From NCBI RefSeq assembly GCF_001613005.1, contig NZ_BDBN01000039.1, forward strand, positions 1 to 64,000: a stretch of 64,000 bases of DNA, given 5' to 3'. The position numbers and the translations under genes are program-made. Below, piece by piece: positions 1 through 64,000 of this stretch. The DNA is from Nocardia nova NBRC 15556 (lineage in GTDB: Bacteria > Actinomycetota > Actinomycetes > Mycobacteriales > Mycobacteriaceae). Within the stretch, counting starts at the first letter, position 1; each line of letters begins with the position of its first letter. The notes below the pieces were generated by a model. That model saw nothing but the letters and a program-made list of their open reading frames with translations, had not been told where the DNA came from and ran no database searches.

Positions 1-105
1 CGCCAGCGCCGCGAGGCCGGCCGCGCCCGCCAAGGCGCGCCGCGACGGGACCGTCGCGAAATCGGCACCGTCGTGGGCGATCCGGACGATCCGAGGTGCG
101 CACAT
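1..105 (-). CDS. possible 5' end of an exported protein (partial)
   Basis: An open frame of 35 codons starts at ATG 105 and runs off the left edge of the window. It begins MCAPRIVRIAHDG and then has a twin-arginine SRRALAGAAGLAALA stretch that looks like the start of a Tat or Sec signal peptide. Nothing of the mature protein is visible, so no function is offered. It lies downstream of the methyltransferase gene on the same strand. It could also be chance coding. Confidence 0.3.
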   Translation of the reverse strand, partial: MCAPRIVRIAHDGADFATVPSRRALAGAAGLAALA

Positions 106-142
106 GGTGCCCGGAAGCTTAGTGCCCCGCGACGTGTGACCG

Positions 143-964
143 CTACGACTTGCGGGCCAGGGCGCATGCGATCAGTTGTTCCCACAGCGTGGGTTCGCGC
201 TCGGCGGGGCCGATGCGCGAGACCGAGGCGTCGGTTTCGGCGGGCCGCCACCGGGCGCAGATCTCCAGCCCCGGCTCGAGCACCTCGAGATCGCCGAACA
301 GATCGAGGATCTCCTCGTCCGAACGCCAGCGGCCGCGCCCGAAGGTCGCCTGGAGCTTCTCCTCCGCGGCCTGCGTCTCCTCGTTGAAGCCGGAGCGGAA
401 ATGCGAGATATAGATCTGCGAGCCCACCGGGATCCGGTCGGTCCACCACTTCACCAAGTCGGCCGGGTTCTCGTCGTTGTTGAGGTGGTGCAGGATCGCG
501 CTGAAGATCACCGCCACCGGCTCGTCGAAATCGATCAGCCGCCGCAGGTCCGGATGGGAGTAGATGGCCTCCGGATCGCGCAGATCCGCGTGGATGACCG
601 TGGTGTTGTCGTCGGCGGACAGCAGGGCGCGACCATGGGCCAGCACGATCGGATCGTTGTCCACGTACACCACGCGCGCGGTGTCGAGGTGACGCTGGGC
701 GACCTGATGCACATTGTCGACGGTCGGCAACCCGCTGCCCATATCGATGAACTGGCGCACACCGGATTCGGCGATATCGGCGACCGCGCGAATCATGGCC
801 TGCCGATTGGCATAGGCGATGGCGACCGAACCAGGTAGATCGTTGATGAAGTAGTCACCGACCTTGCGGTCGACGGCGTAATTGTCGCGCCCGCCCAGCA
901 GATAGTCGTACACGCGGGCGATGCTCGGCTTCGATTGATCCACCTGTGCGGCGCTGTCGGTCAT
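143..964 (-). CDS. SAM-dependent methyltransferase, DUF574 family
   Basis: The 273-residue protein opens with PSIARVYDYLLGGRDNY, the hallmark start of the actinobacterial DUF574 (Methyltransf_19) family. This is followed by a Rossmann segment (FIDMGSGLPTVDNVH, then VYVDNDPIVLAHGRAL) that would bind S-adenosylmethionine. The substrate of the family is generally unknown and cannot be read here. The gene lies 110 bp downstream of nuoN on the same strand, so it may sit on the tail of that transcript. Length is normal for the family and the ATG start gives the full motif. Confidence 0.9.
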   Translation of the reverse strand: MTDSAAQVDQSKPSIARVYDYLLGGRDNYAVDRKVGDYFINDLPGSVAIAYANRQAMIRAVADIAESGVRQFIDMGSGLPTVDNVHQVAQRHLDTARVVYVDNDPIVLAHGRALLSADDNTTVIHADLRDPEAIYSHPDLRRLIDFDEPVAVIFSAILHHLNNDENPADLVKWWTDRIPVGSQIYISHFRSGFNEETQAAEEKLQATFGRGRWRSDEEILDLFGDLEVLEPGLEICARWRPAETDASVSRIGPAEREPTLWEQLIACALARKS

Positions 965-1074
965 GACACCAGTTTCTGTGCGCGGAGGTCGTCGTCGGAC
1001 TCGATCCTAGAGCCACCGTTGACGTTTCGGTGCGGCCTCGACGAGAACCGTTGTCCCCGACGAAGTCTCCGGCA

Positions 1075-2700
1075 TCATCCGCTGACGAACCCGACCGCGC
1101 GGTTCGCCAGGTCGAGCAGCGGTTGCGGCACGATACCCAGCGCCAGGGTGGCGGCGCCGGTGACGATGACGACCATCGTGGTCACCGGCGCGGTGACCAC
1201 GGCGGGCGGCGCCTCCGGGGGATCGGTGAAGAACATCTGCACGATGACGCGAATGTAGAAGAACACGGCGATCGCACTCGAGATCACACCGACGATCACC
1301 AGATACGCCGCATGTCCGGAGGCGGCCGCCGAGAACACCGCGAATTTCCCGACGAAGCCACTGGTCAGCGGAATGCCCGCGAACGACAGCAGAAACAACG
1401 CGAAAACCGTTGCCAGCCACGGCGAACGGCGACCGAGCCCGGCCCATGCCGACAATGCGGTGGCCTCGTCTCCCACGCGGTCGCGCACCAGCGTGACCAC
1501 CGCGAACGCGCCGACCGTGCTCACGCCGTAGACGGCCAGATAGAACAGCACCGACGAGACCCCGTCGGAATTGGCCGCCACCAGCGCGGTGAGGATGAAG
1601 CCGGCGTGCGCGATGGAGGAGTAGGCGAGCATGCGCTTCACATCGGTCTGAGTGACGGCGAGAATCGCGCCCAGCACCATCGTGGCCACCGCCACGGCGC
1701 CCAGGATCGGACGCCAGTCCGCACTCAGTCCCGGCACCGCGACCTGCAGGATGCGCAGTAGAGCTCCCACCGCCGCGATCTTGGTCGCCGCGGCCATGAA
1801 CGCGGTCACCGCGGTCGGCGCCCCCTGATACACATCGGGCACCCACGACTGGAACGGCACGGCGCCGATCTTGAACAGCAACCCCACCGCCAGCATCGCC
1901 ACACCCAGCACCGCAAGGGTTTTCGAGCCGGAATCGCGCGCCACGGCGTCGGCGATCCCGGAGAAGCGAATCGTGCCGGCGTAGCCGTACAGCAGCGCCA
2001 TCCCGTACAGGAAGAACGCCGAGGCGAACGCGCCCAGCAGGAAGTACTTCAGCGCCGCCTCCTGCGACAGCAGCCGCCGCCGCCGCGCCAGCCCGCACAG
2101 CAGATACAGCGGCAGCGACAGCACCTCGAGCGCGACGAACATCGACAGCAGATCGTTGGACGCGGGAAACAGCAGCATGCCACCGACCGCGAACAGGGTC
2201 AGCGGAAACACCTCGGTGGTGGTGATGCCCGCCCGCGCCGCCGCGATCTCGTCCGAACTGCCCGGCACCGCCGCGGCCTGCGGAGTGAAGGCGTCGACGA
2301 CGACCGCACCGGAAGCCGCCGCGGCCGCCCGGCTCCAGGTCCCGGGGCCCTCCCGGCTTTCGCGCGCCAGCCGCGGTTCGATACCGCGTTCGGCCATCAG
2401 CGCGACCGCGAGAATCGCCACCACCAGGATGGTGCCCTGCAGCATCAGCGTCACGTTGTCGACGGCGACCGCGCCGACGGCCACCGTGGCATGAGTCCCG
2501 GCGAGCGCGATCACGGCCACCAATGCCGCCACCAAACCGCCCAGCGCGAGCACCAGATGGACCGGATAGCGCCACGACCGGGGCAGGAACGCCTCGGCGA
2601 TCACCCCGGCGACGGCCACACCGAAGACGACGAGCATCGGTGCCAAAGCGTGATATTCGATCGAAGGAGCCGGAACCGTCGCGGCCAGAAGCTGATTCAC
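1075..2700 (-). CDS. nuoN: NADH-quinone oxidoreductase subunit N
   Basis: This 541-residue polytopic protein is one of the three antiporter-like proton-pumping subunits of complex I, in the cytoplasmic membrane. It carries the conserved proton-antiporter core with buried lysines (KIGAVPFQSWVPDVYQGAP, TDVKRMLAYSSIAHAGFIL). It is the last gene of the nuo operon, and its ATG overlaps the nuoM stop by four bases, which suggests translational coupling. An Ala/Glu/Gly/Arg-rich insertion near residues 90-140, of a kind common in actinobacterial NuoN, separates the first helices from the core. Confidence 0.97.
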   Translation of the reverse strand: MNQLLAATVPAPSIEYHALAPMLVVFGVAVAGVIAEAFLPRSWRYPVHLVLALGGLVAALVAVIALAGTHATVAVGAVAVDNVTLMLQGTILVVAILAVALMAERGIEPRLARESREGPGTWSRAAAAASGAVVVDAFTPQAAAVPGSSDEIAAARAGITTTEVFPLTLFAVGGMLLFPASNDLLSMFVALEVLSLPLYLLCGLARRRRLLSQEAALKYFLLGAFASAFFLYGMALLYGYAGTIRFSGIADAVARDSGSKTLAVLGVAMLAVGLLFKIGAVPFQSWVPDVYQGAPTAVTAFMAAATKIAAVGALLRILQVAVPGLSADWRPILGAVAVATMVLGAILAVTQTDVKRMLAYSSIAHAGFILTALVAANSDGVSSVLFYLAVYGVSTVGAFAVVTLVRDRVGDEATALSAWAGLGRRSPWLATVFALFLLSFAGIPLTSGFVGKFAVFSAAASGHAAYLVIVGVISSAIAVFFYIRVIVQMFFTDPPEAPPAVVTAPVTTMVVIVTGAATLALGIVPQPLLDLANRAVGFVSG

Positions 2701-4346
2701 CGGTGGTTACCTCCGCTCGGAGTGGTCGCGGCCGGTACGGTCGCGGCATCCGGCGCGACCGTAGGCGCCGGATCGTGTTTGCCGATGGTGGTGAGCGTGC
2801 CGGCCACCGCCGGATTGATCCGGTCGAGAACCGGTTTCGGATACGCGCCGAGGACCAGCAACGCCGCCAGCAGCGGCACCACGACCAGCAGTTCGCGCGG
2901 CAGCAGATCCTGCAATCGCTCATTGCCCTTGCGGACCGGTCCGGTCATCATGCGCTGGTACATCCACAGCACGTACAGCGCCGCCAGCACCAGTGCGCCG
3001 CTGGCGAACACGGCCGCCACCGGATAGCGGGTGAACGTGCCGGCCAGGACGAGGAATTCGCTCACGAACGGCGCGAGGCCGGGCAGTGAGAGCGTCGCCA
3101 GGCCCGCGATCAGGAAGGTGCCCGCCAGTACCGGCGCCACCTTCTGTACCCCGCCGAATTCCGCGATCACCCGAGTTCCGCGGCGCGACACCAGGAATCC
3201 CGCGATGAGGAACAGCGCCGCGGTCGAGATGCCGTGGTTGACCATGTACAGCGTCGCACCCGACCCGCCTTGATTGGTCATCGCGAAGATGCCGAGGATG
3301 ATGAAGCCGAAATGCGAGATCGAGGTGTAGGCGATCAGGCGCATCACATCGGTCTGCCCGATGGCCAGCAGCGCGCCGTAGAGGATGCCGATCACCGCCA
3401 GCACGCTGATCATCGGCGCGTAGGTGGTCGAGGCGGCCGGGAACAGCAGCAGGCAGTAGCGCAGCATGCCGAAGGTGCCGACCTTGTCGACCACCGCCAT
3501 CATCAGTACCGCGCTCGCCGGTGTGGCCGACACCGCCGCGCCGGGCAGCCAGGTGTGCAGCGGCCACAGCGGCGCCTTCACCGCGAAGGCGAACATGAAG
3601 CCGAGGAACAGCGCGTTGAGCACGGCCGGACCGGCGCCGAGCTGCCCGGAATTCGCCGCCGCCGTGACCGCCCGGAAATCGAAGGTGCCACCCGCACCGC
3701 CGAGATGTGCCCGTGCGGTGAGTACGTAGAGCCCGATCACGGCGGCCAGCATGATCAGGCCGCCGAACAGGTTGTACAGCAGGAATTTCACCGCCGCGCG
3801 CGAACGCTGCTGCCGCAGTGCCAGTTCCGCGGCCGCCGATTCACCGCCGCTGGTGCGGGGCCCGAATCCGCCGATGAGGAAATACATCGGGATCAGCATG
3901 ACCTCGAAGAACACGTAGAACAGCAGGATGTCGAGCGAGACGAACGAGATCAGCACCATCGACTCGACGATCAGGGTGAGCGCGACGTAGATGTGCGCGA
4001 CCCGCCGCCCGCCGCCCGCTTCGCGGTCGTCCTTCCATCCGGCGAGGATCAGCAGCGGCACCAGTGCGGCGGTCAACAGCAGCAGCACCAGCGCGATGCC
4101 GTCGACGCCGAGGGTGTAGCCGGCGCCGAAAGCCGGTATCCAGCGGTGTGATTCGACGAGTTGGTATTGCGGGCCGCCGGGATCGAACCGCACCGCGACC
4201 ACGATCGCGACGGCCAAGGTGGCCAGCGACAACACGAGTCCGGTCACCCGGGCCACCGTGCGCCGGCCGGCCGGAACGGCCAGCACGACGACGGCGCCGG
4301 CCAGAGGCAGCACCCACAGTGTGGTCAGCCAGGGATACTCCGTCAC
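2697..4346 (-). CDS. nuoM: NADH-quinone oxidoreductase subunit M
   Basis: The 549-residue membrane subunit of complex I belongs to the Mrp-antiporter-like family. The start chosen is GTG 4346 ([10 protein letters not shown]), which overlaps the nuoL stop by four bases; the frame stays open far upstream, but that part reads as out-of-frame nuoL. Conserved segments include [17 protein letters not shown] near the first third and [17 protein letters not shown] and [17 protein letters not shown] in the centre, which hold the pumping lysine and histidine residues. Between nuoL and nuoN in the operon. Confidence 0.97.
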
Positions 4347-6247
4347 AGCAACCTCACCGCCAGCAGGGCCGCGACCACCAGGGCCGCGCCGGTGAACATG
4401 GACAGGGCGTACGAGCGCACGAAACCCGTTTGCACGCGCCGGATTCGCGCCGACAGGCCGCCGATCACCGCGGCCGTGGTGTTGACGATGCCGTCGATAC
4501 CGCGGTTGTCGAGGAAGACCAGCGAGCGGGTCAGGTGGGTGCCCGGACGCATGAACGCGGCTTCGTTGAACGCGTCGCCGTACAGATCGCGGCGAGCCGC
4601 GACGGTCAATGGTGTGACCTCCTGCGGGGCGGTGCGCGGCACCGGCCGTCGCGCGTACTGGCGGTAGGCGACCGCGACACCGATCGCGACCACGACCAGC
4701 GCGGCCACGGTGACCGCCCACGCCGGCACGACACTTTCGGCGTGTTCGGTGCCGACCACCGGTGCCAGCCAGTTCTGCAGCGACGATCCGAAGACGAACA
4801 CTCCGCCGGAGAACACCGAGCCGATCGCCAGCACGATCATCGGGCCGGTCATCACCGCGGGGGCTTCGTGCGGATGCGGCTGCGGCTCGGAATCGTCCGC
4901 AGTCCAACGCTTTTCGCCGAAGAACGTCAACAACATCACGCGCGTCATATAGAAGGCGGTGATCCCGGCGCCGAGCAGCGCGGCGGCGCCGAGGGTGATG
5001 CCGTTCGCGCCGCCGTAGCCGAACGCGGCCTCGATGATCCGATCCTTGGAGAAGAACCCCGCGAACGGCGGCACCCCGATGATCGCCAGATAGCCGAGCC
5101 CGAAGGTGACGAACGTGATGGGCAGGTACTTTCGCAGCCCGCCGTAACGGCGCATATCCGTCTCGTCGTTCATCGCGTGCATGACCGATCCGGCGCCGAG
5201 GAACAATCCGGCCTTGAAGAAGCCGTGGGTGAGCAGATGCATGATCGCCACGGCATATCCGGCGGGGCCCAGTCCGGCGGCCAGCACCATATAGCCGATC
5301 TGACTCATCGTGGACGCCGCCAGCGCCTTCTTGATGTCGTCCTTCGCACAGCCGATCACGGCGCCGAACAGCAGCGTCACCGCGCCCACCACCAGCACGC
5401 CCGCGCGCGCCGCCGGGGCCGCGTCGAAGATCGCGTTCGACCGCGCGATCAGATACACACCCGCGGTCACCATGGTGGCGGCGTGGATGAGGGCCGACAC
5501 CGGAGTCGGGCCTTCCATCGCGTCGCCGAGCCAGGACTGCAGCGGCACCTGCGCGGATTTACCGCACGCGCCGAGCAGCAACAGCAGGCCCAGAGCGGTC
5601 AGGGTGCCTTCGCTCGCCTGCGGGACACCGGCGAACACGTGCCCGAAATCCACCGAACCGAAGGTGGCGAACATCAGGAACAGCGCGATCGCCAGCCCCA
5701 TGTCGCCGACACGGTTGACCACGAAGGCCTTCTTCGCCGCCGCGGCCGCGGACGGCTTCTCGTGCCAGAACCCGATCAGTAGATACGAGGCCAGGCCCAC
5801 GCCCTCCCAGCCGAGATAGAGCACCAGATAGTTGTCGGCCATGACGAGGATCAGCATCGCGGCCAGGAACAGATTGAGGTAGGCGAAGAACCGCCGCCGC
5901 GCCGGATCGTGGCTCATATAGCCGACCGAGTAGATGTGGATCAGCGAGCCGACGCCGGTGATCAGCAGGACGAAACACATCGTCAGCTGATCGAGTTGCA
6001 GCGAGAACTCCGCCTGCAGTCCGGCCACCGGTATCCAGCTGAAGAAGTTGTGTGACACCGCTCGATCGGCGCCGGCGCGGCCGAGCATCTCGGCGAACGC
6101 CCACACCGCCACGCCGAACGAGGCGACCGCGGTCGCGCAGCCCAGCCAATGCCCCCAGCGGTCGCTCAGGTGTCCTGCCAGCAGCAGGATCAGCGCGCCG
6201 GCGGCGGGGAGGGCCGGCAGCAGCCAGAGCAGATTCCCGGTACCCAC
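4343..6247 (-). CDS. nuoL: NADH-quinone oxidoreductase subunit L
   Basis: This 634-residue protein is the distal proton-pumping subunit of complex I, with the long lateral helix of the family at its C terminus. Recognisable motifs are the N-terminal [57 protein letters not shown] and [14 protein letters not shown] (each read as short adjoining pieces). The GTG start lies one base after the nuoK stop, so it is translated from the same message. Confidence 0.97.
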
Positions 6248-6248
6248 G

Positions 6249-6548
6249 TCAGTACTTCAACAGGTTGGCGTCGTCGACCGAGGTCGAGCGGCGGGTGCGG
6301 AAGATGGTCATGATGATCGCCAGGCCCACGACGACTTCGGCCGCGGCGACGACCATCGTGAAGAACGCGAACACCTGCCCATCGAGGTTGTGGTGCTGCC
6401 GGGCGAAGGTGACGAAGGCGAGATTGACCGCGTTGAGCATCAATTCGATGCACATGAACACCACGATCGCGTTGCGCCGCACCAGCACCCCGGCCGCGCC
6501 GATGGTGAACAGCAGGGCGGACAGATACAGGTAGTTGTCCGGATTCAC
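6249..6548 (-). CDS. nuoK: NADH-quinone oxidoreductase subunit K
   Basis: The 99-residue protein has three transmembrane helices and the two membrane glutamates typical of NuoK ([26 protein letters not shown]), which lie on the proton-translocation path next to NuoJ and NuoN. The start is GTG ([10 protein letters not shown]), overlapping the nuoJ stop by four bases. Length matches the family exactly. Confidence 0.97.
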
Positions 6549-7444
6549 CGCGGAGCCTTCCTCTCGTTGTCGCCGGTCGCATGGGCGCCGTTGCTGTCGC
6601 TGCGTCCGTTCTCGCCACCGCCGTTCGATTCACTGCCGTTCGATCCGGTGCCGTTGCCGCCGTTGCCTTCTCCCATACCGATCACCGCGTCCTCGGTGTG
6701 GGCGCGGCGGCGGCGATGGCGCAGGATGGTGCTCACCGACAGTTCGGCGAACGAGCCGTCGGGCAGCCGGGCCGGCACGTCGACGGCGTTGTGGCGGGCA
6801 TAGACACCGGGGGTGGGCAGGGGCGTGATGCGGTGGCCTTCGCGCAGGCGCCGCTGCGATTGTTCGCGCTGCCCGGTGCGCGGACCGAACCGTTCCCGAT
6901 GCGCGAGGATCATCGCGCCGATGGTGGCGGTGATCAGCAGCGCGCCGGTGAGTTCGAAGGCCCACACGTAACGCACGAAGATCAACTCGGCCAGCGCGCC
7001 GATCGGGTCGGCGCCGAATCCGGGACCGGTGGCCGCGACCGAATCGTCGCGCACGCCCCGGGCGATCGCCCCGATCAGCAGCAGCCCGAATCCGACACCC
7101 ACCACGACGACGGCGATGCGGTGCCCGCGCAACGTCTCCCGCAGCGATTCGGCCGAATCGACGCCGACGAGCATCAGGACGAACAGGAACAACATCATGA
7201 CCGCGCCCGTGTACACCACGATCTGCACGACGCCCAGGAACAAAGCGTCCTGGGCGATGTAGAACACCGACAGGGTGATCATGGTGGCCGCCAGGCACAG
7301 CGCGGAGTGCACGGCCTTGCGGGCACACACCATGCCGAGACCACCCGCCACCGCGACCACGGCCAGGACCCAGAACAGCACCGCCTCCCCGGGCGAGGTA
7401 CGGGTGGCAGCTTCGGCGGCAAGCACATTCGCGGCCGGGGTCAT
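6545..7444 (-). CDS. nuoJ: NADH-quinone oxidoreductase subunit J with long Gly/Asn/Ser-rich tail
   Basis: The N-terminal 165 residues form the five-helix NuoJ core ([41 protein letters not shown]). A cytosolic extension follows, ending in a low-complexity Gly/Asn/Ser/Glu tract over roughly the last 45 of 299 residues. The start ATG 7444 overlaps the stop of the nuoHI frame by four bases; the reading frame is open upstream but that part is out-of-frame nuoI. The tail is unusual for NuoJ and probably disordered. Confidence 0.93.
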
Positions 7445-9303
7445 TGCGCACCTCCTTGGGCACCGGTGGCGGCCGGTTCGAGACCGGTGTCCGCGGCGGT
7501 GGTGCCGGTGGGACGGAGCCCGGTATCGCGGTCGGTGCCGGGGGCGGCGGGGACGGCGCCCAGGTAGTAGTCCTCCTCGGTGGCGCCCGGATAGGCGGCG
7601 TGCGGCGGGGCGATCATCCCGTCGCCCAGCGGGGCGAGCAGCCGGTCCTTCTCGTAGATCAGATCGGCGCGATTGTCGTCGGCCATCTCGTATTCGTTGG
7701 TCATCGTCAATGCCCGCGTGGGGCACGCCTCGATGCACAGTCCGCAGCCGATGCAGCGCAGATAGTTGATCTGGTAGACGCGGCCGTAGCGCTCGCCGGG
7801 GGAGTAGCGCTCGCTGTCGGTGTTGTCGGCGCCCTCGACGTAGATCGCGTCCGCCGGGCAGGCCCACGCGCACAGTTCGCAGCCGATGCACTTCTCCAGG
7901 CCGTCGGGATGGCGGTTGAGCTGGTGGCGGCCGTGGTAGCGCGGCGCGGTCGGCACCTTCTCCTCGGGGTAGAACTCGGTGTTCTTCTTCTTGAACATCG
8001 TGACGAAGGTGACCCAGAATCCGCCGATGGGTTCCAGCAGACCGGCTTTGGTGGCAGACGGCGCGGTCTCGGGCATCGGCGGCACCGGGAAGTCCGAGAA
8101 CTGTTGCGTCCCAGTGGTTTCCGGTGCGATATTGTCACCGGCACGCCCGGCGCGCAGCATTGTCGCCAGCAGGCCCACCGAGATGATCACGCCGGCGATC
8201 ACGAGGCCCGTGGTCTGCACGTCGTGGCCGTTGTCCTGCACCACCTTCAGCGTCGCCACGATCATCACCCACAGCAGCGACACCGGAATGAGCAACTTCC
8301 AGCCGAGATTCATGAACTGGTCGTAGCGCAACCGCGGCAGCGTCCCGCGCAACCAGATGAAGACGAACAGGAACGTCCAGACCTTCAGCGTGAACCACAG
8401 CAGCGGCCACCAGCCCGAATTCGCGCCGTCCCACAGGTTCAGCGGGAAGGGTGCGTGCCAGCCGCCGAAGAACAGTGTGGTGGCCAGCGCCGAGACGGTG
8501 CCCATGTTGATGTATTCGGCCATCATGAACATCGCGAATTTCAGCGACGAGTATTCGGTGTGGAAACCGCCGACGAGTTCACCCTCGGCTTCGGGGAGAT
8601 CGAAGGGGGCGCGGTTGGTTTCGCCGACCATCGCCACCGCGTAGATGACGAACGACGGCAGCAGCAGCCAAATGTTCCAGGTGCCCCACTGCCGATCCAC
8701 GATGCCGGAGGTGGACATGGTCCCGGCCAGCAGGAACACCGCCGCGAAACAGGCCGCCATCGCGATCTCGTAGGAAATCACCTGCGCGGTCGACCGCAGA
8801 CCACCGAGCAGCGGATACGTCGATCCCGACGACCATCCCGCCAGCACGATGCCGTAGACCCCGATCGAGGTCATCGCGAGGATATAGAGCACCCCCACCG
8901 GCATATCGGTCAACTGCAGCGGTGTGCGGGTGCCGAAGATCGACACCTCCGGTCCGAGCGGTATCACCGCGAACGCCATCACCGCCGGAATCAACGCGAC
9001 GATCGGCGCCAGAATGTAGATGGGCTTGTCGACCATCGCCGGGACGATGTCCTCTTTGAGGAGCATCTTCACCCCGTCGGCGATGGATTGCAGCGAACCG
9101 CGCGGCCCGACCCGATTGGGTCCGACCCGCATCTGCATCCAGGCCACCACCTTGCGCTCGATCACCACCGCGAGCAGCGGGATGAGCAGCAGGAAGATGA
9201 AGATACCGATGGATTTGACCACGACCAGCCACCACGGGTCGTGGCCGAACGCGGACAGATCGGCCGGGGCCGAGACCAGCACAGCCGGTGACATCTCACT
9301 CAT
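7441..9303 (-). CDS. nuoHI: fused NADH-quinone oxidoreductase subunits H and I
   Basis: A single uninterrupted frame of 620 codons encodes two complex I subunits. Residues 1 to about 405 are NuoH, the membrane subunit that forms the quinone channel ([20 protein letters not shown]-type segment, then [17 protein letters not shown]). From about residue 410 the protein is NuoI, the ferredoxin-like subunit with two [4Fe-4S] motifs ([12 protein letters not shown] and [12 protein letters not shown]). These are normally separate genes. An in-frame ATG at 8076 sits where NuoI would start but has no purine-rich site before it, whereas ATG 9303 has GGAGGA seven bases upstream. NuoH would then lack its own stop codon. 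The start overlaps the nuoG end by eight bases. Confidence 0.93.
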
Positions 9304-11764
9304 GGGGGTCCTCCCGTTGGATGCGCACGCGGTGACCGAGGGCGGTGGTGAGCCGGTCGTTGACCGTCGACTCCGCCGAATTCCACGGCAGCCAGGCGAC
9401 GCGATCGGGCATCTCGGTGATCTCGAGCGGCAGCACGATGCGACCGTGCCCGGTGCTGATCCGCACCGAATCGCCGGTGGCCGAGCCGATTTCGGCGGCG
9501 GTGGCCGGCGACAGCCGCAGCACCGCGGGCCGTGCCGTGCCGGCGAGATTCGGTTCACCGTCCTGCATGCGGCCGTTGTCGAGCAGCATGCGCCAGCCGG
9601 CGAGGATGGCGGTGCCGGTTTCGGTATCCGGTAGTGCGGCCGACGGATGCGCCGGGGGCTGCGGCCGCGGCCCGTCCCAGACACCCAGGGCGTCCAATTC
9701 CGCGCGGGCGGCCTCCACCGTCGGCAAGCCCAGTCGCACACCCATCTCGTCGGCCAGCGAATGCAGCACGCGATGATCGGCCAGCGGAGCAGCCTGCCGC
9801 CGCACCGTCGCATCACCGAGAGCGGCGCCGAACGGCCGCGGCCGGCCCTCCCAAGTCAGGTATGTTCCCGCCTTCTCCATGGCCGAGGCGACGGGGAACA
9901 CCACATCGGCCCGCTCGGTGACCTCGCTGTGCCGCAATTCCAGGCTGACCACGAAGGCGGCGGCCTCGAGGGCGGCCCGGGCGGCGCGGGGATCGGGCAG
10001 ATCGGCGATCTCCACACCGCCGATCAGCAGCGCGCCGGGGTGACGGCCGGCGTCGAGGATCGCGGAGGTATCGCGTCCGGGTGCGGCCGGCAGTTCGTCG
10101 ACCTGCCAGAGTCGCTGAACCTGCCGGCGCGCACGCGCATTGGCGATGGGGCGGCCGCCCGGCAGCAGACCGGGCAGCGCGCCCGCTTCGAGCGCGCCGC
10201 GTTCTCCGGCGCGGCGCGGCACCCATGCGACCGTGGCGCCGGTGGTCTCGGCCAGCGCCGCCACCGCCGACAGCGCGCCGGGCAGCGTCGCCAGTCGTTC
10301 GCCGGCCAGGATCACCGCGCCGCGGCGGCGCAGCGCGCGGGCGAGTTCGTCGAGTCCCGGCGGATCGGGCGGGCATTCGTATCCGGCGCCCGCCACCGCC
10401 AGGGCCTGCAACAGCCGCGCCTCGTCCCCGGGCACGGTTGGGATCAACCGGCCCGATAGCCGTCGCAGCCCCCGGCTCGCGTAGGCGGCCAGCGAATAGA
10501 TCGCGGTCGCCGAGGTGCGGGCGGCCTTGCGCAGCCGCAGATGCAGGATCGGGCATTCCTCTTCGGGTTCGAGTCCGGCGAGCAGGACGACCGGCGCCGA
10601 ATCCAGCGCCCCGTAGTCCACCCGCACCCCTTGTCCGGCGATCGCCGCGGCCAGGAATTCGGCTTCCTCGGCGGAATGGGCGCGAGCACGGAAATCGATG
10701 TCGTTGGTGCCCAGTGCGATACGCGCGAATTTGGCGTACGCGTAGGCGTCCTCGACGGTGGCCCGGCCGCCCACCAGCACTCCGGCGTTCCCGCGGGCGG
10801 CGGCCAGTCCCGCACCCGCTCGCGCGAGCGCCTCCGACCACGAGGCCGGAACGAGGACGCCGCTGTCGTCGCGGATCAGGGGAGTGGTGATCCGGTCGGG
10901 TTCGGTCGCGTAGGTGAAGGCCCACCGGCCCTTGTCGCAATTCCATTCCTCGTTGACCTGCGGATCATCACCGGCCAAGCGGCGCAACACTTTTCCGCGG
11001 CGGTGGTCGGTGCGCTGGGCGCAACCGGCGGCGCAGTGCTCACACACCGCCGGACTCGAGACCAGGTCGAAGGGGCGGGCGCGGAAGCGGTAGGTGGTGC
11101 CGGTGAGGGCGCCGACCGGGCAGATCTGGACGGTGTTGCCGGAGAAGTAGGAGTCCATCGGCTCGCCGTCGGCGATCCCGACCTGCTGCAGTGCGCCACG
11201 GTCCATCAACTCGATGAACGGATCACCGGCGATCTGCTGTGAGAACCGGGTGCAGCGGGCGCACAGCACGCACCGCTCCCGATCCAGCAGCACCGCGGGT
11301 GAGAGCGGAATCGGTTTGGGGTAGGTGCGTTTCACCCCTTCGAAGCGTGATTCGGGCCGGCCGCTGGACATCGCCTGGTTCTGCAGCGGGCATTCCCCGC
11401 CCTTGTCGCAGACCGGGCAATCCAGCGGATGGTTGATCAGCAGCAGCTCCATCACCCCGGCCTGCGCCTTCTGCGCGGCCGGCGAACTGATCTGGGTGTG
11501 GGCGATCATCCCGTCGGTGACGGCCATCGTGCAGGAGGCGACGGGCTTGCGCTGCCCCTCCACCTCGACCAGGCACTGCCGGCACGCCCCGACCGGATCG
11601 AGCAGCGGATGATCGCAGAAGCGGGGGATCTGGATTCCGACGAGTTCGGCCGCCCGGATGAGCAACGTTCCGACGGGCACCGCGATCGTCGTGCCGTCGA
11701 TGGTGACGGTGACCATGTCCTGAGGGATGACGCCACTGCTGTCGTGGCTCACTGTCGCGGTCAT
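9296..11764 (-). CDS. nuoG: NADH-quinone oxidoreductase subunit G
   Basis: The 822-residue peripheral-arm subunit carries the N-terminal [2Fe-2S] ferredoxin fold ([15 protein letters not shown]), the N3/N4-type cluster ligands ([17 protein letters not shown] and [11 protein letters not shown]), and an additional CEHCAAGC motif at the start of the molybdopterin-oxidoreductase-like domain, followed by the large catalytically inactive domain. ATG 11764 was chosen because it gives the ferredoxin domain directly and overlaps the nuoF stop by four bases. The long open frame upstream belongs to nuoF in another phase. Confidence 0.96.
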
Positions 11765-13116
11765 CGCACTCCTTCGGCAGGCGTCGCTGCGGTGGCGGTC
11801 GCGGCCGTGGCGGCGGCCCAGGCGGTCGAGCGAGCGGGATCGAACGGGCACCGGCCCAGCCGGATGTGCTCGGCGTATTCGTCGCGGAAGTATCTGAGCG
11901 AGGACACGATCGGGCTGGCCGCACCATCCCCGAGCGCACAGAACGATTTGCCGTTGATGTTGTCGGCGATATCGAGCAGGGTGTCCAGATCGGCGTCGGT
12001 ACCGCCGCCGGACTCCAGCCGTTGCAGCAGCTGCACCAGCCAGTAGGTGCCCTCCCGGCAGGGGGTGCATTTTCCGCAGGATTCGTGGGCGTAGAACTCG
12101 GTCCAGCGCAGGACCGCGCGTACCACGCAGGTGGTGTCGTCGAAGATCTGTAATGCCTTGGTGCCCAACATGGATCCGGCCGCACCCACGTTCTCGTAGT
12201 CCAGCGGCACATCGAGGTGTTCGGCGGTGAACAAGGGCGTGGAGGAGCCGCCGGGAGTCCAGAACTTCAGGGTGTGCCCGGCGCGCACGCCGCCGGCGTA
12301 ACCGAGAAGTTCGCGCAGCGTCACACCCAGCGGCGCCTCGTACTGTCCCGGCCGGGTGACGTGTCCGGACAGTGAGTACAGGGTGAAGCCCGGCGATTTC
12401 TCCGACCCCATCGAACGGAACCATTCGACGCCGTTGTGCAGGATGGCCGGCACACTCGCGATCGACTCCACATTGTTGACCACGGTCGGGCACGCGTACA
12501 GGCCGGCGACGGCGGGGAAGGGCGGGCGCAGGCGAGGCTGGCCGCGGCGGCCCTCGAGCGAATCCAGCAGGGCGGTTTCCTCACCGCAGATGTAGGCGCC
12601 GGCACCGGCGTGCACGATCAGGTCGAGATCGAAGCCCGAACCGAGAATGTCGCGGCCCAGATAGCCTGCGGCATAAGCCTCTTCGACAGCGGCTTGGAGC
12701 CGGCGCAGCACCGGCACGACCTCGCCGCGCAGATAGATGAACGCATGGGCGGCGCGGATCGCGTAGGCGGCGATGATGGCGCCCTCGACCAGCACATGCG
12801 GGGTCGCCATCATCAACGGGATGTCCTTGCAGGTGCCGGGCTCGGATTCGTCGGCGTTGACCACCAGGTAGTGCGGCTTACCGGCCGCCGGCGAGCCCTC
12901 GGGATCCTGCGGGATGAAACCCCATTTCATGCCGGTGGGAAATCCGGCGCCGCCGCGGCCGCGCAGCCCGGCGTCCTTCACCGTGGCGATGACCTCGTCG
13001 GGATGCATGCCCAGCGCCCGGGACAGGGCGCGATAGCCGTCGTGTGCCCGGTAGGTGTCGAGGGTCCACGATTGCGGCTGATCCCAGTAGCGGGTGAGTA
13101 CGGGCGCGAGCGTCAT
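11761..13116 (-). CDS. nuoF: NADH-quinone oxidoreductase subunit F
   Basis: NuoF binds NADH and FMN and carries the N3 cluster that receives the electrons. Visible are the glycine-rich [18 protein letters not shown] nucleotide site near residue 60, the ESEPGTCKD loop, and the [11 protein letters not shown] cluster motif towards the C terminus. It is 451 residues from ATG 13116; a GTG just before it at 13119 is an alternative. The start shares its first base with the nuoE stop. Confidence 0.97.
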
Positions 13117-13877
13117 CACCGTTCCCCCTGTTCGCTATCCGAATCACCCTGCGGTGCAGCAGGTGTCGACTGCTCGGCCGCCACGCGCAGACCGGCGAGC
13201 GTGGCTTCTCCGGGGGTGCCCTCGTTGGCGTCGGGCCGCCGATCCGGGAATCCGGCGAGGATGCGGGCCGTTTCGCGGAAGCTGCACAACGGTGCGGCGC
13301 TGCGCGTGCCGGTGACCTCGCGTCCGGCTCGCAGCGCGTCGGCGAGCGCGCGGGCCGACTCCGGGGTCTGGTTGTCGAAGAATTCCCAGTTCACCATGAC
13401 GACCGGGGCGTAATCGCAGGCGGCGTTGCACTCCAGATGTTCCAGCGTGATGGACCCGTCCGCGGTCGTTTCCCCGGGGGTGATCTCCAGATGTCGGGTG
13501 AGCGCGGCCAGGATCTCGTCGCCGCCCATGACCGCGCACAGCGTATTGGTGCAGACTCCGACGTGATAGTCCCCGGTCGGGGTGCGGCGATACATCGAGT
13601 AGAAGGTGGCGACCGCGGTCACTTCGGCGTCGGTGAGCCCGAGTTGTTCGGCGCAGAACGCGATCCCGGTGCCGCTGACATACCCTTCGACGCTCTGCAC
13701 CAGATGCAACAGCGGCAGCAGCGCCGAGCGCGAGTGCGGATAGCGATCGATGATCTCCCGTGCCTCCGCCCGCAGATTCTCCTGTACCTGCGGCGGGTAG
13801 GGGACGGGCCGCTGCGACAACTGCAGCAGGATCGGATCGCGACCGGTCGCGGTCGCGGGAATCGGTTCGGCTGTCAT
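13116..13877 (-). CDS. nuoE: NADH-quinone oxidoreductase subunit E
   Basis: This is the thioredoxin-like [2Fe-2S] subunit (cluster N1a) of the NADH module. Ligand motifs are [11 protein letters not shown] and [12 protein letters not shown]. The 253-residue length is typical of the longer actinobacterial form with an acidic, proline-containing C-terminal tail. ATG 13877 ([10 protein letters not shown]) overlaps the nuoD stop by four bases and fits the family start; the frame is open further upstream only as an out-of-frame reading of nuoD. Confidence 0.96.
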
Positions 13878-15205
13878 CGGTCGACACCACCCATCACCGG
13901 GTCGATGCTGGCCACCGAGGCGATCACGTCGGCGACCATGCCGCCTTCGCACATCGCCGCCACGGCCTGCAGATTCGTGAACGAGGGATCGCGGAAATGC
14001 ACGCGGTAGGGCCGGGTTCCGCCGTCGGAGACCATGTGGACGCCGAGTTCGCCGCGCGGGGATTCCACTGATGTGTACACCTGGCCGGGCGGCACCCGCA
14101 TACCCTCGGTGACGAGCTTGAAGTGGTGGATCAGCGCCTCCATCGACGTGCCCATGATGGTGCCGATATGTTCGGCGGAATTGCCGAGGCCGTCGGGCCC
14201 CAGCTTCAGATCGGCCGGCCACGCGATCTTCTTGTCCGACACCATGACCGGGCCCGGGCGGAGTTTGTCGAGGCACTGTTCGACGATCTTCAGCGACTCC
14301 TTCATCTCCTTGATGCGGATCAGGTAGCGGCCGTAGCAGTCGCATCCGGTGTCGGTCATGACGTCGAACTCGTAGTCCTCGTAGCCGCAGTACGGCTGCG
14401 ACTTGCGCAGATCGTGCGGCAGTCCGGTCGAGCGCAGGACCGGGCCCGTCACTCCCAGAGCCATACACGAGGCCAGGTCGAGATATCCGATGCCGCGCGT
14501 GCGCGCCTTGAAGATCGGGTTCTCGTTGAGCAGCAACTCCATATCGCGCAACCGTTTCGGCATGAGCGCCAGCAGATCCCGGATCTTGCCCACCGCGTCG
14601 GGCGGCAGATCCTGTGCCAGTCCGCCCGGACGGATGTAGGCGTGGTTCATCCGCAGTCCGGTGACCGTTTCGAAGATGTCGAGGATCAGCTCGCGCTCGC
14701 GGAAGCCGAACAGCATCGGCGTCAGCGCGCCGAGTTCCATACCTCCGGTGGCCAGCGCGACCAGATGCGAGGAGATGCGGTTGAGTTCCATCAGCATGAC
14801 GCGGACGATGTTCACCCGCTCGGGAATATCGTCGGTGATGCCGAGCAGCCGCTCCACGGCCAGGCAGTAGGCCGTCTCGTTGAACAGCGGGGACAGGTAG
14901 TCCATCCGGGTCACGAACGTGACGCCCTGCACCCAGTTGCGGAACTCGAGATTCTTCTCGATGCCGGTGTGCAGGTAGCCGATTCCGCAGCGCGCCTCGG
15001 TGACCGTTTCGCCCTCGATCTCGAGGATCAGCCGCAGCACGCCGTGCGTGGACGGATGCTGTGGCCCCATATTGACGACGATGCGCTCTTCCGCGGCGCC
15101 GTCGAGGGCCTCGCGCACATCGTCCCAGTCCTGTCCGACGACCGTGACCGCCGGGCTCTCGGCGACCGGATCCGTTGCGGCGCCGGTGATTTCGGTGTGG
15201 TTCAT
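13874..15205 (-). CDS. nuoD: NADH-quinone oxidoreductase subunit D
   Basis: The 443-residue 49-kDa-type subunit helps form the quinone-binding site with NuoB and NuoH. It has the diagnostic [16 protein letters not shown] near residue 45, EKNLEFRNW, and an [12 protein letters not shown] segment near the end. The ATG abuts the nuoC stop (one-base overlap). Confidence 0.97.
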
Positions 15206-16005
15206 CAGCTGTAGGTCCTCCGCTGGTCCGGCGGCGGAATACGCGCGCCTTTGTACTCGACCGGGATCCCGCCGAGCGGGTAGTCCTTGCGCTGCGGATG
15301 TCCACGCCAGTCATCGGGCATCATGATCCGCGTCAGCGACGGGTGCCCGTCGAAGACGATGCCGAAGAAGTCGTAGGTTTCGCGCTCGTGCCAGTCGGTG
15401 GTCGGATACACCGCGAACAGCGAGGGCATATGCGGATCCGAATCCGGTACCGACACCTCGACCCGCACCCGGCGGTTGTGCGTGATCGACAGCAGGTGAT
15501 AGGCGGCGTGCAGTTCGCGGCCCGTGTCGTCCGGATAGTGCACGCCGTTCACGCCGAGGCACAGTTCGAAGCGCAACGCCGGGTCGTCGCGCAGCGCGCG
15601 CGCCACCTCCACCACCCGTTCCCGCCGCACGTGCAGGGTCAGTTCCCCGGCGAAGACCACGATCTTCTCGATCGCGGCGCGAAATACCTCGTCTCCCACC
15701 GACTGTGCCAGGGCGGCGACCACCTCGTCGAAATAGGAACCGTAGGGCGCGGGGGTGCTGCCGGGCAGCGCGACGGTCCGCACCAGCCGTCCGTACCCGG
15801 AGGTGTCACCGGTGCCCCGGACGCCGAACATGCCGCGACGCACGCCGATGACCTCGTCGTCGGGACGGTCGGGGGAGGGGCCGCGCGATTCGGGTTCGAT
15901 CGCCGGTTCGCCGGCCGGGCCGGAACCGCCCGCGCCGGGGGAGGATTCGGTGTCCGCGGGGCTGTCGTGCGGATCGCCGGCGCTGCGCGGTGCGTCCAGG
16001 CTCAT
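15205..16005 (-). CDS. nuoC: NADH-quinone oxidoreductase subunit C
   Basis: The 30-kDa-type subunit has its signature in the C-terminal half: the [18 protein letters not shown] segment followed by [21 protein letters not shown]. The first 55 residues are a Pro/Gly/Ser/Asp-rich, probably disordered extension. ATG 16005 overlaps the nuoB stop by three to four bases. Total length is 266 residues. Confidence 0.96.
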
Positions 16006-16556
16006 CGCAGCAATCCCTCCATCCGGATCGTGGGGGTGGAGGCGAGCGCGGCGGCCTCGGCCGCGCGCACGGCCTCGGCGCGGTCGACACCCAGCGGCAT
16101 CTGCTGGATCTTCTCGTGCAGTGTCAAGATGGCGTGCAGCAGCATCTCCGGACGCGGTGGGCAACCGGGTAGGTAGATGTCCACGGGCACAACATGATCG
16201 ACACCCTGCACGATGGCGTAGTTGTTGAACATGCCGCCGGAGGAGGCGCAGACCCCCATCGCCAGCACCCATTTGGGTTCGGTCATCTGGTCGTAGACCT
16301 GGCGCAGCACCGGCGCCATCTTCTGGCTGACCCGGCCGGCGACGATCATCAGGTCCGCCTGCCGGGGGGAGGCGCGGAAGACCTCCATCCCGAAGCGGGC
16401 GCTGTCGAAGCGACCGGCTCCCGTGGCCATCATCTCGATCGCGCAGCAGGCCAGCCCGAACGTCGCGGGCCACAGCGAGCCCTTACGCAGGTATCCGGCG
16501 AACTGTTCGACCGTGCTCAGCAGGAAGCCGCTGGGCAATTTCTCCTCGAGCCCCAT
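16002..16556 (-). CDS. nuoB: NADH-quinone oxidoreductase subunit B
   Basis: The 184-residue PSST-type subunit holds cluster N2, the last iron-sulfur centre before quinone. Cysteine motifs are [21 protein letters not shown] and [10 protein letters not shown]. It is separated from nuoA by a 103-bp gap that carries a strong palindrome (see separate entry), the only real gap within this operon. Confidence 0.97.
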
Positions 16557-16592
16557 CTCGGATCAACTCTCACTTCCGTGTGCGAATCCTCG

Positions 16593-16612
16593 GTCCCGGC
16601 GGACGCCGGGAC
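16593..16612. repeat. REP-like perfect palindrome in the nuoA-nuoB gap
   Basis: Nine-base arms GTCCCGGCG and CGCCGGGAC are separated by only two bases, giving an almost perfect hairpin, flanked by GACGGGTTGG. This arrangement resembles dispersed intergenic palindromes of GC-rich bacteria. In the message it would fold immediately before the nuoB translation region and could adjust stability or relative expression of the two genes. Whether it is a repeat elsewhere in the genome cannot be seen here. Confidence 0.55.
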
Positions 16613-16659
16613 GACGGGTTGGGTATGCGGTGCCGACGGGCCGAGCGGCCCGCCCGCGT

Positions 16660-17040
16660 TCAGTCCCAGCTCAGGCCGCCGCGCCTCCACTCGTAGGCGT
16701 AGGCAACCGAGACGTTGAGAATGAACAGCGCCATGGCCGCCAACCCGAAGACGCCGAGGGCATCGAAGTGCACCGCCCACGGATAGAGGAATACGATCTC
16801 GATGTCGAAGATGATGAACAGCATCGCGGTGAGGTAGTACTTCACCGGAAAGCGTTGTCCCGCAGCATTTCCCGGCCCGCCGGCGATGGCGTGCGGGGTG
16901 GGTTCGATACCGCATTCGTAGGCTTCGAGTTTGGCGCGGTTGTAGCGTTTGGGGCCGATCACGGCCGCCAGCAACACCGATCCCAGCGCGAACGCGGCAG
17001 CGATCGCACCGAGCACAAGAGTCGGCACCTGGGTATTCAC
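16660..17040 (-). CDS. nuoA: NADH-quinone oxidoreductase subunit A
   Basis: First gene of the nuo operon: a 126-residue protein with three membrane helices and the conserved AYECGIEP-like motif (KLEAYECGIEPTP), which lies in the loop near the quinone site. The start taken is GTG 17040 (VNTQVPTLVLG), which aligns with the family N terminus; an ATG 129 bases upstream would add a basic stretch not seen in NuoA. A purine-rich GAGAGGGG lies about 12 bases before the GTG. Confidence 0.93.
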   Translation of the reverse strand: MNTQVPTLVLGAIAAAFALGSVLLAAVIGPKRYNRAKLEAYECGIEPTPHAIAGGPGNAAGQRFPVKYYLTAMLFIIFDIEIVFLYPWAVHFDALGVFGLAAMALFILNVSVAYAYEWRRGGLSWD

Positions 17041-17343
17041 AACGGCACAACCCCTCTCCCTCGCCGGCAACTGCCGAGGCGGGGCTGACATCGTCGTCTG
17101 CCGGGCCAGTCTCACCCCGAAGCGCAGCTCGAGCGCGAGCGCGGGACGACAGGGCAGGCAGGGCGCCATTCATATCAACAGCCACGCTCGTGTGAGCTAC
17201 AGCACAGCCTACAACTGCTCTTTCTGAATACTCACGGTTCCGCCCCGGTGTTTGATCGAATTCGGAACTGTCACTTATGACCGAACCAGCGCAATGGCCT
17301 CCCCGCAGCCGGGCGCGCCGCGACCCTCGGCGCGCACGAAAAC
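17041..17343. other. nuo leader and promoter region
   Basis: About 300 bp between the receiver-gene terminator and nuoA with no credible gene. It must hold the promoter of the nuo operon, which reads leftward, but I cannot place the -10 and -35 elements with confidence. The segment is less GC-rich than its surroundings around 17200-17280, as expected of a promoter zone. Confidence 0.5.
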
Positions 17344-17371
17344 GGTCGGCCGACGAGATTGTCGGCCGACC
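17344..17371 (-). terminator. intrinsic terminator downstream of the receiver gene
   Basis: Perfect 11-base arms GGTCGGCCGAC and GTCGGCCGACC enclose a six-base loop. On the minus strand the hairpin is followed by GTTTTCG, a short T run. It lies 14 bases after the receiver stop codon and separates that transcript from the nuo operon downstream. Confidence 0.8.
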
Positions 17372-17384
17372 GGGAAAGCGCTGA

Positions 17385-17792
17385 TCAGGCGGCGGGGCGA
17401 GCGTTCAGAGCCGTGGTGACCGCCGAGGTGAGCTGGAACGGGTCCAGCGGATGCGCGACCGCCGCCTCGGCCCGGGACCACGCGGCGAGCCAGGCATCGT
17501 CGGCTCTGCCGGTCAGCACCACGATGGGCGGGCAGTCGGCGATTTCGTCCTTGAGCTGTTTGGCCAGCCCCATTCCGCCGGTGGGTGTGGCCTCACCGTC
17601 GAGAATCGCCAGGTCGATCGCGCCGGCGTCGAGCTGTTCGATCACCACCGGCGCGGTGGCGGTCTCGCGGTAGTCGAACGGCGGCAGGTCGGGATGCGGA
17701 TGCTTGCCCAGCGCCAGCATCACCTGGCGACGGGTGTCGGCATCGCTGCTGTAGACGAGAACCCGCAGCGCGGGACGGTTCGCATCGGCCAC
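17385..17792 (-). CDS. degenerate response-regulator receiver protein (Rv3143-like)
   Basis: A 135-residue single-domain receiver from GTG 17792. The phospho-acceptor aspartate is present (AILDGEA) as is the VLTG threonine, but the acidic pair after strand 1 is replaced (VYSSDAD instead of VVDDE-type) and the conserved lysine near the end is replaced by histidine (VAHPLDP). Phosphorylation-driven switching is therefore doubtful. Mycobacteria carry a similar small receiver, Rv3143, beside nuoA, so the neighbourhood is conserved; a link to respiratory control is inference. No kinase or output domain is adjacent. Confidence 0.8.
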   Translation of the reverse strand: MADANRPALRVLVYSSDADTRRQVMLALGKHPHPDLPPFDYRETATAPVVIEQLDAGAIDLAILDGEATPTGGMGLAKQLKDEIADCPPIVVLTGRADDAWLAAWSRAEAAVAHPLDPFQLTSAVTTALNARPAA

Positions 17793-18022
17793 GCTTGGGA
17801 TGCTACGTCCATCGGATCGGCCGCGGTGGCAGCTTGGGCGGCAACGGTCCCCGCGCCGGGCGTGGCGCTCGCAGCCCGCTTCACCGCCAGGTTGATCGTG
17901 CCGATCGGAATCGTTGCTGGTCACCGCGAAGAAAACGCGCGATCCTTATAACCGGCGGCAGTTCGGTGGCAGAACTGTCCCGGCAGGGCGTAACAACGAC
18001 AGGCTCGACAGGGCGGTGGACG

Positions 18023-18451
18023 ATGCGAATTTCGGAGGTTTTGCGCAACAAGGGGGCCGATGTGGTGACGATCGCGCCGGAGGCGACGGTCGACAGATTG
18101 CTGGCGGTGCTGGCCGAACACAATGTCGGCGCGGTGGTGGTGTGTGGTGCCGGCGGCGCGTTGGACGGGATCGTCTCGGAGCGGGATGTGGTCCGCTGCC
18201 TGCACAGACAGGGTGCGCAGCTGTTGACCCGGCCGGTATCCGACATCATGACCGCGATCGTGCACACCTGCTCGCCCGAGGATCGGGTGGAGAGTTTGCG
18301 CGCGACGATGACCGAACATCGGATCCGGCATCTGCCGGTCGTCGATCACGGGCGAATGGTCGGGATCGTCAGTATCGGAGACGTGGTCAAGAGCGCGATC
18401 TCGGAGTTGCAGGACGAGCGCGAGCACCTCGAGCAATATCTGCAGGGTTGA
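18023..18451 (+). CDS. CBS-domain pair protein
   Basis: This 142-residue protein consists only of two CBS domains (a Bateman module): GIVSERDVVRCLHRQG ends the first, and HLPVVDHGRMVGIVSIGDVV the second. Such stand-alone modules bind adenine nucleotides or similar ligands; actinobacterial relatives include hypoxia-response proteins of the Rv2626c type, but no specific role can be assigned. ATG 18023 is the family-consistent start. It is divergent from the receiver gene, with about 230 bp between the two starts. Confidence 0.88.
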   Translation: MRISEVLRNKGADVVTIAPEATVDRLLAVLAEHNVGAVVVCGAGGALDGIVSERDVVRCLHRQGAQLLTRPVSDIMTAIVHTCSPEDRVESLRATMTEHRIRHLPVVDHGRMVGIVSIGDVVKSAISELQDEREHLEQYLQG

Positions 18452-18491
18452 GTGTCCGGTCCGGATCCGGCCGCACGTGCGGCCGCGGCAG

Positions 18492-18525
18492 CACCGTGCC
18501 CGGGCCCACCGGGACGCGGGCACGG
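18492..18525 (+). terminator. hairpin terminator after the CBS gene
   Basis: Nine-base perfect arms ACCGTGCCC and GGGCACGGT flank a 16-base GC-rich loop, 40 bases after the CBS stop codon. There is no T run, as is common for actinobacterial hairpin terminators. Confidence 0.6.
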
Positions 18526-18990
18526 TCGGTGGCGGTGACAATCAGGCCAGGCCCCACGCCTGCGGCAGGCTGACGATGTTCGCCGCGATCGACGTGAGGG
18601 TGTCGAGCCTCGCCACCGCATCGTGACGGCGGCCGCCGAATCCGTCATTGCCGCACGGTGATTGGATATTCACCGGTTCGTAACCACGAAAGGTTATCTG
18701 CGCGCGCCGTTTCGGAGCAGAATTCCCTCGGGCGGTTCGTTCGGAACCACGAGGTCGCCGATGCCGGCATCGGGTGTATCGGGTGGGGTTCGAGACGTGC
18801 GCTGTCCCTCGGAGCTCACCGCCCGGCGTCTGCGTTGTGGAGCGTTCCGAACGGCCGCCGACCACGTCGCATATCCGGGCGGTGATCCGGCCGATTCGAT
18901 CGGTGACCGATCGCGTATTAGGGTGCGTTGCACGCGCGTCCGTTCGCTGGTCGGCGGCGCCGAACACGCCGTTCGATCCGAAGGACATTC
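18526..18990. other. gap without a convincing gene
   Basis: About 465 bp. A minus-strand frame ending at 18542 (GTG about 18687, about 48 codons, ending SLPQAWGLA) has plausible codon use at its end but no recognisable motif, and could be a fragment. The right part must contain the promoter of the lipoprotein gene. I see no RNA gene or repeat. Confidence 0.4.
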
Positions 18991-19383
18991 ATGCGCCGCA
19001 TCGCATTCGCCGCGTCCCTGCTCGCTGTCGCCTGTACCGTCGGGGCCTGCGGCGGCTCCTCCGGCGACCAGGCGAGCGGCGCCACCGCGACATCCGCTGC
19101 GGCGCAATCGAGTTCCGTCGCGGCGGCGGCCGGCCAGGACTGCGGCGCGCAACCGTGGCCTCGTCCGTTACCCGACTTCCGCGGGAAGCCACTGGGACAG
19201 ACCGTGGTCGGTGCGGCGCTGTGCTTCGACGTCACCGGTATCACCACCGCGGACGGCCGCGACGTGATGCATGATCCGGGCGCTGCGACGACCCCCTGGA
19301 CGGTCACCGCACAGCAGCCGGAGGCGGGGACGCCGGTCGCCGCGGACACCCCGGTCACGCTGACGGTCGACGTCCCGCACTGA
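18991..19383 (+). CDS. small lipoprotein with a PASTA-like domain
   Basis: A 130-residue exported protein. The signal peptide ends in a lipobox (TVGAC), so the mature protein would be anchored by Cys to the membrane. A Ser/Ala-rich spacer follows, then a PASTA-like fold (LPDFRGKPLGQTV ... WTVTAQQPEAGTPVAADTPV). PASTA domains bind cell-wall material in kinases and penicillin-binding proteins; as a free lipoprotein the role is unknown. It ends four bases from the convergent aldo/keto reductase gene. Confidence 0.8.
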   Translation: MRRIAFAASLLAVACTVGACGGSSGDQASGATATSAAAQSSSVAAAAGQDCGAQPWPRPLPDFRGKPLGQTVVGAALCFDVTGITTADGRDVMHDPGAATTPWTVTAQQPEAGTPVAADTPVTLTVDVPH

Positions 19384-19386
19384 TCG

Positions 19387-20370
<984 letters not shown>

Positions 20371-20433
20371 GCGAGCGGTCCTCCTGAGGTGCCATCGGAT
20401 TGGATGGTGAGTCCCTGCGAACTCACGAGGCCG

Positions 20434-20464
20434 ACGCTACGACTTGGAGTGCGCTCCAAGTCAA
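20434..20464 (-). promoter_or_regulatory. MerR-type promoter with palindromic 19-bp spacer
   Basis: On the minus strand TTGACT (-35, 20464-20459) and TAGCGT (-10, 20439-20434) are separated by exactly 19 bases, too long for normal sigma contact and typical of MerR-activated promoters. The palindrome with arms CTTGGAG and CTCCAAG around TGCG lies in the spacer. It reads into the aldo/keto reductase gene, whose start is 64 bases downstream. No MerR gene is adjacent. Confidence 0.75.
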
Positions 20465-20468
20465 GCCG

Positions 20469-20927
20469 TTACCGGGAGCCGTCGTCGTCGAGCCGTGCGA
20501 CGAGCACGGCCAGTGCGTCGCCGAGCGTGCGGCGCTGCTGCGGATCGATATCGTCGAGGGCGGCGGCGAAGCGCTGGATCCGGGCCGATGTGAGTCCGTT
20601 GACCAGTGATTTCGCCTGTTCGGTGACGGTCAGCAACTGAGCTCTGCCGTCGGCCGGGTCGGCGGTGCGTTCGAGGTATCCGTACTTCTCCAGACCCGAC
20701 ACGATGCGCGACATCGTGGGGGCGGTGACGTGTTCGGCGGCGGCCAGATCGCCCAGTCGCATCGGACCGCTGCGGACCAGCGTGCCCAGTGCCGCCGCCG
20801 AACCGGGGCTCAGCGAACCCAGGTCGCCGGAGCGCCGCAGGAGCCGGGTGATCCTGCCGAGCGCGAAATACAGATCCGCCGCCTCGGCAAGTTCCTCCGC
20901 GCTGCGTGCGCGCTCCTGCTGGATCAT
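20469..20927 (-). CDS. MarR-family transcriptional regulator
   Basis: 152 residues from ATG 20927 (MIQQERARSAEEL), giving the normal MarR length. The winged helix is clear: MRLGDLAAAEHVTAPTMSRI for the recognition region, then YLERTADPADGRAQLLTVT for the wing with its DxR-type motif. It may repress itself or the reductase downstream; the palindrome in between, however, has MerR-promoter geometry. A longer frame upstream has no family similarity. Confidence 0.88.
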   Translation of the reverse strand: MIQQERARSAEELAEAADLYFALGRITRLLRRSGDLGSLSPGSAAALGTLVRSGPMRLGDLAAAEHVTAPTMSRIVSGLEKYGYLERTADPADGRAQLLTVTEQAKSLVNGLTSARIQRFAAALDDIDPQQRRTLGDALAVLVARLDDDGSR

Positions 20928-21659
20928 GGGCGTTGTCGCTCCTACGCGTGTGCTGGGACCGTCGGCAGCCGCACCGTCGGCGATATCCGATTCAGTAAGT
21001 ATGCCCTCCCGCTCGATCCCGACGCGTTCGGCCTGCTCATCGACGGCGCCGCGTGTTTCTTCGGCCGACCCGGCCGCGTTCCGCGTGGCGGTTGCGCACT
21101 GTTCCCGCGCGACACGCTGCCGGCCGGATCGACGGCGGACGTTCCGGGCCCGGCGTCCCAGGCCTGGAGAGTCGAAAATGCCTCGGGCACAGGGTATCTT
21201 GGACTTGAATAATGGGTTAACGGACTCAGGACGGCGATGAACACAGCGGCAAACGAACTCCGCGCGCAACACAGCGCTTCGACCACTCGAAACCCCGAGT
21301 GGGACGCCCGCGCTCGAGCTGAGCTCGCGATGTAACGTCGATCGCCGTTTCACCGCCTGGAGACGCGGTCGCCGTCGCTTGCGATGACGACGCGACTCGG
21401 GTGATCACGCCTTTCCGTCTGCGTTGCACTGGTTGTCGGCATCGCAGTCTGCAACAGCACTGATATCGAAGCCGGAACGCTGGGCTCCGTAGCCGAATTC
21501 TGTCTGCGGCGGCTCGGGTTCCGGCCGCGCGTCACCTGTGTGAACCCCCTCGACAATGCGAGCGGCGGGTAGTCCGAGCATGTAAAAAACGCCCCGAGTC
21601 GAAGGGCGGCTTTCGGCACGGCTACAACGCTGCTCTCTTACCGGAAGTTGGCACGACCG
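20928..21659. other. 730-bp gap without a credible gene
   Basis: Several frames are open but none shows a domain, sensible start site or consistent codon bias. The region is visibly less GC-rich near 21160-21260 and 21580-21600. It contains a hairpin with a T run on the minus strand (separate entry). No tRNA or attachment-site repeat was recognised. It precedes the orphan membrane protein and could be decayed element DNA. Confidence 0.45.
21584..21608 (-). terminator. rho-independent terminator pointing left
   Basis: On the minus strand the arms CGCCC and GGGCG enclose about nine bases and are followed by TTTTTT. The next minus-strand genes to the right end beyond the membrane-protein gene, so the terminator has no visible upstream gene. 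It may shield the leftward MarR region from antisense transcription or be a leftover of lost DNA. Confidence 0.5.
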
Positions 21660-23906
21660 ATGAGAATCGATCGCATTACCGCAGCTTCACAGCCGATGGC
21701 GAGTCCGTCGAAGCCCGGCATTTCGCCGATACGCCGCCGGCTCTTTCTTTTCCTGTTTCTCTCGGTGCTGGCCGTCCTCGCACCGCCTGGCATGATCGGA
21801 ATGGCGCGGGCGCAACCCGGTACCGATACCGGAGACGACAGTTCGTCCGTGGATGCCGTCAGTTGGATGCAGATACACGATTCCACCGGGGCCCCGCTGG
21901 CGAACTATCAATTCGCCACGAAAGACCCCGGAATACTGCATCCCGGCACCACGGTGTTGTGGTCGGCTCTCGGGTTCGAACTGATCCTGTACGTCGTCAT
22001 CATGACGACCGCCATATGGCTCATCGGCATGGCCCTCAGCTTCAAATGGCTGGATATGCTGGCAAACCCGCTGCGCGGGCTGGCCTCCGCACTCACCGAA
22101 CAGCTTGCGACTCCGATGATGCTCGTCACCGCGGCAACCATCGGCGCACTCGTCGTGGCCTGGTTCGTCGTGCGCGGATTCCATTCCAAAGCCACGTCAC
22201 AAGCGGTCACGATGATTCTCATCGGCATAGCCGGACCGTTCTTCCTGGCGAACCCGCTGGCCGATGTCCTCTCCTCCGACGGACTGATGGCCCAGGGCCG
22301 CGACCTCGGCATTGCCGTGGTAGCGGGCCTGCAAGGCCGATCCATGCCCGCGGCCGGTGAATTCGTGAAGAACATCCAGAGCGGCCTGGCGGACAACTTG
22401 GTACGCAAGCCGGTGCAGGTATGGAATTTCGGACATGTCATCGACGGCAATTCCGCGTGCCGGAACGCGTGGACCGCCGGAATCACGGCCGGCAGCAAGA
22501 ATCTGCTGCACTCGGGCCTGGAGAACTGTCATGACATGGATGCGATCCACCGCATCGACCATCCGACGATGTCGCAGGTCGGTACCGGCCTGGTGCTGAT
22601 CCTCTGCGGCTTGATAACAATCCTGTTCGGCGTCTACATGGCACTCAAAATCATGCGCACGGCGTTCGACGCCATCTACTACGCGTTCATGACGATATTC
22701 GGGTTCGCCGCCGGCGGATTCATATACGGACCCACCCAGACGCATCTGGTGCGAAGTCTCGTGCATTCCTTCGTGTCCGGATTCAAAATGGTGGCCTTCA
22801 TTATATTTCTCGGGATATATCTCGTCCTTCTCGGCGGCCTGTTCGACCAGGCGCAGGGCCAGGTGTTCGCGGTTCTGATAATCGTCGTGTGTGTCGAGAT
22901 CATCGCGATCACGCAGCTGCGCCGCCTCGATTTCAACCTGGACAGAGGAAACGACTGGATCGCCAACCGATTCGCACTCGCGACCCAGGGTGGCTTCGCC
23001 ACGGGGGCCGGGGGAAAGACCGCCCTCGGCATGCCCGGTGGCGGATCCGGCGGGCATTCTCCGACGAAGCTTTTGACCACCGTGGCGGCCCTGAACACCT
23101 TGAACTCGTCACCGATCGCCGCCTGGGCCGCCGGGCGCACCATGGGACCGCTGAATCCGTTCGCGCTACGGCGCAAGCGCGCGGATCTGGCGAATATGGA
23201 CAGCGCGCCCCTGAACCGCGAGGGTGCGCAATGGCTCCAGCTGAACCGGCTGAACTGGCGCGAGAAGGCGCTCGCGCGCGCCGGCGGCGACGGTTTGGAG
23301 TCGACCCTCGGCGTGGCCAACGCGCTGGACGGGTTGACCGACAGCCGGGTGCCGGATCTGTACCTCGCTCCCACCCTTTTGGCGACCGGAGCCACCGATC
23401 AGGGAGTCATCGACGCGCTGCGGGCATTGGCCGTGCAGAAGGCGAGCCTCCGGGACGCGTCGCCGTACGGGTTCGCCCCGCTGCAAAAGGCGCTCGCCGC
23501 GTCGATGGCCGTCGACAACCACGTCGGCGATCGCGCGCACGAGGCTTTCTCCGCGCAGGCGGTGGTGGCCGCGGCCAACTTCAGGCGCCACGCCAACGCT
23601 CCCGAGGACGGCGCCGCGATCGATCACAATTTCGTGCGGCTGGTCGAGCGATCCTGGGACTCCGAGACGGCGATACGCCGGATCACTCCGGACCAGTGGA
23701 ACAATGCCGGTCGCGACACCCGCTACTACATCGGCAACCGATTGGCCGAGAACCACCTGGCGATCGCGGAGAGATATCACCGGTCGGTGGTGACCAACGA
23801 CCCCGCGTTGGAGCAGCACAGGCGCCAGTTGCGGGAATCCGCACGCCGGATCACCAATCTGCACCATCTCAAGCCCGAGATGGGCGCCGATCCCTGGCAG
23901 CCGTGA
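21660..23906 (+). CDS. large polytopic membrane protein, VirB6/TrbL-like candidate
   Basis: About 748 residues from ATG 21660 (a TTG at 21648 and an ATG at 21696 are alternatives; GGAAG lies 12 bases before 21660). Residues 10-40 form a signal or first helix (RRLFLFLFLSVLAVLAPPGM), followed by about seven further membrane helices to residue 420, with a glycine-rich FAAGGFIYGPTQTHLV loop. The last 320 residues are hydrophilic, Ala/Arg/Asn-rich and probably cytosolic. The layout resembles the VirB6/TrbL channel proteins of conjugative type IV secretion systems of actinobacteria, but I see no other conjugation gene nearby. Function is therefore a suggestion only. Confidence 0.6.
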   Translation: MRIDRITAASQPMASPSKPGISPIRRRLFLFLFLSVLAVLAPPGMIGMARAQPGTDTGDDSSSVDAVSWMQIHDSTGAPLANYQFATKDPGILHPGTTVLWSALGFELILYVVIMTTAIWLIGMALSFKWLDMLANPLRGLASALTEQLATPMMLVTAATIGALVVAWFVVRGFHSKATSQAVTMILIGIAGPFFLANPLADVLSSDGLMAQGRDLGIAVVAGLQGRSMPAAGEFVKNIQSGLADNLVRKPVQVWNFGHVIDGNSACRNAWTAGITAGSKNLLHSGLENCHDMDAIHRIDHPTMSQVGTGLVLILCGLITILFGVYMALKIMRTAFDAIYYAFMTIFGFAAGGFIYGPTQTHLVRSLVHSFVSGFKMVAFIIFLGIYLVLLGGLFDQAQGQVFAVLIIVVCVEIIAITQLRRLDFNLDRGNDWIANRFALATQGGFATGAGGKTALGMPGGGSGGHSPTKLLTTVAALNTLNSSPIAAWAAGRTMGPLNPFALRRKRADLANMDSAPLNREGAQWLQLNRLNWREKALARAGGDGLESTLGVANALDGLTDSRVPDLYLAPTLLATGATDQGVIDALRALAVQKASLRDASPYGFAPLQKALAASMAVDNHVGDRAHEAFSAQAVVAAANFRRHANAPEDGAAIDHNFVRLVERSWDSETAIRRITPDQWNNAGRDTRYYIGNRLAENHLAIAERYHRSVVTNDPALEQHRRQLRESARRITNLHHLKPEMGADPWQP

Positions 23907-23908
23907 CG

Positions 23909-24904
23909 CTACGGCTCCGGCCGTGGAGACACTTCCGGTCCGGTGCCGGGGCGTCGCGTGGCCGAATGACGCTTCGGGGCCGGGTCGGGGGCGGCGGAGG
24001 TGGTCGGCAAGGGGCCGGCGGGGTGGTCGGTGGTCGGGTGGAAGGCGTGGTCACCCACCCGGGCAGGATCGACCATATGCGCGACGAACAGGCGCGCCGC
24101 CGGAGTCGGGGTGCCGGTCGTCACCGCATGCCACGGCCGGTCCAGCGGTGTTCCCTCGACCGGCACGACGACCAGATTGCCTTGCGCCACATCGGCTTCC
24201 ACCGCGTCGCTGTGAATCAGCGTGATCCCCAGCCCTTCCCGGGCGGCGGCCAGGACGGCGCCGTGGGTGCCGAGGGTGAGGGCGGGTGGGCGGATCTGCA
24301 GCCGATCCAGCAGGGCCAATGTGGTGTCCCTGGTGCCCGAGCCGGGGCCGCGCAACAGCCAGGTCGTGGTGCGCGGATCGTGGGATCGTCCCGGCGCTCC
24401 CACCACGACCAGGCGGCTGGGCCGGCGCGCCCGCACCACCAGTCCGGTGTCGCGCGGCGGACGCCCGGCGATCACGAGATCGGTTTCGTGGTGCTGTAAT
24501 TCGATGAACAGCAGATCGCGCGGGTGGATCGACAGACCCAGTTCGATCTCGGGGTAGCGGTCGCGAAACGACACCAGCAGCCGCAGCAGCACGTATTCCC
24601 CGGCGGTCGCCACCACCCCGATACGCAACCGCCCCGTTTCGGCGCGGCGGACCGCGGCATGCGCCTCTTTCATCAAACCCAGGATGCTGCGGCAGTATTC
24701 GGCATAGACCCGCCCCGCCTCGGTGAGTGCGATACCGCGTCCGGATTTCGCGATCAGTTTCGCGCCGAGCTGCTTTTCGATATGTGCCACCGCCGCCGAT
24801 GCGGCCGCCTCGGTGATGTGCAGTTGCGCAGCGGCGCGCCGAATGCTGTTGTGCCGGGCCACAGCCAGGAACGTTTCCATTCGGACCGCACTCACCGTTC
24901 CCAT
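23909..24904 (-). CDS. cbbR: LysR-family regulator of the RuBisCO operon
   Basis: A 331-residue LysR-type regulator. The N-terminal winged helix is METFLAVARHNSIRRAAAQL followed by HITEAAASAAVAHIEKQLG, then a two-lobed effector domain (LRIGVVATAGEYVLLRLLV onward). The last 50 residues are a Pro/Thr/Arg-rich tail. It is transcribed divergently from cbbL, the standard position of CbbR, which usually activates cbb genes in response to metabolites such as RuBP or NADPH. The symbol is based on position and family together. It ends two bases from the convergent membrane-protein gene. Confidence 0.87.
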   Translation of the reverse strand: MGTVSAVRMETFLAVARHNSIRRAAAQLHITEAAASAAVAHIEKQLGAKLIAKSGRGIALTEAGRVYAEYCRSILGLMKEAHAAVRRAETGRLRIGVVATAGEYVLLRLLVSFRDRYPEIELGLSIHPRDLLFIELQHHETDLVIAGRPPRDTGLVVRARRPSRLVVVGAPGRSHDPRTTTWLLRGPGSGTRDTTLALLDRLQIRPPALTLGTHGAVLAAAREGLGITLIHSDAVEADVAQGNLVVVPVEGTPLDRPWHAVTTGTPTPAARLFVAHMVDPARVGDHAFHPTTDHPAGPLPTTSAAPDPAPKRHSATRRPGTGPEVSPRPEP

Positions 24905-24921
24905 CTACAGACGGTAGCAAA

Positions 24922-24939
24922 CTCAACGATTCGGTTGAG
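24922..24939. promoter_or_regulatory. inverted repeat in the cbbR-cbbL intergenic region
   Basis: Perfect arms CTCAAC and GTTGAG are separated by six bases, 18 bases upstream of the cbbR start in the 192-bp divergent region. Position and symmetry suit a LysR-type binding site for autoregulation and cbbL activation. Binding itself is inference. Confidence 0.5.
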
Positions 24940-25033
24940 CGAGACCGGAAACAATCGAATTGTCCTCGCCGGGCGGTGCCCGCATCCTGAATCTGCGCAC
25001 TCGCCGCACCATCCCAAGAGGTGTCGCAGGTGA

Positions 25034-26539
<1,506 letters not shown>

Positions 26540-26580
26540 CCGCCCGGCCCGATCGACCCGACGACACACAAGGAGACGCA

Positions 26581-27003
26581 ATGCATCTGCGTCAAGGGAC
26601 GTTCTCCCATCTGCCCGACCTGACCGATACCGAAATCGGCGCTCAGATCCGCTATGCGCTGCTCAACAACTGGCCCGTCTCGATCGAGTACACCGACGAT
26701 CCGCATCCACGCAACGTCTACTGGGAGATGTGGGGGTTGCCGCTGTTCGACCTCGACGAACCCGACGGTGTGCTCGCCGAGGTGAACGCCTGCCGTTCGA
26801 CGTTCCCGCACCACTACATCCGCGTCAACGCCTACGACGCGAGTTACGGCAGGCAGACGACCGCACTGAGTTTCCTGGTGCAGCGGCCCGCCGACGAACC
26901 GGGCTTCCTGGTGGTACGCACCGAGACCGAGGATCGCCGGCAGCACTACGGCCTGCGGTCCTACGCCACCGACGTGCCCGCGGGCGCGCGCTACCGGGAC
27001 TGA
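26581..27003 (+). CDS. cbbS: RuBisCO small subunit
   Basis: 140 residues. The body has the conserved [19 protein letters not shown] and [12 protein letters not shown] segments, and the protein continues about 35 residues beyond the core ([20 protein letters not shown]), the C-terminal beta-hairpin extension that characterises red-type small subunits. It follows cbbL by 41 bp with AAGGAGA six bases before ATG. Confidence 0.96.
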
Positions 27004-27028
27004 GGCGATGGTGGACGGGAGGCCGGCG

Positions 27029-28057
27029 ATGTCCGGCGGCACACCGGGCAGCGGATCGGGATTCCGGATGTACCGGCCCGGGGCGAGCGGTGCGGGTGCG
27101 AATCACATCGAGCCGCCCGCGGATCCCGACCCGTCGGAAATCACGCTGGCCGACGACGCGACCGTCGATCTGTCGACGGATCTGGCCGGTAAGAACGTCG
27201 AGGACACCCTGGCCCGCCTCGATGCGGAACTGATCGGGCTGGCCACGGTCAAGCAGCGGGTGCGCGAGATCGCGGCGTTGCTGCTGATCGACCGGGCCCG
27301 GCAGCGGTTCGGATTGCAGGCCGACCGTCCCACCATGCATATGAGTTTCACCGGCGGTCCCGGCACCGGGAAGACGACGGTCGCCCTGCGGATGGCGGAG
27401 ATGCTGCATGCCCTCGGCTACATCCGGAAACCGAAGGTGCACACGGTGACCCGTGACGACCTGGTGGGCCAGTTCATCGGCCACACCGCCCCCAAGACCA
27501 AGGAGGCACTGGCCAAAGCGGCGGGGGGAGTGCTGTTCATCGACGAGGCCTATTACCTGTTCCGGCCGGAGAACGAGCGGGACTACGGACAGGAGGTCAT
27601 CGAGATCCTGCTGCAGGAGATGGAGACCGAACGTTCCAGCCTGGTGGTGATCTTCGCCGGATATCCGGACCGGATGGAGACGTTCTTCTCCGCGAATCCC
27701 GGTTTGTCCTCGCGGGTGGCCCACCACATCGAATTCCCGGACTACACGCGCGAGGAACTGCTGGCGATCGCGGAAGTGATGGTGGCACAGCAGAATTTCC
27801 GGTTCGGCGATTCGGCGGCAGCGGCCTTCGACGACTACCTGGATGCGCGGATGGCGCGGCCGCGGTTCGCGAATGCGCGCAGTGTCCGCAACGCCGTGGA
27901 CCGGTGCCGGCTGCGCCAGGCCAATCGGCTCGTGCAGGAGCATCGCCCGCTCGGCAAGGCCGATCTGATGACGCTGACGGCCGAAGACATCTACGGCAGC
28001 AGCGTTTTCGGCGATGGTGCGCGTGCCGCGGAGGAGGTGGCATGCCCGACGGAATGA
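27029..28057 (+). CDS. cbbX: AAA+ RuBisCO activase CbbX
   Basis: CbbX uses ATP to pull on the large-subunit C terminus and free RuBisCO from inhibitory sugar phosphates. Walker A (FTGGPGTGKTTVALRMAEML) and Walker B (GGVLFIDEAYYLF) are clear, with the downstream sensor arginines (SRVAHHIEFPDY). I prefer ATG 27029, which has GGGAGG six bases upstream; ATG 27008 would add seven residues. The first 45 residues are a Gly/Pro-rich leader. The stop overlaps cbbF by 16 bases, indicating co-translation. Confidence 0.95.
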   Translation: MSGGTPGSGSGFRMYRPGASGAGANHIEPPADPDPSEITLADDATVDLSTDLAGKNVEDTLARLDAELIGLATVKQRVREIAALLLIDRARQRFGLQADRPTMHMSFTGGPGTGKTTVALRMAEMLHALGYIRKPKVHTVTRDDLVGQFIGHTAPKTKEALAKAAGGVLFIDEAYYLFRPENERDYGQEVIEILLQEMETERSSLVVIFAGYPDRMETFFSANPGLSSRVAHHIEFPDYTREELLAIAEVMVAQQNFRFGDSAAAAFDDYLDARMARPRFANARSVRNAVDRCRLRQANRLVQEHRPLGKADLMTLTAEDIYGSSVFGDGARAAEEVACPTE

Positions 28058-29118
28058 AAACCCTCACCCGCTACACGATCGAACAGGAACATCGGCATCC
28101 CGGTTCTTCCGGGGAATTCTCCGCGCTGCTCAATGTGGTGTCCACCGCGGCGAAGATCATCGCCAATCAGGTGACCCGCGGTCGCATCGTGGGCGCGCTC
28201 GGCGCAACCGACGGCACGGATCCGCCGGTGAGCCTGCATCGGCGCATGGACGCCATCGCCAACGACATCATGGTGGAGCAATCCGAATCGAGCGGGCCGT
28301 TGTCGGCGCTGCTGTCGGAACAGATGAACGGATTCCATCCGGTGCCGGGGGAGGTGCGCCGAGGCAAATACATGCTGGCCTTCGATCCCCTGGACGGCTC
28401 CTCGAATATCGACGTGAACCTGCCGGTCGGCACGATATTCAGTGTGCTGCGCGCACCGGAGGACGGGCGGGCGCCGCAGGCGGCGGATTTTCTGCAACCG
28501 GGCGTACGGCAGGTGTGCGCGGGATTCACGCTGTACGGCCCGGCGACGATGCTGGTTCTCACCACCGGCAGCGGAGTCGACGGATTCACTCTCGATCGGG
28601 AGATCGGCGCCTTCGTCCTCACTCATCCCCGCATGCGCATTCCGGAGGACACCTCGGGATTCGCGATCAATGCCGCCAACGAGCGGTTCTGGCAGCGCCC
28701 GGTGCGGCGTTATGTGCACGAATGTCTCGACGGGGTGGAGGGGCCGCGGTCGCGCGACTTCAATATGCGCTGGGTGGCGTCGCTGGTCGCCGACGCCTTC
28801 CATATCCTCACCCGCGGCGGGGTCTACCTGTATCCGTACGACACCCGCGATCCCGGCCGGCCGGGGCGGGTCTCGCTGCTCTACGGCGCCAATCCCATCG
28901 CCTTTGTCATCGAACAGGCCGGCGGTGCCGCGACCACCGGCCATGAACGGGTGCTCGAGGTGATTCCCGAGCACCTGCATCAGCAGATCCCGCTGGTTTT
29001 CGGATCGCTCAACGAGGTGCGCCGGATCGAGCGCTATCACCGTGAACCCGATGCCGGGCCACCGTTCGACGCGTCGTTGTTCGGCACCCGCACCCTGTTC
29101 CGACCGGCGCGCCATTGA
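28042..29118 (+). CDS. cbbF: class I fructose-1,6-bisphosphatase
   Basis: Hydrolyses fructose-1,6-bisphosphate (and in some autotrophs sedoheptulose-1,7-bisphosphate) in regeneration of RuBP. Motifs: the metal-binding LAFDPLDGSSNIDVN, and TRGGVYLYPYDTRDP plus LLYGANPIAFVIEQAGG towards the end. It is 358 residues from ATG 28042, which has GGAGG six bases upstream; a second in-frame ATG at 28054 is less likely. Many actinobacteria use class II GlpX for gluconeogenesis, so this class I enzyme probably serves the Calvin cycle. Confidence 0.94.
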   Translation: MPDGMKTLTRYTIEQEHRHPGSSGEFSALLNVVSTAAKIIANQVTRGRIVGALGATDGTDPPVSLHRRMDAIANDIMVEQSESSGPLSALLSEQMNGFHPVPGEVRRGKYMLAFDPLDGSSNIDVNLPVGTIFSVLRAPEDGRAPQAADFLQPGVRQVCAGFTLYGPATMLVLTTGSGVDGFTLDREIGAFVLTHPRMRIPEDTSGFAINAANERFWQRPVRRYVHECLDGVEGPRSRDFNMRWVASLVADAFHILTRGGVYLYPYDTRDPGRPGRVSLLYGANPIAFVIEQAGGAATTGHERVLEVIPEHLHQQIPLVFGSLNEVRRIERYHREPDAGPPFDASLFGTRTLFRPARH

Positions 29119-29144
29119 ACGCCGGCTGATCGAATCGAGACGTC

Positions 29145-30023
29145 ATGTCGCGCAAGCATCCCGTGGTCGCCATTACCGGTTCCTCCGGCGCCGGAACGAC
29201 CAGTGTCACCCGGACCTTCCAGGAGATCTTCCGGCGGGAGGGCATCAATGCCGCGATCGTGGAGGGGGATTCGTTCCATCGCTACGATCGCGGCCAAATG
29301 CAGGCGGCGATGGCCGAGGCCGAAGCCGATCTGAACCTGCATTTCTCGCATTTCGGCCCGGAGGCCAATCTGCTCACCGAACTGGAAAGCCTCTTTCGCG
29401 ATTACGGCCAGTCCGGCGTCGGCCTGGTACGCAAATATCTGCACGACGAGACCGAGGCCAAACCCTACGGACTGGAACCGGGCACGTTCACGCCGTGGGA
29501 GGAACTCGCCCCCGGCAGCGACCTGCTGTTCTACGAGGGGTTGCACGGCGCCGCGGTCACCGGCACCGTCGATGTGGCGCGTTACGCGGATCTGCTGGTG
29601 GGTGTGGTGCCCATCGTGAACCTGGAATGGATTCAGAAGGTCATTCGTGACAAGACCGAGCGAGGCTATTCCAGCGAGGCGGTGATCGATACGATCCTGC
29701 GGCGCATGCCCGACTACGTGAAGTACATCTGCCCGCAGTTCTCGCGCACGTACGTCAATTTTCAACGGGTGCCGACCGTGGACACCTCGAATCCGTTCAC
29801 CGCCCGCAGCATTCCGACCGCCGACGAGAGTTTCGTCGTGATCCGTTTCGCCGATCCGAAGGTGATCGATTTCCCGTATCTGCTGTCGATGCTGCACGAT
29901 TCGTTCATGTCGCGCCCGAACTGCATCGTGGTGCCGGGCGGCAAGATGGATCTGGCGATGCAGCTGATCTTCACCCCGCTCATTCTGCGGTTGATGGACA
30001 AGCGACCCGGCCCGCGCGCATAA
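29145..30023 (+). CDS. cbbP: phosphoribulokinase, class I
   Basis: Phosphorylates ribulose-5-phosphate to RuBP, the committed step feeding RuBisCO. The 292-residue protein has the bacterial PRK P-loop ITGSSGAGTTSVT, the EGDSFHRYD catalytic region, and FYEGLHGAAVTGTVDVARY. The length matches the proteobacterial-type octameric kinase. It ends the cbb run, 26 bp after cbbF. No aldolase or transketolase gene follows in this window. Confidence 0.95.
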   Translation: MSRKHPVVAITGSSGAGTTSVTRTFQEIFRREGINAAIVEGDSFHRYDRGQMQAAMAEAEADLNLHFSHFGPEANLLTELESLFRDYGQSGVGLVRKYLHDETEAKPYGLEPGTFTPWEELAPGSDLLFYEGLHGAAVTGTVDVARYADLLVGVVPIVNLEWIQKVIRDKTERGYSSEAVIDTILRRMPDYVKYICPQFSRTYVNFQRVPTVDTSNPFTARSIPTADESFVVIRFADPKVIDFPYLLSMLHDSFMSRPNCIVVPGGKMDLAMQLIFTPLILRLMDKRPGPRA

Positions 30024-30088
30024 CCCGGCCACGAATATCGTTGTTTCGGCGCTCGCGCACACGCATCGGCCGGAGTTGAATCGACGGT

Positions 30089-30934
30089 ATGTGGTCGATG
30101 AATCTGAGCGCCACGACGGCCGTGGCGCGCCGGGGTTCACCGGGTTCCTGGTCCGGGCCGCTCCGGCAGGTGATCGGCGAATTCGCCGATATCGAAATCG
30201 TGGATCGATCGATGACGCTGGCGGCCAAGATCTTCACCTGCGTGCTGCCCGTGATCATCGCCGGGTCCGTCTTCTCCCAGCTGGATCTCGCGACCCGCGC
30301 GATCGATGACCAGCTGGGCCTGGACCGGGCGACGTTCCGGTCCGCCTTCGGTGTCGTCGCGGCAAGCGATCCGACATTCGCCGCGTTCGGGGTCGTCGGG
30401 TTGCTGATGGTCGTGATCAGCGGCGCCTCGTTCGCCAAAACCCTCGCCCGGATCTACGGCAAGCTGTGGGATGTGCCGGCGATCGGTTTGCGCGATGCCT
30501 GGCGTTGGCCGGTGGTCCTGCTCGTCGTCGCATTCTCGGCGGCGACCATCGGGGCCGTGCGCGAACTCGCCGGACTGCGCTACTTCGGGCTGCCTCTCAC
30601 CGTCGGCGGCGAGTTGCTGGTGTGGATGATCGTGTGGACCCTCTGCGCGTACCTGCTCACGCTGGGCAAGCTGCGCGGGCCGGCACTGTGGACGACCGGG
30701 GCACTGACAGCTGTCGGACTGACGGCGGTCCGGGCGGCGGGACGTCTGGTACTGCCGAAGATCACGGCGTCCGCGCAGGCCAAGTTCGGGCTGCTGGGCC
30801 CGGTGTTCACCGCCATCAGTTGGCTTTTCGTGCTGTCGCTGGTGGTGGTCGGGGCGGCGACGATCACCAAGGTGCTGATGCCCGGCCCGACGCGCATGGA
30901 GGCGGAGGGCGGCGAGCCGGCCGCCGAACGGTGA
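30089..30934 (+). CDS. YihY/BrkB-family integral membrane protein
   Basis: 281 residues with about six predicted membrane helices (AAKIFTCVLPVIIAGSVF, FAAFGVVGLLMVVISGASFA, AWRWPVVLLVVAFSAATIG, ELLVWMIVWTLCAYLLTL, and a final FTAISWLFVLSLVVVGAA). The layout fits the YihY/BrkB family, whose function is unsettled. It follows cbbP by 65 bp and may be read through from the cbb operon, but it is not known to be a carbon-fixation gene. Confidence 0.78.
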   Translation: MWSMNLSATTAVARRGSPGSWSGPLRQVIGEFADIEIVDRSMTLAAKIFTCVLPVIIAGSVFSQLDLATRAIDDQLGLDRATFRSAFGVVAASDPTFAAFGVVGLLMVVISGASFAKTLARIYGKLWDVPAIGLRDAWRWPVVLLVVAFSAATIGAVRELAGLRYFGLPLTVGGELLVWMIVWTLCAYLLTLGKLRGPALWTTGALTAVGLTAVRAAGRLVLPKITASAQAKFGLLGPVFTAISWLFVLSLVVVGAATITKVLMPGPTRMEAEGGEPAAER

Positions 30935-30937
30935 CGG

Positions 30938-31471
30938 CTATTTCATGGTGACGGAGATCGTCGCCTGATCGATCTGCACGTTCGACTCGATCGGATTGCC
31001 CTCCGCGTGGACGGAGATGCGCCCCTTGTCGATCCCCTCGTTCTGCAGGGCCGTGGCGACGTTGTTGCCCCGCGCCTCGGCGAGCGAGTCGGCCGCCCCG
31101 GAGTTCGAGTCGACGGCGTAGGTTTCGATCTTCACCGCGGTGTCGTTGCCTTTGAGCGGAAGCGCCACCGCTTTGATCGTGGCGACGTCGGTCGGGCTCA
31201 GATCGGAGCTGCCCTTGTCGAAGGTGATCGGCGCCGCGGACAGGACGCTGTTGATCGCGTTCTGCACCGCCTGCTGCGCGGAGTTGAGGGCCGAGCCGAC
31301 CACCGACGAGGCCGTGGTGGCGAGACTGCTTCGCATATCGGTGTGCTCGCCGTGCTCCGTGGTCGTGGTGACCGTGGCCGGACTGCTGTTGTTGTCCGAG
31401 GAACATGCGGCGATCGGAATCAGCGCTGCCGCACCGGTCGCCAGCACTGCTACCGCCTTGACGAGTTTCAT
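30938..31471 (-). CDS. lipoprotein with OmpA-like domain
   Basis: 177 residues with a signal peptide ending in the lipobox IAAC, a Ser/Thr/Asn spacer, and a C-terminal OmpA-like fold: ITFDKGSSDLSPTDVATIK, then AEARGNNVATALQNEGI. OmpA-like domains bind peptidoglycan or, in mycobacteria, sit in envelope proteins. It is the last gene of a three-gene minus-strand cluster with the SHOCT and DUF6325-type genes. Confidence 0.78.
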   Translation of the reverse strand: MKLVKAVAVLATGAAALIPIAACSSDNNSSPATVTTTTEHGEHTDMRSSLATTASSVVGSALNSAQQAVQNAINSVLSAAPITFDKGSSDLSPTDVATIKAVALPLKGNDTAVKIETYAVDSNSGAADSLAEARGNNVATALQNEGIDKGRISVHAEGNPIESNVQIDQATISVTMK

Positions 31472-31509
31472 GCTGCTTCTCCTGATCTCCGTGTGGTGGC
31501 GCCCGGTGG

Positions 31510-31776
31510 TCACGACGCGAGAATGCGCGCCTTCTCCGATTCGAATTCCTGCTCGGTGAGCACCCCCTGGGCTTTCAACTCGCCCAATTGCTTCAGGGCG
31601 GCGATGCGGTCGGTGCCCCCGCCGCTCGGTGCGGGCGGCGGCGGTTGTTGCTGGTACTGATACTCCTCCTGCGCGGCCCAGCGCTGGCCCTGACGGCGCG
31701 ACACGCGATTGGATACGGCCGTGGCCGTTCCGGCGACCACCGCGGTGCGGGCGACGCCACGAAGTAGTCCGGGCAT
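31510..31776 (-). CDS. small SHOCT-domain protein
   Basis: 88 residues. The N-terminal half is a short hydrophobic segment followed by a Gln/Pro-rich linker; the C terminus is a SHOCT module (IAALKQLGELKAQGVLTEQEFESEKARIL), seen here as two halves joined by GVLTEQEF. SHOCT is a short oligomerisation motif. AAGGAGAAGC lies upstream of ATG. It lies between the OmpA-like and DUF6325-type genes and shares their likely transcript. Confidence 0.85.
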   Translation of the reverse strand: MPGLLRGVARTAVVAGTATAVSNRVSRRQGQRWAAQEEYQYQQQPPPPAPSGGGTDRIAALKQLGELKAQGVLTEQEFESEKARILAS

Positions 31777-31787
31777 GCTGCTTCTCC

Positions 31788-32252
31788 TTAGGTATCAGCC
31801 TCGAGTTTGTCGAGGGTCGAGAGGATGGCCTGCACCGGAATGCGACCGGACGCGACGAGTTCGGCGCCGTTGCGCCGCAACGCGACCGCCAGTGGGGCCG
31901 CCCACGCGTTCTCGTAGAGGAGGACCGCGGCCGAATGGCCGGGCTCCAAGGCGTTACCGGCTTCGCGCAGATCACCCTCGTCGAGCAACCCGGTCGCCGC
32001 CTCGGCGAACAGGGTCACATCCAGGTCTCCGGTCAACCCGACATCGGCGATGTCGATCCCGGTCAGCGAACCGTCGGCATCCTTGTGCACGAAGGCCAGA
32101 TCCAGGACTCGGATGACACCGCGGTCCACCAGATCTCGCAGCAGCGGCAACGCCGATCCGTCCGGTTGCCGGTCGGCGGGAAACTCGATGACGAGATAGT
32201 CGATCGGACCCATCTCGTCGATATCGGCAGCAGTGTTCACCGGATACCTCAT
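31788..32252 (-). CDS. DUF6325-family protein
   Basis: The core begins MGPIDYLVIEFP and continues RDLVDRGVIRVLDLAFVHKD, the usual beginning of this family of unknown function that often travels with SHOCT proteins in actinobacteria. Two starts are possible: ATG 32252 (GGAG very close upstream) and the family-like ATG 32213; the longer one is given. The protein is acidic, with LYENAWAAPLAVALRRNG near the end. Confidence 0.78.
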   Translation of the reverse strand: MRYPVNTAADIDEMGPIDYLVIEFPADRQPDGSALPLLRDLVDRGVIRVLDLAFVHKDADGSLTGIDIADVGLTGDLDVTLFAEAATGLLDEGDLREAGNALEPGHSAAVLLYENAWAAPLAVALRRNGAELVASGRIPVQAILSTLDKLEADT

Positions 32253-32429
32253 TTCTCCGACGCCTGACCCTCTGATACGAACCCTCTGAGACCTACCTCC
32301 ACCGCAACCCAGGTCCGGGCGGGTCGGCGACAGCGCGAACGCGGCCGGCGAGACGACCTGACATCTATGATTCGGTGCCGCCGGTCGCGCAGATACCACG
32401 GCCGCGCCCGTTACTCGCAGGAGCGCGCG

Positions 32430-33140
32430 TCAGTCCGACGAGGGATGGCGCTGCACCCAGCTGAGGTCCGCGCGCCAGGTGTAGGCGGCCACGATCGCGG
32501 AGGCGATGACGGCGGTGTAGAGCATGTCGCCGCCCTCGACGACCAGCGAGACCAGACCGCCGATCAAGGCGCCGGCGGCGAACGACAGCCACTGCACCGC
32601 GTAGCCCAGCCATTCACGATGGGTGCCGCCGGCCATATGCCGCTCCACGCCCTGAGCGAATTTCACCAGGGTTCCGGTGACGTAGGTGACCGGGATCGAC
32701 ACCTCGCCCTTCTTGACGAACGAGGTGTTCAGCGACCCCATCGCGAACGAGACGAGCAGGATCGGCACCAGTCCGAGATCGGAGTCGTGCCGGTAGAGAA
32801 TCGTGTCGAGGACGGCGGCCGCGGTGAGGGCGGCGGTGGCGAGCATGGTCGCGCCGTGCGGATGATTGCGCCACCAGTGCCGGCGGCAGATCGAGGCCAC
32901 CAGGACGCCGGCGAGAAAGAACACGATCAGGGCGAAGGCGCCGGCCGCGAGGGTGTAGTCGCCGAGAAATCCGCCGATGACGGCACGCTCGGTGTTGCCG
33001 GTCATGAACGTGACGAAATAGCCCTCGGAGTGGGTGTAGGCGGCCGCGCCCACGAATCCGGCCAGGATCAGCAGTGCCGAGGCGAGCCGGGTCTCCAGCG
33101 TCCAGAACGGCTCGGGGGAGTCTTCGGATTTAGGAGTCAC
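32430..33140 (-). CDS. YoaK/DUF1275-family membrane protein
   Basis: 236 residues, start GTG 33140, about six transmembrane helices. The family marks are AAYTHSEGYFVTFMTGNTE near the N terminus (the FMTGN motif) and SLNTSFVKKGEVSIPVTYVTGTLVKF in the middle. Function of the family is unknown; transport is usually assumed. It is divergent from the winged-helix gene. Confidence 0.88.
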   Translation of the reverse strand: MTPKSEDSPEPFWTLETRLASALLILAGFVGAAAYTHSEGYFVTFMTGNTERAVIGGFLGDYTLAAGAFALIVFFLAGVLVASICRRHWWRNHPHGATMLATAALTAAAVLDTILYRHDSDLGLVPILLVSFAMGSLNTSFVKKGEVSIPVTYVTGTLVKFAQGVERHMAGGTHREWLGYAVQWLSFAAGALIGGLVSLVVEGGDMLYTAVIASAIVAAYTWRADLSWVQRHPSSD

Positions 33141-33278
33141 GGCAACAGACTAGCAATACATGCACAAACACGCATGAATTGCCCTCGAGGTGTGCGAGGC
33201 GTCACGCCTCCGTGGTTGTCGGTGGCGAGCCGTAATGTGAGCGCGCGGATCGGCGGGTGTGCGGACGTGGGAGGTGCG

Positions 33279-34433
33279 GTGAAGGTCACATGGGGTCAGG
33301 TGTTCGCGTGGCGATTGCGGCGAGGCTTCGTCGAAGCGCGTGACGGCGGGGATGCGGTCGCGGTGGCGCGGCGACTGGCCGGGGTGCAGGCGCAGGTGAC
33401 GTCCGCCGCGGAGACCGCGGTGGCCGTGCGGCGCGGGGGAGCACCCGGAGAGCTCGTCCGTGCTCTCGACGCCGGCGAGCTGCTGAAGACGTGGGCGATG
33501 CGCGGCACGCTGCACGCGATGACACCCGAGACCGCGGCCGCCGCACTGGCTCTGATCGCCTCGGCGCGCACCTGGGAGAAGCCCGCGTGGCAACGCAATT
33601 TCGGCGCCGACCCCGGGGAAGTGAAGGCGCTGACCGACGCGGTCGCCGAACTGCTCGACGGCGGCGCCGTGCTGAGCCGGACGGAACTGGTCGACGAACT
33701 GGTACGTGACCGCCGCTTCGCGGCGATGGGTGAGCAGTTGCGGTCCGGCTGGGGCGCGCTGTTGAAACCGCTGGCCTGGCAGGGGGTGCTGTGTTACGGG
33801 CCCGCTCGCGGATCATCGGTGACCTTCACCGCCCCGGCGCATGCGGTGAGCGATTGGAGCGGCCTGCCGCCCACCGACATCGCGGCGTCACGCCTGATCC
33901 ACGCCTATCTCGGCGCCTACGGTCCGGGCACGCCGGAGGCGTTCAACGCCTGGCTCATCCGCGGCGTGTTGCGCAAAACCACTGTGCGCCAATGGTTCTC
34001 CGATCTGGGATCCGAACTCACCGAAGTCGATGTCGAGGGCCGCCGGACCTGGATCCGCACCGAGGACGCCGCCGATCTGGCCGCCACCACTCCCACCGAC
34101 AGCGTCCGCCTGCTCGGTCCCTTCGACCAATACGTTCTCGGCCCCGGCACCACGGATCCGGTCCTCCTCCCTCCGGCCCATCGCACGAAGGTCAGCCGGA
34201 CCGCCGGCTGGATCTCGCCCCTGGTCCTCGTCGGTGGCCGGATCGCCGGAACGTGGGAAACCATCGACAACACACTCACCGTGAGCATGTTCGACGACGA
34301 ACATGTCGACTCGGAGCTACTCCGACGCGCAGCAGTCACGACGGCCGAGACAGCTACTACCACCTGGACCTGGACCACAGCGCCGAGCTGCTCGCCGGAG
34401 CCGGGACAGTACTGCACCCGGCCTTGCGAATGA
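33279..34433 (+). CDS. winged-helix DNA-binding (HTH_42/AlkZ-like) protein, 3' end replaced
   Basis: The first 350 residues follow the HTH_42 family (formerly DUF1006): RLAGVQAQVTSAAETAV, WAMRGTLHAMTPE, LLGPFDQYVLGPG and GGRIAGTWE. Related proteins include DNA glycosylases of the AlkZ type, though catalytic identity cannot be claimed. GTG 33279 has GGAGG four bases upstream. After about codon 350 (34328) the DNA is recognisably the linker of an arsR-arsC fusion gene in another frame, so the last 35 residues (Thr/Cys-rich) are alien. The gene is therefore truncated and may be inactive. Confidence 0.8.
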   Translation: MKVTWGQVFAWRLRRGFVEARDGGDAVAVARRLAGVQAQVTSAAETAVAVRRGGAPGELVRALDAGELLKTWAMRGTLHAMTPETAAAALALIASARTWEKPAWQRNFGADPGEVKALTDAVAELLDGGAVLSRTELVDELVRDRRFAAMGEQLRSGWGALLKPLAWQGVLCYGPARGSSVTFTAPAHAVSDWSGLPPTDIAASRLIHAYLGAYGPGTPEAFNAWLIRGVLRKTTVRQWFSDLGSELTEVDVEGRRTWIRTEDAADLAATTPTDSVRLLGPFDQYVLGPGTTDPVLLPPAHRTKVSRTAGWISPLVLVGGRIAGTWETIDNTLTVSMFDDEHVDSELLRRAAVTTAETATTTWTWTTAPSCSPEPGQYCTRPCE

Positions 34434-35023
34434 CGCCCGCGCCCACCGCATTCGAACCCTCGACGCCGTTCGCGGTGCTGTTCGTCTGCACCGGCAACAG
34501 CGCCCGCTCCGCGATCGCCGAAGAGCTGTTGCGCTTGCGCACGGGCGGCCGAGTCGAGGCGTTCAGCGCCGGAAGCAATCCGAAGCCGGTCATGCATACC
34601 GACACGGTGCGAGTGCTGCGGCAGGAGTACGGCATCGACCTGGCCGGCCGCCTTCCCCGCCGCCTCGACACCCTCGCCGATCATCGCTTCGATGCGGTGA
34701 TCACCCTATGCGACAAGGCCCGGGAGGTCTGTCCGGACTTCGGTGACGACCCTCGATGGATCCACTGGAGCATCCCCGACCCGGCGGCCTCACACGGCAG
34801 CGACGACGCCACGTACCCGAGGTTTCAAGCCACGGCCGCCGAAGTTTGTTCATCTCGCCGCGCACCCGCTGCGCTGGCAGTTGCTGACCGAGCTGTCGGA
34901 CAGCGACTATCGCGTGCGAGAGCTGGTGGCCCGCGTGGGCGAGCCACAGAATCTGATCTCCTACCACCTGCGACTACTACGCGACGGTGGCCTCGTCACC
35001 GCCATCCAGGTCTTCGATGTTGA
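34430..35023 (+). pseudogene. ArsC-like low-molecular-weight phosphatase half of an ArsR-ArsC fusion gene
   Basis: The frame upstream of ATG 34430 (from 34328) reads RSSHDGRDSYYHLDLDHSA, the piece that normally links the ArsR helix-turn-helix to ArsC in actinobacterial fusion proteins. From 34430 comes the ArsC domain: LFVCTGNSARSAIAEELL (catalytic Cys20 and Arg of CX5R), LCDKAREVCPDF, and WSIPDPA. Native sequence stops at about residue 138 (TYPRFQATAAE); the next 59 codons are the HTH half read out of frame. ATG overlaps the previous stop (ATGA), so translation is possible, but the protein has lost its N-terminal HTH and its last helix. Confidence 0.75.
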
Positions 35024-35033
35024 GCTGGAGTAG
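34845..35033 (+). pseudogene. ArsR-type helix-turn-helix half of the same fusion gene, displaced downstream
   Basis: The frame reads FVHLAAHPLRWQLLTELSD, then ELVARVGEPQNLISYHLRLL and RDGGLVTA, the complete ArsR-like domain that normally starts this fusion protein. It stops matching exactly at the residue before the RSSHDGRD piece found 0.5 kb upstream, so the two halves are complementary but in swapped order. It has no start codon or ribosome site of its own and ends in nine alien residues. Confidence 0.72.
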
Positions 35034-35180
35034 TTCCTCTGCGCGAGCGCACCAGTGCAGCCATTTGCCGACCGCGGCGCGCCGGGAGTTCCAGGGCGCG
35101 TGAGCGCCCGATCGGGCCGGGCTCGTCGAGGGCGTCGACGGTCTTGACGATCGCGATGGCGTAGGCGCGACGGGTGCTGA
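35003..35180 (-). pseudogene. tyrosine recombinase (phage-type integrase) remnant
   Basis: On the minus strand one frame reads STRRAYAIAIVKTVDALDEP, the core-binding domain start, and a second frame reads PWNSRRAAVGKWLHWCAR followed directly by AEELLQLNIEDLD, which is the beginning of the catalytic domain. The pieces need a frameshift and an internal deletion to be joined, and the catalytic Arg/His/Tyr part is missing. It is a scrap of an integrase from a lost mobile element. Its left end abuts the ArsR half and its right end the permease. Confidence 0.65.
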
Positions 35181-35998
35181 CCCGGGTGATCGTGTCGATC
35201 GTGCTGGCCGTGCTCGCCGCGGTGGTGGTCGCGTCCTCCACCTGCGGCACCGCCGATGCCGCACGGCTGCAATGGGGTTCGGACATCACCGTTGTCGGGG
35301 TGTTGCAGGCAGCGGGACTGCTGTTCTTCGCCTTTGCCGGATACGCGCGCATCGCCACCCTCGGTGAGGAGGTCCGCGACCCCGCCCGCACGATTCCCCG
35401 CGCGATTCCGCTCGCCTTGGGAATCACTTTGCTCGTGTACGCGGTTGTGCTTGTCGCGGCACTGAGCGTGCTCGGGCCGCAAGGATTGTCGGAAACGATC
35501 GCTCCGCTGTCGAGCGTGGTGGCGGCTGCCGGTGTCGGCTGGCTCGAGCCGGTGGTGCGCATCGGAGCCGTGATCGCCGCGCTCGGTTCGCTGCTCGCCC
35601 TGATCCTCGGAGTCTCGCGCACGACGCTGGCGATGGCCCGCGACCGGCATCTACCGCACGCCCTGGCAGCGGTCCATCCCCGATTCGGCGTGCCGCATCA
35701 CGCCGAACTGGCAGTCGGCGCGATCGTCGCCATCGCCGCCGCAACCACCGATGTCCGTGCCGCGATCGGGTTCTCGTCCTTCGGCGTACTGCTCTACTAC
35801 GCGATCGCCAACGCGGCCGCCTGGACACTGACCCCATCCGAGGGCCGACCAGCGCGGCTGATCCCCGTGGTCGGGTTGGTCGGCTGCCTGGTCCTTGCCT
35901 GCACGCTGCCAGCGCTGTCGGTGCTCACCGGCAGCGCGGTCGTTGTGCTCGGCGCCGCGATCTATCTCGTTCGCCGCAGGTCCACCGCGGCGGCGTGA
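35174..35998 (+). pseudogene. amino acid permease (APC family), N terminus missing
   Basis: 274 residues with about seven membrane helices resembling the C-terminal two thirds of an APC-superfamily amino acid transporter: LLFFAFAGYARIATLGEEVR, ARTIPRAIPLALGITLLVYA, and ARDRHLPHALAAVHPRFGVP. The normal first helices with the substrate-binding GxG segment are absent; the frame begins at a junction with the integrase scrap. Although the frame is open, a functional carrier is unlikely. Its 3' end runs into the transposase remnant. Confidence 0.7.
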
Positions 35999-36429
35999 CC
36001 CCCAGCGACACATCGGTGACCAGCAGCGCGTCCAGCTCGCCGCAGCGGGCCGGAGTGAACTCGTAGGCCAGACGGTCGTAGGTCTCGCACTGGGCCTGCG
36101 CACGGGCGTGGGCGATGCGTTCGACCATGCTCACCGGGCCTGGCCGGATCACCCGACTCGGTGGGATGGACCTTCAACTGCTCGGCCAGCCGCGCCACCG
36201 CCACCGGCGGGGCGGTCACCACGCGATCGGGCCCGAACCCCAACCACGGCAGGGTGCACAACGCGATCGCAATCCCGAGCCGATCGGCCGGACCGCGACC
36301 ACGCCCGGGATCGATGAAGGCGGCATCGGCCGGCGACAGGGTGAAGTACCGAAACAGCTCCTCGCGGCTGATCTCCGGGAACTCCCGCAGCCGCGCCAAA
36401 TCCCCATCCGCGAACACCCGCGTTGCCAC
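35986..36429 (-). pseudogene. Tn3-family transposase remnant
   Basis: From GTG 36429 the minus strand reads VATRVFADGDLARLREFPEI, then FRYFTLSPADAAFIDPGRGR and ALCTLPWLGFGPD: the DUF4158 N-terminal domain of Tn3-family TnpA. At about 36150 the homology moves to another frame (VSMVERIAHARAQAQCETYD, ELDALLVTDVSLGVTPPRW) with roughly 60-90 residues missing, then ends at the permease boundary. The DDE catalytic region is absent, so the element is dead. Confidence 0.75.
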
Positions 36430-36540
36430 GAATCCTGAGCTCCGGCACCAACCAATAACGTTGGGAGCCAACCCAACCAGCAACCAGCGATCACCGCAGA
36501 CCGAACCCGTGATTCAGCCTCGGCCAACCGCGGCTACGCC

Positions 36541-36578
36541 ATATCCGTTGTGTTTTCGGCAGTTGCTACCGGGACCCC
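36541..36578. repeat. candidate Tn3-type terminal inverted repeat
   Basis: Read on the minus strand the 38 bases begin GGGGTCCCGGTAGCAACTGC and continue CGAAAACACAACGG, similar in style to the GGGG-starting 38-bp ends of Tn3 elements. It lies 110-150 bp outside the 5' end of the transposase remnant. The opposite end was not found in this window. Confidence 0.4.
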
Positions 36579-36674
36579 GACTTGGCCCCGGAACAGGTAA
36601 GCCGGCTCGATCCGCAAGGGGAGTTGCCGCAGGTCGTTGCCGGGATTCGGGTGGATTCGACAGTTGCAGCCGAC

Positions 36675-37634
36675 TCAGATTGCCACGTCTCCCGCGGATT
36701 CGAGCGCGCCGCCGAGCGCCGCCAAGGTTGCCGCGTGCCCCAGGTCCAAGGCGCGCAACAGAACCGCGGAATCGCGGGCGACCCGGCCGATCGTTGGCGC
36801 GCCCAGGGGTGGGCGGATCTGGAGAATCGACGGGTCGGCCGTCATGCGGTGCTCGTCGGCTGCGAATTGCGCGGCGCGGGCGAACCAGCTCTCGGCCACT
36901 TTCGGGCCCGAAGCGCCGAGCGCCCGCGCGACCACGCGCCGTTCGAAATCCGAAGGGACGCTGGGCTTCTCATCGGCCCGCCGGGTGCGCAGCAGCACGA
37001 TGTGGGTGGCGCCCTGGGCGCGGGCGGTGGTGATCGGCACCGATTCGGACAGTCCGGCGTCGACGTAGCGCCCGTCGCCCACCGCCACAGGACGTCCGGC
37101 CAGAACCGGCATGCAGGTGCTGGCGCGCAGCGCGCGCTGCAGGGTGGGGATATCGCTGATGTGTGGGCGCAGATCGACGGCGCTGCCGTCGGCGATATCG
37201 GTGCCGATCGGGTGGAAGGTGACCGCATTGCCGAGGATCGCCGCGAAATCCATCGGGACGACGCGCTCGTACACGGTGTGCACCAGATATCGGGTGTCCA
37301 CGACCCGACCGCCGCGCAACGCCCGGGCCGGGGAGATCACCCGCCGCACCACATCGGAATGCCAGGCGCGCCGTGCCCGCGCCGCTCGCCCGCACAGCAG
37401 CCACGCCCCGTTCAGCGCGCCGGCCGAGGCGCCGTAGACCGCGTCGAAACACCGCAGCACCCCGAGTTCTTCCAGACCGGTCACCATGCCGTGCGAATAG
37501 ACACCGCGCGCCGAGCCACCCTCGATGACCAGGGCCAGGCGGGCCCCATCGCGATGCTCGCCGGCGGCGCTGCCGCGGCGGAAGCGTCGCGCGATCAGCT
37601 CCACCGGACCCGTCGGCTGTGTACTGTCCGGCAT
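36675..37634 (-). CDS. patatin-like phospholipase
   Basis: A 319-residue lipid acyl hydrolase with the Ser-Asp dyad of patatins: the oxyanion motif VIEGGSARGVYSHG, nucleophile in VYGASAGALNGAW, and the aspartate in RYVDAGLSESVP. ATG 37634 is preferred because GGAAGG lies about nine bases upstream; a GTG at 37655 is an alternative. The substrate is probably a phospholipid or neutral lipid at the membrane; the relative of Mycobacterium-type patatins cannot be specified. It marks the right border of the scrambled region. Confidence 0.9.
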   Translation of the reverse strand: MPDSTQPTGPVELIARRFRRGSAAGEHRDGARLALVIEGGSARGVYSHGMVTGLEELGVLRCFDAVYGASAGALNGAWLLCGRAARARRAWHSDVVRRVISPARALRGGRVVDTRYLVHTVYERVVPMDFAAILGNAVTFHPIGTDIADGSAVDLRPHISDIPTLQRALRASTCMPVLAGRPVAVGDGRYVDAGLSESVPITTARAQGATHIVLLRTRRADEKPSVPSDFERRVVARALGASGPKVAESWFARAAQFAADEHRMTADPSILQIRPPLGAPTIGRVARDSAVLLRALDLGHAATLAALGGALESAGDVAI

Positions 37635-37738
37635 CGCACCACACCTTCCGATCACTGCGTTCAGCTCTGTCTATCACGCGGCCGCGGAGGCGTCGTCCGA
37701 CGCCGGGCGGTCGGGGTACACCCGGGTAGGCTGCGCGG

Positions 37739-38158
37739 ATGCGGATCGAATCGTCACGACGCCTCATCGATACCGTGGCATGGGTGCTGATCGAGGACGG
37801 CCGGATCCTGTGCGCCCGCCCGGACGGCAAGGACGAGTTCTACATTCCCGGCGGCAAGCGCGAGGGGGAGGAGACCGATCGGCAGACGCTGATCCGGGAG
37901 ATCTCCGAGGAGCTCACCGTGGTGCTGATTCCGGAATCGGTGGCCCACGTCGGCACCTACGAGGCCGAATTGCCCGGCGCCACCGAGGTTTCGGTGCGAA
38001 TGAGCTGTTACACCGCGGACTACGCCGGCACCATCGAGCCGAGCAGTGAAATCGCCGAAATCGCCTGGTTCACCTACGCCGACCGGGCCGCGGTGCCGCC
38101 TGTCGACCAGGTGCTGTTCGATGATCTGGTGGCACGCGGACTGCTACCGGCGCAGTGA
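37739..38158 (+). CDS. nudix hydrolase
   Basis: 139 residues with a perfect nudix box, GGKREGEETDRQTLIREISEE (shown as GX5EX7REXXEE), about residues 38-58. Nudix enzymes cleave nucleoside diphosphates linked to another group; the substrate is not evident. It converges on dinB, so a role in cleaning oxidised nucleotides is a loose guess only. Confidence 0.93.
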   Translation: MRIESSRRLIDTVAWVLIEDGRILCARPDGKDEFYIPGGKREGEETDRQTLIREISEELTVVLIPESVAHVGTYEAELPGATEVSVRMSCYTADYAGTIEPSSEIAEIAWFTYADRAAVPPVDQVLFDDLVARGLLPAQ

Positions 38159-38174
38159 CTCTGGGCCCGGCGAA

Positions 38175-39401
38175 TCAGTCGGGGAGCAGCGGCACCGACA
38201 AGCCCTCACCGCGCCCGAGCAGTGCGGCCCGGGTGACGGTTCCGGCGCCGAAGCGGTCGCGCACCGCATCCAGTGCCGCGTCGAGCGTGGTGTCCGGGCG
38301 GGCGTCCAACGGCAGCATCAGCTGCCGCGGATCCGTATTCTGCAGGTTCGTCAGCGCCAGGCCGATGAGGGTGATGCCGCGCTCCTCGATCAGGGGGCGA
38401 GCGGCGCCGAGCAGAGTGCGGGCGGCCTGCAGGATCGTCGCCCCGTCGTCGGTGGCGGTCGGCAGGGTGTGCGAACGGGTCGCGCGACCGAAATCGGCGA
38501 ACCGTAAGCGCAGCACCACGGTTCGGCAGATCCGTCGTGCCGCCCGCAACCGGTGCCCGAGCCGATCCGCCAGGCCGTGCAGGTAGGCCTCGATCTCGGC
38601 ATCGGTGCGAGGCCGGTTCCCCAGCGCGCGTTGCGCACCGATCGATCGGCGCCGGCGACCGGTGTCGACCCGGCGCGGATCGCGTGCCCAGGCCAGGGCG
38701 TGCAGATGCCGGCCGGCGGCGCGACCGAGCAGACCGCACAACTCCATCGGGTCGGTATCGGCCAGTTGCCCGATCCGGGTGATGCCGTGTTCGTGCAATG
38801 TCCGGGCGGTCACCTCGCCCACTCCCCAGAGCCGTTCGACCGGCAGCGGATGCAGGAATTCGAGTTCGGCCTCGGGACGCACCAGCAGCAGGCCGTCGGG
38901 TTTGCACACCGCACTGGCCACCTTGGCGAGGAATTTGCTTCGCGCCACGCCGACCGAGATGGGCAGTCCGACCTCGGCCCGCACCCGCGCCCGCAATCCG
39001 GCCGCGATATCGATCGGGGCGCCCGAAATGCGATGCAGCCCAGCGACATCGAGAAAGGCCTCGTCGATGGAGATGCCCTCGACCTCCGGCGTGGTGTCGC
39101 GGAAGATCTCGAATACGGCCCGGCTCGCCTGCGCATAGGCGGACATCCGCGGCGGCACCACCACCGCATGCGGACACAGCCGCAACGCCTGCCGCGCATT
39201 CATCGGCGTCCGCACCCCGTACGCCTTCGCCTCGTAACTGGCCGCCAGCACCACCCCGCCCCCGACGATCACCGGCTTTCCCCGCAACTCCGGTGCGTCC
39301 CGCTGCTCGACAGACGCATAGAACGAATCCAGGTCGGCATGCAAAATCGCCGCCCGCCCCTGACGGCCCCCTTCCTCCGCCCCCTCATCCGATGCGAACA
39401 C
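38175..39401 (-). CDS. dinB: DNA polymerase IV (Y-family)
   Basis: 408 residues. The palm and catalytic acidic residues are visible in ILHADLDSFYASVEQRD and EGISIDEAFLDV, with the KVASAVCKPDG and GVGEVTARTL helix-hairpin-helix region, and a C-terminal clamp-binding motif QLMLPL. The start is GTG 39401; TTG codon 20 (about 39344) is the only other option near the conserved start. A LexA-type box overlaps this start codon, so expression should be induced by DNA damage and the message may be leaderless. Confidence 0.93.
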   Translation of the reverse strand: MFASDEGAEEGGRQGRAAILHADLDSFYASVEQRDAPELRGKPVIVGGGVVLAASYEAKAYGVRTPMNARQALRLCPHAVVVPPRMSAYAQASRAVFEIFRDTTPEVEGISIDEAFLDVAGLHRISGAPIDIAAGLRARVRAEVGLPISVGVARSKFLAKVASAVCKPDGLLLVRPEAELEFLHPLPVERLWGVGEVTARTLHEHGITRIGQLADTDPMELCGLLGRAAGRHLHALAWARDPRRVDTGRRRRSIGAQRALGNRPRTDAEIEAYLHGLADRLGHRLRAARRICRTVVLRLRFADFGRATRSHTLPTATDDGATILQAARTLLGAARPLIEERGITLIGLALTNLQNTDPRQLMLPLDARPDTTLDAALDAVRDRFGAGTVTRAALLGRGEGLSVPLLPD

Positions 39402-39409
39402 ATGTTCGA
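39394..39409. promoter_or_regulatory. LexA (SOS) box overlapping the dinB start
   Basis: GCGAAC ACAT GTTCGA matches the actinobacterial/Gram-positive SOS operator (CGAAC-N4-GTTCG core) with both arms perfect over five bases. It covers the GTG start of dinB, so bound LexA would block transcription start or early elongation. Confidence 0.8.
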
Positions 39410-39447
39410 TACTAGACCACTCTCGTGGCGCCGCCTACGGTCTCGGG

Positions 39448-39592
39448 CGGCTCCGTCCCAGGGGTGCGAGCATCGGAACGCACGGGATCGACCGACTCGG
39501 ATGGAACGGACGCCTCGAAAAAATTTCGTCAAACATTCGCCACCGATGTCGAGAACGCCGAACCGGCTCCGTCCCAGAGATACGAGCAACCG
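39448..39592. repeat. two imperfect 29-bp direct repeats
   Basis: Copies at 39448-39476 and 39564-39592 share CGGCTCCGTCCCA and, after differences, CGAGCA, with similar flanks (GATCGACC and GCTCGACC). They lie in the leader of the PPOX gene, between dinB and that gene, 116 bp apart. The role is unknown; an old duplication or regulator sites are possible. Confidence 0.45.
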
Positions 39593-39631
39593 AGAACGGC
39601 CCGCTCGACCACCGACACAGGAGCGACAGTC

Positions 39632-40129
39632 ATGGAACAGCACGAGATCACCGAAATCCTCGACCGCCCGATCAGCCGGGAGTTGCTGGCCCGCGACCTG
39701 CTGCGTCTGGCGTACGTCGCCAAGGACGGCACCCCGCGCAACGTCCCGATCGCGTTCACCTGGAACGGCTCGCAGATCGTGCTCTGCACGACGAAGAACG
39801 CCCCGAAACTGCACTCGCTGCGGCACAATCCTCAGGTCGCGCTGACGATCGACACCGAGGTTCATCCGCCGAAGATCCTTCTTCTGCGCGGACATGCCGA
39901 ACTCGACGTCGTCGACGGCATCCCCGAGGAATACCTGCAGATGAACGGCAGCTACGAGATGACCCCCGAACAGCGCGTGGAGTGGGAGGCGGAAGTCCGC
40001 TCGCTCTACGACGGCATGGTCCGGATCGTCATCACCCCGACCTGGGTGAAGCTCATCGACTTCGACAACACCCTGCCCAGTGCGGTCGAGGAACTGGTCC
40101 GGCAGCGGGCCGAACGTCAGCGGGCCTGA
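39632..40129 (+). CDS. pyridoxamine 5'-phosphate oxidase-fold (PPOX) protein
   Basis: 165 residues from ATG 39632 with AGGAG eight bases upstream. The split beta-barrel segments FTWNGSQIVLCTTKNAPKLH and ALTIDTEVHPPKILLLRGHA are typical of actinobacterial FMN- or F420-binding PPOX proteins. The substrate is unknown. It stands alone, followed by the broken YCII gene. Confidence 0.85.
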   Translation: MEQHEITEILDRPISRELLARDLLRLAYVAKDGTPRNVPIAFTWNGSQIVLCTTKNAPKLHSLRHNPQVALTIDTEVHPPKILLLRGHAELDVVDGIPEEYLQMNGSYEMTPEQRVEWEAEVRSLYDGMVRIVITPTWVKLIDFDNTLPSAVEELVRQRAERQRA

Positions 40130-40169
40130 CCACCACGGCCGGTTCCGTGCCGTGCCCACCGAGGAGACG

Positions 40170-40390
40170 ATGATGCCCGAATACCTACTGCTCGAGCACT
40201 ATCGGGGTGCGCCCGCGGCGGTCAACGACGTACCGATGGATCAGTGGGCCCCGGAGGAGATCACCGCCCACGTGCAATACACGGAAGACTTCGCCGCACG
40301 ACTGCAGACCACCGGCGAATACGTCGATCATCGGGCGGGCGCTCGAACTGGCCGGTGAGTTGTCCGCGGCGCCCGGTGCGGGCGGGCAGC
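40170..40390 (+). pseudogene. YCII-related gene with internal deletion and frameshift
   Basis: ATG 40170 (GAGGAG upstream) gives MMPEYLLLEHYRGAPAAVND and ITAHVQYTEDF, then LQTTGEYVDH and a stop at 40358. The intact family continues for another 50 residues. The missing C-terminal part RALELAGELSAAPGAGGQP is found in another frame from 40339 on, so a deletion of about 50 codons removed the middle. These small proteins usually accompany an ECF sigma factor, whose tail follows directly. Confidence 0.7.
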
Positions 40391-40520
40391 CGACCTGTAC
40401 GCCGCGGCATCGGCCGCCGCCACCAGCGTGCCGGAGCGTGACCACCTCACCCGCGAGGCCGCACGGGTGCGGACCTTGCTGCGTCGTCGACCCGACCGCC
40501 CGACGACATCAACCGAGTGA
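40383..40520 (+). pseudogene. C-terminal stump of an ECF sigma factor (DUF6596 type)
   Basis: The frame reads RAADLYAAASAAATSVPERD then HLTREAARVRTLLRRRPD and a stop at 40520. This is the characteristic end of YCII-associated ECF sigma factors. All of regions 2 and 4, which bind DNA and core polymerase, are gone: the deletion joined the end of the YCII gene to the end of the sigma gene. Confidence 0.6.
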
Positions 40521-40551
40521 GCTTCGCGCCGCGCGCCGAAGCCGGTGTCGT

Positions 40552-40571
40552 GTGAGAAGGTGATGTCTCAC
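40552..40571. promoter_or_regulatory. inverted repeat upstream of the dehydratase gene
   Basis: Arms GTGAGA and TCTCAC are separated by eight bases, 60 bp before the start of the fused dehydratase gene. It looks like an operator; no regulator gene is adjacent. Confidence 0.4.
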
Positions 40572-40631
40572 TCGTGAATCCGGTGCTGCCGGTGCGAGTG
40601 TCGACGTGATCCGAATGGAGGAGAGGCCTTG

Positions 40632-41669
40632 GTGGAGGCGACGTTCGATGTGACCGGGCTGGTGGGGCATCGCTATCGCACGGACGACTTCTACGAGGTG
40701 GGAAGGGAGAAGATCCGCGAGTACGCGCGAGCGGTACAGGACTTCCACCCGGCACACTGGAGCGAGGACGCCGCCCGTGAGCTCGGATACGCCGGGCTCA
40801 TCGCGCCGACCACCTTTATCTCCACCGTCGCGATGCTGGCCAATCGCCGGCTGCTGGAGGACGTCATGAACGGCTACGACGTGGTCGTGCAGACGGACCA
40901 GGTATTCGAGATGTACAAGCCGGTGCTCACCGGCGACCGCTTGGTCAGCGATGTGGAATTGTCCTCGGTGCGTCGTATCGGGGGCAGGGATCTGCTCACC
41001 ATCACCAACACCTTCACCGACGGATCCGGTGACATCGCGCAGATCATGCACACGACCGTCCTCGGCCTCACCGGTGCGGACGTCGGCGCCGAGATCAGCG
41101 AGACGATCGAACGCGTCGTCATGAGCGGTCTCGACACCATTCCCCGGATCACGACCGCTACCGCGGAGGTGAACGTGCCGCCGGCAGACTCGGATTCCGG
41201 TGCCGCGGTGCGCCTTTCGCCTGTCTCACGCACGCGCACCCCGCATACCGCGCCTCGATTCGAGGACATCGCCGTCGGTGCCGAACTTCCCGCGCGGTCG
41301 GTGAACCTGACGCGCGGTGATCTGGTGAATTACGCCGGGGTCTCCGGGGATGCGAATCCCATCCATTGGCATGCCGAGATCGCCGCGCTCGCGGGACTTC
41401 CCGACGTGATCGCGCACGGCATGCTCACGATGGGTTTGGGGGCCGGCTTCGTCACCGGATGGCTCGGTGACCCGGGCGCGGTGATCAGATACGGTGTCCG
41501 GCTGTCGAATTACACCGTTATCGAGGCCGACGCCGCCGGCACGGTGGAGTTCACGGGCCGCATCAAGTCGATCGATCCCGAGACCAGGACGGCGGTCGTC
41601 GTCATCGTCGCGAAGTCGGCGGGCCGCAAGGTTTTCGGCCTTGCCACGGCGGATGTCCGCCTGGCCTGA
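40632..41669 (+). CDS. fused HadA/HadB-type (3R)-hydroxyacyl-ACP dehydratase
   Basis: 345 residues in two hot-dog domains. Residues 1-145 resemble HadA (N-terminal MaoC-like: YARAVQDFHPAHWSEDAARE, GLIAPTTFIST). From about residue 215 a HadB-like domain has the catalytic pair in SGDANPIHWHAEIAALAG and a following HGMLTMG. Separate HadA and HadB form the dehydratase of the mycolic-acid FAS-II system; here both are one chain. GTG 40632 is preferred over TTG 40629 because AGGAGAGG lies five bases before it. It may serve fatty-acid or mycolate elongation. Confidence 0.88.
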   Translation: MEATFDVTGLVGHRYRTDDFYEVGREKIREYARAVQDFHPAHWSEDAARELGYAGLIAPTTFISTVAMLANRRLLEDVMNGYDVVVQTDQVFEMYKPVLTGDRLVSDVELSSVRRIGGRDLLTITNTFTDGSGDIAQIMHTTVLGLTGADVGAEISETIERVVMSGLDTIPRITTATAEVNVPPADSDSGAAVRLSPVSRTRTPHTAPRFEDIAVGAELPARSVNLTRGDLVNYAGVSGDANPIHWHAEIAALAGLPDVIAHGMLTMGLGAGFVTGWLGDPGAVIRYGVRLSNYTVIEADAAGTVEFTGRIKSIDPETRTAVVVIVAKSAGRKVFGLATADVRLA

Positions 41670-41676
41670 CCGCGAA

Positions 41677-42138
41677 TCAATACTGGTTCTTGATGACGAA
41701 GTAGGAGCCGCGGATCGTGCCCGCCAGCTTCGACTTCTGCCTCGCGAACTTGAAAGACGAGAGTTCCGTGGGGATTTCCATCCCGTCGGACAGCTTGAAA
41801 CCCACCGCTCGCTTACCGGAATCGTCGATCGAATACATGACGTTGATCGACAGGCCGCTTTCGTAGAAGACGTAGGCGAAGCGGATGCCGTCCGCTTCGA
41901 AGGCCGTGGCCTCGAGCGGACGGGAGGCGATGACGATGCCGCGTTCGTCCTCGAGGATCCGGCTGACCCAGTCGACGGTCGACTGGGCCTCCTTGGCCGG
42001 CTCCACGGTGAAGACGTGGTCGTACTTGTTCTTGAAGTATCGGGCCTCGTTGGCGCGCAGGCCGGCCAATGCGTCCGCGACCGGGGACGATTCGAGGCCT
42101 TCGGTCGATACCGTCGTGAAGTCCACTGTGTAGGTCAT
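41677..42138 (-). CDS. protein of unknown function, 153 residues
   Basis: No family is recognised. The sequence is soluble, rich in alternating beta-type segments (TYTVDFTTVSTEGLESS, FAYVFYESGLSINVMYSIDD, TIRGSYFVIKNQY). A good ribosome site (GGAGGAG, six bases) supports ATG 42138. It ends seven bases from the convergent dehydratase gene. Codon use fits the genome. Confidence 0.75.
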   Translation of the reverse strand: MTYTVDFTTVSTEGLESSPVADALAGLRANEARYFKNKYDHVFTVEPAKEAQSTVDWVSRILEDERGIVIASRPLEATAFEADGIRFAYVFYESGLSINVMYSIDDSGKRAVGFKLSDGMEIPTELSSFKFARQKSKLAGTIRGSYFVIKNQY

Positions 42139-42209
42139 GGCGAACTCCTCCGCGAGTGTGTCGGTCGAACTCTACAGCGTCGCGCGGCGCGAACCGGGCA
42201 GGCGCGGTC

Positions 42210-42824
42210 TCACTCCGCGCGCGAGAACACCGCCACCAGAAAGCCGGAGTCGTCGGTGAACGGGCGCAGATCCCATGTCGAAAGCCGCAGATCCACTCGC
42301 AGTCCGGCGTCTTCGGCGTCGGCCAGGAATTGCGGGAAATCGTAACCGCGGTCGGCGCCGAATCCGACCACCACTCGCCCGGCCGGCGCCAGATGGCGAG
42401 CGAAACCGGACAGCACCGCGCCTCGGGTGGAGGGCGCCAGGAACGTCATCACGTTGCCCGCGCACACGATCACATCGAAGCCGGCTTCGATCCCGCGACG
42501 GGGCAGATCCAGTTCGGCGAGGTCACCGACCAGCCAGGTCGGACCGGGATGGTCCTGTTCCGCCGCGGCGATCAACACCGGGTCGACGTCGACTCCGACC
42601 ACGACATGTCCGGCGCGATACAGGTAGCCGCCCAGCCGCCCCGGCCCGCATCCGGCGTCCAGAATCCGGCTACCGCGCCCGACCATCGCATCGATCAGGC
42701 GCGCTTCGCCCACGATGTCCGCGCCCTCGGCCGCCATCGCCCGGAAGCGCTCCACGTACCACGTCGAATGTGCCGGATCGGCCGCAGTGATCTCTTCCCA
42801 CTGGCTGGGCGTGCGTCCGCTCAT
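42210..42824 (-). CDS. class I SAM-dependent methyltransferase
   Basis: 204 residues. Motif I is RILDAGCGPGRLGGYLYRAG, with the acidic end of strand 2 at VVGVDVDPVLI, then DVIVCAGNVMTFLAP. The cofactor fold is complete; the acceptor is unknown. ATG 42824 follows AGAAGAGGCAACAGACC-type leader. It is divergent from the HEAT/MerR operon and shares its promoter region. Confidence 0.88.
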   Translation of the reverse strand: MSGRTPSQWEEITAADPAHSTWYVERFRAMAAEGADIVGEARLIDAMVGRGSRILDAGCGPGRLGGYLYRAGHVVVGVDVDPVLIAAAEQDHPGPTWLVGDLAELDLPRRGIEAGFDVIVCAGNVMTFLAPSTRGAVLSGFARHLAPAGRVVVGFGADRGYDFPQFLADAEDAGLRVDLRLSTWDLRPFTDDSGFLVAVFSRAE

Positions 42825-42863
42825 GGTCTGTTGCCTCTTCTTCTCTCGGTCCGGTGCGTGTAC

Positions 42864-42894
42864 TTGACCTTGCCATCGTGACAAGGTCTTCACT
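42864..42894 (+). promoter_or_regulatory. MerR-type promoter of the HEAT/MerR operon
   Basis: TTGACC (42864-42869) as -35 and TTCACT (42889-42894) as a weak -10 are 19 bases apart, and the spacer region carries the palindrome ACCTTG-N9-CAAGGT (42867-42887). This geometry is diagnostic of MerR-activated promoters. It lies 22 bases before the HEAT gene, whose operon encodes a MerR protein. Confidence 0.8.
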
Positions 42895-42915
42895 TGACTG
42901 CCGGAGGTGGTCCCG

Positions 42916-43593
42916 ATGACTTCGACACACAGGAACCCACAGAACATGCGACTACTCGACGCGCTGGCGGCGGACAACTCGTCGACACGGCTCGAGGCGG
43001 CGCTCGCGCTCGGCACCCGTCCCGCGGCCGACGCCGTCGATGCGCTGGTCGAGCGGTGCGCGATCGAGCCGGACTTCTTCGTGCGCGACATGCTCACCTG
43101 GGCGCTCACCCGGTTTCCGGCTGCGGTGACGGTTCCGAAGCTGCGTGCGCAACTGGGTTCGGACCGTCCCCAGGCGCGCAGCCAGGCGCTGCATACCCTG
43201 TCCAAGATCGGGGACCGCAGCGCCTGGCCCGCGATCACGCGGTCGTTGTTGCAGGACGCCGACGACGACGTCGCGCGCAGTGCGTGGCGGGCCGCCGTCG
43301 TCCTGGTGCCCGACGCCGACAAGGACGTACTGGCGCAGACGTTGGCGACCCAGTTCGGCCGCGGTGACCGCGAGGTGCGGCTGAGTCTGAGCCGCGCCCT
43401 GGTCGCCTTGGGCGAGGTCGTCGAGCCGGTCCTGCGGTCGGCGACGACGAACCCGGATCCGGTGGTGCGGGCACACGCGCGCGCCACCGAAGTCCTGCTG
43501 CACGATCCGGACGCCGGTTTCGACCTCGCGATCGACCAGGCCAGACGGGTTCGTGCGCTCGGACCGGACCGGGAGGAGTCGACCGCGTGCTGA
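42916..43593 (+). CDS. HEAT-repeat protein
   Basis: 225 residues built of helical HEAT-like repeats of about 30 residues (SSTRLEAALALGTRPAADAV, DFFVRDMLTWALTRFPAAV, QARSQALHTLSKIGDRSAW, REVRLSLSRALVALGEVVEP). Such arrays are protein-binding scaffolds; no catalytic residues are evident. ATG 42916 has GGAGG eight bases upstream. Its stop overlaps the next gene, the MerR-HEAT regulator, by seven bases, so both are co-translated. Confidence 0.82.
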   Translation: MTSTHRNPQNMRLLDALAADNSSTRLEAALALGTRPAADAVDALVERCAIEPDFFVRDMLTWALTRFPAAVTVPKLRAQLGSDRPQARSQALHTLSKIGDRSAWPAITRSLLQDADDDVARSAWRAAVVLVPDADKDVLAQTLATQFGRGDREVRLSLSRALVALGEVVEPVLRSATTNPDPVVRAHARATEVLLHDPDAGFDLAIDQARRVRALGPDREESTAC

Positions 43594-44630
43594 TCGGCGA
43601 GGTGGCCCGTTACTCGGGAGTGAGCGCCCGCATGCTCCGGCACTACGACTCCCTGGGGCTGGTGCGGCCGACCGGCCGCACCGTCGGCGGCTATCGCGAA
43701 TATTCCGTCGCGGACATCCGTCGGATCTTCCATGTCGAGGGTCTGCGGTCGCTGGGCTTGTCCCTGACTCAGATCGGGCGGGCCCTCGACGACCCCGGCT
43801 TCACACCGTCCGCACTGGTCGGCGACCTGGTGCGGGCGACCGAAGAACGGCTGAGCCGGGACCGGGAGCTGCTCGAACGGCTGCGTGCGGTCGAGGCGGC
43901 CGAACCCTCCGGCTGGCAGGACGCGCTGCGCATCGTCGAGCTCCTGCGTGGACTGGGGTCGTCCGATGCCGCCCGGCGGCAGCAGGCCGTCCTCGCCCCG
44001 GCCGAGGAGATGCCGGCCGAACTGCTCGCCGAGGCGGTGCTCACCGAATCCGATCCCTATGTCGCCGGAGCGCTGCGGTGGGCGCTCGCCCGGGCCGGAG
44101 CGGAAGGTGTGCTGCACGTGGCCTCCGGCCTGGACTCCGCCGATGTCGAGGTCCGGCGGCGGGCGGCCTCGGCACTGGCCGAGATACCCGAGGAGGAGGC
44201 CGGCGCGGTGCTACTGGACGCGCTCACCGACGCGGACCCGACCGTCCGCAGAATCTCCGCCCTCGCCCTCGGCGCGCGCGGGGAGACCCGAGCGGTTCCG
44301 GAACTCGTCGCCACCGTGATCGAAGGCCCGAACGATGTCGAGGCGGCCGAACTCCTGGGATCGCTGGCCCGGGACGCGAAATGGGCCGATCACATTCTGA
44401 ATGCACTGGCCGGCGAGCTGGCCGCGCACCCGCCGGGTTCACCGGTGCGGCTCCGGCTCACCCAGGCGCTGGCCGAGCTGCCCGGCTCCCTCGCACTGAA
44501 TACGTTGCGGCCCTTGATGAACGACGACGATCGGACGGTCGCTCTGCTCGCCGCGGCTCTCGTCCGCACGCTCGAACAAGAGCCACCGGCGCCCCGCGGC
44601 GGCGACCGCGGTTCCACCGAACTCGCATGA
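43587..44630 (+). CDS. MerR-family regulator fused to HEAT repeats
   Basis: 347 residues. Residues 1-75 are a standard MerR winged helix (IGEVARYSGVSARMLRHYDS, GGYREYSVADIRRI) and a coiled coil follows to about 115. Instead of a small effector domain, the rest is HEAT repeats (SDPYVAGALRWALARAGAEG, EVRRRAASALAEIPEEEAGA, PTVRRISALALGARGETRAV). The protein probably senses a protein partner or conformational state, perhaps the HEAT protein encoded just upstream. It likely controls its own operon through the palindrome at 42867. Confidence 0.88.
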   Translation: MLIGEVARYSGVSARMLRHYDSLGLVRPTGRTVGGYREYSVADIRRIFHVEGLRSLGLSLTQIGRALDDPGFTPSALVGDLVRATEERLSRDRELLERLRAVEAAEPSGWQDALRIVELLRGLGSSDAARRQQAVLAPAEEMPAELLAEAVLTESDPYVAGALRWALARAGAEGVLHVASGLDSADVEVRRRAASALAEIPEEEAGAVLLDALTDADPTVRRISALALGARGETRAVPELVATVIEGPNDVEAAELLGSLARDAKWADHILNALAGELAAHPPGSPVRLRLTQALAELPGSLALNTLRPLMNDDDRTVALLAAALVRTLEQEPPAPRGGDRGSTELA

Positions 44631-44681
44631 TCGCGTCCCGCGCGGGTATCGCGCGATGCGCGGGACGAGAGGAGTGTCGTG

Positions 44682-45340
44682 ATGCGGTTGCGGCGCAGCA
44701 CGCCCTACGGTGCCGGAATAGGCCGGGTCCGGCGGGGCAAGGGCTTCGCTTATGTCGACGAGAACGGCTTCGCGGTAACCGATCCCGAAGCGACGCAACG
44801 CATCGACGACCTGGTGATCCCGCCGGCCTGGCGGAAGGTGTGGATCTGCCCGCACGCCCACGGGCACATTCAAGCGGTCGGGGTGGACGCGGCGGGGCGG
44901 CGGCAGTACCTGTATCACGAACAGTGGCGGCGAGGATGCGACGAGGAGAAGTTCGACCGCATGCTCGAGGTGGCGGCACAGCTACCGAGCCTGCGCGAGC
45001 AGGTCGGCGCCGATCTGCGGCGTTCCGGCTTGGATCGGCGCCGCGTGGAGGCCGTCGTGATCGGCCTGCTCGACCGCGGCGTCTTCCGCATTGGCAGTGA
45101 GGAATACGCCGAGGAGAACGGCACCCGCGGCGTGGCCACGCTGTTGCACGAACAGGTCCGGGTCTCGGGGAAGGAGATGCGATTCGACTATGTGGCCAAA
45201 GGCGGAATCCGCCGCCGGCTTGGCGGCCACCGAATGCCCGAATTCGCAGCGTCGTCGCAACAGCGCCGTGCGGCAGGTGATGACCGAGGTGGCCGAGGCA
45301 TTGGGCAACACCCCGGTGCCGAGAAGTTTGCCGGAGAACG
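44682..45340 (+). pseudogene. DNA topoisomerase IB with internal deletion and lost active-site tyrosine
   Basis: From ATG 44682 (GAGGAG seven bases upstream) the first 175 residues match poxvirus-like topoisomerase IB: LRRSTPYGAGIGRVRRGKGF, GHIQAVGVDAAGRRQYLYHE, FRIGSEEYAEENGTRGVATL. After FDYVAKGGI the frame degenerates. In another frame at about 45215-45315 the C-terminal AGLAATECPNSQRRRNSAVR and VMTEVAEALGNTPV appear, stopping just before the usual catalytic tyrosine segment. The central catalytic part and the tyrosine are absent. The remnant abuts the aldehyde dehydrogenase start. Confidence 0.75.
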
Positions 45341-45358
45341 CCGGGGTACTCCACGCCC

Positions 45359-46702
45359 ATGACCGAGATCGACAACGCGACCCGCATCGAGGCCGAGTCG
45401 GTGACGGGAAACCTGGACCTGATGACCATCGTGGACGCCGCGCACACCGCACAGTCGAGCTGGGCCCGCACGCCCGCGGCGAGCCGAGCCGAGGCGCTGC
45501 GCGCCGGGGCTGCCGCGTTGCGCGAGCACGCGGACGAGCTCGCCGCCACCCTCGAAGCCGAGACCGGCCGCCCGGCGGCCTCGGGCCGGGAGGGGGTGCT
45601 GGCCGGCGCCGGCACGCTCGACCAGTACGCCGAGCTGGGGCCCGTCCATCGCGGCCACACTCTGCAGGGCAGTTGGGACGCAACGGATTTCATGATCGCG
45701 CCGCCGCGCGGCGTGGTGGTCGCCCTGACACCGTGGAACGATCCGGTCGCCATCGCGGCGGGGCTGGTCGGTGCCGCGCTCACCACCGGAAACGCGGTGG
45801 TGCACAAGCCCAGTGAACGGTGCCCCCGAACCGGTGAGCTGTTCGGGCGACTGCTCGAGACGCACTGCCCCGACGGCGTATTGCAGACCGTGCGCGGCGA
45901 CGGACGGGTGGGCGCGGCACTGGCCGGGCTGCCCGGCGTGGATGTGGTGGCCCACGTCGGCGGCACCGCCACCGGGCGCACCATCGCCACGGCCGGTGCG
46001 CGCACGGGCGCGAAAGTGCTGTTGGAGAACGGTGGAAACGATCCGCTGATCGTCGACGCCGATGTGGACCCGGTATGGGCCGCCGAGCAGGCCGCACTGG
46101 GCGCCTTCGCCAACGCCGGGCAGATCTGCGTCTCCGTGGAGCGGATCTACGTGCATCGCGATGTCGCCGAGCAGTTCGTTTCGGCGCTGTGCGAACAGGC
46201 GCGGCGGTGGAATCTCGATCCGCAACCGCTGGTCGACGAGCGGCTGCGTACGCAGGTGCACGCGCACGTGCGGGAAGCGCTCTCAGCGGGCGCGAAAGCG
46301 CTGGTCGGCGGGCACATTCCCGAGGGGCCCGGCACGGCCTATCCGGCGACGGTGCTCACCGACTGCCGCCCCGGAATGCGCGTCGTCCGCGAGGAGACCT
46401 TCGGGCCGATCGCACCCGTCCAGGTGGTCGCGGATTTCGCGACGGGCCTCGATGCGGCATGCCGCGACGACTACGGCTTGGCGGCGACGGTCCTGACCGA
46501 CTCGATGGAACATATGCAACAGGCCTGGCGCACACTGCCGGTGGGCACGGTGAAGATCAACTCGGTCTTCGGTGGCGCACCCGGCGGCGCGGCACAACCG
46601 CGCGGCACGTCCGGCACCGGATTCGGTTACGGCCCCGAACTTCTCGACGAGATGACCACCACCAAGGTGGTGCACATGGAGCCCGCGCCGCCGCGGCGCT
46701 GA
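45359..46702 (+). CDS. aldehyde dehydrogenase
   Basis: 447 residues of the NAD(P)-dependent ALDH superfamily. The catalytic cysteine is Cys257 in ANAGQICVSVERIYV and the general base Glu223 in VLLENGGNDPLIV; ALTPWNDPVAIAAG and NAVVHKPSE form the cofactor site. It is shorter than the usual 480-500 residues at both ends, but no motif is missing. Substrate unknown. The start lies inside the topoisomerase remnant, so its original promoter region may have been changed by that deletion. Confidence 0.9.
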   Translation: MTEIDNATRIEAESVTGNLDLMTIVDAAHTAQSSWARTPAASRAEALRAGAAALREHADELAATLEAETGRPAASGREGVLAGAGTLDQYAELGPVHRGHTLQGSWDATDFMIAPPRGVVVALTPWNDPVAIAAGLVGAALTTGNAVVHKPSERCPRTGELFGRLLETHCPDGVLQTVRGDGRVGAALAGLPGVDVVAHVGGTATGRTIATAGARTGAKVLLENGGNDPLIVDADVDPVWAAEQAALGAFANAGQICVSVERIYVHRDVAEQFVSALCEQARRWNLDPQPLVDERLRTQVHAHVREALSAGAKALVGGHIPEGPGTAYPATVLTDCRPGMRVVREETFGPIAPVQVVADFATGLDAACRDDYGLAATVLTDSMEHMQQAWRTLPVGTVKINSVFGGAPGGAAQPRGTSGTGFGYGPELLDEMTTTKVVHMEPAPPRR

Positions 46703-46736
46703 GCGTTCACCCGGCAGAGCACACAATTCGACCGGG

Positions 46737-47186
46737 TCAGGATTCGACCTCGTCGAGCACCTCGTGCAGCCGGTTCAAGGTGCCCCGCCATCCCCGCTCC
46801 ATCGCGTTGCGGGCCATCTTCTGCCGCCGATCGCCGATGTCGAAACCGGTCTGCGTCAACAACACTCGCGTCCCGCGCCCCTGCGCCTCGAGCACCCAGT
46901 CGACCACCCACCGGGCGGGAAACTTCGCCCGCAGGTCGATCCAGGTGTAGGTCAGTTGCTCACCCGCGCGGGCCGCCAGCACCTCACACGCGATCTCCGC
47001 GCTCGGCTCGGTCGGGACGGCGAAGATGAAATGTGTGCCCACCACCGGTTCGAGCCCGATCGACCGCATCAGCCAGCGTTCGACCAGATCCGGTTCGGTC
47101 AGCGCCCGCCACAGCAGTGCCGGAGGGTGCGGGAAGAACCCGCCGATCTCCACCGCGGCCGGATCCAATTCCGATTCGTAGGTCAC
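46737..47186 (-). CDS. SRPBCC (AHSA1-like) protein
   Basis: 149 residues from GTG 47186 (GGGGG upstream). The START/Bet v1-like fold is shown by FFPHPPALLWRALTEPDLVE and WLMRSIGLEPVVGTHFIF, ending MERGWRGTLNRLHEVLDEVE. These proteins bind hydrophobic ligands or act as co-chaperone-like modules. It is divergent from the nitronate-monooxygenase-like gene and has a KstR-like site upstream. Confidence 0.87.
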   Translation of the reverse strand: MTYESELDPAAVEIGGFFPHPPALLWRALTEPDLVERWLMRSIGLEPVVGTHFIFAVPTEPSAEIACEVLAARAGEQLTYTWIDLRAKFPARWVVDWVLEAQGRGTRVLLTQTGFDIGDRRQKMARNAMERGWRGTLNRLHEVLDEVES

Positions 47187-47326
47187 CGGCAGACCCCCGG
47201 CCCGATCACATCCATGGCACGAGCATTCCACGTCTCCGGGCGGCGCAGGCGGAACCGGCCGGTCGGCAAAGGTTGCCGCGCGTCCGGATGGCGCAGACTC
47301 GACATAGCGGTCGATCAACCACCAAC

Positions 47327-47340
47327 TAGAACATGTTGCC
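47327..47340. promoter_or_regulatory. KstR-like half-consensus box, SRPBCC side
   Basis: TAGAACATGTTGCC matches the TNNAACNNGTTNNA operator consensus of KstR in all positions except the last (C for A). It lies in the divergent region, 141 bp upstream of the SRPBCC start. Confidence 0.4.
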
Positions 47341-47459
47341 CACACTGAATGACGAAAACGGGTCGATGACCCCCTCCTCGACAACGGCGTGTAACCGCCG
47401 TCGACCGGCATTTTCGGCTCAGCTCTCGATTCCTGACCGATGAGTCACTAGTCTGAATA

Positions 47460-47473
47460 TGAAACGTGTTCTA
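47460..47473. promoter_or_regulatory. KstR-like operator before the flavoprotein gene
   Basis: TGAAACGTGTTCTA matches the KstR consensus TNNAACNNGTTNNA at every specified base, with AAC and GTT arms around two bases. It is 50 bp upstream of the nitronate-monooxygenase-like gene, a normal repressor position. Confidence 0.7.
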
Positions 47474-47522
47474 GTGTTGTGGCGAAGTTCCAGCGCCGGA
47501 AGACCAGAGGAGTCACCCCGCC

Positions 47523-48641
47523 ATGCATACCGAGATCTGCGAACGACTGGGCATCGATGTCCCCATCTTCGCTTTCACCCATTGCCGCGACGTGGCCGCC
47601 GCGGTGAGCAACGCCGGCGGGCTCGGCGTCCTGGGGGCGGTCGGTTTCACCGCCGAGGAGCTGGAGGTCGAACTGGCCTGGCTCGATGAACATGTGCACG
47701 GCGTGTACGGCGTCGACCTCGTCATCCCGTCCAAGTACGAGGGCAAGGGCATCGACGGGCTGAGCCCCGCGCAGCTGGAAGCCGAACTGGCCAAACTGGT
47801 TCCGCAGGGCCACCGGGATTTCGCCGAGAAGATCCTCGCCGACCACGGCGTCCCGAAGCTGCCCGAGGACGAACATCACGAGCAGCTGCTGGGCTGGACC
47901 GCCACCACGGCCGGTCCGCAGGTCGACGTCATCCTGAAACACCCCAAGGCGAAGCTGGTCGCCAACGCGCTAGGCACCCCGCCCGACGACATCATCAAGA
48001 AGGTCCAGGACTCCGGCCGTTTGATCGGCGCACTGTGCGGCTCGGTCAAGCATGCGCTCAACCACAAGCGCGCCGGCCTGGACTTCGTGGTCTGCCAGGG
48101 CACCGAGGGCGGCGGCCACTGCGGTGAGATCTCCTCTCTCGTGCTGTGGCCGCAGGTGATCGACGCCGTCGGCGATCTGCCGGTGCTCGCCGCCGGTGGT
48201 ATCGGCAACGGCCGCCAGGTCGCCGCCGCCATGGCGATGGGCGCCGCGGGTGCGTGGACCGGTTCGATCTGGCTGACCGTCGAGGAGGCCAATGTGCCGC
48301 CCGCGCAGATGCAGACCTACATCGATGCCACCAGCCACGACACCGTCCGGTCGCGGGCGTGGACGGGTAAGCCGGCCCGCATGCTGCGCAACGACTGGAC
48401 CGAGGCGTGGGAGCGGTCGGACACCCCGGATCCGCTGGGCATGCCGCTGCAGATGATGGTCGCCCTCGACGGCGTCAAGCGCGGCCACCGCTATCCCGAG
48501 GCGGCCAAGGACGTCAACTTCAACCCCGTCGGCCAGGTCGTCGGCATGATGAACAAGGTCGAGCGGACCTCCGACGTCATGCAGCGCCTGATGGAGGAAT
48601 ACCTCGAGGCCTGCGAGCGGCTGAACAAGCTCAACAGCTGA
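47523..48641 (+). CDS. nitronate monooxygenase-like FMN protein
   Basis: 372 residues, TIM-barrel flavoprotein of the 2-nitropropane dioxygenase/nitronate monooxygenase family: VPIFAFTHCRDVAAAVSNAG, VCQGTEGGGHCGEISSLVL (FMN phosphate region), and LAAGGIGNGRQVAAAMAMGA. Related mycobacterial proteins (Rv1894c type) are, to my knowledge, members of the KstR cholesterol regulon, which agrees with the KstR-like box upstream. The true substrate is uncertain. A strong terminator follows. Confidence 0.9.
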   Translation: MHTEICERLGIDVPIFAFTHCRDVAAAVSNAGGLGVLGAVGFTAEELEVELAWLDEHVHGVYGVDLVIPSKYEGKGIDGLSPAQLEAELAKLVPQGHRDFAEKILADHGVPKLPEDEHHEQLLGWTATTAGPQVDVILKHPKAKLVANALGTPPDDIIKKVQDSGRLIGALCGSVKHALNHKRAGLDFVVCQGTEGGGHCGEISSLVLWPQVIDAVGDLPVLAAGGIGNGRQVAAAMAMGAAGAWTGSIWLTVEEANVPPAQMQTYIDATSHDTVRSRAWTGKPARMLRNDWTEAWERSDTPDPLGMPLQMMVALDGVKRGHRYPEAAKDVNFNPVGQVVGMMNKVERTSDVMQRLMEEYLEACERLNKLNS

Positions 48642-48647
48642 ACAAGC

Positions 48648-48682
48648 CTGTCCGGCAGGGCCCGCCGCGCCCTGCCGGACAG
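48648..48682 (+). terminator. strong hairpin terminator after the flavoprotein gene
   Basis: Perfect 13-base arms CTGTCCGGCAGGG and CCCTGCCGGACAG enclose a nine-base loop, starting seven bases after the stop codon and followed by TTCTCTCC. Confidence 0.85.
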
Positions 48683-48956
48683 TTCTCTCCGGCCTGGACT
48701 CCATATCGAAGCGGCTACGGAAGCAACTGGTGCACTTGCGGTTTGCCGGTGCCGGTTGACACTCTGTATGCGCGATGAGAAGTACATATGGTGAACGGCA
48801 CGAATGCGGCCGGCAAGTTGATCAGAACCCCACCGTCCGGAAGTTTGCTCGGATTGCGCTCGAAGGCACCGCTTTCCGGCCCCGGGCATTCCGCGGCCCC
48901 CGGTGCGCGACCGGCGACACGATCGGGGCGCGGTGGTGAAGATATCCTCTCCCGGT

Positions 48957-49712
48957 ATGCGCCGGTTGGCCGCGATCGTGGCGCCCGTCCTCCTCGCCGT
49001 CGTGCTGGCCGTGGTGTACAGCTTCATCGACGACACCGGCAAGAAGAACGATCCGAAACCCGATTCCGCTGCCGCCGCGACCTTTTCCGGTAAAGAAGTC
49101 AACGCCCTGCTGGGCAAACTCGTGGTCGCACCGGAAGCGCCGATGACCGGGTACAGCCGCGAACAATTCCCGCATTGGGATCAGAACACTCCCGAACACG
49201 GATTCGGCGACAAATACGCCCAGTACGCCAAATGCACCACCCGCGATGTGATGATGCTGCGCGATGCCACCGGATCGGTGACCCTCGACGCCGCGACCTG
49301 CAAACTGACTCTCGGCAAGGACGGCGGCTGGCGCGACCGCTACGGCGTACTCGACGCCAAGACCGGAAAACTCAAGCCCTACAAATGGATCACCGACCCC
49401 GCCGGAGTCGACGCCGAACATATCGTCCCCCTGGCAGAGGCCTGGCGTTCCGGCGCGCAATCCGCCGATACCGATACGCGCCGCAATATCGCCAACGACG
49501 CGATCAATCTGGTCGCCTCCGACCCGTCGGCCAACCGGTCCAAGGGTGACCAGGATGCGGCGAATTATCTGCCACCCGGCGTGTTCCGGTGCGAGTACGT
49601 TCAGCGCTACATTCGCATCAAGGTAAAATACGGTTTGACCATCGACACGGCGGAACAGACCGCAATGCGCACCGCGGTCGACGACTGCCTCCACCGAGGA
49701 GAGTTCACATAG
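48957..49712 (+). CDS. membrane-anchored or exported HNH-family nuclease
   Basis: 251 residues from ATG 48957 (a GTG at 48936 is possible). An N-terminal hydrophobic segment (LAAIVAPVLLAVVLAVVYSF) should anchor or export the protein. The catalytic domain is of the DUF1524/GmrSD-like HNH type: VDAEHIVPLAEAWRSGAQSA followed by ASDPSANRSKGDQDAANYLP. The His in EHIVPL and the Asn in the NRSKGD segment mark the metal site. Roles for such secreted nucleases include DNA scavenging or competition; not decidable here. A small co-oriented gene follows at once. Confidence 0.87.
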   Translation: MRRLAAIVAPVLLAVVLAVVYSFIDDTGKKNDPKPDSAAAATFSGKEVNALLGKLVVAPEAPMTGYSREQFPHWDQNTPEHGFGDKYAQYAKCTTRDVMMLRDATGSVTLDAATCKLTLGKDGGWRDRYGVLDAKTGKLKPYKWITDPAGVDAEHIVPLAEAWRSGAQSADTDTRRNIANDAINLVASDPSANRSKGDQDAANYLPPGVFRCEYVQRYIRIKVKYGLTIDTAEQTAMRTAVDDCLHRGEFT

Positions 49713-49747
49713 GCGACATCATCGAAATCACCGGGAAGGCCGCCGTC

Positions 49748-49972
49748 ATGACCGACGAGGAAGGGACGGTGTCCGGCGAACTCGATGTCACCGTCGACGA
49801 GCAGGGCAGGGGACTGGTTCGCTATCGGGATACCGAAACCTGGTATCACATTGGCAATCTCGATGGCGAACCCGCCCGCACCTGGACCGACGTCGCCGAA
49901 CTCGTCAGCGCGATCGACGCCGGTCGCGGCAACCGTGACGCCGCGGGCAACACGATCCCGTTCGAGGCCTGA
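49748..49972 (+). CDS. small acidic protein of unknown function next to the nuclease
   Basis: From ATG 49748 the protein has 74 residues (TVSGELDVTVDEQGRGLVRY, TWYHIGNLDGEPARTWTDV). The coding-like sequence clearly begins earlier: IGDIIEITGKAAV precedes this ATG in frame, directly after the HNH stop, and GAGGAGAG lies six bases before an ATA codon at 49712. Either a rare ATA start or an upstream start lost by mutation is possible. Function unknown; a nuclease inhibitor is conceivable from position and acidity only. Confidence 0.6.
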   Translation: MTDEEGTVSGELDVTVDEQGRGLVRYRDTETWYHIGNLDGEPARTWTDVAELVSAIDAGRGNRDAAGNTIPFEA

Positions 49973-50021
49973 GCGCCCGGCCCCAGAAGTCGACCGTCCG
50001 CGACGCTGCGCGCATCGATGC

Positions 50022-50462
50022 TCAGCGCAGCGATTCCGCGCGCTGCTTGACCGCCGCGGTCATGCCGCCGAATCCGGAATGCAGCGCCTTGCCGAGCGCC
50101 AGCGTCACAACCGGCCCCAGCAAGCCGCCCAGTTCGAAATGCGACCGGTACCGGGTACGCCCGTTGTCGAGCGGCGTCACGGTGTGCGAGCGCAGGCTGT
50201 GCAGGATGCCCAGCGGTACCGGCTTCATGCTGTAGCTGAATTCGGTTCCGGGGGTGTGGGTCCGGACGTATTCGACCTGCTTGCGCGGCTTCGGCGAACC
50301 CAGCCGCACATGCATCTCGATCGGGTCGCCGGGTTCGAGCGTGCTGCGGCATTCGGCGACGAACGGATTCCATTCACCGTAGCTGCCCAGGTCGGTCAGC
50401 ACCTTCCACACCACCTCGGCGGGTGCGTCGATCTCCACGGTGTCATCGATCACGAAAGCCAT
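50022..50462 (-). CDS. SRPBCC-family protein
   Basis: 146 residues, starting MAFVIDDTVEIDAPAEVVWK, the usual beginning of polyketide-cyclase/START-like proteins, then DLGSYGEWNPFVAECRSTLE and RYRSHFELGGLLGPVV. A hydrophobic-ligand pocket is expected. A full KstR-like box sits 15 bp before the start. It lies 49 bp downstream of the tetR gene on the same strand. Confidence 0.88.
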   Translation of the reverse strand: MAFVIDDTVEIDAPAEVVWKVLTDLGSYGEWNPFVAECRSTLEPGDPIEMHVRLGSPKPRKQVEYVRTHTPGTEFSYSMKPVPLGILHSLRSHTVTPLDNGRTRYRSHFELGGLLGPVVTLALGKALHSGFGGMTAAVKQRAESLR

Positions 50463-50476
50463 GGCGGCAACAATAC

Positions 50477-50490
50477 TGAAACTTGTTCCA
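50477..50490. promoter_or_regulatory. KstR-like operator before the SRPBCC gene
   Basis: TGAAACTTGTTCCA fits TNNAACNNGTTNNA at all specified bases. It lies between the tetR stop and the SRPBCC start, 15 bp from the latter, so the SRPBCC gene likely has its own controlled promoter. Confidence 0.65.
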
Positions 50491-50511
50491 TCAGCGATAC
50501 CGCGGGCCCGC

Positions 50512-51129
50512 TCATCGACCGGCACCGGGTTCGGGCAATGTGAGCGATTGGGTGATCAGTAACCGCGCCGCACGTGACACGCGGGCGGTGTCGCCGGTGA
50601 CGAACCGATCCTGCAGCAACCCACGCACACCCGAAACGAGCAGAGTGGCGGTCGATTCCGGATCGGCGACGGTGGGGTCGAAGCTTCTCAGCACATCGGT
50701 GAGCGCGGTGACCAGCACGTGCACGGCGTCCTCACCGTAGGAACGGAAGGGGCTGCCGGGCACCGCGGCCACCCCCATCACCTGCAACAGCACCCGCGTG
50801 CTGGACACCCATTCGGTCGTGATGTTGACGCTGAACGATTCGATGAGGCGGCGGCGCAGGGCCGGCAGATCGGGAACGTCGGCGAACATGCCCGCGATAT
50901 CGGGGCGCTGGGTCTCGAGCGCCGCGATCAGCATCTGTTCTTTGGTCCCGAAATAGTGGATCAACATGCGCGAGCTGGTTCCGAGATATTCCGCCAGCGG
51001 ACGCAGCGACAGTTCGGTCAACCCGTATTCGCCGATATAGGCGATCACCCCGGCGAGCAGCTCCGCGCGCCGGGCCTGGTCGAGTGGTCGAGGCACATGT
51101 TGACTGTAGCGGTCGCTACGGGTATTCAT
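50512..51129 (-). CDS. TetR-family repressor
   Basis: 205 residues from ATG 51129 ([18 protein letters not shown]); GTG 51096 is an alternative. The TetR N-terminal helix-turn-helix is [20 protein letters not shown] followed by [17 protein letters not shown] good -10 (TACACT, minus strand, 51144-51139) ends about ten bases before ATG 51129, suggesting a nearly leaderless message and supporting the longer start. It is divergent from the ketoacyl synthase and probably represses it. Confidence 0.85.
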
Positions 51130-51155
51130 ATCCGCATGAGTGTAACGACTGCTAC
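51106..51155. promoter_or_regulatory. paired TetR operator candidates over both start codons
   Basis: GTAGC-GGTC-GCTAC (51106-51119, perfect) and GTAAC-GACT-GCTAC (51142-51155, one mismatch between arms) have centres 36 bp apart. One lies inside the 5' end of tetR and the other overlaps its -10 and the start of the ketoacyl synthase gene. Two such sites at a divergent start suit autoregulation and joint repression. Confidence 0.65.
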
Positions 51156-52380
51156 ACAAACGTCGCGGGACGTCGTCGTCACCGCCATGGCCGCCACCAC
51201 CTGCCTCGGCCCCGACCTCGACAGCACCTGGTCGGCACTGCTGGCAGGCAAGAGCGGGATCGGCCCGCTCACCGACGAATTCGTGACGCGGTACGACCTG
51301 CCCGTGCGGATCGGCGGGCGGCTGACCGAACATCCGGGCGCTCACCTGACCCGCATCGAACAGCGCCGGCACTCCTATGTGCAGCAGCTGGCGCTGGTAC
51401 TGGGCCGCCAGGTCTGGTCGGAGGCGGGGACACCGGAGGTCGACGCCGAACGCCTGGCGGTGTCCGTCGGCACCGGACTCGGCGGCGGCGATGCCTTTCT
51501 CACGGCGGTCGACGCGATGCGCGAGGGCGGATATCGCAAGGTGCCGCCGCTGACGGTTCCGATGGTGATGCCGAACGGGCCGGCCGCCCGGGTGGGGCTC
51601 GAATTCGGCGCGAAGGCAGGCGTTTACGCGCCGACCTCGGCGTGTTCGTCGGGTGCCGAAGCGATCGCGCACGCGTGGCGGCTGATTCGCACGGGGGAGG
51701 CCGACGTGGTGATCGCCGGTGGCGTGGAGGGATATATCGAAGCGATCCCGATCGCCAGCTTCGCCATGATGCGGGCGATGAGTACCCGCAACGACGAACC
51801 CGGCCTGGCCTCACGGCCGTTCGACCGCGATCGCGACGGGTTCGTCTTCGGAGAGGCGGGGGCGCTGCTGGTTCTGGAATCGGAGGAGTTCGCCCGGGCC
51901 CGCGGGGCCACCGTGCACGGCCGAATTCTCGGCGCGGGAATCACTTCCGACGGCTACCACATCACCGGCACCGACCCCGACGGCGCCGGCGCGGCCCGGG
52001 CGATGCGCAAGGCCATCGCCACCGCGGAGCTGACCGCTGCCGATATCGACCACATCGACGCGCACGCCACCTCGACACCGATCGGTGACGCCTCGGAGGC
52101 CAATGCCATTGCGGCCGTGGCCGAGCACGCCTCGGTGTACGCGCCGAAATCCGCGCTCGGCCATTCCATCGGTGCGGTGGGCGCGCTCGAGGCCATCCTC
52201 ACCCTGTGCACACTGCGCGACCAGACCGTGCCTCCCACACTGAATTTCGACAATCCGGACCCCGGCGTGGAACTCGACATCGTGCACGGGATCGCTCGTC
52301 CACAGCGAATCTCACAGGCGTTGAGCAATTCCTTCGGCTTCGGAGGACACAACGTCACACTCGCATTCGGACGCGCTTGA
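51136..52380 (+). CDS. beta-ketoacyl-ACP synthase (KasA/KasB/FabF-like)
   Basis: 414 residues. The condensing-enzyme triad is Cys170 ([11 protein letters not shown]), His310 ([11 protein letters not shown]) and His343 ([11 protein letters not shown]), with NSFGFGGHN near the end. It adds malonyl units in FAS-II-like elongation. No other FAS genes are adjacent and it has a private TetR regulator, so it is more likely an accessory synthase than the housekeeping KasA. ATG 51136 lies six bases from the divergent tetR start codon. Confidence 0.93.
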
Positions 52381-53014
52381 GGTCTTGGAACCGCGGCAGC
52401 TCCGGCGATGTGGAACAACCGCTGTTCACGCTTGTCCACCGATTGTTGTGGATGACACGCCGACTGTGGAAAACTGCTCCGGAACTGCGGTAACGGCAGG
52501 ACATTTCGCCCATACAGCGACGGAAAACCCTGACCGGCAGCGTCTTCGAGCGAGTTCGGCGTACGGATGGTTCGGGGCCGGTCGACCGTGATGCCGCCGA
52601 CTGCATCGCCCTGGGCCGACGAGTGCGCCCGGCGAGATCGGCGTGCCGGCAGCACTGGGTCGCGCCGCCGGCGCGTACCGCCGAGGTGTCCCGCAGACGT
52701 TGTCACTGCGGTCCGCGCCGGGCGGTTGCCGACGCCGTCACTGCGGTGCGCACCGACGGGTACAGACGGCCACTCGCTGCACGCACATGCCGGATCGCGA
52801 CGGTTCGCGACGAGCGCCACAGCGGAGTCGGACCTCCTGCCGCCGTGCACGCGGTGCACGTTTGCACACACTGCCGTTGTCGGGAGTGCTCACGACCGCC
52901 GCCGGCAGCCAGGGGATCGGATCCGGGCGAGGGTAAACCTGGTGCGGGCCGATGGCCTCTGATTCGCTACCGTTTGAGGGGTAGCAGGGTCGAGTGGTGA
53001 GGGTTGTGCGCGGA
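52381..53014. other. 630-bp gap between ketoacyl synthase and mtn operon
   Basis: No credible gene: open frames here are Arg/Pro-rich readings without motifs. The left part holds three DnaA-box-like 9-mers (separate entry). At 52966-52985 an inverted repeat GCTACC-N8-GGTAGC lies 30 bp before mtnAB and may be an operator or leader hairpin. No riboswitch could be recognised. Confidence 0.45.
52432..52473. promoter_or_regulatory. cluster of three DnaA-box-like 9-mers
   Basis: TTGTCCACC (52432, plus), TCATCCACA (minus, 52455-52447) and TTTTCCACA (minus, 52473-52465) each differ by no more than one base from known DnaA boxes (TTGTCCACA or TTATCCACA). All fall within 42 bp of a gene-free stretch. 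There is no dnaA or origin neighbourhood, so this is not oriC; a DnaA-titration or control site is possible. Confidence 0.35.
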
Positions 53015-54727
53015 ATGGGTGAAAGTTCGATCACGTGGGTCGACGGTGCCGTGGTGACGATCGATCAGCGCGCGCTGCCGCACGAGGTGCGCACGCTGCG
53101 GCTGACGACGGTCGACCAGGTGATCGACGCGATCGCGACCCTGGCCGTGCGCGGCGCCCCCGCGATCGGCGTGACCGGCGCTTTCGGAGTCGCCCTCGCC
53201 GCGCTCGCCCATCCCGACGATCCCGAACAGGTCCGAGCCGAGGCCGTCCGGATCGAGGCCGCCCGGCCCACCGCGGTGAATCTGTCCTGGGGCGTGCGAC
53301 GAGCCCTGGCGAAATTCGACGACGGCGGCGCGGCGGGGGTGCTCGCGGAGGCGGAGGCTCTGCTCGCCGAAGACGGCCGGGTCAACCGGGCCGCCGCCGA
53401 ACACGCCGCCGACCTGGTGCAACGGCTGTGCCCGGACCGTCCCCTGCGGATGCTCACCCACTGCAACACCGGCCGCCTGGCCACCACCGCGTTCGGCACG
53501 GCGATCGGGGCGCTGCGGGTGCTGCACGCGCGCGGCGTGATCGACAGCGTCCTGGTCGACGAAACCCGCCCGCTGCTGCAGGGCGCGCGCCTGACCACCT
53601 GGGAACTGGCCGAGGCCGGCATTCCGCATCGGCTCACGGTCGACTCCGCCGCCGCTTGGGCGATGGCGACCGGGCAGGTGGACTGCGTGATCGTCGGAGC
53701 GGACCGCATCACCGCCGACGGCTCGGTGGCCAACAAGATCGGCACATACGGACTGGCACTGGCCGCTCGCCATCACGGCATCCCGTTCATCGTGGTGGCC
53801 CCCGAATCCACGCGCGACGCGGCGACCGCGACCGGCGCCGGCATCGTCGTCGAACAGCGCGGGTCGGCCGAGATCACCCACGTCGGTGACTACGCGGCCG
53901 CCCCCGAGGGCACCGCGGTCTTCAACCCGGCCTTCGACGTCACACCGCCCGAACTGGTGACGGCCGTGGTCACCGAGAACGGCCTGATCGACGAGGCGAA
54001 TCCGCTTGCGGCGCAGGCGATCGTGCCCCCCGATCCCCGCGCCGCCGATTCCGGTGCCCAGGACCCCGCCGATTCGCCGAACGCCGCCGCGATCGCGACC
54101 CTGGCGCGCGACCTCTACGCCCGCGGCTGGATGCCGGGCACCGCCGGCAACATCTCCGTCCGTGACGGCGCTTCCGGCGTGGCATCGAATACGGCCCCGG
54201 ATCCCACCGCGGTTGTCACCGGCAGCGGCCTGTCCAAAGGCGAGTTGACCGCCGCGGATATGGTCCGGGTGCGGATCGAGAACTCCGAACCGATCGCCGG
54301 AGACCGCCGTCCCTCCGCGGAGACCGCGATCCACACCGCGATCTACCGCACGACCGAGGCCGCGGCGGTGGTGCACGTACATTCACCGCGGGCGACCGCG
54401 GCCTCCGTCGGCGCCCCGAACCCGATGCGGTTCACCGGTTTCGAACTGATCAAGGGTCTGCGCTCCGGCGACACCATCGACATTCCGGTATTTCCCAACC
54501 ACGCCGACGTGTCGCTGATCGGCGCGGAGATCGACCGGTATCTGCGCGCACATCCGGCGGCCCCGCCGGTGTTGTTCATCGCCGGGCACGGCATCACCGC
54601 CTGGGGCGCCGATCTCGCGCAGGCCCGCGACCGCGCGGAATGCCTGGAAGCCCTGTGCGAACTGGTGTCGCTCACCGGGCGCCGCGACATCTCCACCGAC
54701 CGCATTCTCGAGGAGCAACCGCAATGA
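53015..54727 (+). CDS. mtnAB: fused methylthioribose-1-phosphate isomerase and methylthioribulose-1-phosphate dehydratase
   Basis: 570 residues catalysing two consecutive steps of methionine salvage. Residues 1 to about 335 are MtnA (AVRGAPAIGVTGAFGVALA, LTHCNTGRLATTAFGTAIGA with the active Cys, VIVGADRITADGSVANKIGT). After a short linker residues 350-570 are MtnB, an aldolase-II-like zinc dehydratase (GWMPGTAGNISVRD, VVHVHSPRATAAS, FIAGHGITAWG). ATG 53015 matches the MtnA start; GTG 52994 would add seven residues. The stop overlaps mtnD by four bases. Confidence 0.93.
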   Translation: MGESSITWVDGAVVTIDQRALPHEVRTLRLTTVDQVIDAIATLAVRGAPAIGVTGAFGVALAALAHPDDPEQVRAEAVRIEAARPTAVNLSWGVRRALAKFDDGGAAGVLAEAEALLAEDGRVNRAAAEHAADLVQRLCPDRPLRMLTHCNTGRLATTAFGTAIGALRVLHARGVIDSVLVDETRPLLQGARLTTWELAEAGIPHRLTVDSAAAWAMATGQVDCVIVGADRITADGSVANKIGTYGLALAARHHGIPFIVVAPESTRDAATATGAGIVVEQRGSAEITHVGDYAAAPEGTAVFNPAFDVTPPELVTAVVTENGLIDEANPLAAQAIVPPDPRAADSGAQDPADSPNAAAIATLARDLYARGWMPGTAGNISVRDGASGVASNTAPDPTAVVTGSGLSKGELTAADMVRVRIENSEPIAGDRRPSAETAIHTAIYRTTEAAAVVHVHSPRATAASVGAPNPMRFTGFELIKGLRSGDTIDIPVFPNHADVSLIGAEIDRYLRAHPAAPPVLFIAGHGITAWGADLAQARDRAECLEALCELVSLTGRRDISTDRILEEQPQ

Positions 54728-55296
54728 CCCTGTTGCATATCGCGGCCGATACCGATCCGGCCGACGTGCGCCTGCACACCACCGACCCGGACCGCATCGC
54801 GGCCGAGCTCGCCACGCGCGGAATCGTTTTCGACCGCTGGCCCGCTCAGGCCGTGACCGCCGACATCGCGTCCGAGGAGATCCTCGGCCACTACCGGGAT
54901 CGGATCGGCGATCTCAACGCCGACGGCCGCTACCGCCACATCGATCTGGCCCGGTTGCATCCCGACGACAGCGATCCGCAGTGGCCCGAGCAGGCCCGCG
55001 CGGCGCGGCAGAAGTTCCTGTCCGAGCATCGCCACGCCGAGGACGAGGTGCGCTTCTTCGTCTCCGGTCGCGGCTGCTTCTATCTGCACCTGGAACCGGA
55101 GGTGGTCGCGGTGGTCTGCGAGGGCGGTGATCTGGTGTCGGTGCCCGCGGGGACGCGACACTGGTTCGATATGGGAACCCGGCCGGACTTCGTGGCGATC
55201 CGGTTCTTCGAAGAGGCCGACGGCTGGATCGGCGATTTCACCGGCGATCCCATCGCACAGGGCTTTCCGACGCTGGACGAGCTCGTCGCCGCATGA
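54724..55296 (+). CDS. mtnD: acireductone dioxygenase
   Basis: 190 residues, cupin fold. Metal ligands are in EHRHAEDEVRFFVSGRGCFY (HxH and Glu) and the later GTRHWFDMG histidine. With iron it gives the ketoacid precursor of methionine; with nickel an off-pathway product with CO. It overlaps mtnAB and mtnC by four bases each. Confidence 0.94.
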   Translation: MTLLHIAADTDPADVRLHTTDPDRIAAELATRGIVFDRWPAQAVTADIASEEILGHYRDRIGDLNADGRYRHIDLARLHPDDSDPQWPEQARAARQKFLSEHRHAEDEVRFFVSGRGCFYLHLEPEVVAVVCEGGDLVSVPAGTRHWFDMGTRPDFVAIRFFEEADGWIGDFTGDPIAQGFPTLDELVAA

Positions 55297-56024
55297 GCGA
55301 CGAGCATCGAGACGACAACCGGGCACGGCCGATCCGGGCGGTCGTCGTGGATATCGAGGGCACCACCAGCCCCACCAGCTCGGTCCGCGAAGATCTGTAC
55401 GGCTACACCCGCCGCCGACTGCCGCAGTGGCTGGCGGAGGACTCCGACGGCACCGCGAAGACCGTGATCGAGCAGACCCGTGACCTGGCCGGGCGGCCCG
55501 ACGCCGGTCTCGACGAGATCGCCGGCATCTTGTGCGGCTGGCTCGATTCCGACGTCAAGGCGGCGCCGCTGAAGACCGCGCAGGGGGTGATCTGCGCACG
55601 GGGATTCCGGGAGGGCGCCCTGTTCGGCGAGTTCTTCCCCGACGCACCCGTGGCGCTGCGTGCCTGGCACGGCGCCGGACTCACCCTGTGGGTGTATTCG
55701 TCGGGTTCGGTACGCAATCAACAGGATTGGTTCGCGTATGCGCGCGGGGGCGAGCTGGCGTCGCTGATCAGCGGCTGGTTCGACCTGGCCAATGCCGGGC
55801 CGAAGCGCGAGGAGCAGTCCTATCGCCGCATCGCGGCGGCGATAGGCGTGCCGGCGGGGGAGATCCTGTTCCTGTCCGACCATCCCGACGAGTTGGATGC
55901 CGCGGTGGCCGCGGGCTGGCAAGCGGTCGGCGTCACCCGTGCCGGGGAGCCGAATGCGCCGCGGACGCCGCATCGGTGGATCGGCAGCTTCGCCGAGCTG
56001 GATCCGGTCGCGGCCGCCCGCTGA
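55293..56024 (+). CDS. mtnC: enolase-phosphatase of methionine salvage
   Basis: 243 residues, HAD superfamily. The nucleophile Asp is in VVVDIEGTTSPTSSVREDLY (DIEGTT replaces the usual DxD, as in MtnC); motif II is LWVYSSGSVRNQQ and the acidic motif III FLSDHPDELDAA. It enolises and dephosphorylates diketomethylthiopentyl phosphate to acireductone. Last gene of the mtn operon; an mtnK or mtnN gene is not in the window. Confidence 0.94.
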   Translation: MSDEHRDDNRARPIRAVVVDIEGTTSPTSSVREDLYGYTRRRLPQWLAEDSDGTAKTVIEQTRDLAGRPDAGLDEIAGILCGWLDSDVKAAPLKTAQGVICARGFREGALFGEFFPDAPVALRAWHGAGLTLWVYSSGSVRNQQDWFAYARGGELASLISGWFDLANAGPKREEQSYRRIAAAIGVPAGEILFLSDHPDELDAAVAAGWQAVGVTRAGEPNAPRTPHRWIGSFAELDPVAAAR

Positions 56025-56054
56025 GCGGCCGCGCCGATCCGACGCTCGGAACGC

Positions 56055-56636
56055 TCAGGCCACCGAGCTGGTGGCTCGCGCGATGAGATGTTCGACCAGC
56101 GTCATCAGCACCGTCTTGCAGGAGCTGCGGTCGCGCGCATCGCAGAGCACCACGGGAATGTGGGCGTCGAGATCGAGCGCGTCGCGCACCTCCTCGGTGG
56201 TGTAGACCGGGGCGTTGTCGAAGCAGTTCACCGCGACCGCGAACGAGAGTCCGCGCCGTTCGAAGAAATCGATGGCGGCGAAGGAGTTCTCGAGCCGGCG
56301 GGTATCGGCTATGACCACCGCGCCGAGAGCGCCGCGCGCCAATTCGTCCCACAGGAACCAGAATCTGTCCTGGCCGGGCGTACCGAACAGGTACAGCACC
56401 AGGTTCTGGTCGATGGTGATGCGACCGAAGTCCAGCGCCACGGTGGTGGTGGTCTTGCCCTCCACGCCCGACAGATCGTCGATGCCGGTGGACAATTCGG
56501 TGATCAATTCCTCGGTGCGCAGCGGAGTGATCTCGCTGATCGAGGACACCATGGTGGTCTTCCCGACGCCGAAACCGCCGGCTACGAGGATTTTGACCGA
56601 GGCAGCCAGGTCGGCCGAGGACGAAATATCAGGCAC
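56055..56636 (-). CDS. GTP/ATP-binding protein of the roadblock operon (MfpB/CvnD-like)
   Basis: 193 residues with a small G-protein-like fold: P-loop VAGGFGVGKTTMVSSISEI, the switch region YLFGTPGQDRFWFLWDEL, and ADTRRLENSFAAIDFFERRG; the usual NKxD is replaced by NCFDNA. Such proteins (MfpB in mycobacteria, CvnD in Streptomyces) belong to signalling operons with a sensor kinase, a roadblock protein and a DUF742 protein. Fourth gene here. Confidence 0.9.
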   Translation of the reverse strand: MPDISSSADLAASVKILVAGGFGVGKTTMVSSISEITPLRTEELITELSTGIDDLSGVEGKTTTTVALDFGRITIDQNLVLYLFGTPGQDRFWFLWDELARGALGAVVIADTRRLENSFAAIDFFERRGLSFAVAVNCFDNAPVYTTEEVRDALDLDAHIPVVLCDARDRSSCKTVLMTLVEHLIARATSSVA

Positions 56637-56642
56637 GGTGTT

Positions 56643-57026
56643 CTACAGCTTTCGGATTCCATCGAGTACTGCTCGCAAAATGTTCAGTTCGCCGGTCCCG
56701 CCGGTATCGGTGTCGGTCCGGGCGGGGGCCCGGAAATTCAGCAAACCCTCGCCGATGAGATCACCGACGAGGATCTTGGTCACCGCCAACGGTAGCTTGA
56801 GTCTCGCCGAGACTTCGGCCACCGATTGCGGAGTCCGGCACAGCCGAACGATTTCCGCGTATTCGGGTTCGACGCGCCGCAGCGGCGGACCCGGTGACAC
56901 GGTCACCACCAGGGTGAGCATGTCCAGATCGTGTCCCGCCCCCATGGTGCGGCCCCGCGTCACGGCGTACGGTCGGACCAGAGGGCCGGCCGCATCGTCG
57001 AACCACGGTTGACCGAAGCGCGTCAT
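56643..57026 (-). CDS. DUF742 protein of the roadblock operon
   Basis: 127 residues with the family start RPYAVTRGRTMGAGHDLDML and the centre EYAEIVRLCRTPQSVAEVSA, a winged-helix-like fold, then KILVGDLIGEGLL. Partners are the roadblock and GTPase proteins. ATG overlaps the roadblock stop by four bases. Confidence 0.92.
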   Translation of the reverse strand: MTRFGQPWFDDAAGPLVRPYAVTRGRTMGAGHDLDMLTLVVTVSPGPPLRRVEPEYAEIVRLCRTPQSVAEVSARLKLPLAVTKILVGDLIGEGLLNFRAPARTDTDTGGTGELNILRAVLDGIRKL

Positions 57027-57448
57027 GACAATCTATGCTCCACGTGCTCGGCCAGACCGTTACGCGGATCGGTGGACAGGTAACCACCGACTCGCTGCAC
57101 GGTCAGATTCATTTCGTAGGCCACCATACCCAGATTCGCGTTCTCGTTGGCCTGCAATGCGATACATGCGTTGTCACCGGCCGCGGTGACGAACAGTACC
57201 GCACGGTCGAGTTCGATGACGGCCTGGCGTACGCCGCCCCCGTCGAACCGGTTTCCGGCGCTGCGCGCCAGCCCGTACAGCGTGGCCGACATGGCGCCGA
57301 AGTGTTCGGCGTCCTCGCGGCTCATCGACGTGGATCGGCCCAGCAGCAGCCCGTCGGTGGAATGCACCACCGCGTAGCGCACCCCGGCCAGGCGATCGAC
57401 CAGATCGTCGAGCAGCCAGTTCAGATCACCTGCGTTGGAAGAAGTCAC
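57023..57448 (-). CDS. roadblock/LC7-domain protein
   Basis: 141 residues. The fold is shown by LNWLLDDLVDRLAGVRYAVV, STDGLLLGRSTSM and an acidic beta-sheet centre (QAVIELDRAVLFVTAAG). In MglB-like fashion it probably modulates the GTPase encoded two genes on. It overlaps the end of the sensor kinase gene by 23 bases. Confidence 0.93.
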   Translation of the reverse strand: MTSSNAGDLNWLLDDLVDRLAGVRYAVVHSTDGLLLGRSTSMSREDAEHFGAMSATLYGLARSAGNRFDGGGVRQAVIELDRAVLFVTAAGDNACIALQANENANLGMVAYEMNLTVQRVGGYLSTDPRNGLAEHVEHRLS

Positions 57449-59876
57449 CTTCGCCTTCCTGTTCGTCCGGGGTGGGGCCGGGCTGCGATCGCCGCCCCTG
57501 CCTGGTTCCGTTCTCGATGGCGGACATCAGGTCTCGTGCCTGTTCCGCCGAGCGCGGCCGCTGCGGGGACGCAGCATCGGGTTGGGGGTCGTGCGCCAAT
57601 TCCGGTGCCAGACTGGCCTGTCGGCGACGGCGGGGCAACGGTGGGCGAGCATCGCTGCCAGTGTAGGACGGGCGCTGCGGACTGCGACGGGCCGGTTGGT
57701 CGGTGGGCGTCGCGGGCAGCTCGTGGCGCGGCGGAGCCTCGCGCCGGGCCGGGGTGTCGGCCCAGCTCCGGTCGTCGGTGCGTGGCGCGCTGTCGGTGCG
57801 CGGGTAATCGGACCAGGCCTGCGGTTGCGGCGGCGACAGGGTCGCCAGCGACGTTGCGGCCGAGGTCGTTTCGGCCGCGGGGATGGCCGGCATCTCACCG
57901 GTCATCGCGGGCTCGGGACGGCGGCCGGCGAAGCGTTCGGGCAGATGGTCGGCCAGCGGCGCGTCGGCGGCGACGACGGCGGTCGGCACCAGCACGATGG
58001 CGCGGATGCCGCCGTAGTCGGATTCCGACAGCCGCACCGTGATGCCGTGGCGAGCACCCAGCTGGGCGACCACGAACAGGCCCAGGCGCGAATTGGCCGA
58101 CAGTGTGGCCACACCGAAATCCGGTGGGTTGCGCAGCATCTCGTTGGCGCGTTCGAGTTCGTCGGCGGGCATGCCCATGCCCTGATCGCTGATCTCGATC
58201 GCCACGCCCTTGCCGACCACGTTGCTGCTCACCTCGACCCGCGATTGCGGCGGGGAGAAGGAGGTGGCGTTGTCGACCAGCTCGGCGAGCAGGTGGATGA
58301 GGTCGGCGACCACGTTGCCGACGATGAACACCTGCGGCATCCGATGCGCGCGAACCCGCGCGTAGTCGAGGGTTTCACCGATCGCGCTGCGTACCAGCTC
58401 GACCAGCGGCACCGGGCGCCGCCACTGCCTGCCGGGTTCGCCGCCGCCGAGGATGATCAGATTCTCGGCGTTGCGGCGTTCGCGAGTGGCCAGGTGGTCG
58501 AGCCGGAAGAAGGTCTCGAGCAGCGCCGGATCCTCCTGGCGCTGTTCGGCTTCGTCGAGAATCTCGAGCTGGCGGTGCACCACGATCTGGCTGCGGTGCG
58601 CGATGTTGAGGAATACCGCGCGCACGCCCTCACGAGTGCGCGCCTCGGTGACCGCGGCGGCGACGGCCGCGGTGTGGGCGCGGTTGAACGCGTTGGCCAC
58701 CGAACCGATCTCGTCGTGACCGAAGTCCAGCCGGGCCGCCTCGATCTCGGGATCGACGTTCTCGCCCTCGCTCAGGCGGCGCATCGTTTCGGGCAGGCGG
58801 ACCTCTGCCAGCGCGAGGGTTTCGGTGCGCAGCCGCTTGAGCCGCCCGATCAACCGGTTGGCCAGCCACAGCGAGAGCAGGAAGGCGATGATCGCGATCG
58901 CCAGCACGCCGGCGCCGGCCCACAGCGAGTTGGTCGCGGTGCGGTCGCCGTCGTCGACGGCGGTCTGGTTGGCGTGGTCGTTCTGATACTGCCAGGCGGC
59001 GAGCAGCTGGTCGCCGAGTTGTTCGGCCGAGGTGCGCCAATCGGCGAAACTCATCGGCGGCGGCGGTAATTCGCCGTTCTTGCTGGGCGCCGGCGGATGG
59101 ATGAGGTAGTCCTCCATCGCGGCCAGCTGCTGCCAGGCCGGGGAGGCGATGACGGTCTTGATCTTGTCCGCCGGGGGCCCGGTGAGATCCGCGGCGAGCT
59201 GGGGGAGTTCGGTGCGGTAGTAGCCGACCAGGTTGCGGTAGTCGTCGCGCATCTGCCCGGCCAGGATCTGGCCGTTGAGTTCGGCCGCGGTCAGGGCGGC
59301 GCTGCGCGACATGCCCTCCATCGCGTGCAGCGTGCGCAGACCGCCGGCGAGCTGCTGGGCGACCGCGGCGTCGGGCGCGGTCGGGATGGTGAGATTGGTG
59401 CCGACGACGACGGCATCCAGAATGCGGTTGTAGATGGCGTAGGTTTCGGGAATCGGCAGCGCGCCCGCGTCGATCCCGCCGCGAATGGCCGGAAGTTGCT
59501 TCTTGAGGGTTTCGAATCCGCCGGTGTCGTCACCCATCGGATTCGAACCGCTGGTCATCAGTTTGTTCTCGGTGGCGGCCAGGGCCTGTAGGGCGTTGTC
59601 CACTCGCGTGCGCGCCGCGCCGAGAGCGGCGGGGTCGCCGTGCTCACCGGCCAGATGCCACAGCGACAGCATCCGTTCCTGTTCGACCGCGGCGATCATC
59701 TCGCGAGTGTGCACATTGGCATTGCCCAGGATCGATGCCCAGTCCTTGGCGTGCTGCCCCTCCCGTACCAGATAACCCGCTGTGCCCACACCGATTCCGA
59801 GCAATGTCAAGCTCGGAATCACGGCGATGGCCAGGATGCGGGTTCGGATACCGAGCCTCGCTCTCAACATCGGCAC
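57426..59876 (-). CDS. sensor histidine kinase-like protein with NIT-type sensor
   Basis: 816 residues, GTG 59876 (ATG 59870 is equally possible). Two membrane helices (ILAIAVIPSLTLLGIGVGTA and AGVLAIAIIAFLLSLWLANR) bracket a 300-residue external all-helical domain of the nitrate/nitrite-sensing type (VEQERMLSLWHLAGEHGDPA, RSAALTAAELNGQILAGQM). A HAMP linker and an HATPase_c domain follow (VDNATSFSPPQSRVEVSS, ISDQGMGMPADELERANEML, GVATLSANSRLGLFVVAQLG). The last 190 residues are a Pro/Arg-rich tail. It heads the four-gene signalling operon. Confidence 0.92.
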   Translation of the reverse strand: MPMLRARLGIRTRILAIAVIPSLTLLGIGVGTAGYLVREGQHAKDWASILGNANVHTREMIAAVEQERMLSLWHLAGEHGDPAALGAARTRVDNALQALAATENKLMTSGSNPMGDDTGGFETLKKQLPAIRGGIDAGALPIPETYAIYNRILDAVVVGTNLTIPTAPDAAVAQQLAGGLRTLHAMEGMSRSAALTAAELNGQILAGQMRDDYRNLVGYYRTELPQLAADLTGPPADKIKTVIASPAWQQLAAMEDYLIHPPAPSKNGELPPPPMSFADWRTSAEQLGDQLLAAWQYQNDHANQTAVDDGDRTATNSLWAGAGVLAIAIIAFLLSLWLANRLIGRLKRLRTETLALAEVRLPETMRRLSEGENVDPEIEAARLDFGHDEIGSVANAFNRAHTAAVAAAVTEARTREGVRAVFLNIAHRSQIVVHRQLEILDEAEQRQEDPALLETFFRLDHLATRERRNAENLIILGGGEPGRQWRRPVPLVELVRSAIGETLDYARVRAHRMPQVFIVGNVVADLIHLLAELVDNATSFSPPQSRVEVSSNVVGKGVAIEISDQGMGMPADELERANEMLRNPPDFGVATLSANSRLGLFVVAQLGARHGITVRLSESDYGGIRAIVLVPTAVVAADAPLADHLPERFAGRRPEPAMTGEMPAIPAAETTSAATSLATLSPPQPQAWSDYPRTDSAPRTDDRSWADTPARREAPPRHELPATPTDQPARRSPQRPSYTGSDARPPLPRRRRQASLAPELAHDPQPDAASPQRPRSAEQARDLMSAIENGTRQGRRSQPGPTPDEQEGEGDFFQRR

Positions 59877-60086
59877 AACATAACGGGCGATGTTTCAAAC
59901 TTCAGGGCGGATGCCACTGAGCGAGACCTATATTGACTTTTGCGGCCCGGTATGAGTTTGCAGTTCAGGGTCGGATTATCAAGTGTGGCGAAGATGACCG
60001 CCGTCGAAGACATTGTGGCAAGTCACACGTTTGAACAGTGTTAGGTATATCTGCGCTCGAATACCGCGGTGAGTCAGCGTGTTCTG

Positions 60087-61313
60087 TCACCGGCCCGCCG
60101 CTGGGCGGCGGCGGGCGGCGAGAGCGGACAGGACGACCACGGCCGCGCACTCGACCACGACGACGGTGGCGATCAATGCCGAATACGATGTGTCGGAGAG
60201 GAATCCGGTGATCGCGCCGCCGGCGGCGGTGGCGGCGCCGAGGACGGCGGCGTAGATGCCGTAGGCGGTGGCGCGGCGATCGGCCGGAACCAGATCGGCC
60301 ACCACGGCGCGCAGCGTGGATTCCTGTACACCGACCGTCGCACCCCACAGCAGTGCACCCGCCAGCACAGCGCCCATGTCACCCGCGAAACCGAAGACCG
60401 GCACCAGCGCCGTCGAAACCGGCAGGACGAGTAGTGTTTTCGCGCCCACGCGGTCGTACAGCCAGCCGGAGGCCAGCGCGGCCACGGCGTCGGCTCCCAT
60501 GGCCGCGGCATAGACCACCGGCACCGTGGCCGCCGTGAACACCCCGGCCGCCACCATGTGCAGTGACAGCACGCCGTAGGTGGTGGCGCCGAGCATCGAG
60601 ACGGCGGTGAACAGGCAATACAGCCAGAACCGGCGCGGCAGCGGAACTCTCGAGCTTCCGGGCCGAGGCGCCGCGGCGGCGGGTTCGAATCGTGCCGGAT
60701 CGGGAACACGGATTCGGATGCGTACCAACAACAGCAGCGTCGCCGCACCCGGGATCGCCAGCATGGTGAGGGCGGGAGTGAAATCGTCGCCGGTCGCAGC
60801 CAGAACCGCCGCGACGGTCAGCGGCCCCGCGACCGCGCCGACCTGATCGAGCGCCTCGTGCACCGCGAAGCCGCGACCGCGGCCGGTGACCGTGGTGGCA
60901 TGCGAGAGCAACGTGTCCTTGGCCGGACTTCGCACCGCCTTGCCGACCCGTTCGGCGATCACCAACGCGGCCGCCACCCACAGCACCCCCGCGAGGCCCA
61001 GGAGCGGGACGCTGACCACGGTGAGCACATAGCCGGAGATGGTCCACGCCCAGAACCGCCGCGTCCGGTCGGTCAGCGGGCCCGAGACCAGGCGCAGCAC
61101 CAGCGCGGCCGCCTCACCCACTCCGGTCACCACGCCCACGACGAATCCGGAGGCACCCAACGAGCCCAGGAGCGGCCCGGTGATCGACCGCGCCCCTTCG
61201 TACACGAAATCCGCCAGCAAGCTGACAATTCCGAACCGGACCACGAAACCCCAGGCCCCCAGCGGCGGGGCCGGGTCCCGCCTGGGCCGCGCATCGGCTC
61301 GCCGAGCCGCCAT
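60087..61313 (-). CDS. MFS transporter
   Basis: 408 residues with about twelve helices. Start ATG 61313 is supported by GGAGG six bases upstream. Characteristic are the loop-2 motif GPLTDRTRRFWAWTISGY and the repeat in the second half SGWLYDRVGAKTLLVLPVST. The substrate is unknown; the sequence resembles efflux-type carriers (FVYEGARSITGPLLGSLGAS). The gap to the kinase gene (59877-60086) holds no gene. Confidence 0.9.
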   Translation of the reverse strand: MAARRADARPRRDPAPPLGAWGFVVRFGIVSLLADFVYEGARSITGPLLGSLGASGFVVGVVTGVGEAAALVLRLVSGPLTDRTRRFWAWTISGYVLTVVSVPLLGLAGVLWVAAALVIAERVGKAVRSPAKDTLLSHATTVTGRGRGFAVHEALDQVGAVAGPLTVAAVLAATGDDFTPALTMLAIPGAATLLLLVRIRIRVPDPARFEPAAAAPRPGSSRVPLPRRFWLYCLFTAVSMLGATTYGVLSLHMVAAGVFTAATVPVVYAAAMGADAVAALASGWLYDRVGAKTLLVLPVSTALVPVFGFAGDMGAVLAGALLWGATVGVQESTLRAVVADLVPADRRATAYGIYAAVLGAATAAGGAITGFLSDTSYSALIATVVVVECAAVVVLSALAARRRPAAGR

Positions 61314-61556
61314 GATCCGCCTCCGGTCGTCGCCGATCCGCCCGCCGCCCCGATCGGATCCATGATCGCATCGGTATGCGGCCGGGGCAGGGAAAACGCC
61401 CCGCCGGAGCGCCCCGGTGTGACGCATGTGCCGCGCGGTGGCCCACCCCGCCGAAAGTCCGGGACAATATCCGTCCCAGGGCGGAGATATGCCCGCGCAG
61501 CGCGCGGTAGATTATGTGTATCGGAGGGTTACATTACTCACAAGTAGGAGGCGACG

Positions 61557-63110
61557 ATGCCCGTGCCGGAAGCTGCGGTGTTCGAGCGTCTGCGGGCGTT
61601 CGCGTCCGTCGACGGTTCCCGTGAACACGCGAACAAGACCATCGCCGAGACGTTCACCGGGCAGCCGCTGGGCGAGGTGCCGGTGGGTACCGCCGATGAT
61701 GTGAGCGCCGCGTTCACCCGCGCCCGCGCCGCGCAGGCGGAATGGGCGAAACGCACGCCCAAGGAACGGGCGGCGGTGCTGGAACGCTTCCGCGAACTGA
61801 TCATCAGCGAGCGCGAATACCTGATGGACGTGATCCAGGCCGAAACCGGCAAGGCCCGGTGGGCGGCGCAGGAAGAAATTCTGGGCATGATGTTCGCGGC
61901 CCGCTACTTCTCGCGCGTCGCGCCGAAATTGCTGGCACCGCATTCGGTGCCCGGTGCGTTCCCGGTGCTCAACCGCGCGCAGGTACGCACCCAGCCCAAG
62001 GGTGTGGTCGGCGTCATCGCGCCGTGGAACTATCCGATGGTGCTGTCGATCGGCGATTCGATCCCGGCGCTACTGGCCGGCAACGCGGTCGTGGTCAAAC
62101 CCGACAGCCAGACACCGTACTCGTCGCTGGCCAGCGTGGAGTTGCTGCTGCGCGCGGGTCTGCCCCGCGATGTGCTGCAGGTGATTCCGGGCCCGGGCGG
62201 CGTGGTCGGCACCGCGATCGTCGACCGGTGCGACTACCTGATGTTCACCGGCTCCTCGGCCACCGGGCGCGAACTGGCCCAGCAGTGCGGCAAGCGGCTG
62301 ATCGGATTCTCCGCCGAGCTCGGCGGTAAGAACCCGATGATCGTGGCCCGCGGCGCGAATCTGGACAAGGTCGCCAAGGCGGCCGTGCGTGCCTGCTTCT
62401 CCAACGCCGGCCAGCTGTGCATCTCGATCGAGCGGATCTACGTCGAGGAGTCGATCGCGGCGCAGTTCAGCGAGAAGTTCGTCAAGGCGGTCGGCGCCGC
62501 GAAACTCGGTGCGGCCTACGACTTCTCGACCGATATCGGCAGCCTGATCTCACCGGCGCAGCTCGAGACCGTCACCAAGCATGTCGCCGATGCCACGTCC
62601 AAGGGCGCCGAAATTCTCGCCGGCGGCAACGCGCGCCCCGATCTGGGGCCGCTGTTCTTCGAGCCGACCGTCCTGAGCAAGGTCACCGACGAGATGGAAT
62701 GCGGCCGCAACGAGACCTTCGGCCCGCTGGTCTCGATCTATCCGGTCGCCGATGTCGAGGAGGCGATCGCCCGCGCCAACGACACCGAATACGGGCTCAA
62801 CGCCAGCGTATGGGCGAGCAGCGCGTCCGAGGGGCAGGCCATCGCGGCCCGGCTGCGCACCGGAACCGTCTGTGTCGACGAAGGTTACGCACCGGCGTGG
62901 GGGAGCACCGGCGCACCGATGGGAGGTATGGGCATCTCCGGTGTCGGTCGGCGCCACGGCCCCGACGGCCTGCTGAAGTTCACCGAACCGCAGACGGTGG
63001 TCGTCACCCGCGGAATGAATCTGGATGCGCCGCTGGGGATTCCGCAGTCGAAGTGGCAGGCGTTGCTGATGACGCTCGCGCGCAGCTTCCGCTACCTGCC
63101 GGGACGCTGA
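61557..63110 (+). CDS. gabD2: succinate-semialdehyde dehydrogenase-like ALDH (GabD2 type)
   Basis: 517 residues. Catalytic Cys288 lies in SNAGQLCISIERIYV and Glu254 in FSAELGGKNPMIVA; the NAD(P)-binding part is IAPWNYPMVLSIGDSIPALL and FTGSSATGRELAQ. The sequence resembles mycobacterial GabD2 (Rv1731), which oxidises succinate semialdehyde. TAGGAGG lies six bases before ATG, with TCGGAGGGTTACATTACTC in a relatively AT-rich leader. Confidence 0.9.
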   Translation: MPVPEAAVFERLRAFASVDGSREHANKTIAETFTGQPLGEVPVGTADDVSAAFTRARAAQAEWAKRTPKERAAVLERFRELIISEREYLMDVIQAETGKARWAAQEEILGMMFAARYFSRVAPKLLAPHSVPGAFPVLNRAQVRTQPKGVVGVIAPWNYPMVLSIGDSIPALLAGNAVVVKPDSQTPYSSLASVELLLRAGLPRDVLQVIPGPGGVVGTAIVDRCDYLMFTGSSATGRELAQQCGKRLIGFSAELGGKNPMIVARGANLDKVAKAAVRACFSNAGQLCISIERIYVEESIAAQFSEKFVKAVGAAKLGAAYDFSTDIGSLISPAQLETVTKHVADATSKGAEILAGGNARPDLGPLFFEPTVLSKVTDEMECGRNETFGPLVSIYPVADVEEAIARANDTEYGLNASVWASSASEGQAIAARLRTGTVCVDEGYAPAWGSTGAPMGGMGISGVGRRHGPDGLLKFTEPQTVVVTRGMNLDAPLGIPQSKWQALLMTLARSFRYLPGR

Positions 63111-63116
63111 GCGACA

Positions 63117-63153
63117 CCGGGTCGGTCACCGGAGCCCCCGGTGGCCGACCCGG
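63117..63153. terminator. bidirectional hairpin terminator between convergent genes
   Basis: Outer arms CCGGGTCGG and CCGACCCGG (nine bases) and inner arms CACCGG and CCGGTG form a long, nearly continuous stem. It lies between the stops of the dehydrogenase and the convergent lipoprotein and can serve both. Confidence 0.75.
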
Positions 63154-63160
63154 CGCGCAC

Positions 63161-63496
63161 CTACTGGTTGAAGAAGATTCCGGTCAGATTCGCGTTCTTG
63201 ATCGGTGTGTCGGCGTTGCGCTGGTTGGCGCACAGGAAGTCCACCGCCGCCATGGTGGCGTCGACCTGGGTGCCGGCGGGCTCGTGATCGTTGTTCGTCT
63301 GCTGTTTCACGAATTTGGTGATCGTGACCCGCTTGGTGTCGGCGTCCTGTTTGACGTAGTCGCTGCACGGGGTGTCGCCACCCTTGTTGATCGCGCGCTG
63401 CACGTCCGAGCATCCACTCAGCAGGCCCGCGGTCACCGCGGCCGCTGCGATGGTGCCGAACAGCGCGGCGATGCTGCGATGGGCCCTGGGTGTCAT
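63161..63496 (-). CDS. small lipoprotein of unknown function
   Basis: 111 residues from ATG 63496. The signal peptide (SIAALFGTIAAAAVTAGLLS) ends in GCSD, a lipobox with Cys as anchor. The mature part has two further cysteines (PCSDYVKQD and DFLCANQ) that could form a disulfide, with a layout like HdeA-type small periplasmic proteins. No clear family is assigned. Confidence 0.78.
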   Translation of the reverse strand: MTPRAHRSIAALFGTIAAAAVTAGLLSGCSDVQRAINKGGDTPCSDYVKQDADTKRVTITKFVKQQTNNDHEPAGTQVDATMAAVDFLCANQRNADTPIKNANLTGIFFNQ

Positions 63497-63619
63497 CTGG
63501 TCTCCTCGTCGAGGCCGCGTGCCGGGCCGATCCCGGCAATTCGACCGCAAGCCTAAGCGTTCACCGGCCGAATACCCCGTCGTATCCGGCCGAATCGGAC
63601 GGACCGCTACCCTACGGCG

Positions 63620-64000
63620 GTGCAGCTGTCTCGAACGGCCGATGCGGTGTCGTCGGTAACCGATAAATTGACGACGATCTCCCCGCAGCCGCCGGTATGG
63701 GTGGTGCTGGCGACGGCAGCGGCGGCGCTGGTGGTTGTGCTCTACCGGCCGGTGTGGCGAGTGCTGCGGACCTGTGTGACGATCGCCCACGAAATCGGCC
63801 ACGCGGTGGTGGCGATCTGCACGGGCCGCACCCTCAGCGGTATCCGGCTGCATTCGGACACCTCGGGGGTGACCGTATCTCGCGGCAAGCCACGAGGTTT
63901 CGGGATGGTGCTGACCACTCTGGCCGGTTATCCGGCCCCTTCGGCGGTGGGGCTGGGATTCGCGATCCTGCTCGGCACCGGACGCCAGACGATGATGCTG
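63620..64000 (+). CDS. M50B-like membrane metalloprotease (partial, 3' end outside)
   Basis: 127 codons are visible from GTG 63620 to the window edge. After a first hydrophobic helix (VWVVLATAAAALVVVLYRPV) comes the zinc motif TIAHEIGHAVVAICTGRTLS, typical of the M50B-like family of actinobacteria, then GMVLTTLAGYPAPSAVGLGF. Cleavage of membrane substrates is expected from the family. The second metal ligand region lies beyond the window. Confidence 0.85.
   Translation, partial: MQLSRTADAVSSVTDKLTTISPQPPVWVVLATAAAALVVVLYRPVWRVLRTCVTIAHEIGHAVVAICTGRTLSGIRLHSDTSGVTVSRGKPRGFGMVLTTLAGYPAPSAVGLGFAILLGTGRQTMML

Follow-up and report, generated by a model that had tools for sequence, protein, structure and literature searches.

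Rearranged remains of an ArsR-ArsC fusion gene within an apparent Tn3-family transposon remnant in Nocardia nova

The insertion and its chromosomal site

The window analysed here, a stretch of 64,000 nucleotides from Nocardia nova NBRC 15556 (contig NZ_BDBN01000039.1), contains two parts of an ArsR-ArsC fusion gene (arsRC) in swapped order, the 3' part (B) preceding the 5' part (A). This arsRC block is situated within an insertion of ~2.25 kb (34325-36578), between an AlkZ-like gene and a patatin-like gene, and is followed by fragments of three further genes. From left to right, the features are:

33228-34324, plus strand: AlkZ-like gene (DNA glycosylase AlkZ-like, PF06224; Pfam 7.6e-43), with no assigned start codon at 33228
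34325-34843, plus strand: B, 3' part of an ArsR-ArsC fusion gene (end of the ArsR domain and ArsC domain, up to ...QATAAE)
34844-35004, plus strand: A, 5' part of the same ArsR-ArsC fusion gene (ArsR HTH, ending GGLVTA)
35005-35175, minus strand: tyrosine-recombinase (integrase) gene of Tn3-family elements, in three crumbs (35005-35051, 35047-35095 and 35090 to ~35175)
35175-35998, plus strand: 3' part of an APC-family permease gene, ~274 codons (about two-thirds, depending on the start codon)
35998-36155, minus strand: Tn3-family transposase crumb 1, residues ~171-227
36156-36578, minus strand: Tn3-family transposase crumb 2 (residues ~14-106) and the surviving terminal inverted repeat
36675-37655, minus strand: patatin-like phospholipase gene, the right flank (PF01734, 2.2e-21)

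The AlkZ-like gene matched 108 of the 297 genomes searched, the window's own included, and we compared the site in 30 loci, namely 29 AlkZ loci and that of G297, a genome of the same species. In nine of these (L040-L046, L055 and L115; G297 is among them) the aligned AlkZ-like and patatin-like parts are only 91-206 bp apart; in three others (L048, L049 and L052) the gap is 506-1075 bp, and in 18 of the 30 no patatin-like gene was found within the short flanking stretch compared. Because relatives have empty sites, the DNA between the two genes can be recognized as inserted. Identity to G297 is 96.2% and 94.5% in the flanks, and the simplest reading is that the insertion is later than the split from that genome. 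Alignment to G297 also reveals a loss of ~108 bp of chromosomal sequence where the insertion begins on the left. There the AlkZ-like gene has its 3' end cut off: the last 18 residues of the G297 version are replaced by 35 others, which are the arsRC piece read out of frame (34325-34433, with the stop of this frame ending at 34433).

The two arsRC parts and their breakpoints

As the reference for both parts we used their best intact relative, L069, from a genome (G039) related to that of the window, where 8635-7871 on the minus strand encode an intact 254-codon ArsR-ArsC fusion with HTH_5 and then LMWPc in a single frame. At the DNA level, B (34325-34843) aligns with L069 8446-7928 at 93.1% identity over 519 bp (E 0.0), and A (34845-35004) aligns with L069 8605-8446 at 92.5% over 160 bp (E 2.7e-63), levels of identity that support descent from an ArsR-ArsC fusion gene. 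Pfam detects the LMWPc domain in B (2.6e-15) and the HTH_5 domain in A (1.7e-8). The initial annotation had described an ArsC-bearing piece starting RSSHDGRD ahead of an ArsR piece ending GGLVTA, and had proposed that the two, put in the opposite order, rejoin into one normal fusion gene. Both pieces are located as it claimed, and their alignments to L069 indeed abut, meeting at the same base (8446).

The breakpoint mapping against an intact fusion gene that the annotation had advised placed the left end, the ArsC/ArsR join and the right end to ~1 bp each. In a base-by-base display against intact genes, the left end of B falls at 34324/34325 or 34325/34326, B and A meet at 34843/34844, and A stops on the right at 35003/35004 or 35004/35005. 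The span originally assigned to the block, 34322-35033, does hold both pieces, but the block's limits are 34325 and ~35004, and 35005-35033 belong to the antisense tyrosine-recombinase gene. The two outer arsRC cuts correspond to the same bond of the gene, within 1 bp, and the sequence shared at each of the three joins of the block amounts to 0-1 bp. Microhomology had been considered on account of overlapping BLAST ends (13 bp at the left, 6 bp at the right) and was dropped when the base-by-base display left at most one shared base.

ArsC does run into ArsR without a spacer, at 34843/34844, as had been stated, but no common frame crosses the join: A and B are in different reading frames, so that no ArsC-ArsR protein results. 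Both ends of the gene are lost: by L069 coordinates, ArsC lacks ~18 residues at its C-terminus and ArsR ~10 at its N-terminus. In place of an ArsR-type HTH followed in frame by a low-molecular-weight ArsC, the window has both domains swapped and out of frame. The block is a rearranged pseudogene of the ArsR-ArsC fusion family.

A search for the fusion gene in the 297 genomes, which include the window's own, returned 48 places in 47 other genomes. Domain order was counted in 29 of these 48, and a single alignment runs ArsR then ArsC in 29/29 loci (L010-L038); this rules out homologues naturally organized as ArsC-ArsR, the finding that would have spoken against the initial reading. Within the window's genome, the intact paralogue that had also been suggested was sought and none was found, nor was any close second copy of A or B (other matches are 31-44% identical), and a search of that genome for the stretch missing between arsRC and the permease gave nothing but a 55-bp match of 79% identity. 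Among plasmids, one record matches the intact fusion protein and 66 match some part of the window stretch, none over 80% of it. Among the titles and abstract openings screened, none reports a permuted arsRC gene.

We considered whether the joins could be chimeras produced during assembly or library construction. The genome is a draft of 198 contigs; none of the joins is spanned among the matches listed in 148 genomes of the genus, and a 23-mer across the B/A junction occurs 0 times in the genome_contigs set, which may lack records from this genome. Against an artefact stand the lack of other close copies of the pieces in this genome, the finding that the three main joins share no more than one base, which should not mislead an assembler, and the right end of the insertion, which is a sensible transposon terminus. 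We therefore regard an artefact as very improbable.

Remains of a Tn3-family transposon

The right-hand portion of the insertion consists largely of gene debris. The Tn3-family transposase gene is represented by the two crumbs (residues 14-106 and 171-227) and is dead in the window, whereas an intact relative matches the TnpA model NF033527 at 1.5e-243. The region of crumb 2 is 92.8% identical to L117 over 442 bp, and a display of the repeat and its flank places the terminal inverted repeat at ~36530-36578, with chromosome from about 36579 on. Only this right-hand repeat (36530-36578) is present, the left one being absent. Tn3-family transposons generate a 5-bp target-site duplication; the left flank that would carry its second copy is deleted in the window. 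The tyrosine recombinase, too, survives in the window only as crumbs, which have lost internal sequence at 5-6 bp repeats and, in addition, one small segment; an intact relative matches Phage_integrase at 1.4e-10. In Tn3-family transposons of the TnpI type, such a recombinase serves as resolvase and is accompanied by an irs site. The permease part, in turn, is 91.6% identical to L069 9153-9976 and matches AA_permease_2 (Pfam 2.3e-25).

In related elements (L116 and L119 of ~5.5 kb, L121 of ~5.9 kb), this terminal repeat occurs at each end, and tnpA and the recombinase gene run in the same direction. On the strength of its crumbs and its one terminus, the insertion is, in our judgement, the remnant of a Tn3-family transposon. 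Decay of such elements by internal deletion may be common in the genus.

Several other copies of these genes are also fragmentary. In L117 (G101:C67), a related Tn3-family element, ~7.3 kb of other DNA interrupt the recombinase gene at residues ~65-70 (its parts are at 8083-8289 and 15610-16407). The transposase alignment is gapped and in pieces in L120 (G098:C2), L124 (G088:C1) and L126 (G030:C3), as is that of the recombinase in L120. The collapsed recombinase of G098 was examined as a possible shared deletion and taken as independent decay, since the alignment gaps there fall at other positions.

Orientation and order in the ancestral element

Among the 29 arsRC loci, for which flanks of only 1.5 kb were compared, nine have at least 400 permease residues within reach, and in 9/9 of them the permease is divergent from arsRC. 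In the window, arsRC and the permease point the same way. Because the two genes are divergent in all nine loci and co-directional here, the arsRC block is inverted with respect to the permease.

The ancestral element probably had the order recombinase(-) VOC(-) arsRC(-) permease(+) tnpA(-), a reconstruction rather than an arrangement that we have seen, which rests on crumbs in two relatives (G038 and G067) and on the window itself. VOC-arsRC of G038 adjoins a 108-bp piece (83% identical) of the stretch upstream of the recombinase gene. In G067, a 51-bp piece of tnpA (90%) is located just upstream of arsRC, and a 32-bp piece (91%, E 7e-5) lies on the other side of arsRC, its orientation unsure, with an inverted repeat at that place. 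None of 13 larger arsRC neighbourhoods has arsRC and the permease inside an intact element with tnpA and recombinase genes. The proposed order is at odds with two weak matches. One, in G028 (L145; E 7e-5), is a 32-bp crumb that resembles the recombinase gene and lies upstream of arsRC; the other consists of Tn3-type transposase pieces (residues ~713-949; E 5e-7) at 3258-3496 of L030 (G069:C55), ~1.2 kb past arsRC on the side of the VOC gene. L154 and L157 contain two additional short crumbs, which are far from arsRC.

Possible routes to the permuted order

To describe the rearrangement, we divided the locus into the AlkZ flank (a), the recombinase part (c), the two arsRC parts (X and Y), the permease part (P) and the tnpA part (t), such that an ancestor a c X Y P t becomes a -X -Y c P t in the window. 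When inversion paths were computed on this inferred order, 0/10 single inversions and 1/100 two-step paths gave the order of the window; listing all two-inversion paths shows that the sole one inverts c X and then -c Y. The parts abut because the first inversion uses the X|Y bond for both of its joins. On the inferred order, two overlapping inversions are the minimum, and they need neither a circle nor a duplication. With arsRC(-) instead on the left-hand side of the recombinase gene, a pair of separate inversions would suffice (2/100 paths) and would have to use one bond twice; with arsRC in plus orientation to the left of the recombinase gene, 0/100 two-inversion paths lead to the window.

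We consider it probable that the locus is a wrecked Tn3-family transposon whose breaks were misjoined, with two overlapping inversions as the most economical path, leaving a dead remnant. A Tn3-family transposon with transposase and tyrosine-recombinase genes and an arsenic cargo (a VOC/glyoxalase gene, the arsRC fusion and a divergent permease, in a full order that we infer) would have landed between the AlkZ-like and patatin-like genes. DNA breaks would then have struck the left end of the element, the A|B bond inside arsRC, and sites near both ends of arsRC, and the broken ends would have been misjoined with little or no microhomology. Through the first inversion, one side of a single arsRC break would have become attached to the AlkZ end and the other side to the recombinase gene, at the cost of the element's left end and ~0.1 kb of chromosome, and the second would have joined the end of arsC to the start of arsR. 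Later deletions would have taken most of what remained of the element, so that only a non-functional remnant was left. No strain with an intermediate stage of the rearrangement was found among the genomes examined.

The three joins of the arsRC block, with 0-1 bp of homology, have the character of products of non-homologous end joining (NHEJ), and an end-joining pathway is the presumed source; the deletions in the recombinase gene, which came later, use repeats of 5-6 bp. A Ku homologue is encoded in the window's genome (G000, C28; E 1e-50), which speaks to capacity and not to use. End joining could also have acted in a single burst, in which the transposon was shattered and its pieces restitched in shuffled order and orientation, with each break used once. 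We think such a burst unlikely; if it did occur, it would be a small bacterial counterpart of eukaryotic shattering-and-rejoining events.

The initial annotation was right that one simple deletion is unable to generate the swapped order, and had offered two routes that might. One was the integration of an excised circle opened inside the gene. If an arsRC piece of ~680 bp was excised and reinserted, opened at the A|B break, the product would be identical to that of the two inversions, and the sequence cannot separate the two routes. In its fuller form, the fragment would have been excised as a circle (or broken and religated in swapped order), captured at the break at the transposon's left end, and opened at A|B. 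The junctions are the same as in the inversion model, and the shared bond follows directly; no other copy of arsRC was found in the genome, and the stretch between arsRC and the permease is represented only by the short match described above. Inserts at repair points, some of them from nearby DNA, are described for Streptomyces ambofaciens (PMC5869714). On the other hand, a free small molecule would have to survive and be captured. Insertion of a circle by site-specific recombination is further disfavoured in that no core is repeated at both junctions (at most one shared base, at 34325 and 35004), and without a repeated core at the two ends there is no integrase signature. We hold capture of a fragment to be possible, and give it tentative weight.

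The other route was that arsRC was duplicated in tandem and that each outer half was then lost independently. It would create the ArsC-to-ArsR join in one step and would require no inferred ancestor for that join. Both deletions, however, must end within 1 bp of each other in a 762-bp gene, which has a chance of 0.39% under uniform breakpoints, and duplication alone leaves the inversion relative to the permease unexplained; we consider this history highly unlikely. Reuse of a breakpoint at one bond thus discriminates between histories, as inversions and fragment capture fit it and a duplication with two deletions fits it badly. Taken as a whole, the initial interpretation was sound on the swap and on the exact abutment, and it missed the Tn3-family wreck, the inversion with respect to the permease, and the two-inversion route.

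Coding capacity and divergence of the remnant

No function of the permuted gene is indicated. It might nevertheless be supposed that the rearranged DNA works, with an ArsC domain translated from an ATG at 34430, bearing a new tail of ~60 residues, and reducing arsenate. The frame is open from 34430 to 35023, and it matches arsC_pI258_fam at 8.2e-19; this score is below the cut-off of the model, as is that of the intact fusion, which makes the match a neutral point. The changes in B that are specific to the window number 6 synonymous and 9 non-synonymous, for a ratio of 0.51 per site. These counts are too few to distinguish constraint from neutrality, and those of the controls spread equally widely (synonymous/non-synonymous, 18/12 for L072 and 1/5 for L071). 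Moreover, the gene lacks its own start, and out-of-frame sequence has taken the place of its C-terminus. A working ArsC is, in our view, barely credible.

Changes unique to the window were scored against four references for B and A and two for the permease. They amount to 4 synonymous and 1 non-synonymous in A, and to 23 and 12 in the permease part. Most of the divergence in A and in the permease would on this basis be older than the break, and B, with its few counts, is compatible with no constraint.

Comparison with known systems

The locus adds nothing new on arsenic resistance; its interest is as a clean rearrangement fossil of a known kind of element. It illustrates that what looks like a permuted gene, and might be taken for domain shuffling, can be the wreckage of a transposon, and that such wreckage can give an adjacent gene, in this case the AlkZ-like one, a different C-terminus.

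ArsR-ArsC fusion proteins have been reported in Actinobacteria, in ArsC clusters C4 and C7 (PMC6514093). The intact gene of L069 resembles them in having HTH_5 followed by LMWPc in one frame, whereas the gene in the window has been divided, its parts have changed places, and both of its ends are missing. The association of arsenic genes with this type of element is reminiscent of plasmid pNF2 of Nocardia farcinica (NC_006363), where a Tn3-family transposase, a site-specific integrase and ars genes are adjacent, although its ars operon has separate arsR and arsC genes and the element is not the same. In pNF2 (L135, 3619-10650), a Tn3-family transposase gene and a short site-specific integrase gene adjoin the ars operon, which comprises arsR, the ACR3 gene arsB, two genes annotated as arsenate reductase ArsC, and a phosphatase-family gene.

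The proposed repair scars also have a counterpart. In Streptomyces ambofaciens, according to PMC5869714, induced breaks were repaired with deletions, some clones gained inserts of between 30 bp and 18.8 kb, and break repair in the centre of the chromosome depends on Ku/ligase genes. The scars of some clones are like the present locus in combining deletions with fragments inserted at the repair points; they differ in having been induced with I-SceI, the case in the window being natural and reconstructed, and the word 'inversion' does not occur in the main text of that report.

Finally, a parallel for the element itself is provided by the TnpI-type Tn3-family transposons with a tyrosine-recombinase resolvase, Tn4430 and Tn5401 (PMC7157771). 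The window keeps only one terminus and crumbs, and its recombinase is likened to TnpI by family and not by orthology. The related elements, in contrast, share with Tn4430 and Tn5401 a Tn3-family tnpA, a co-directional tyrosine-recombinase gene, and terminal inverted repeats beginning GGGG.
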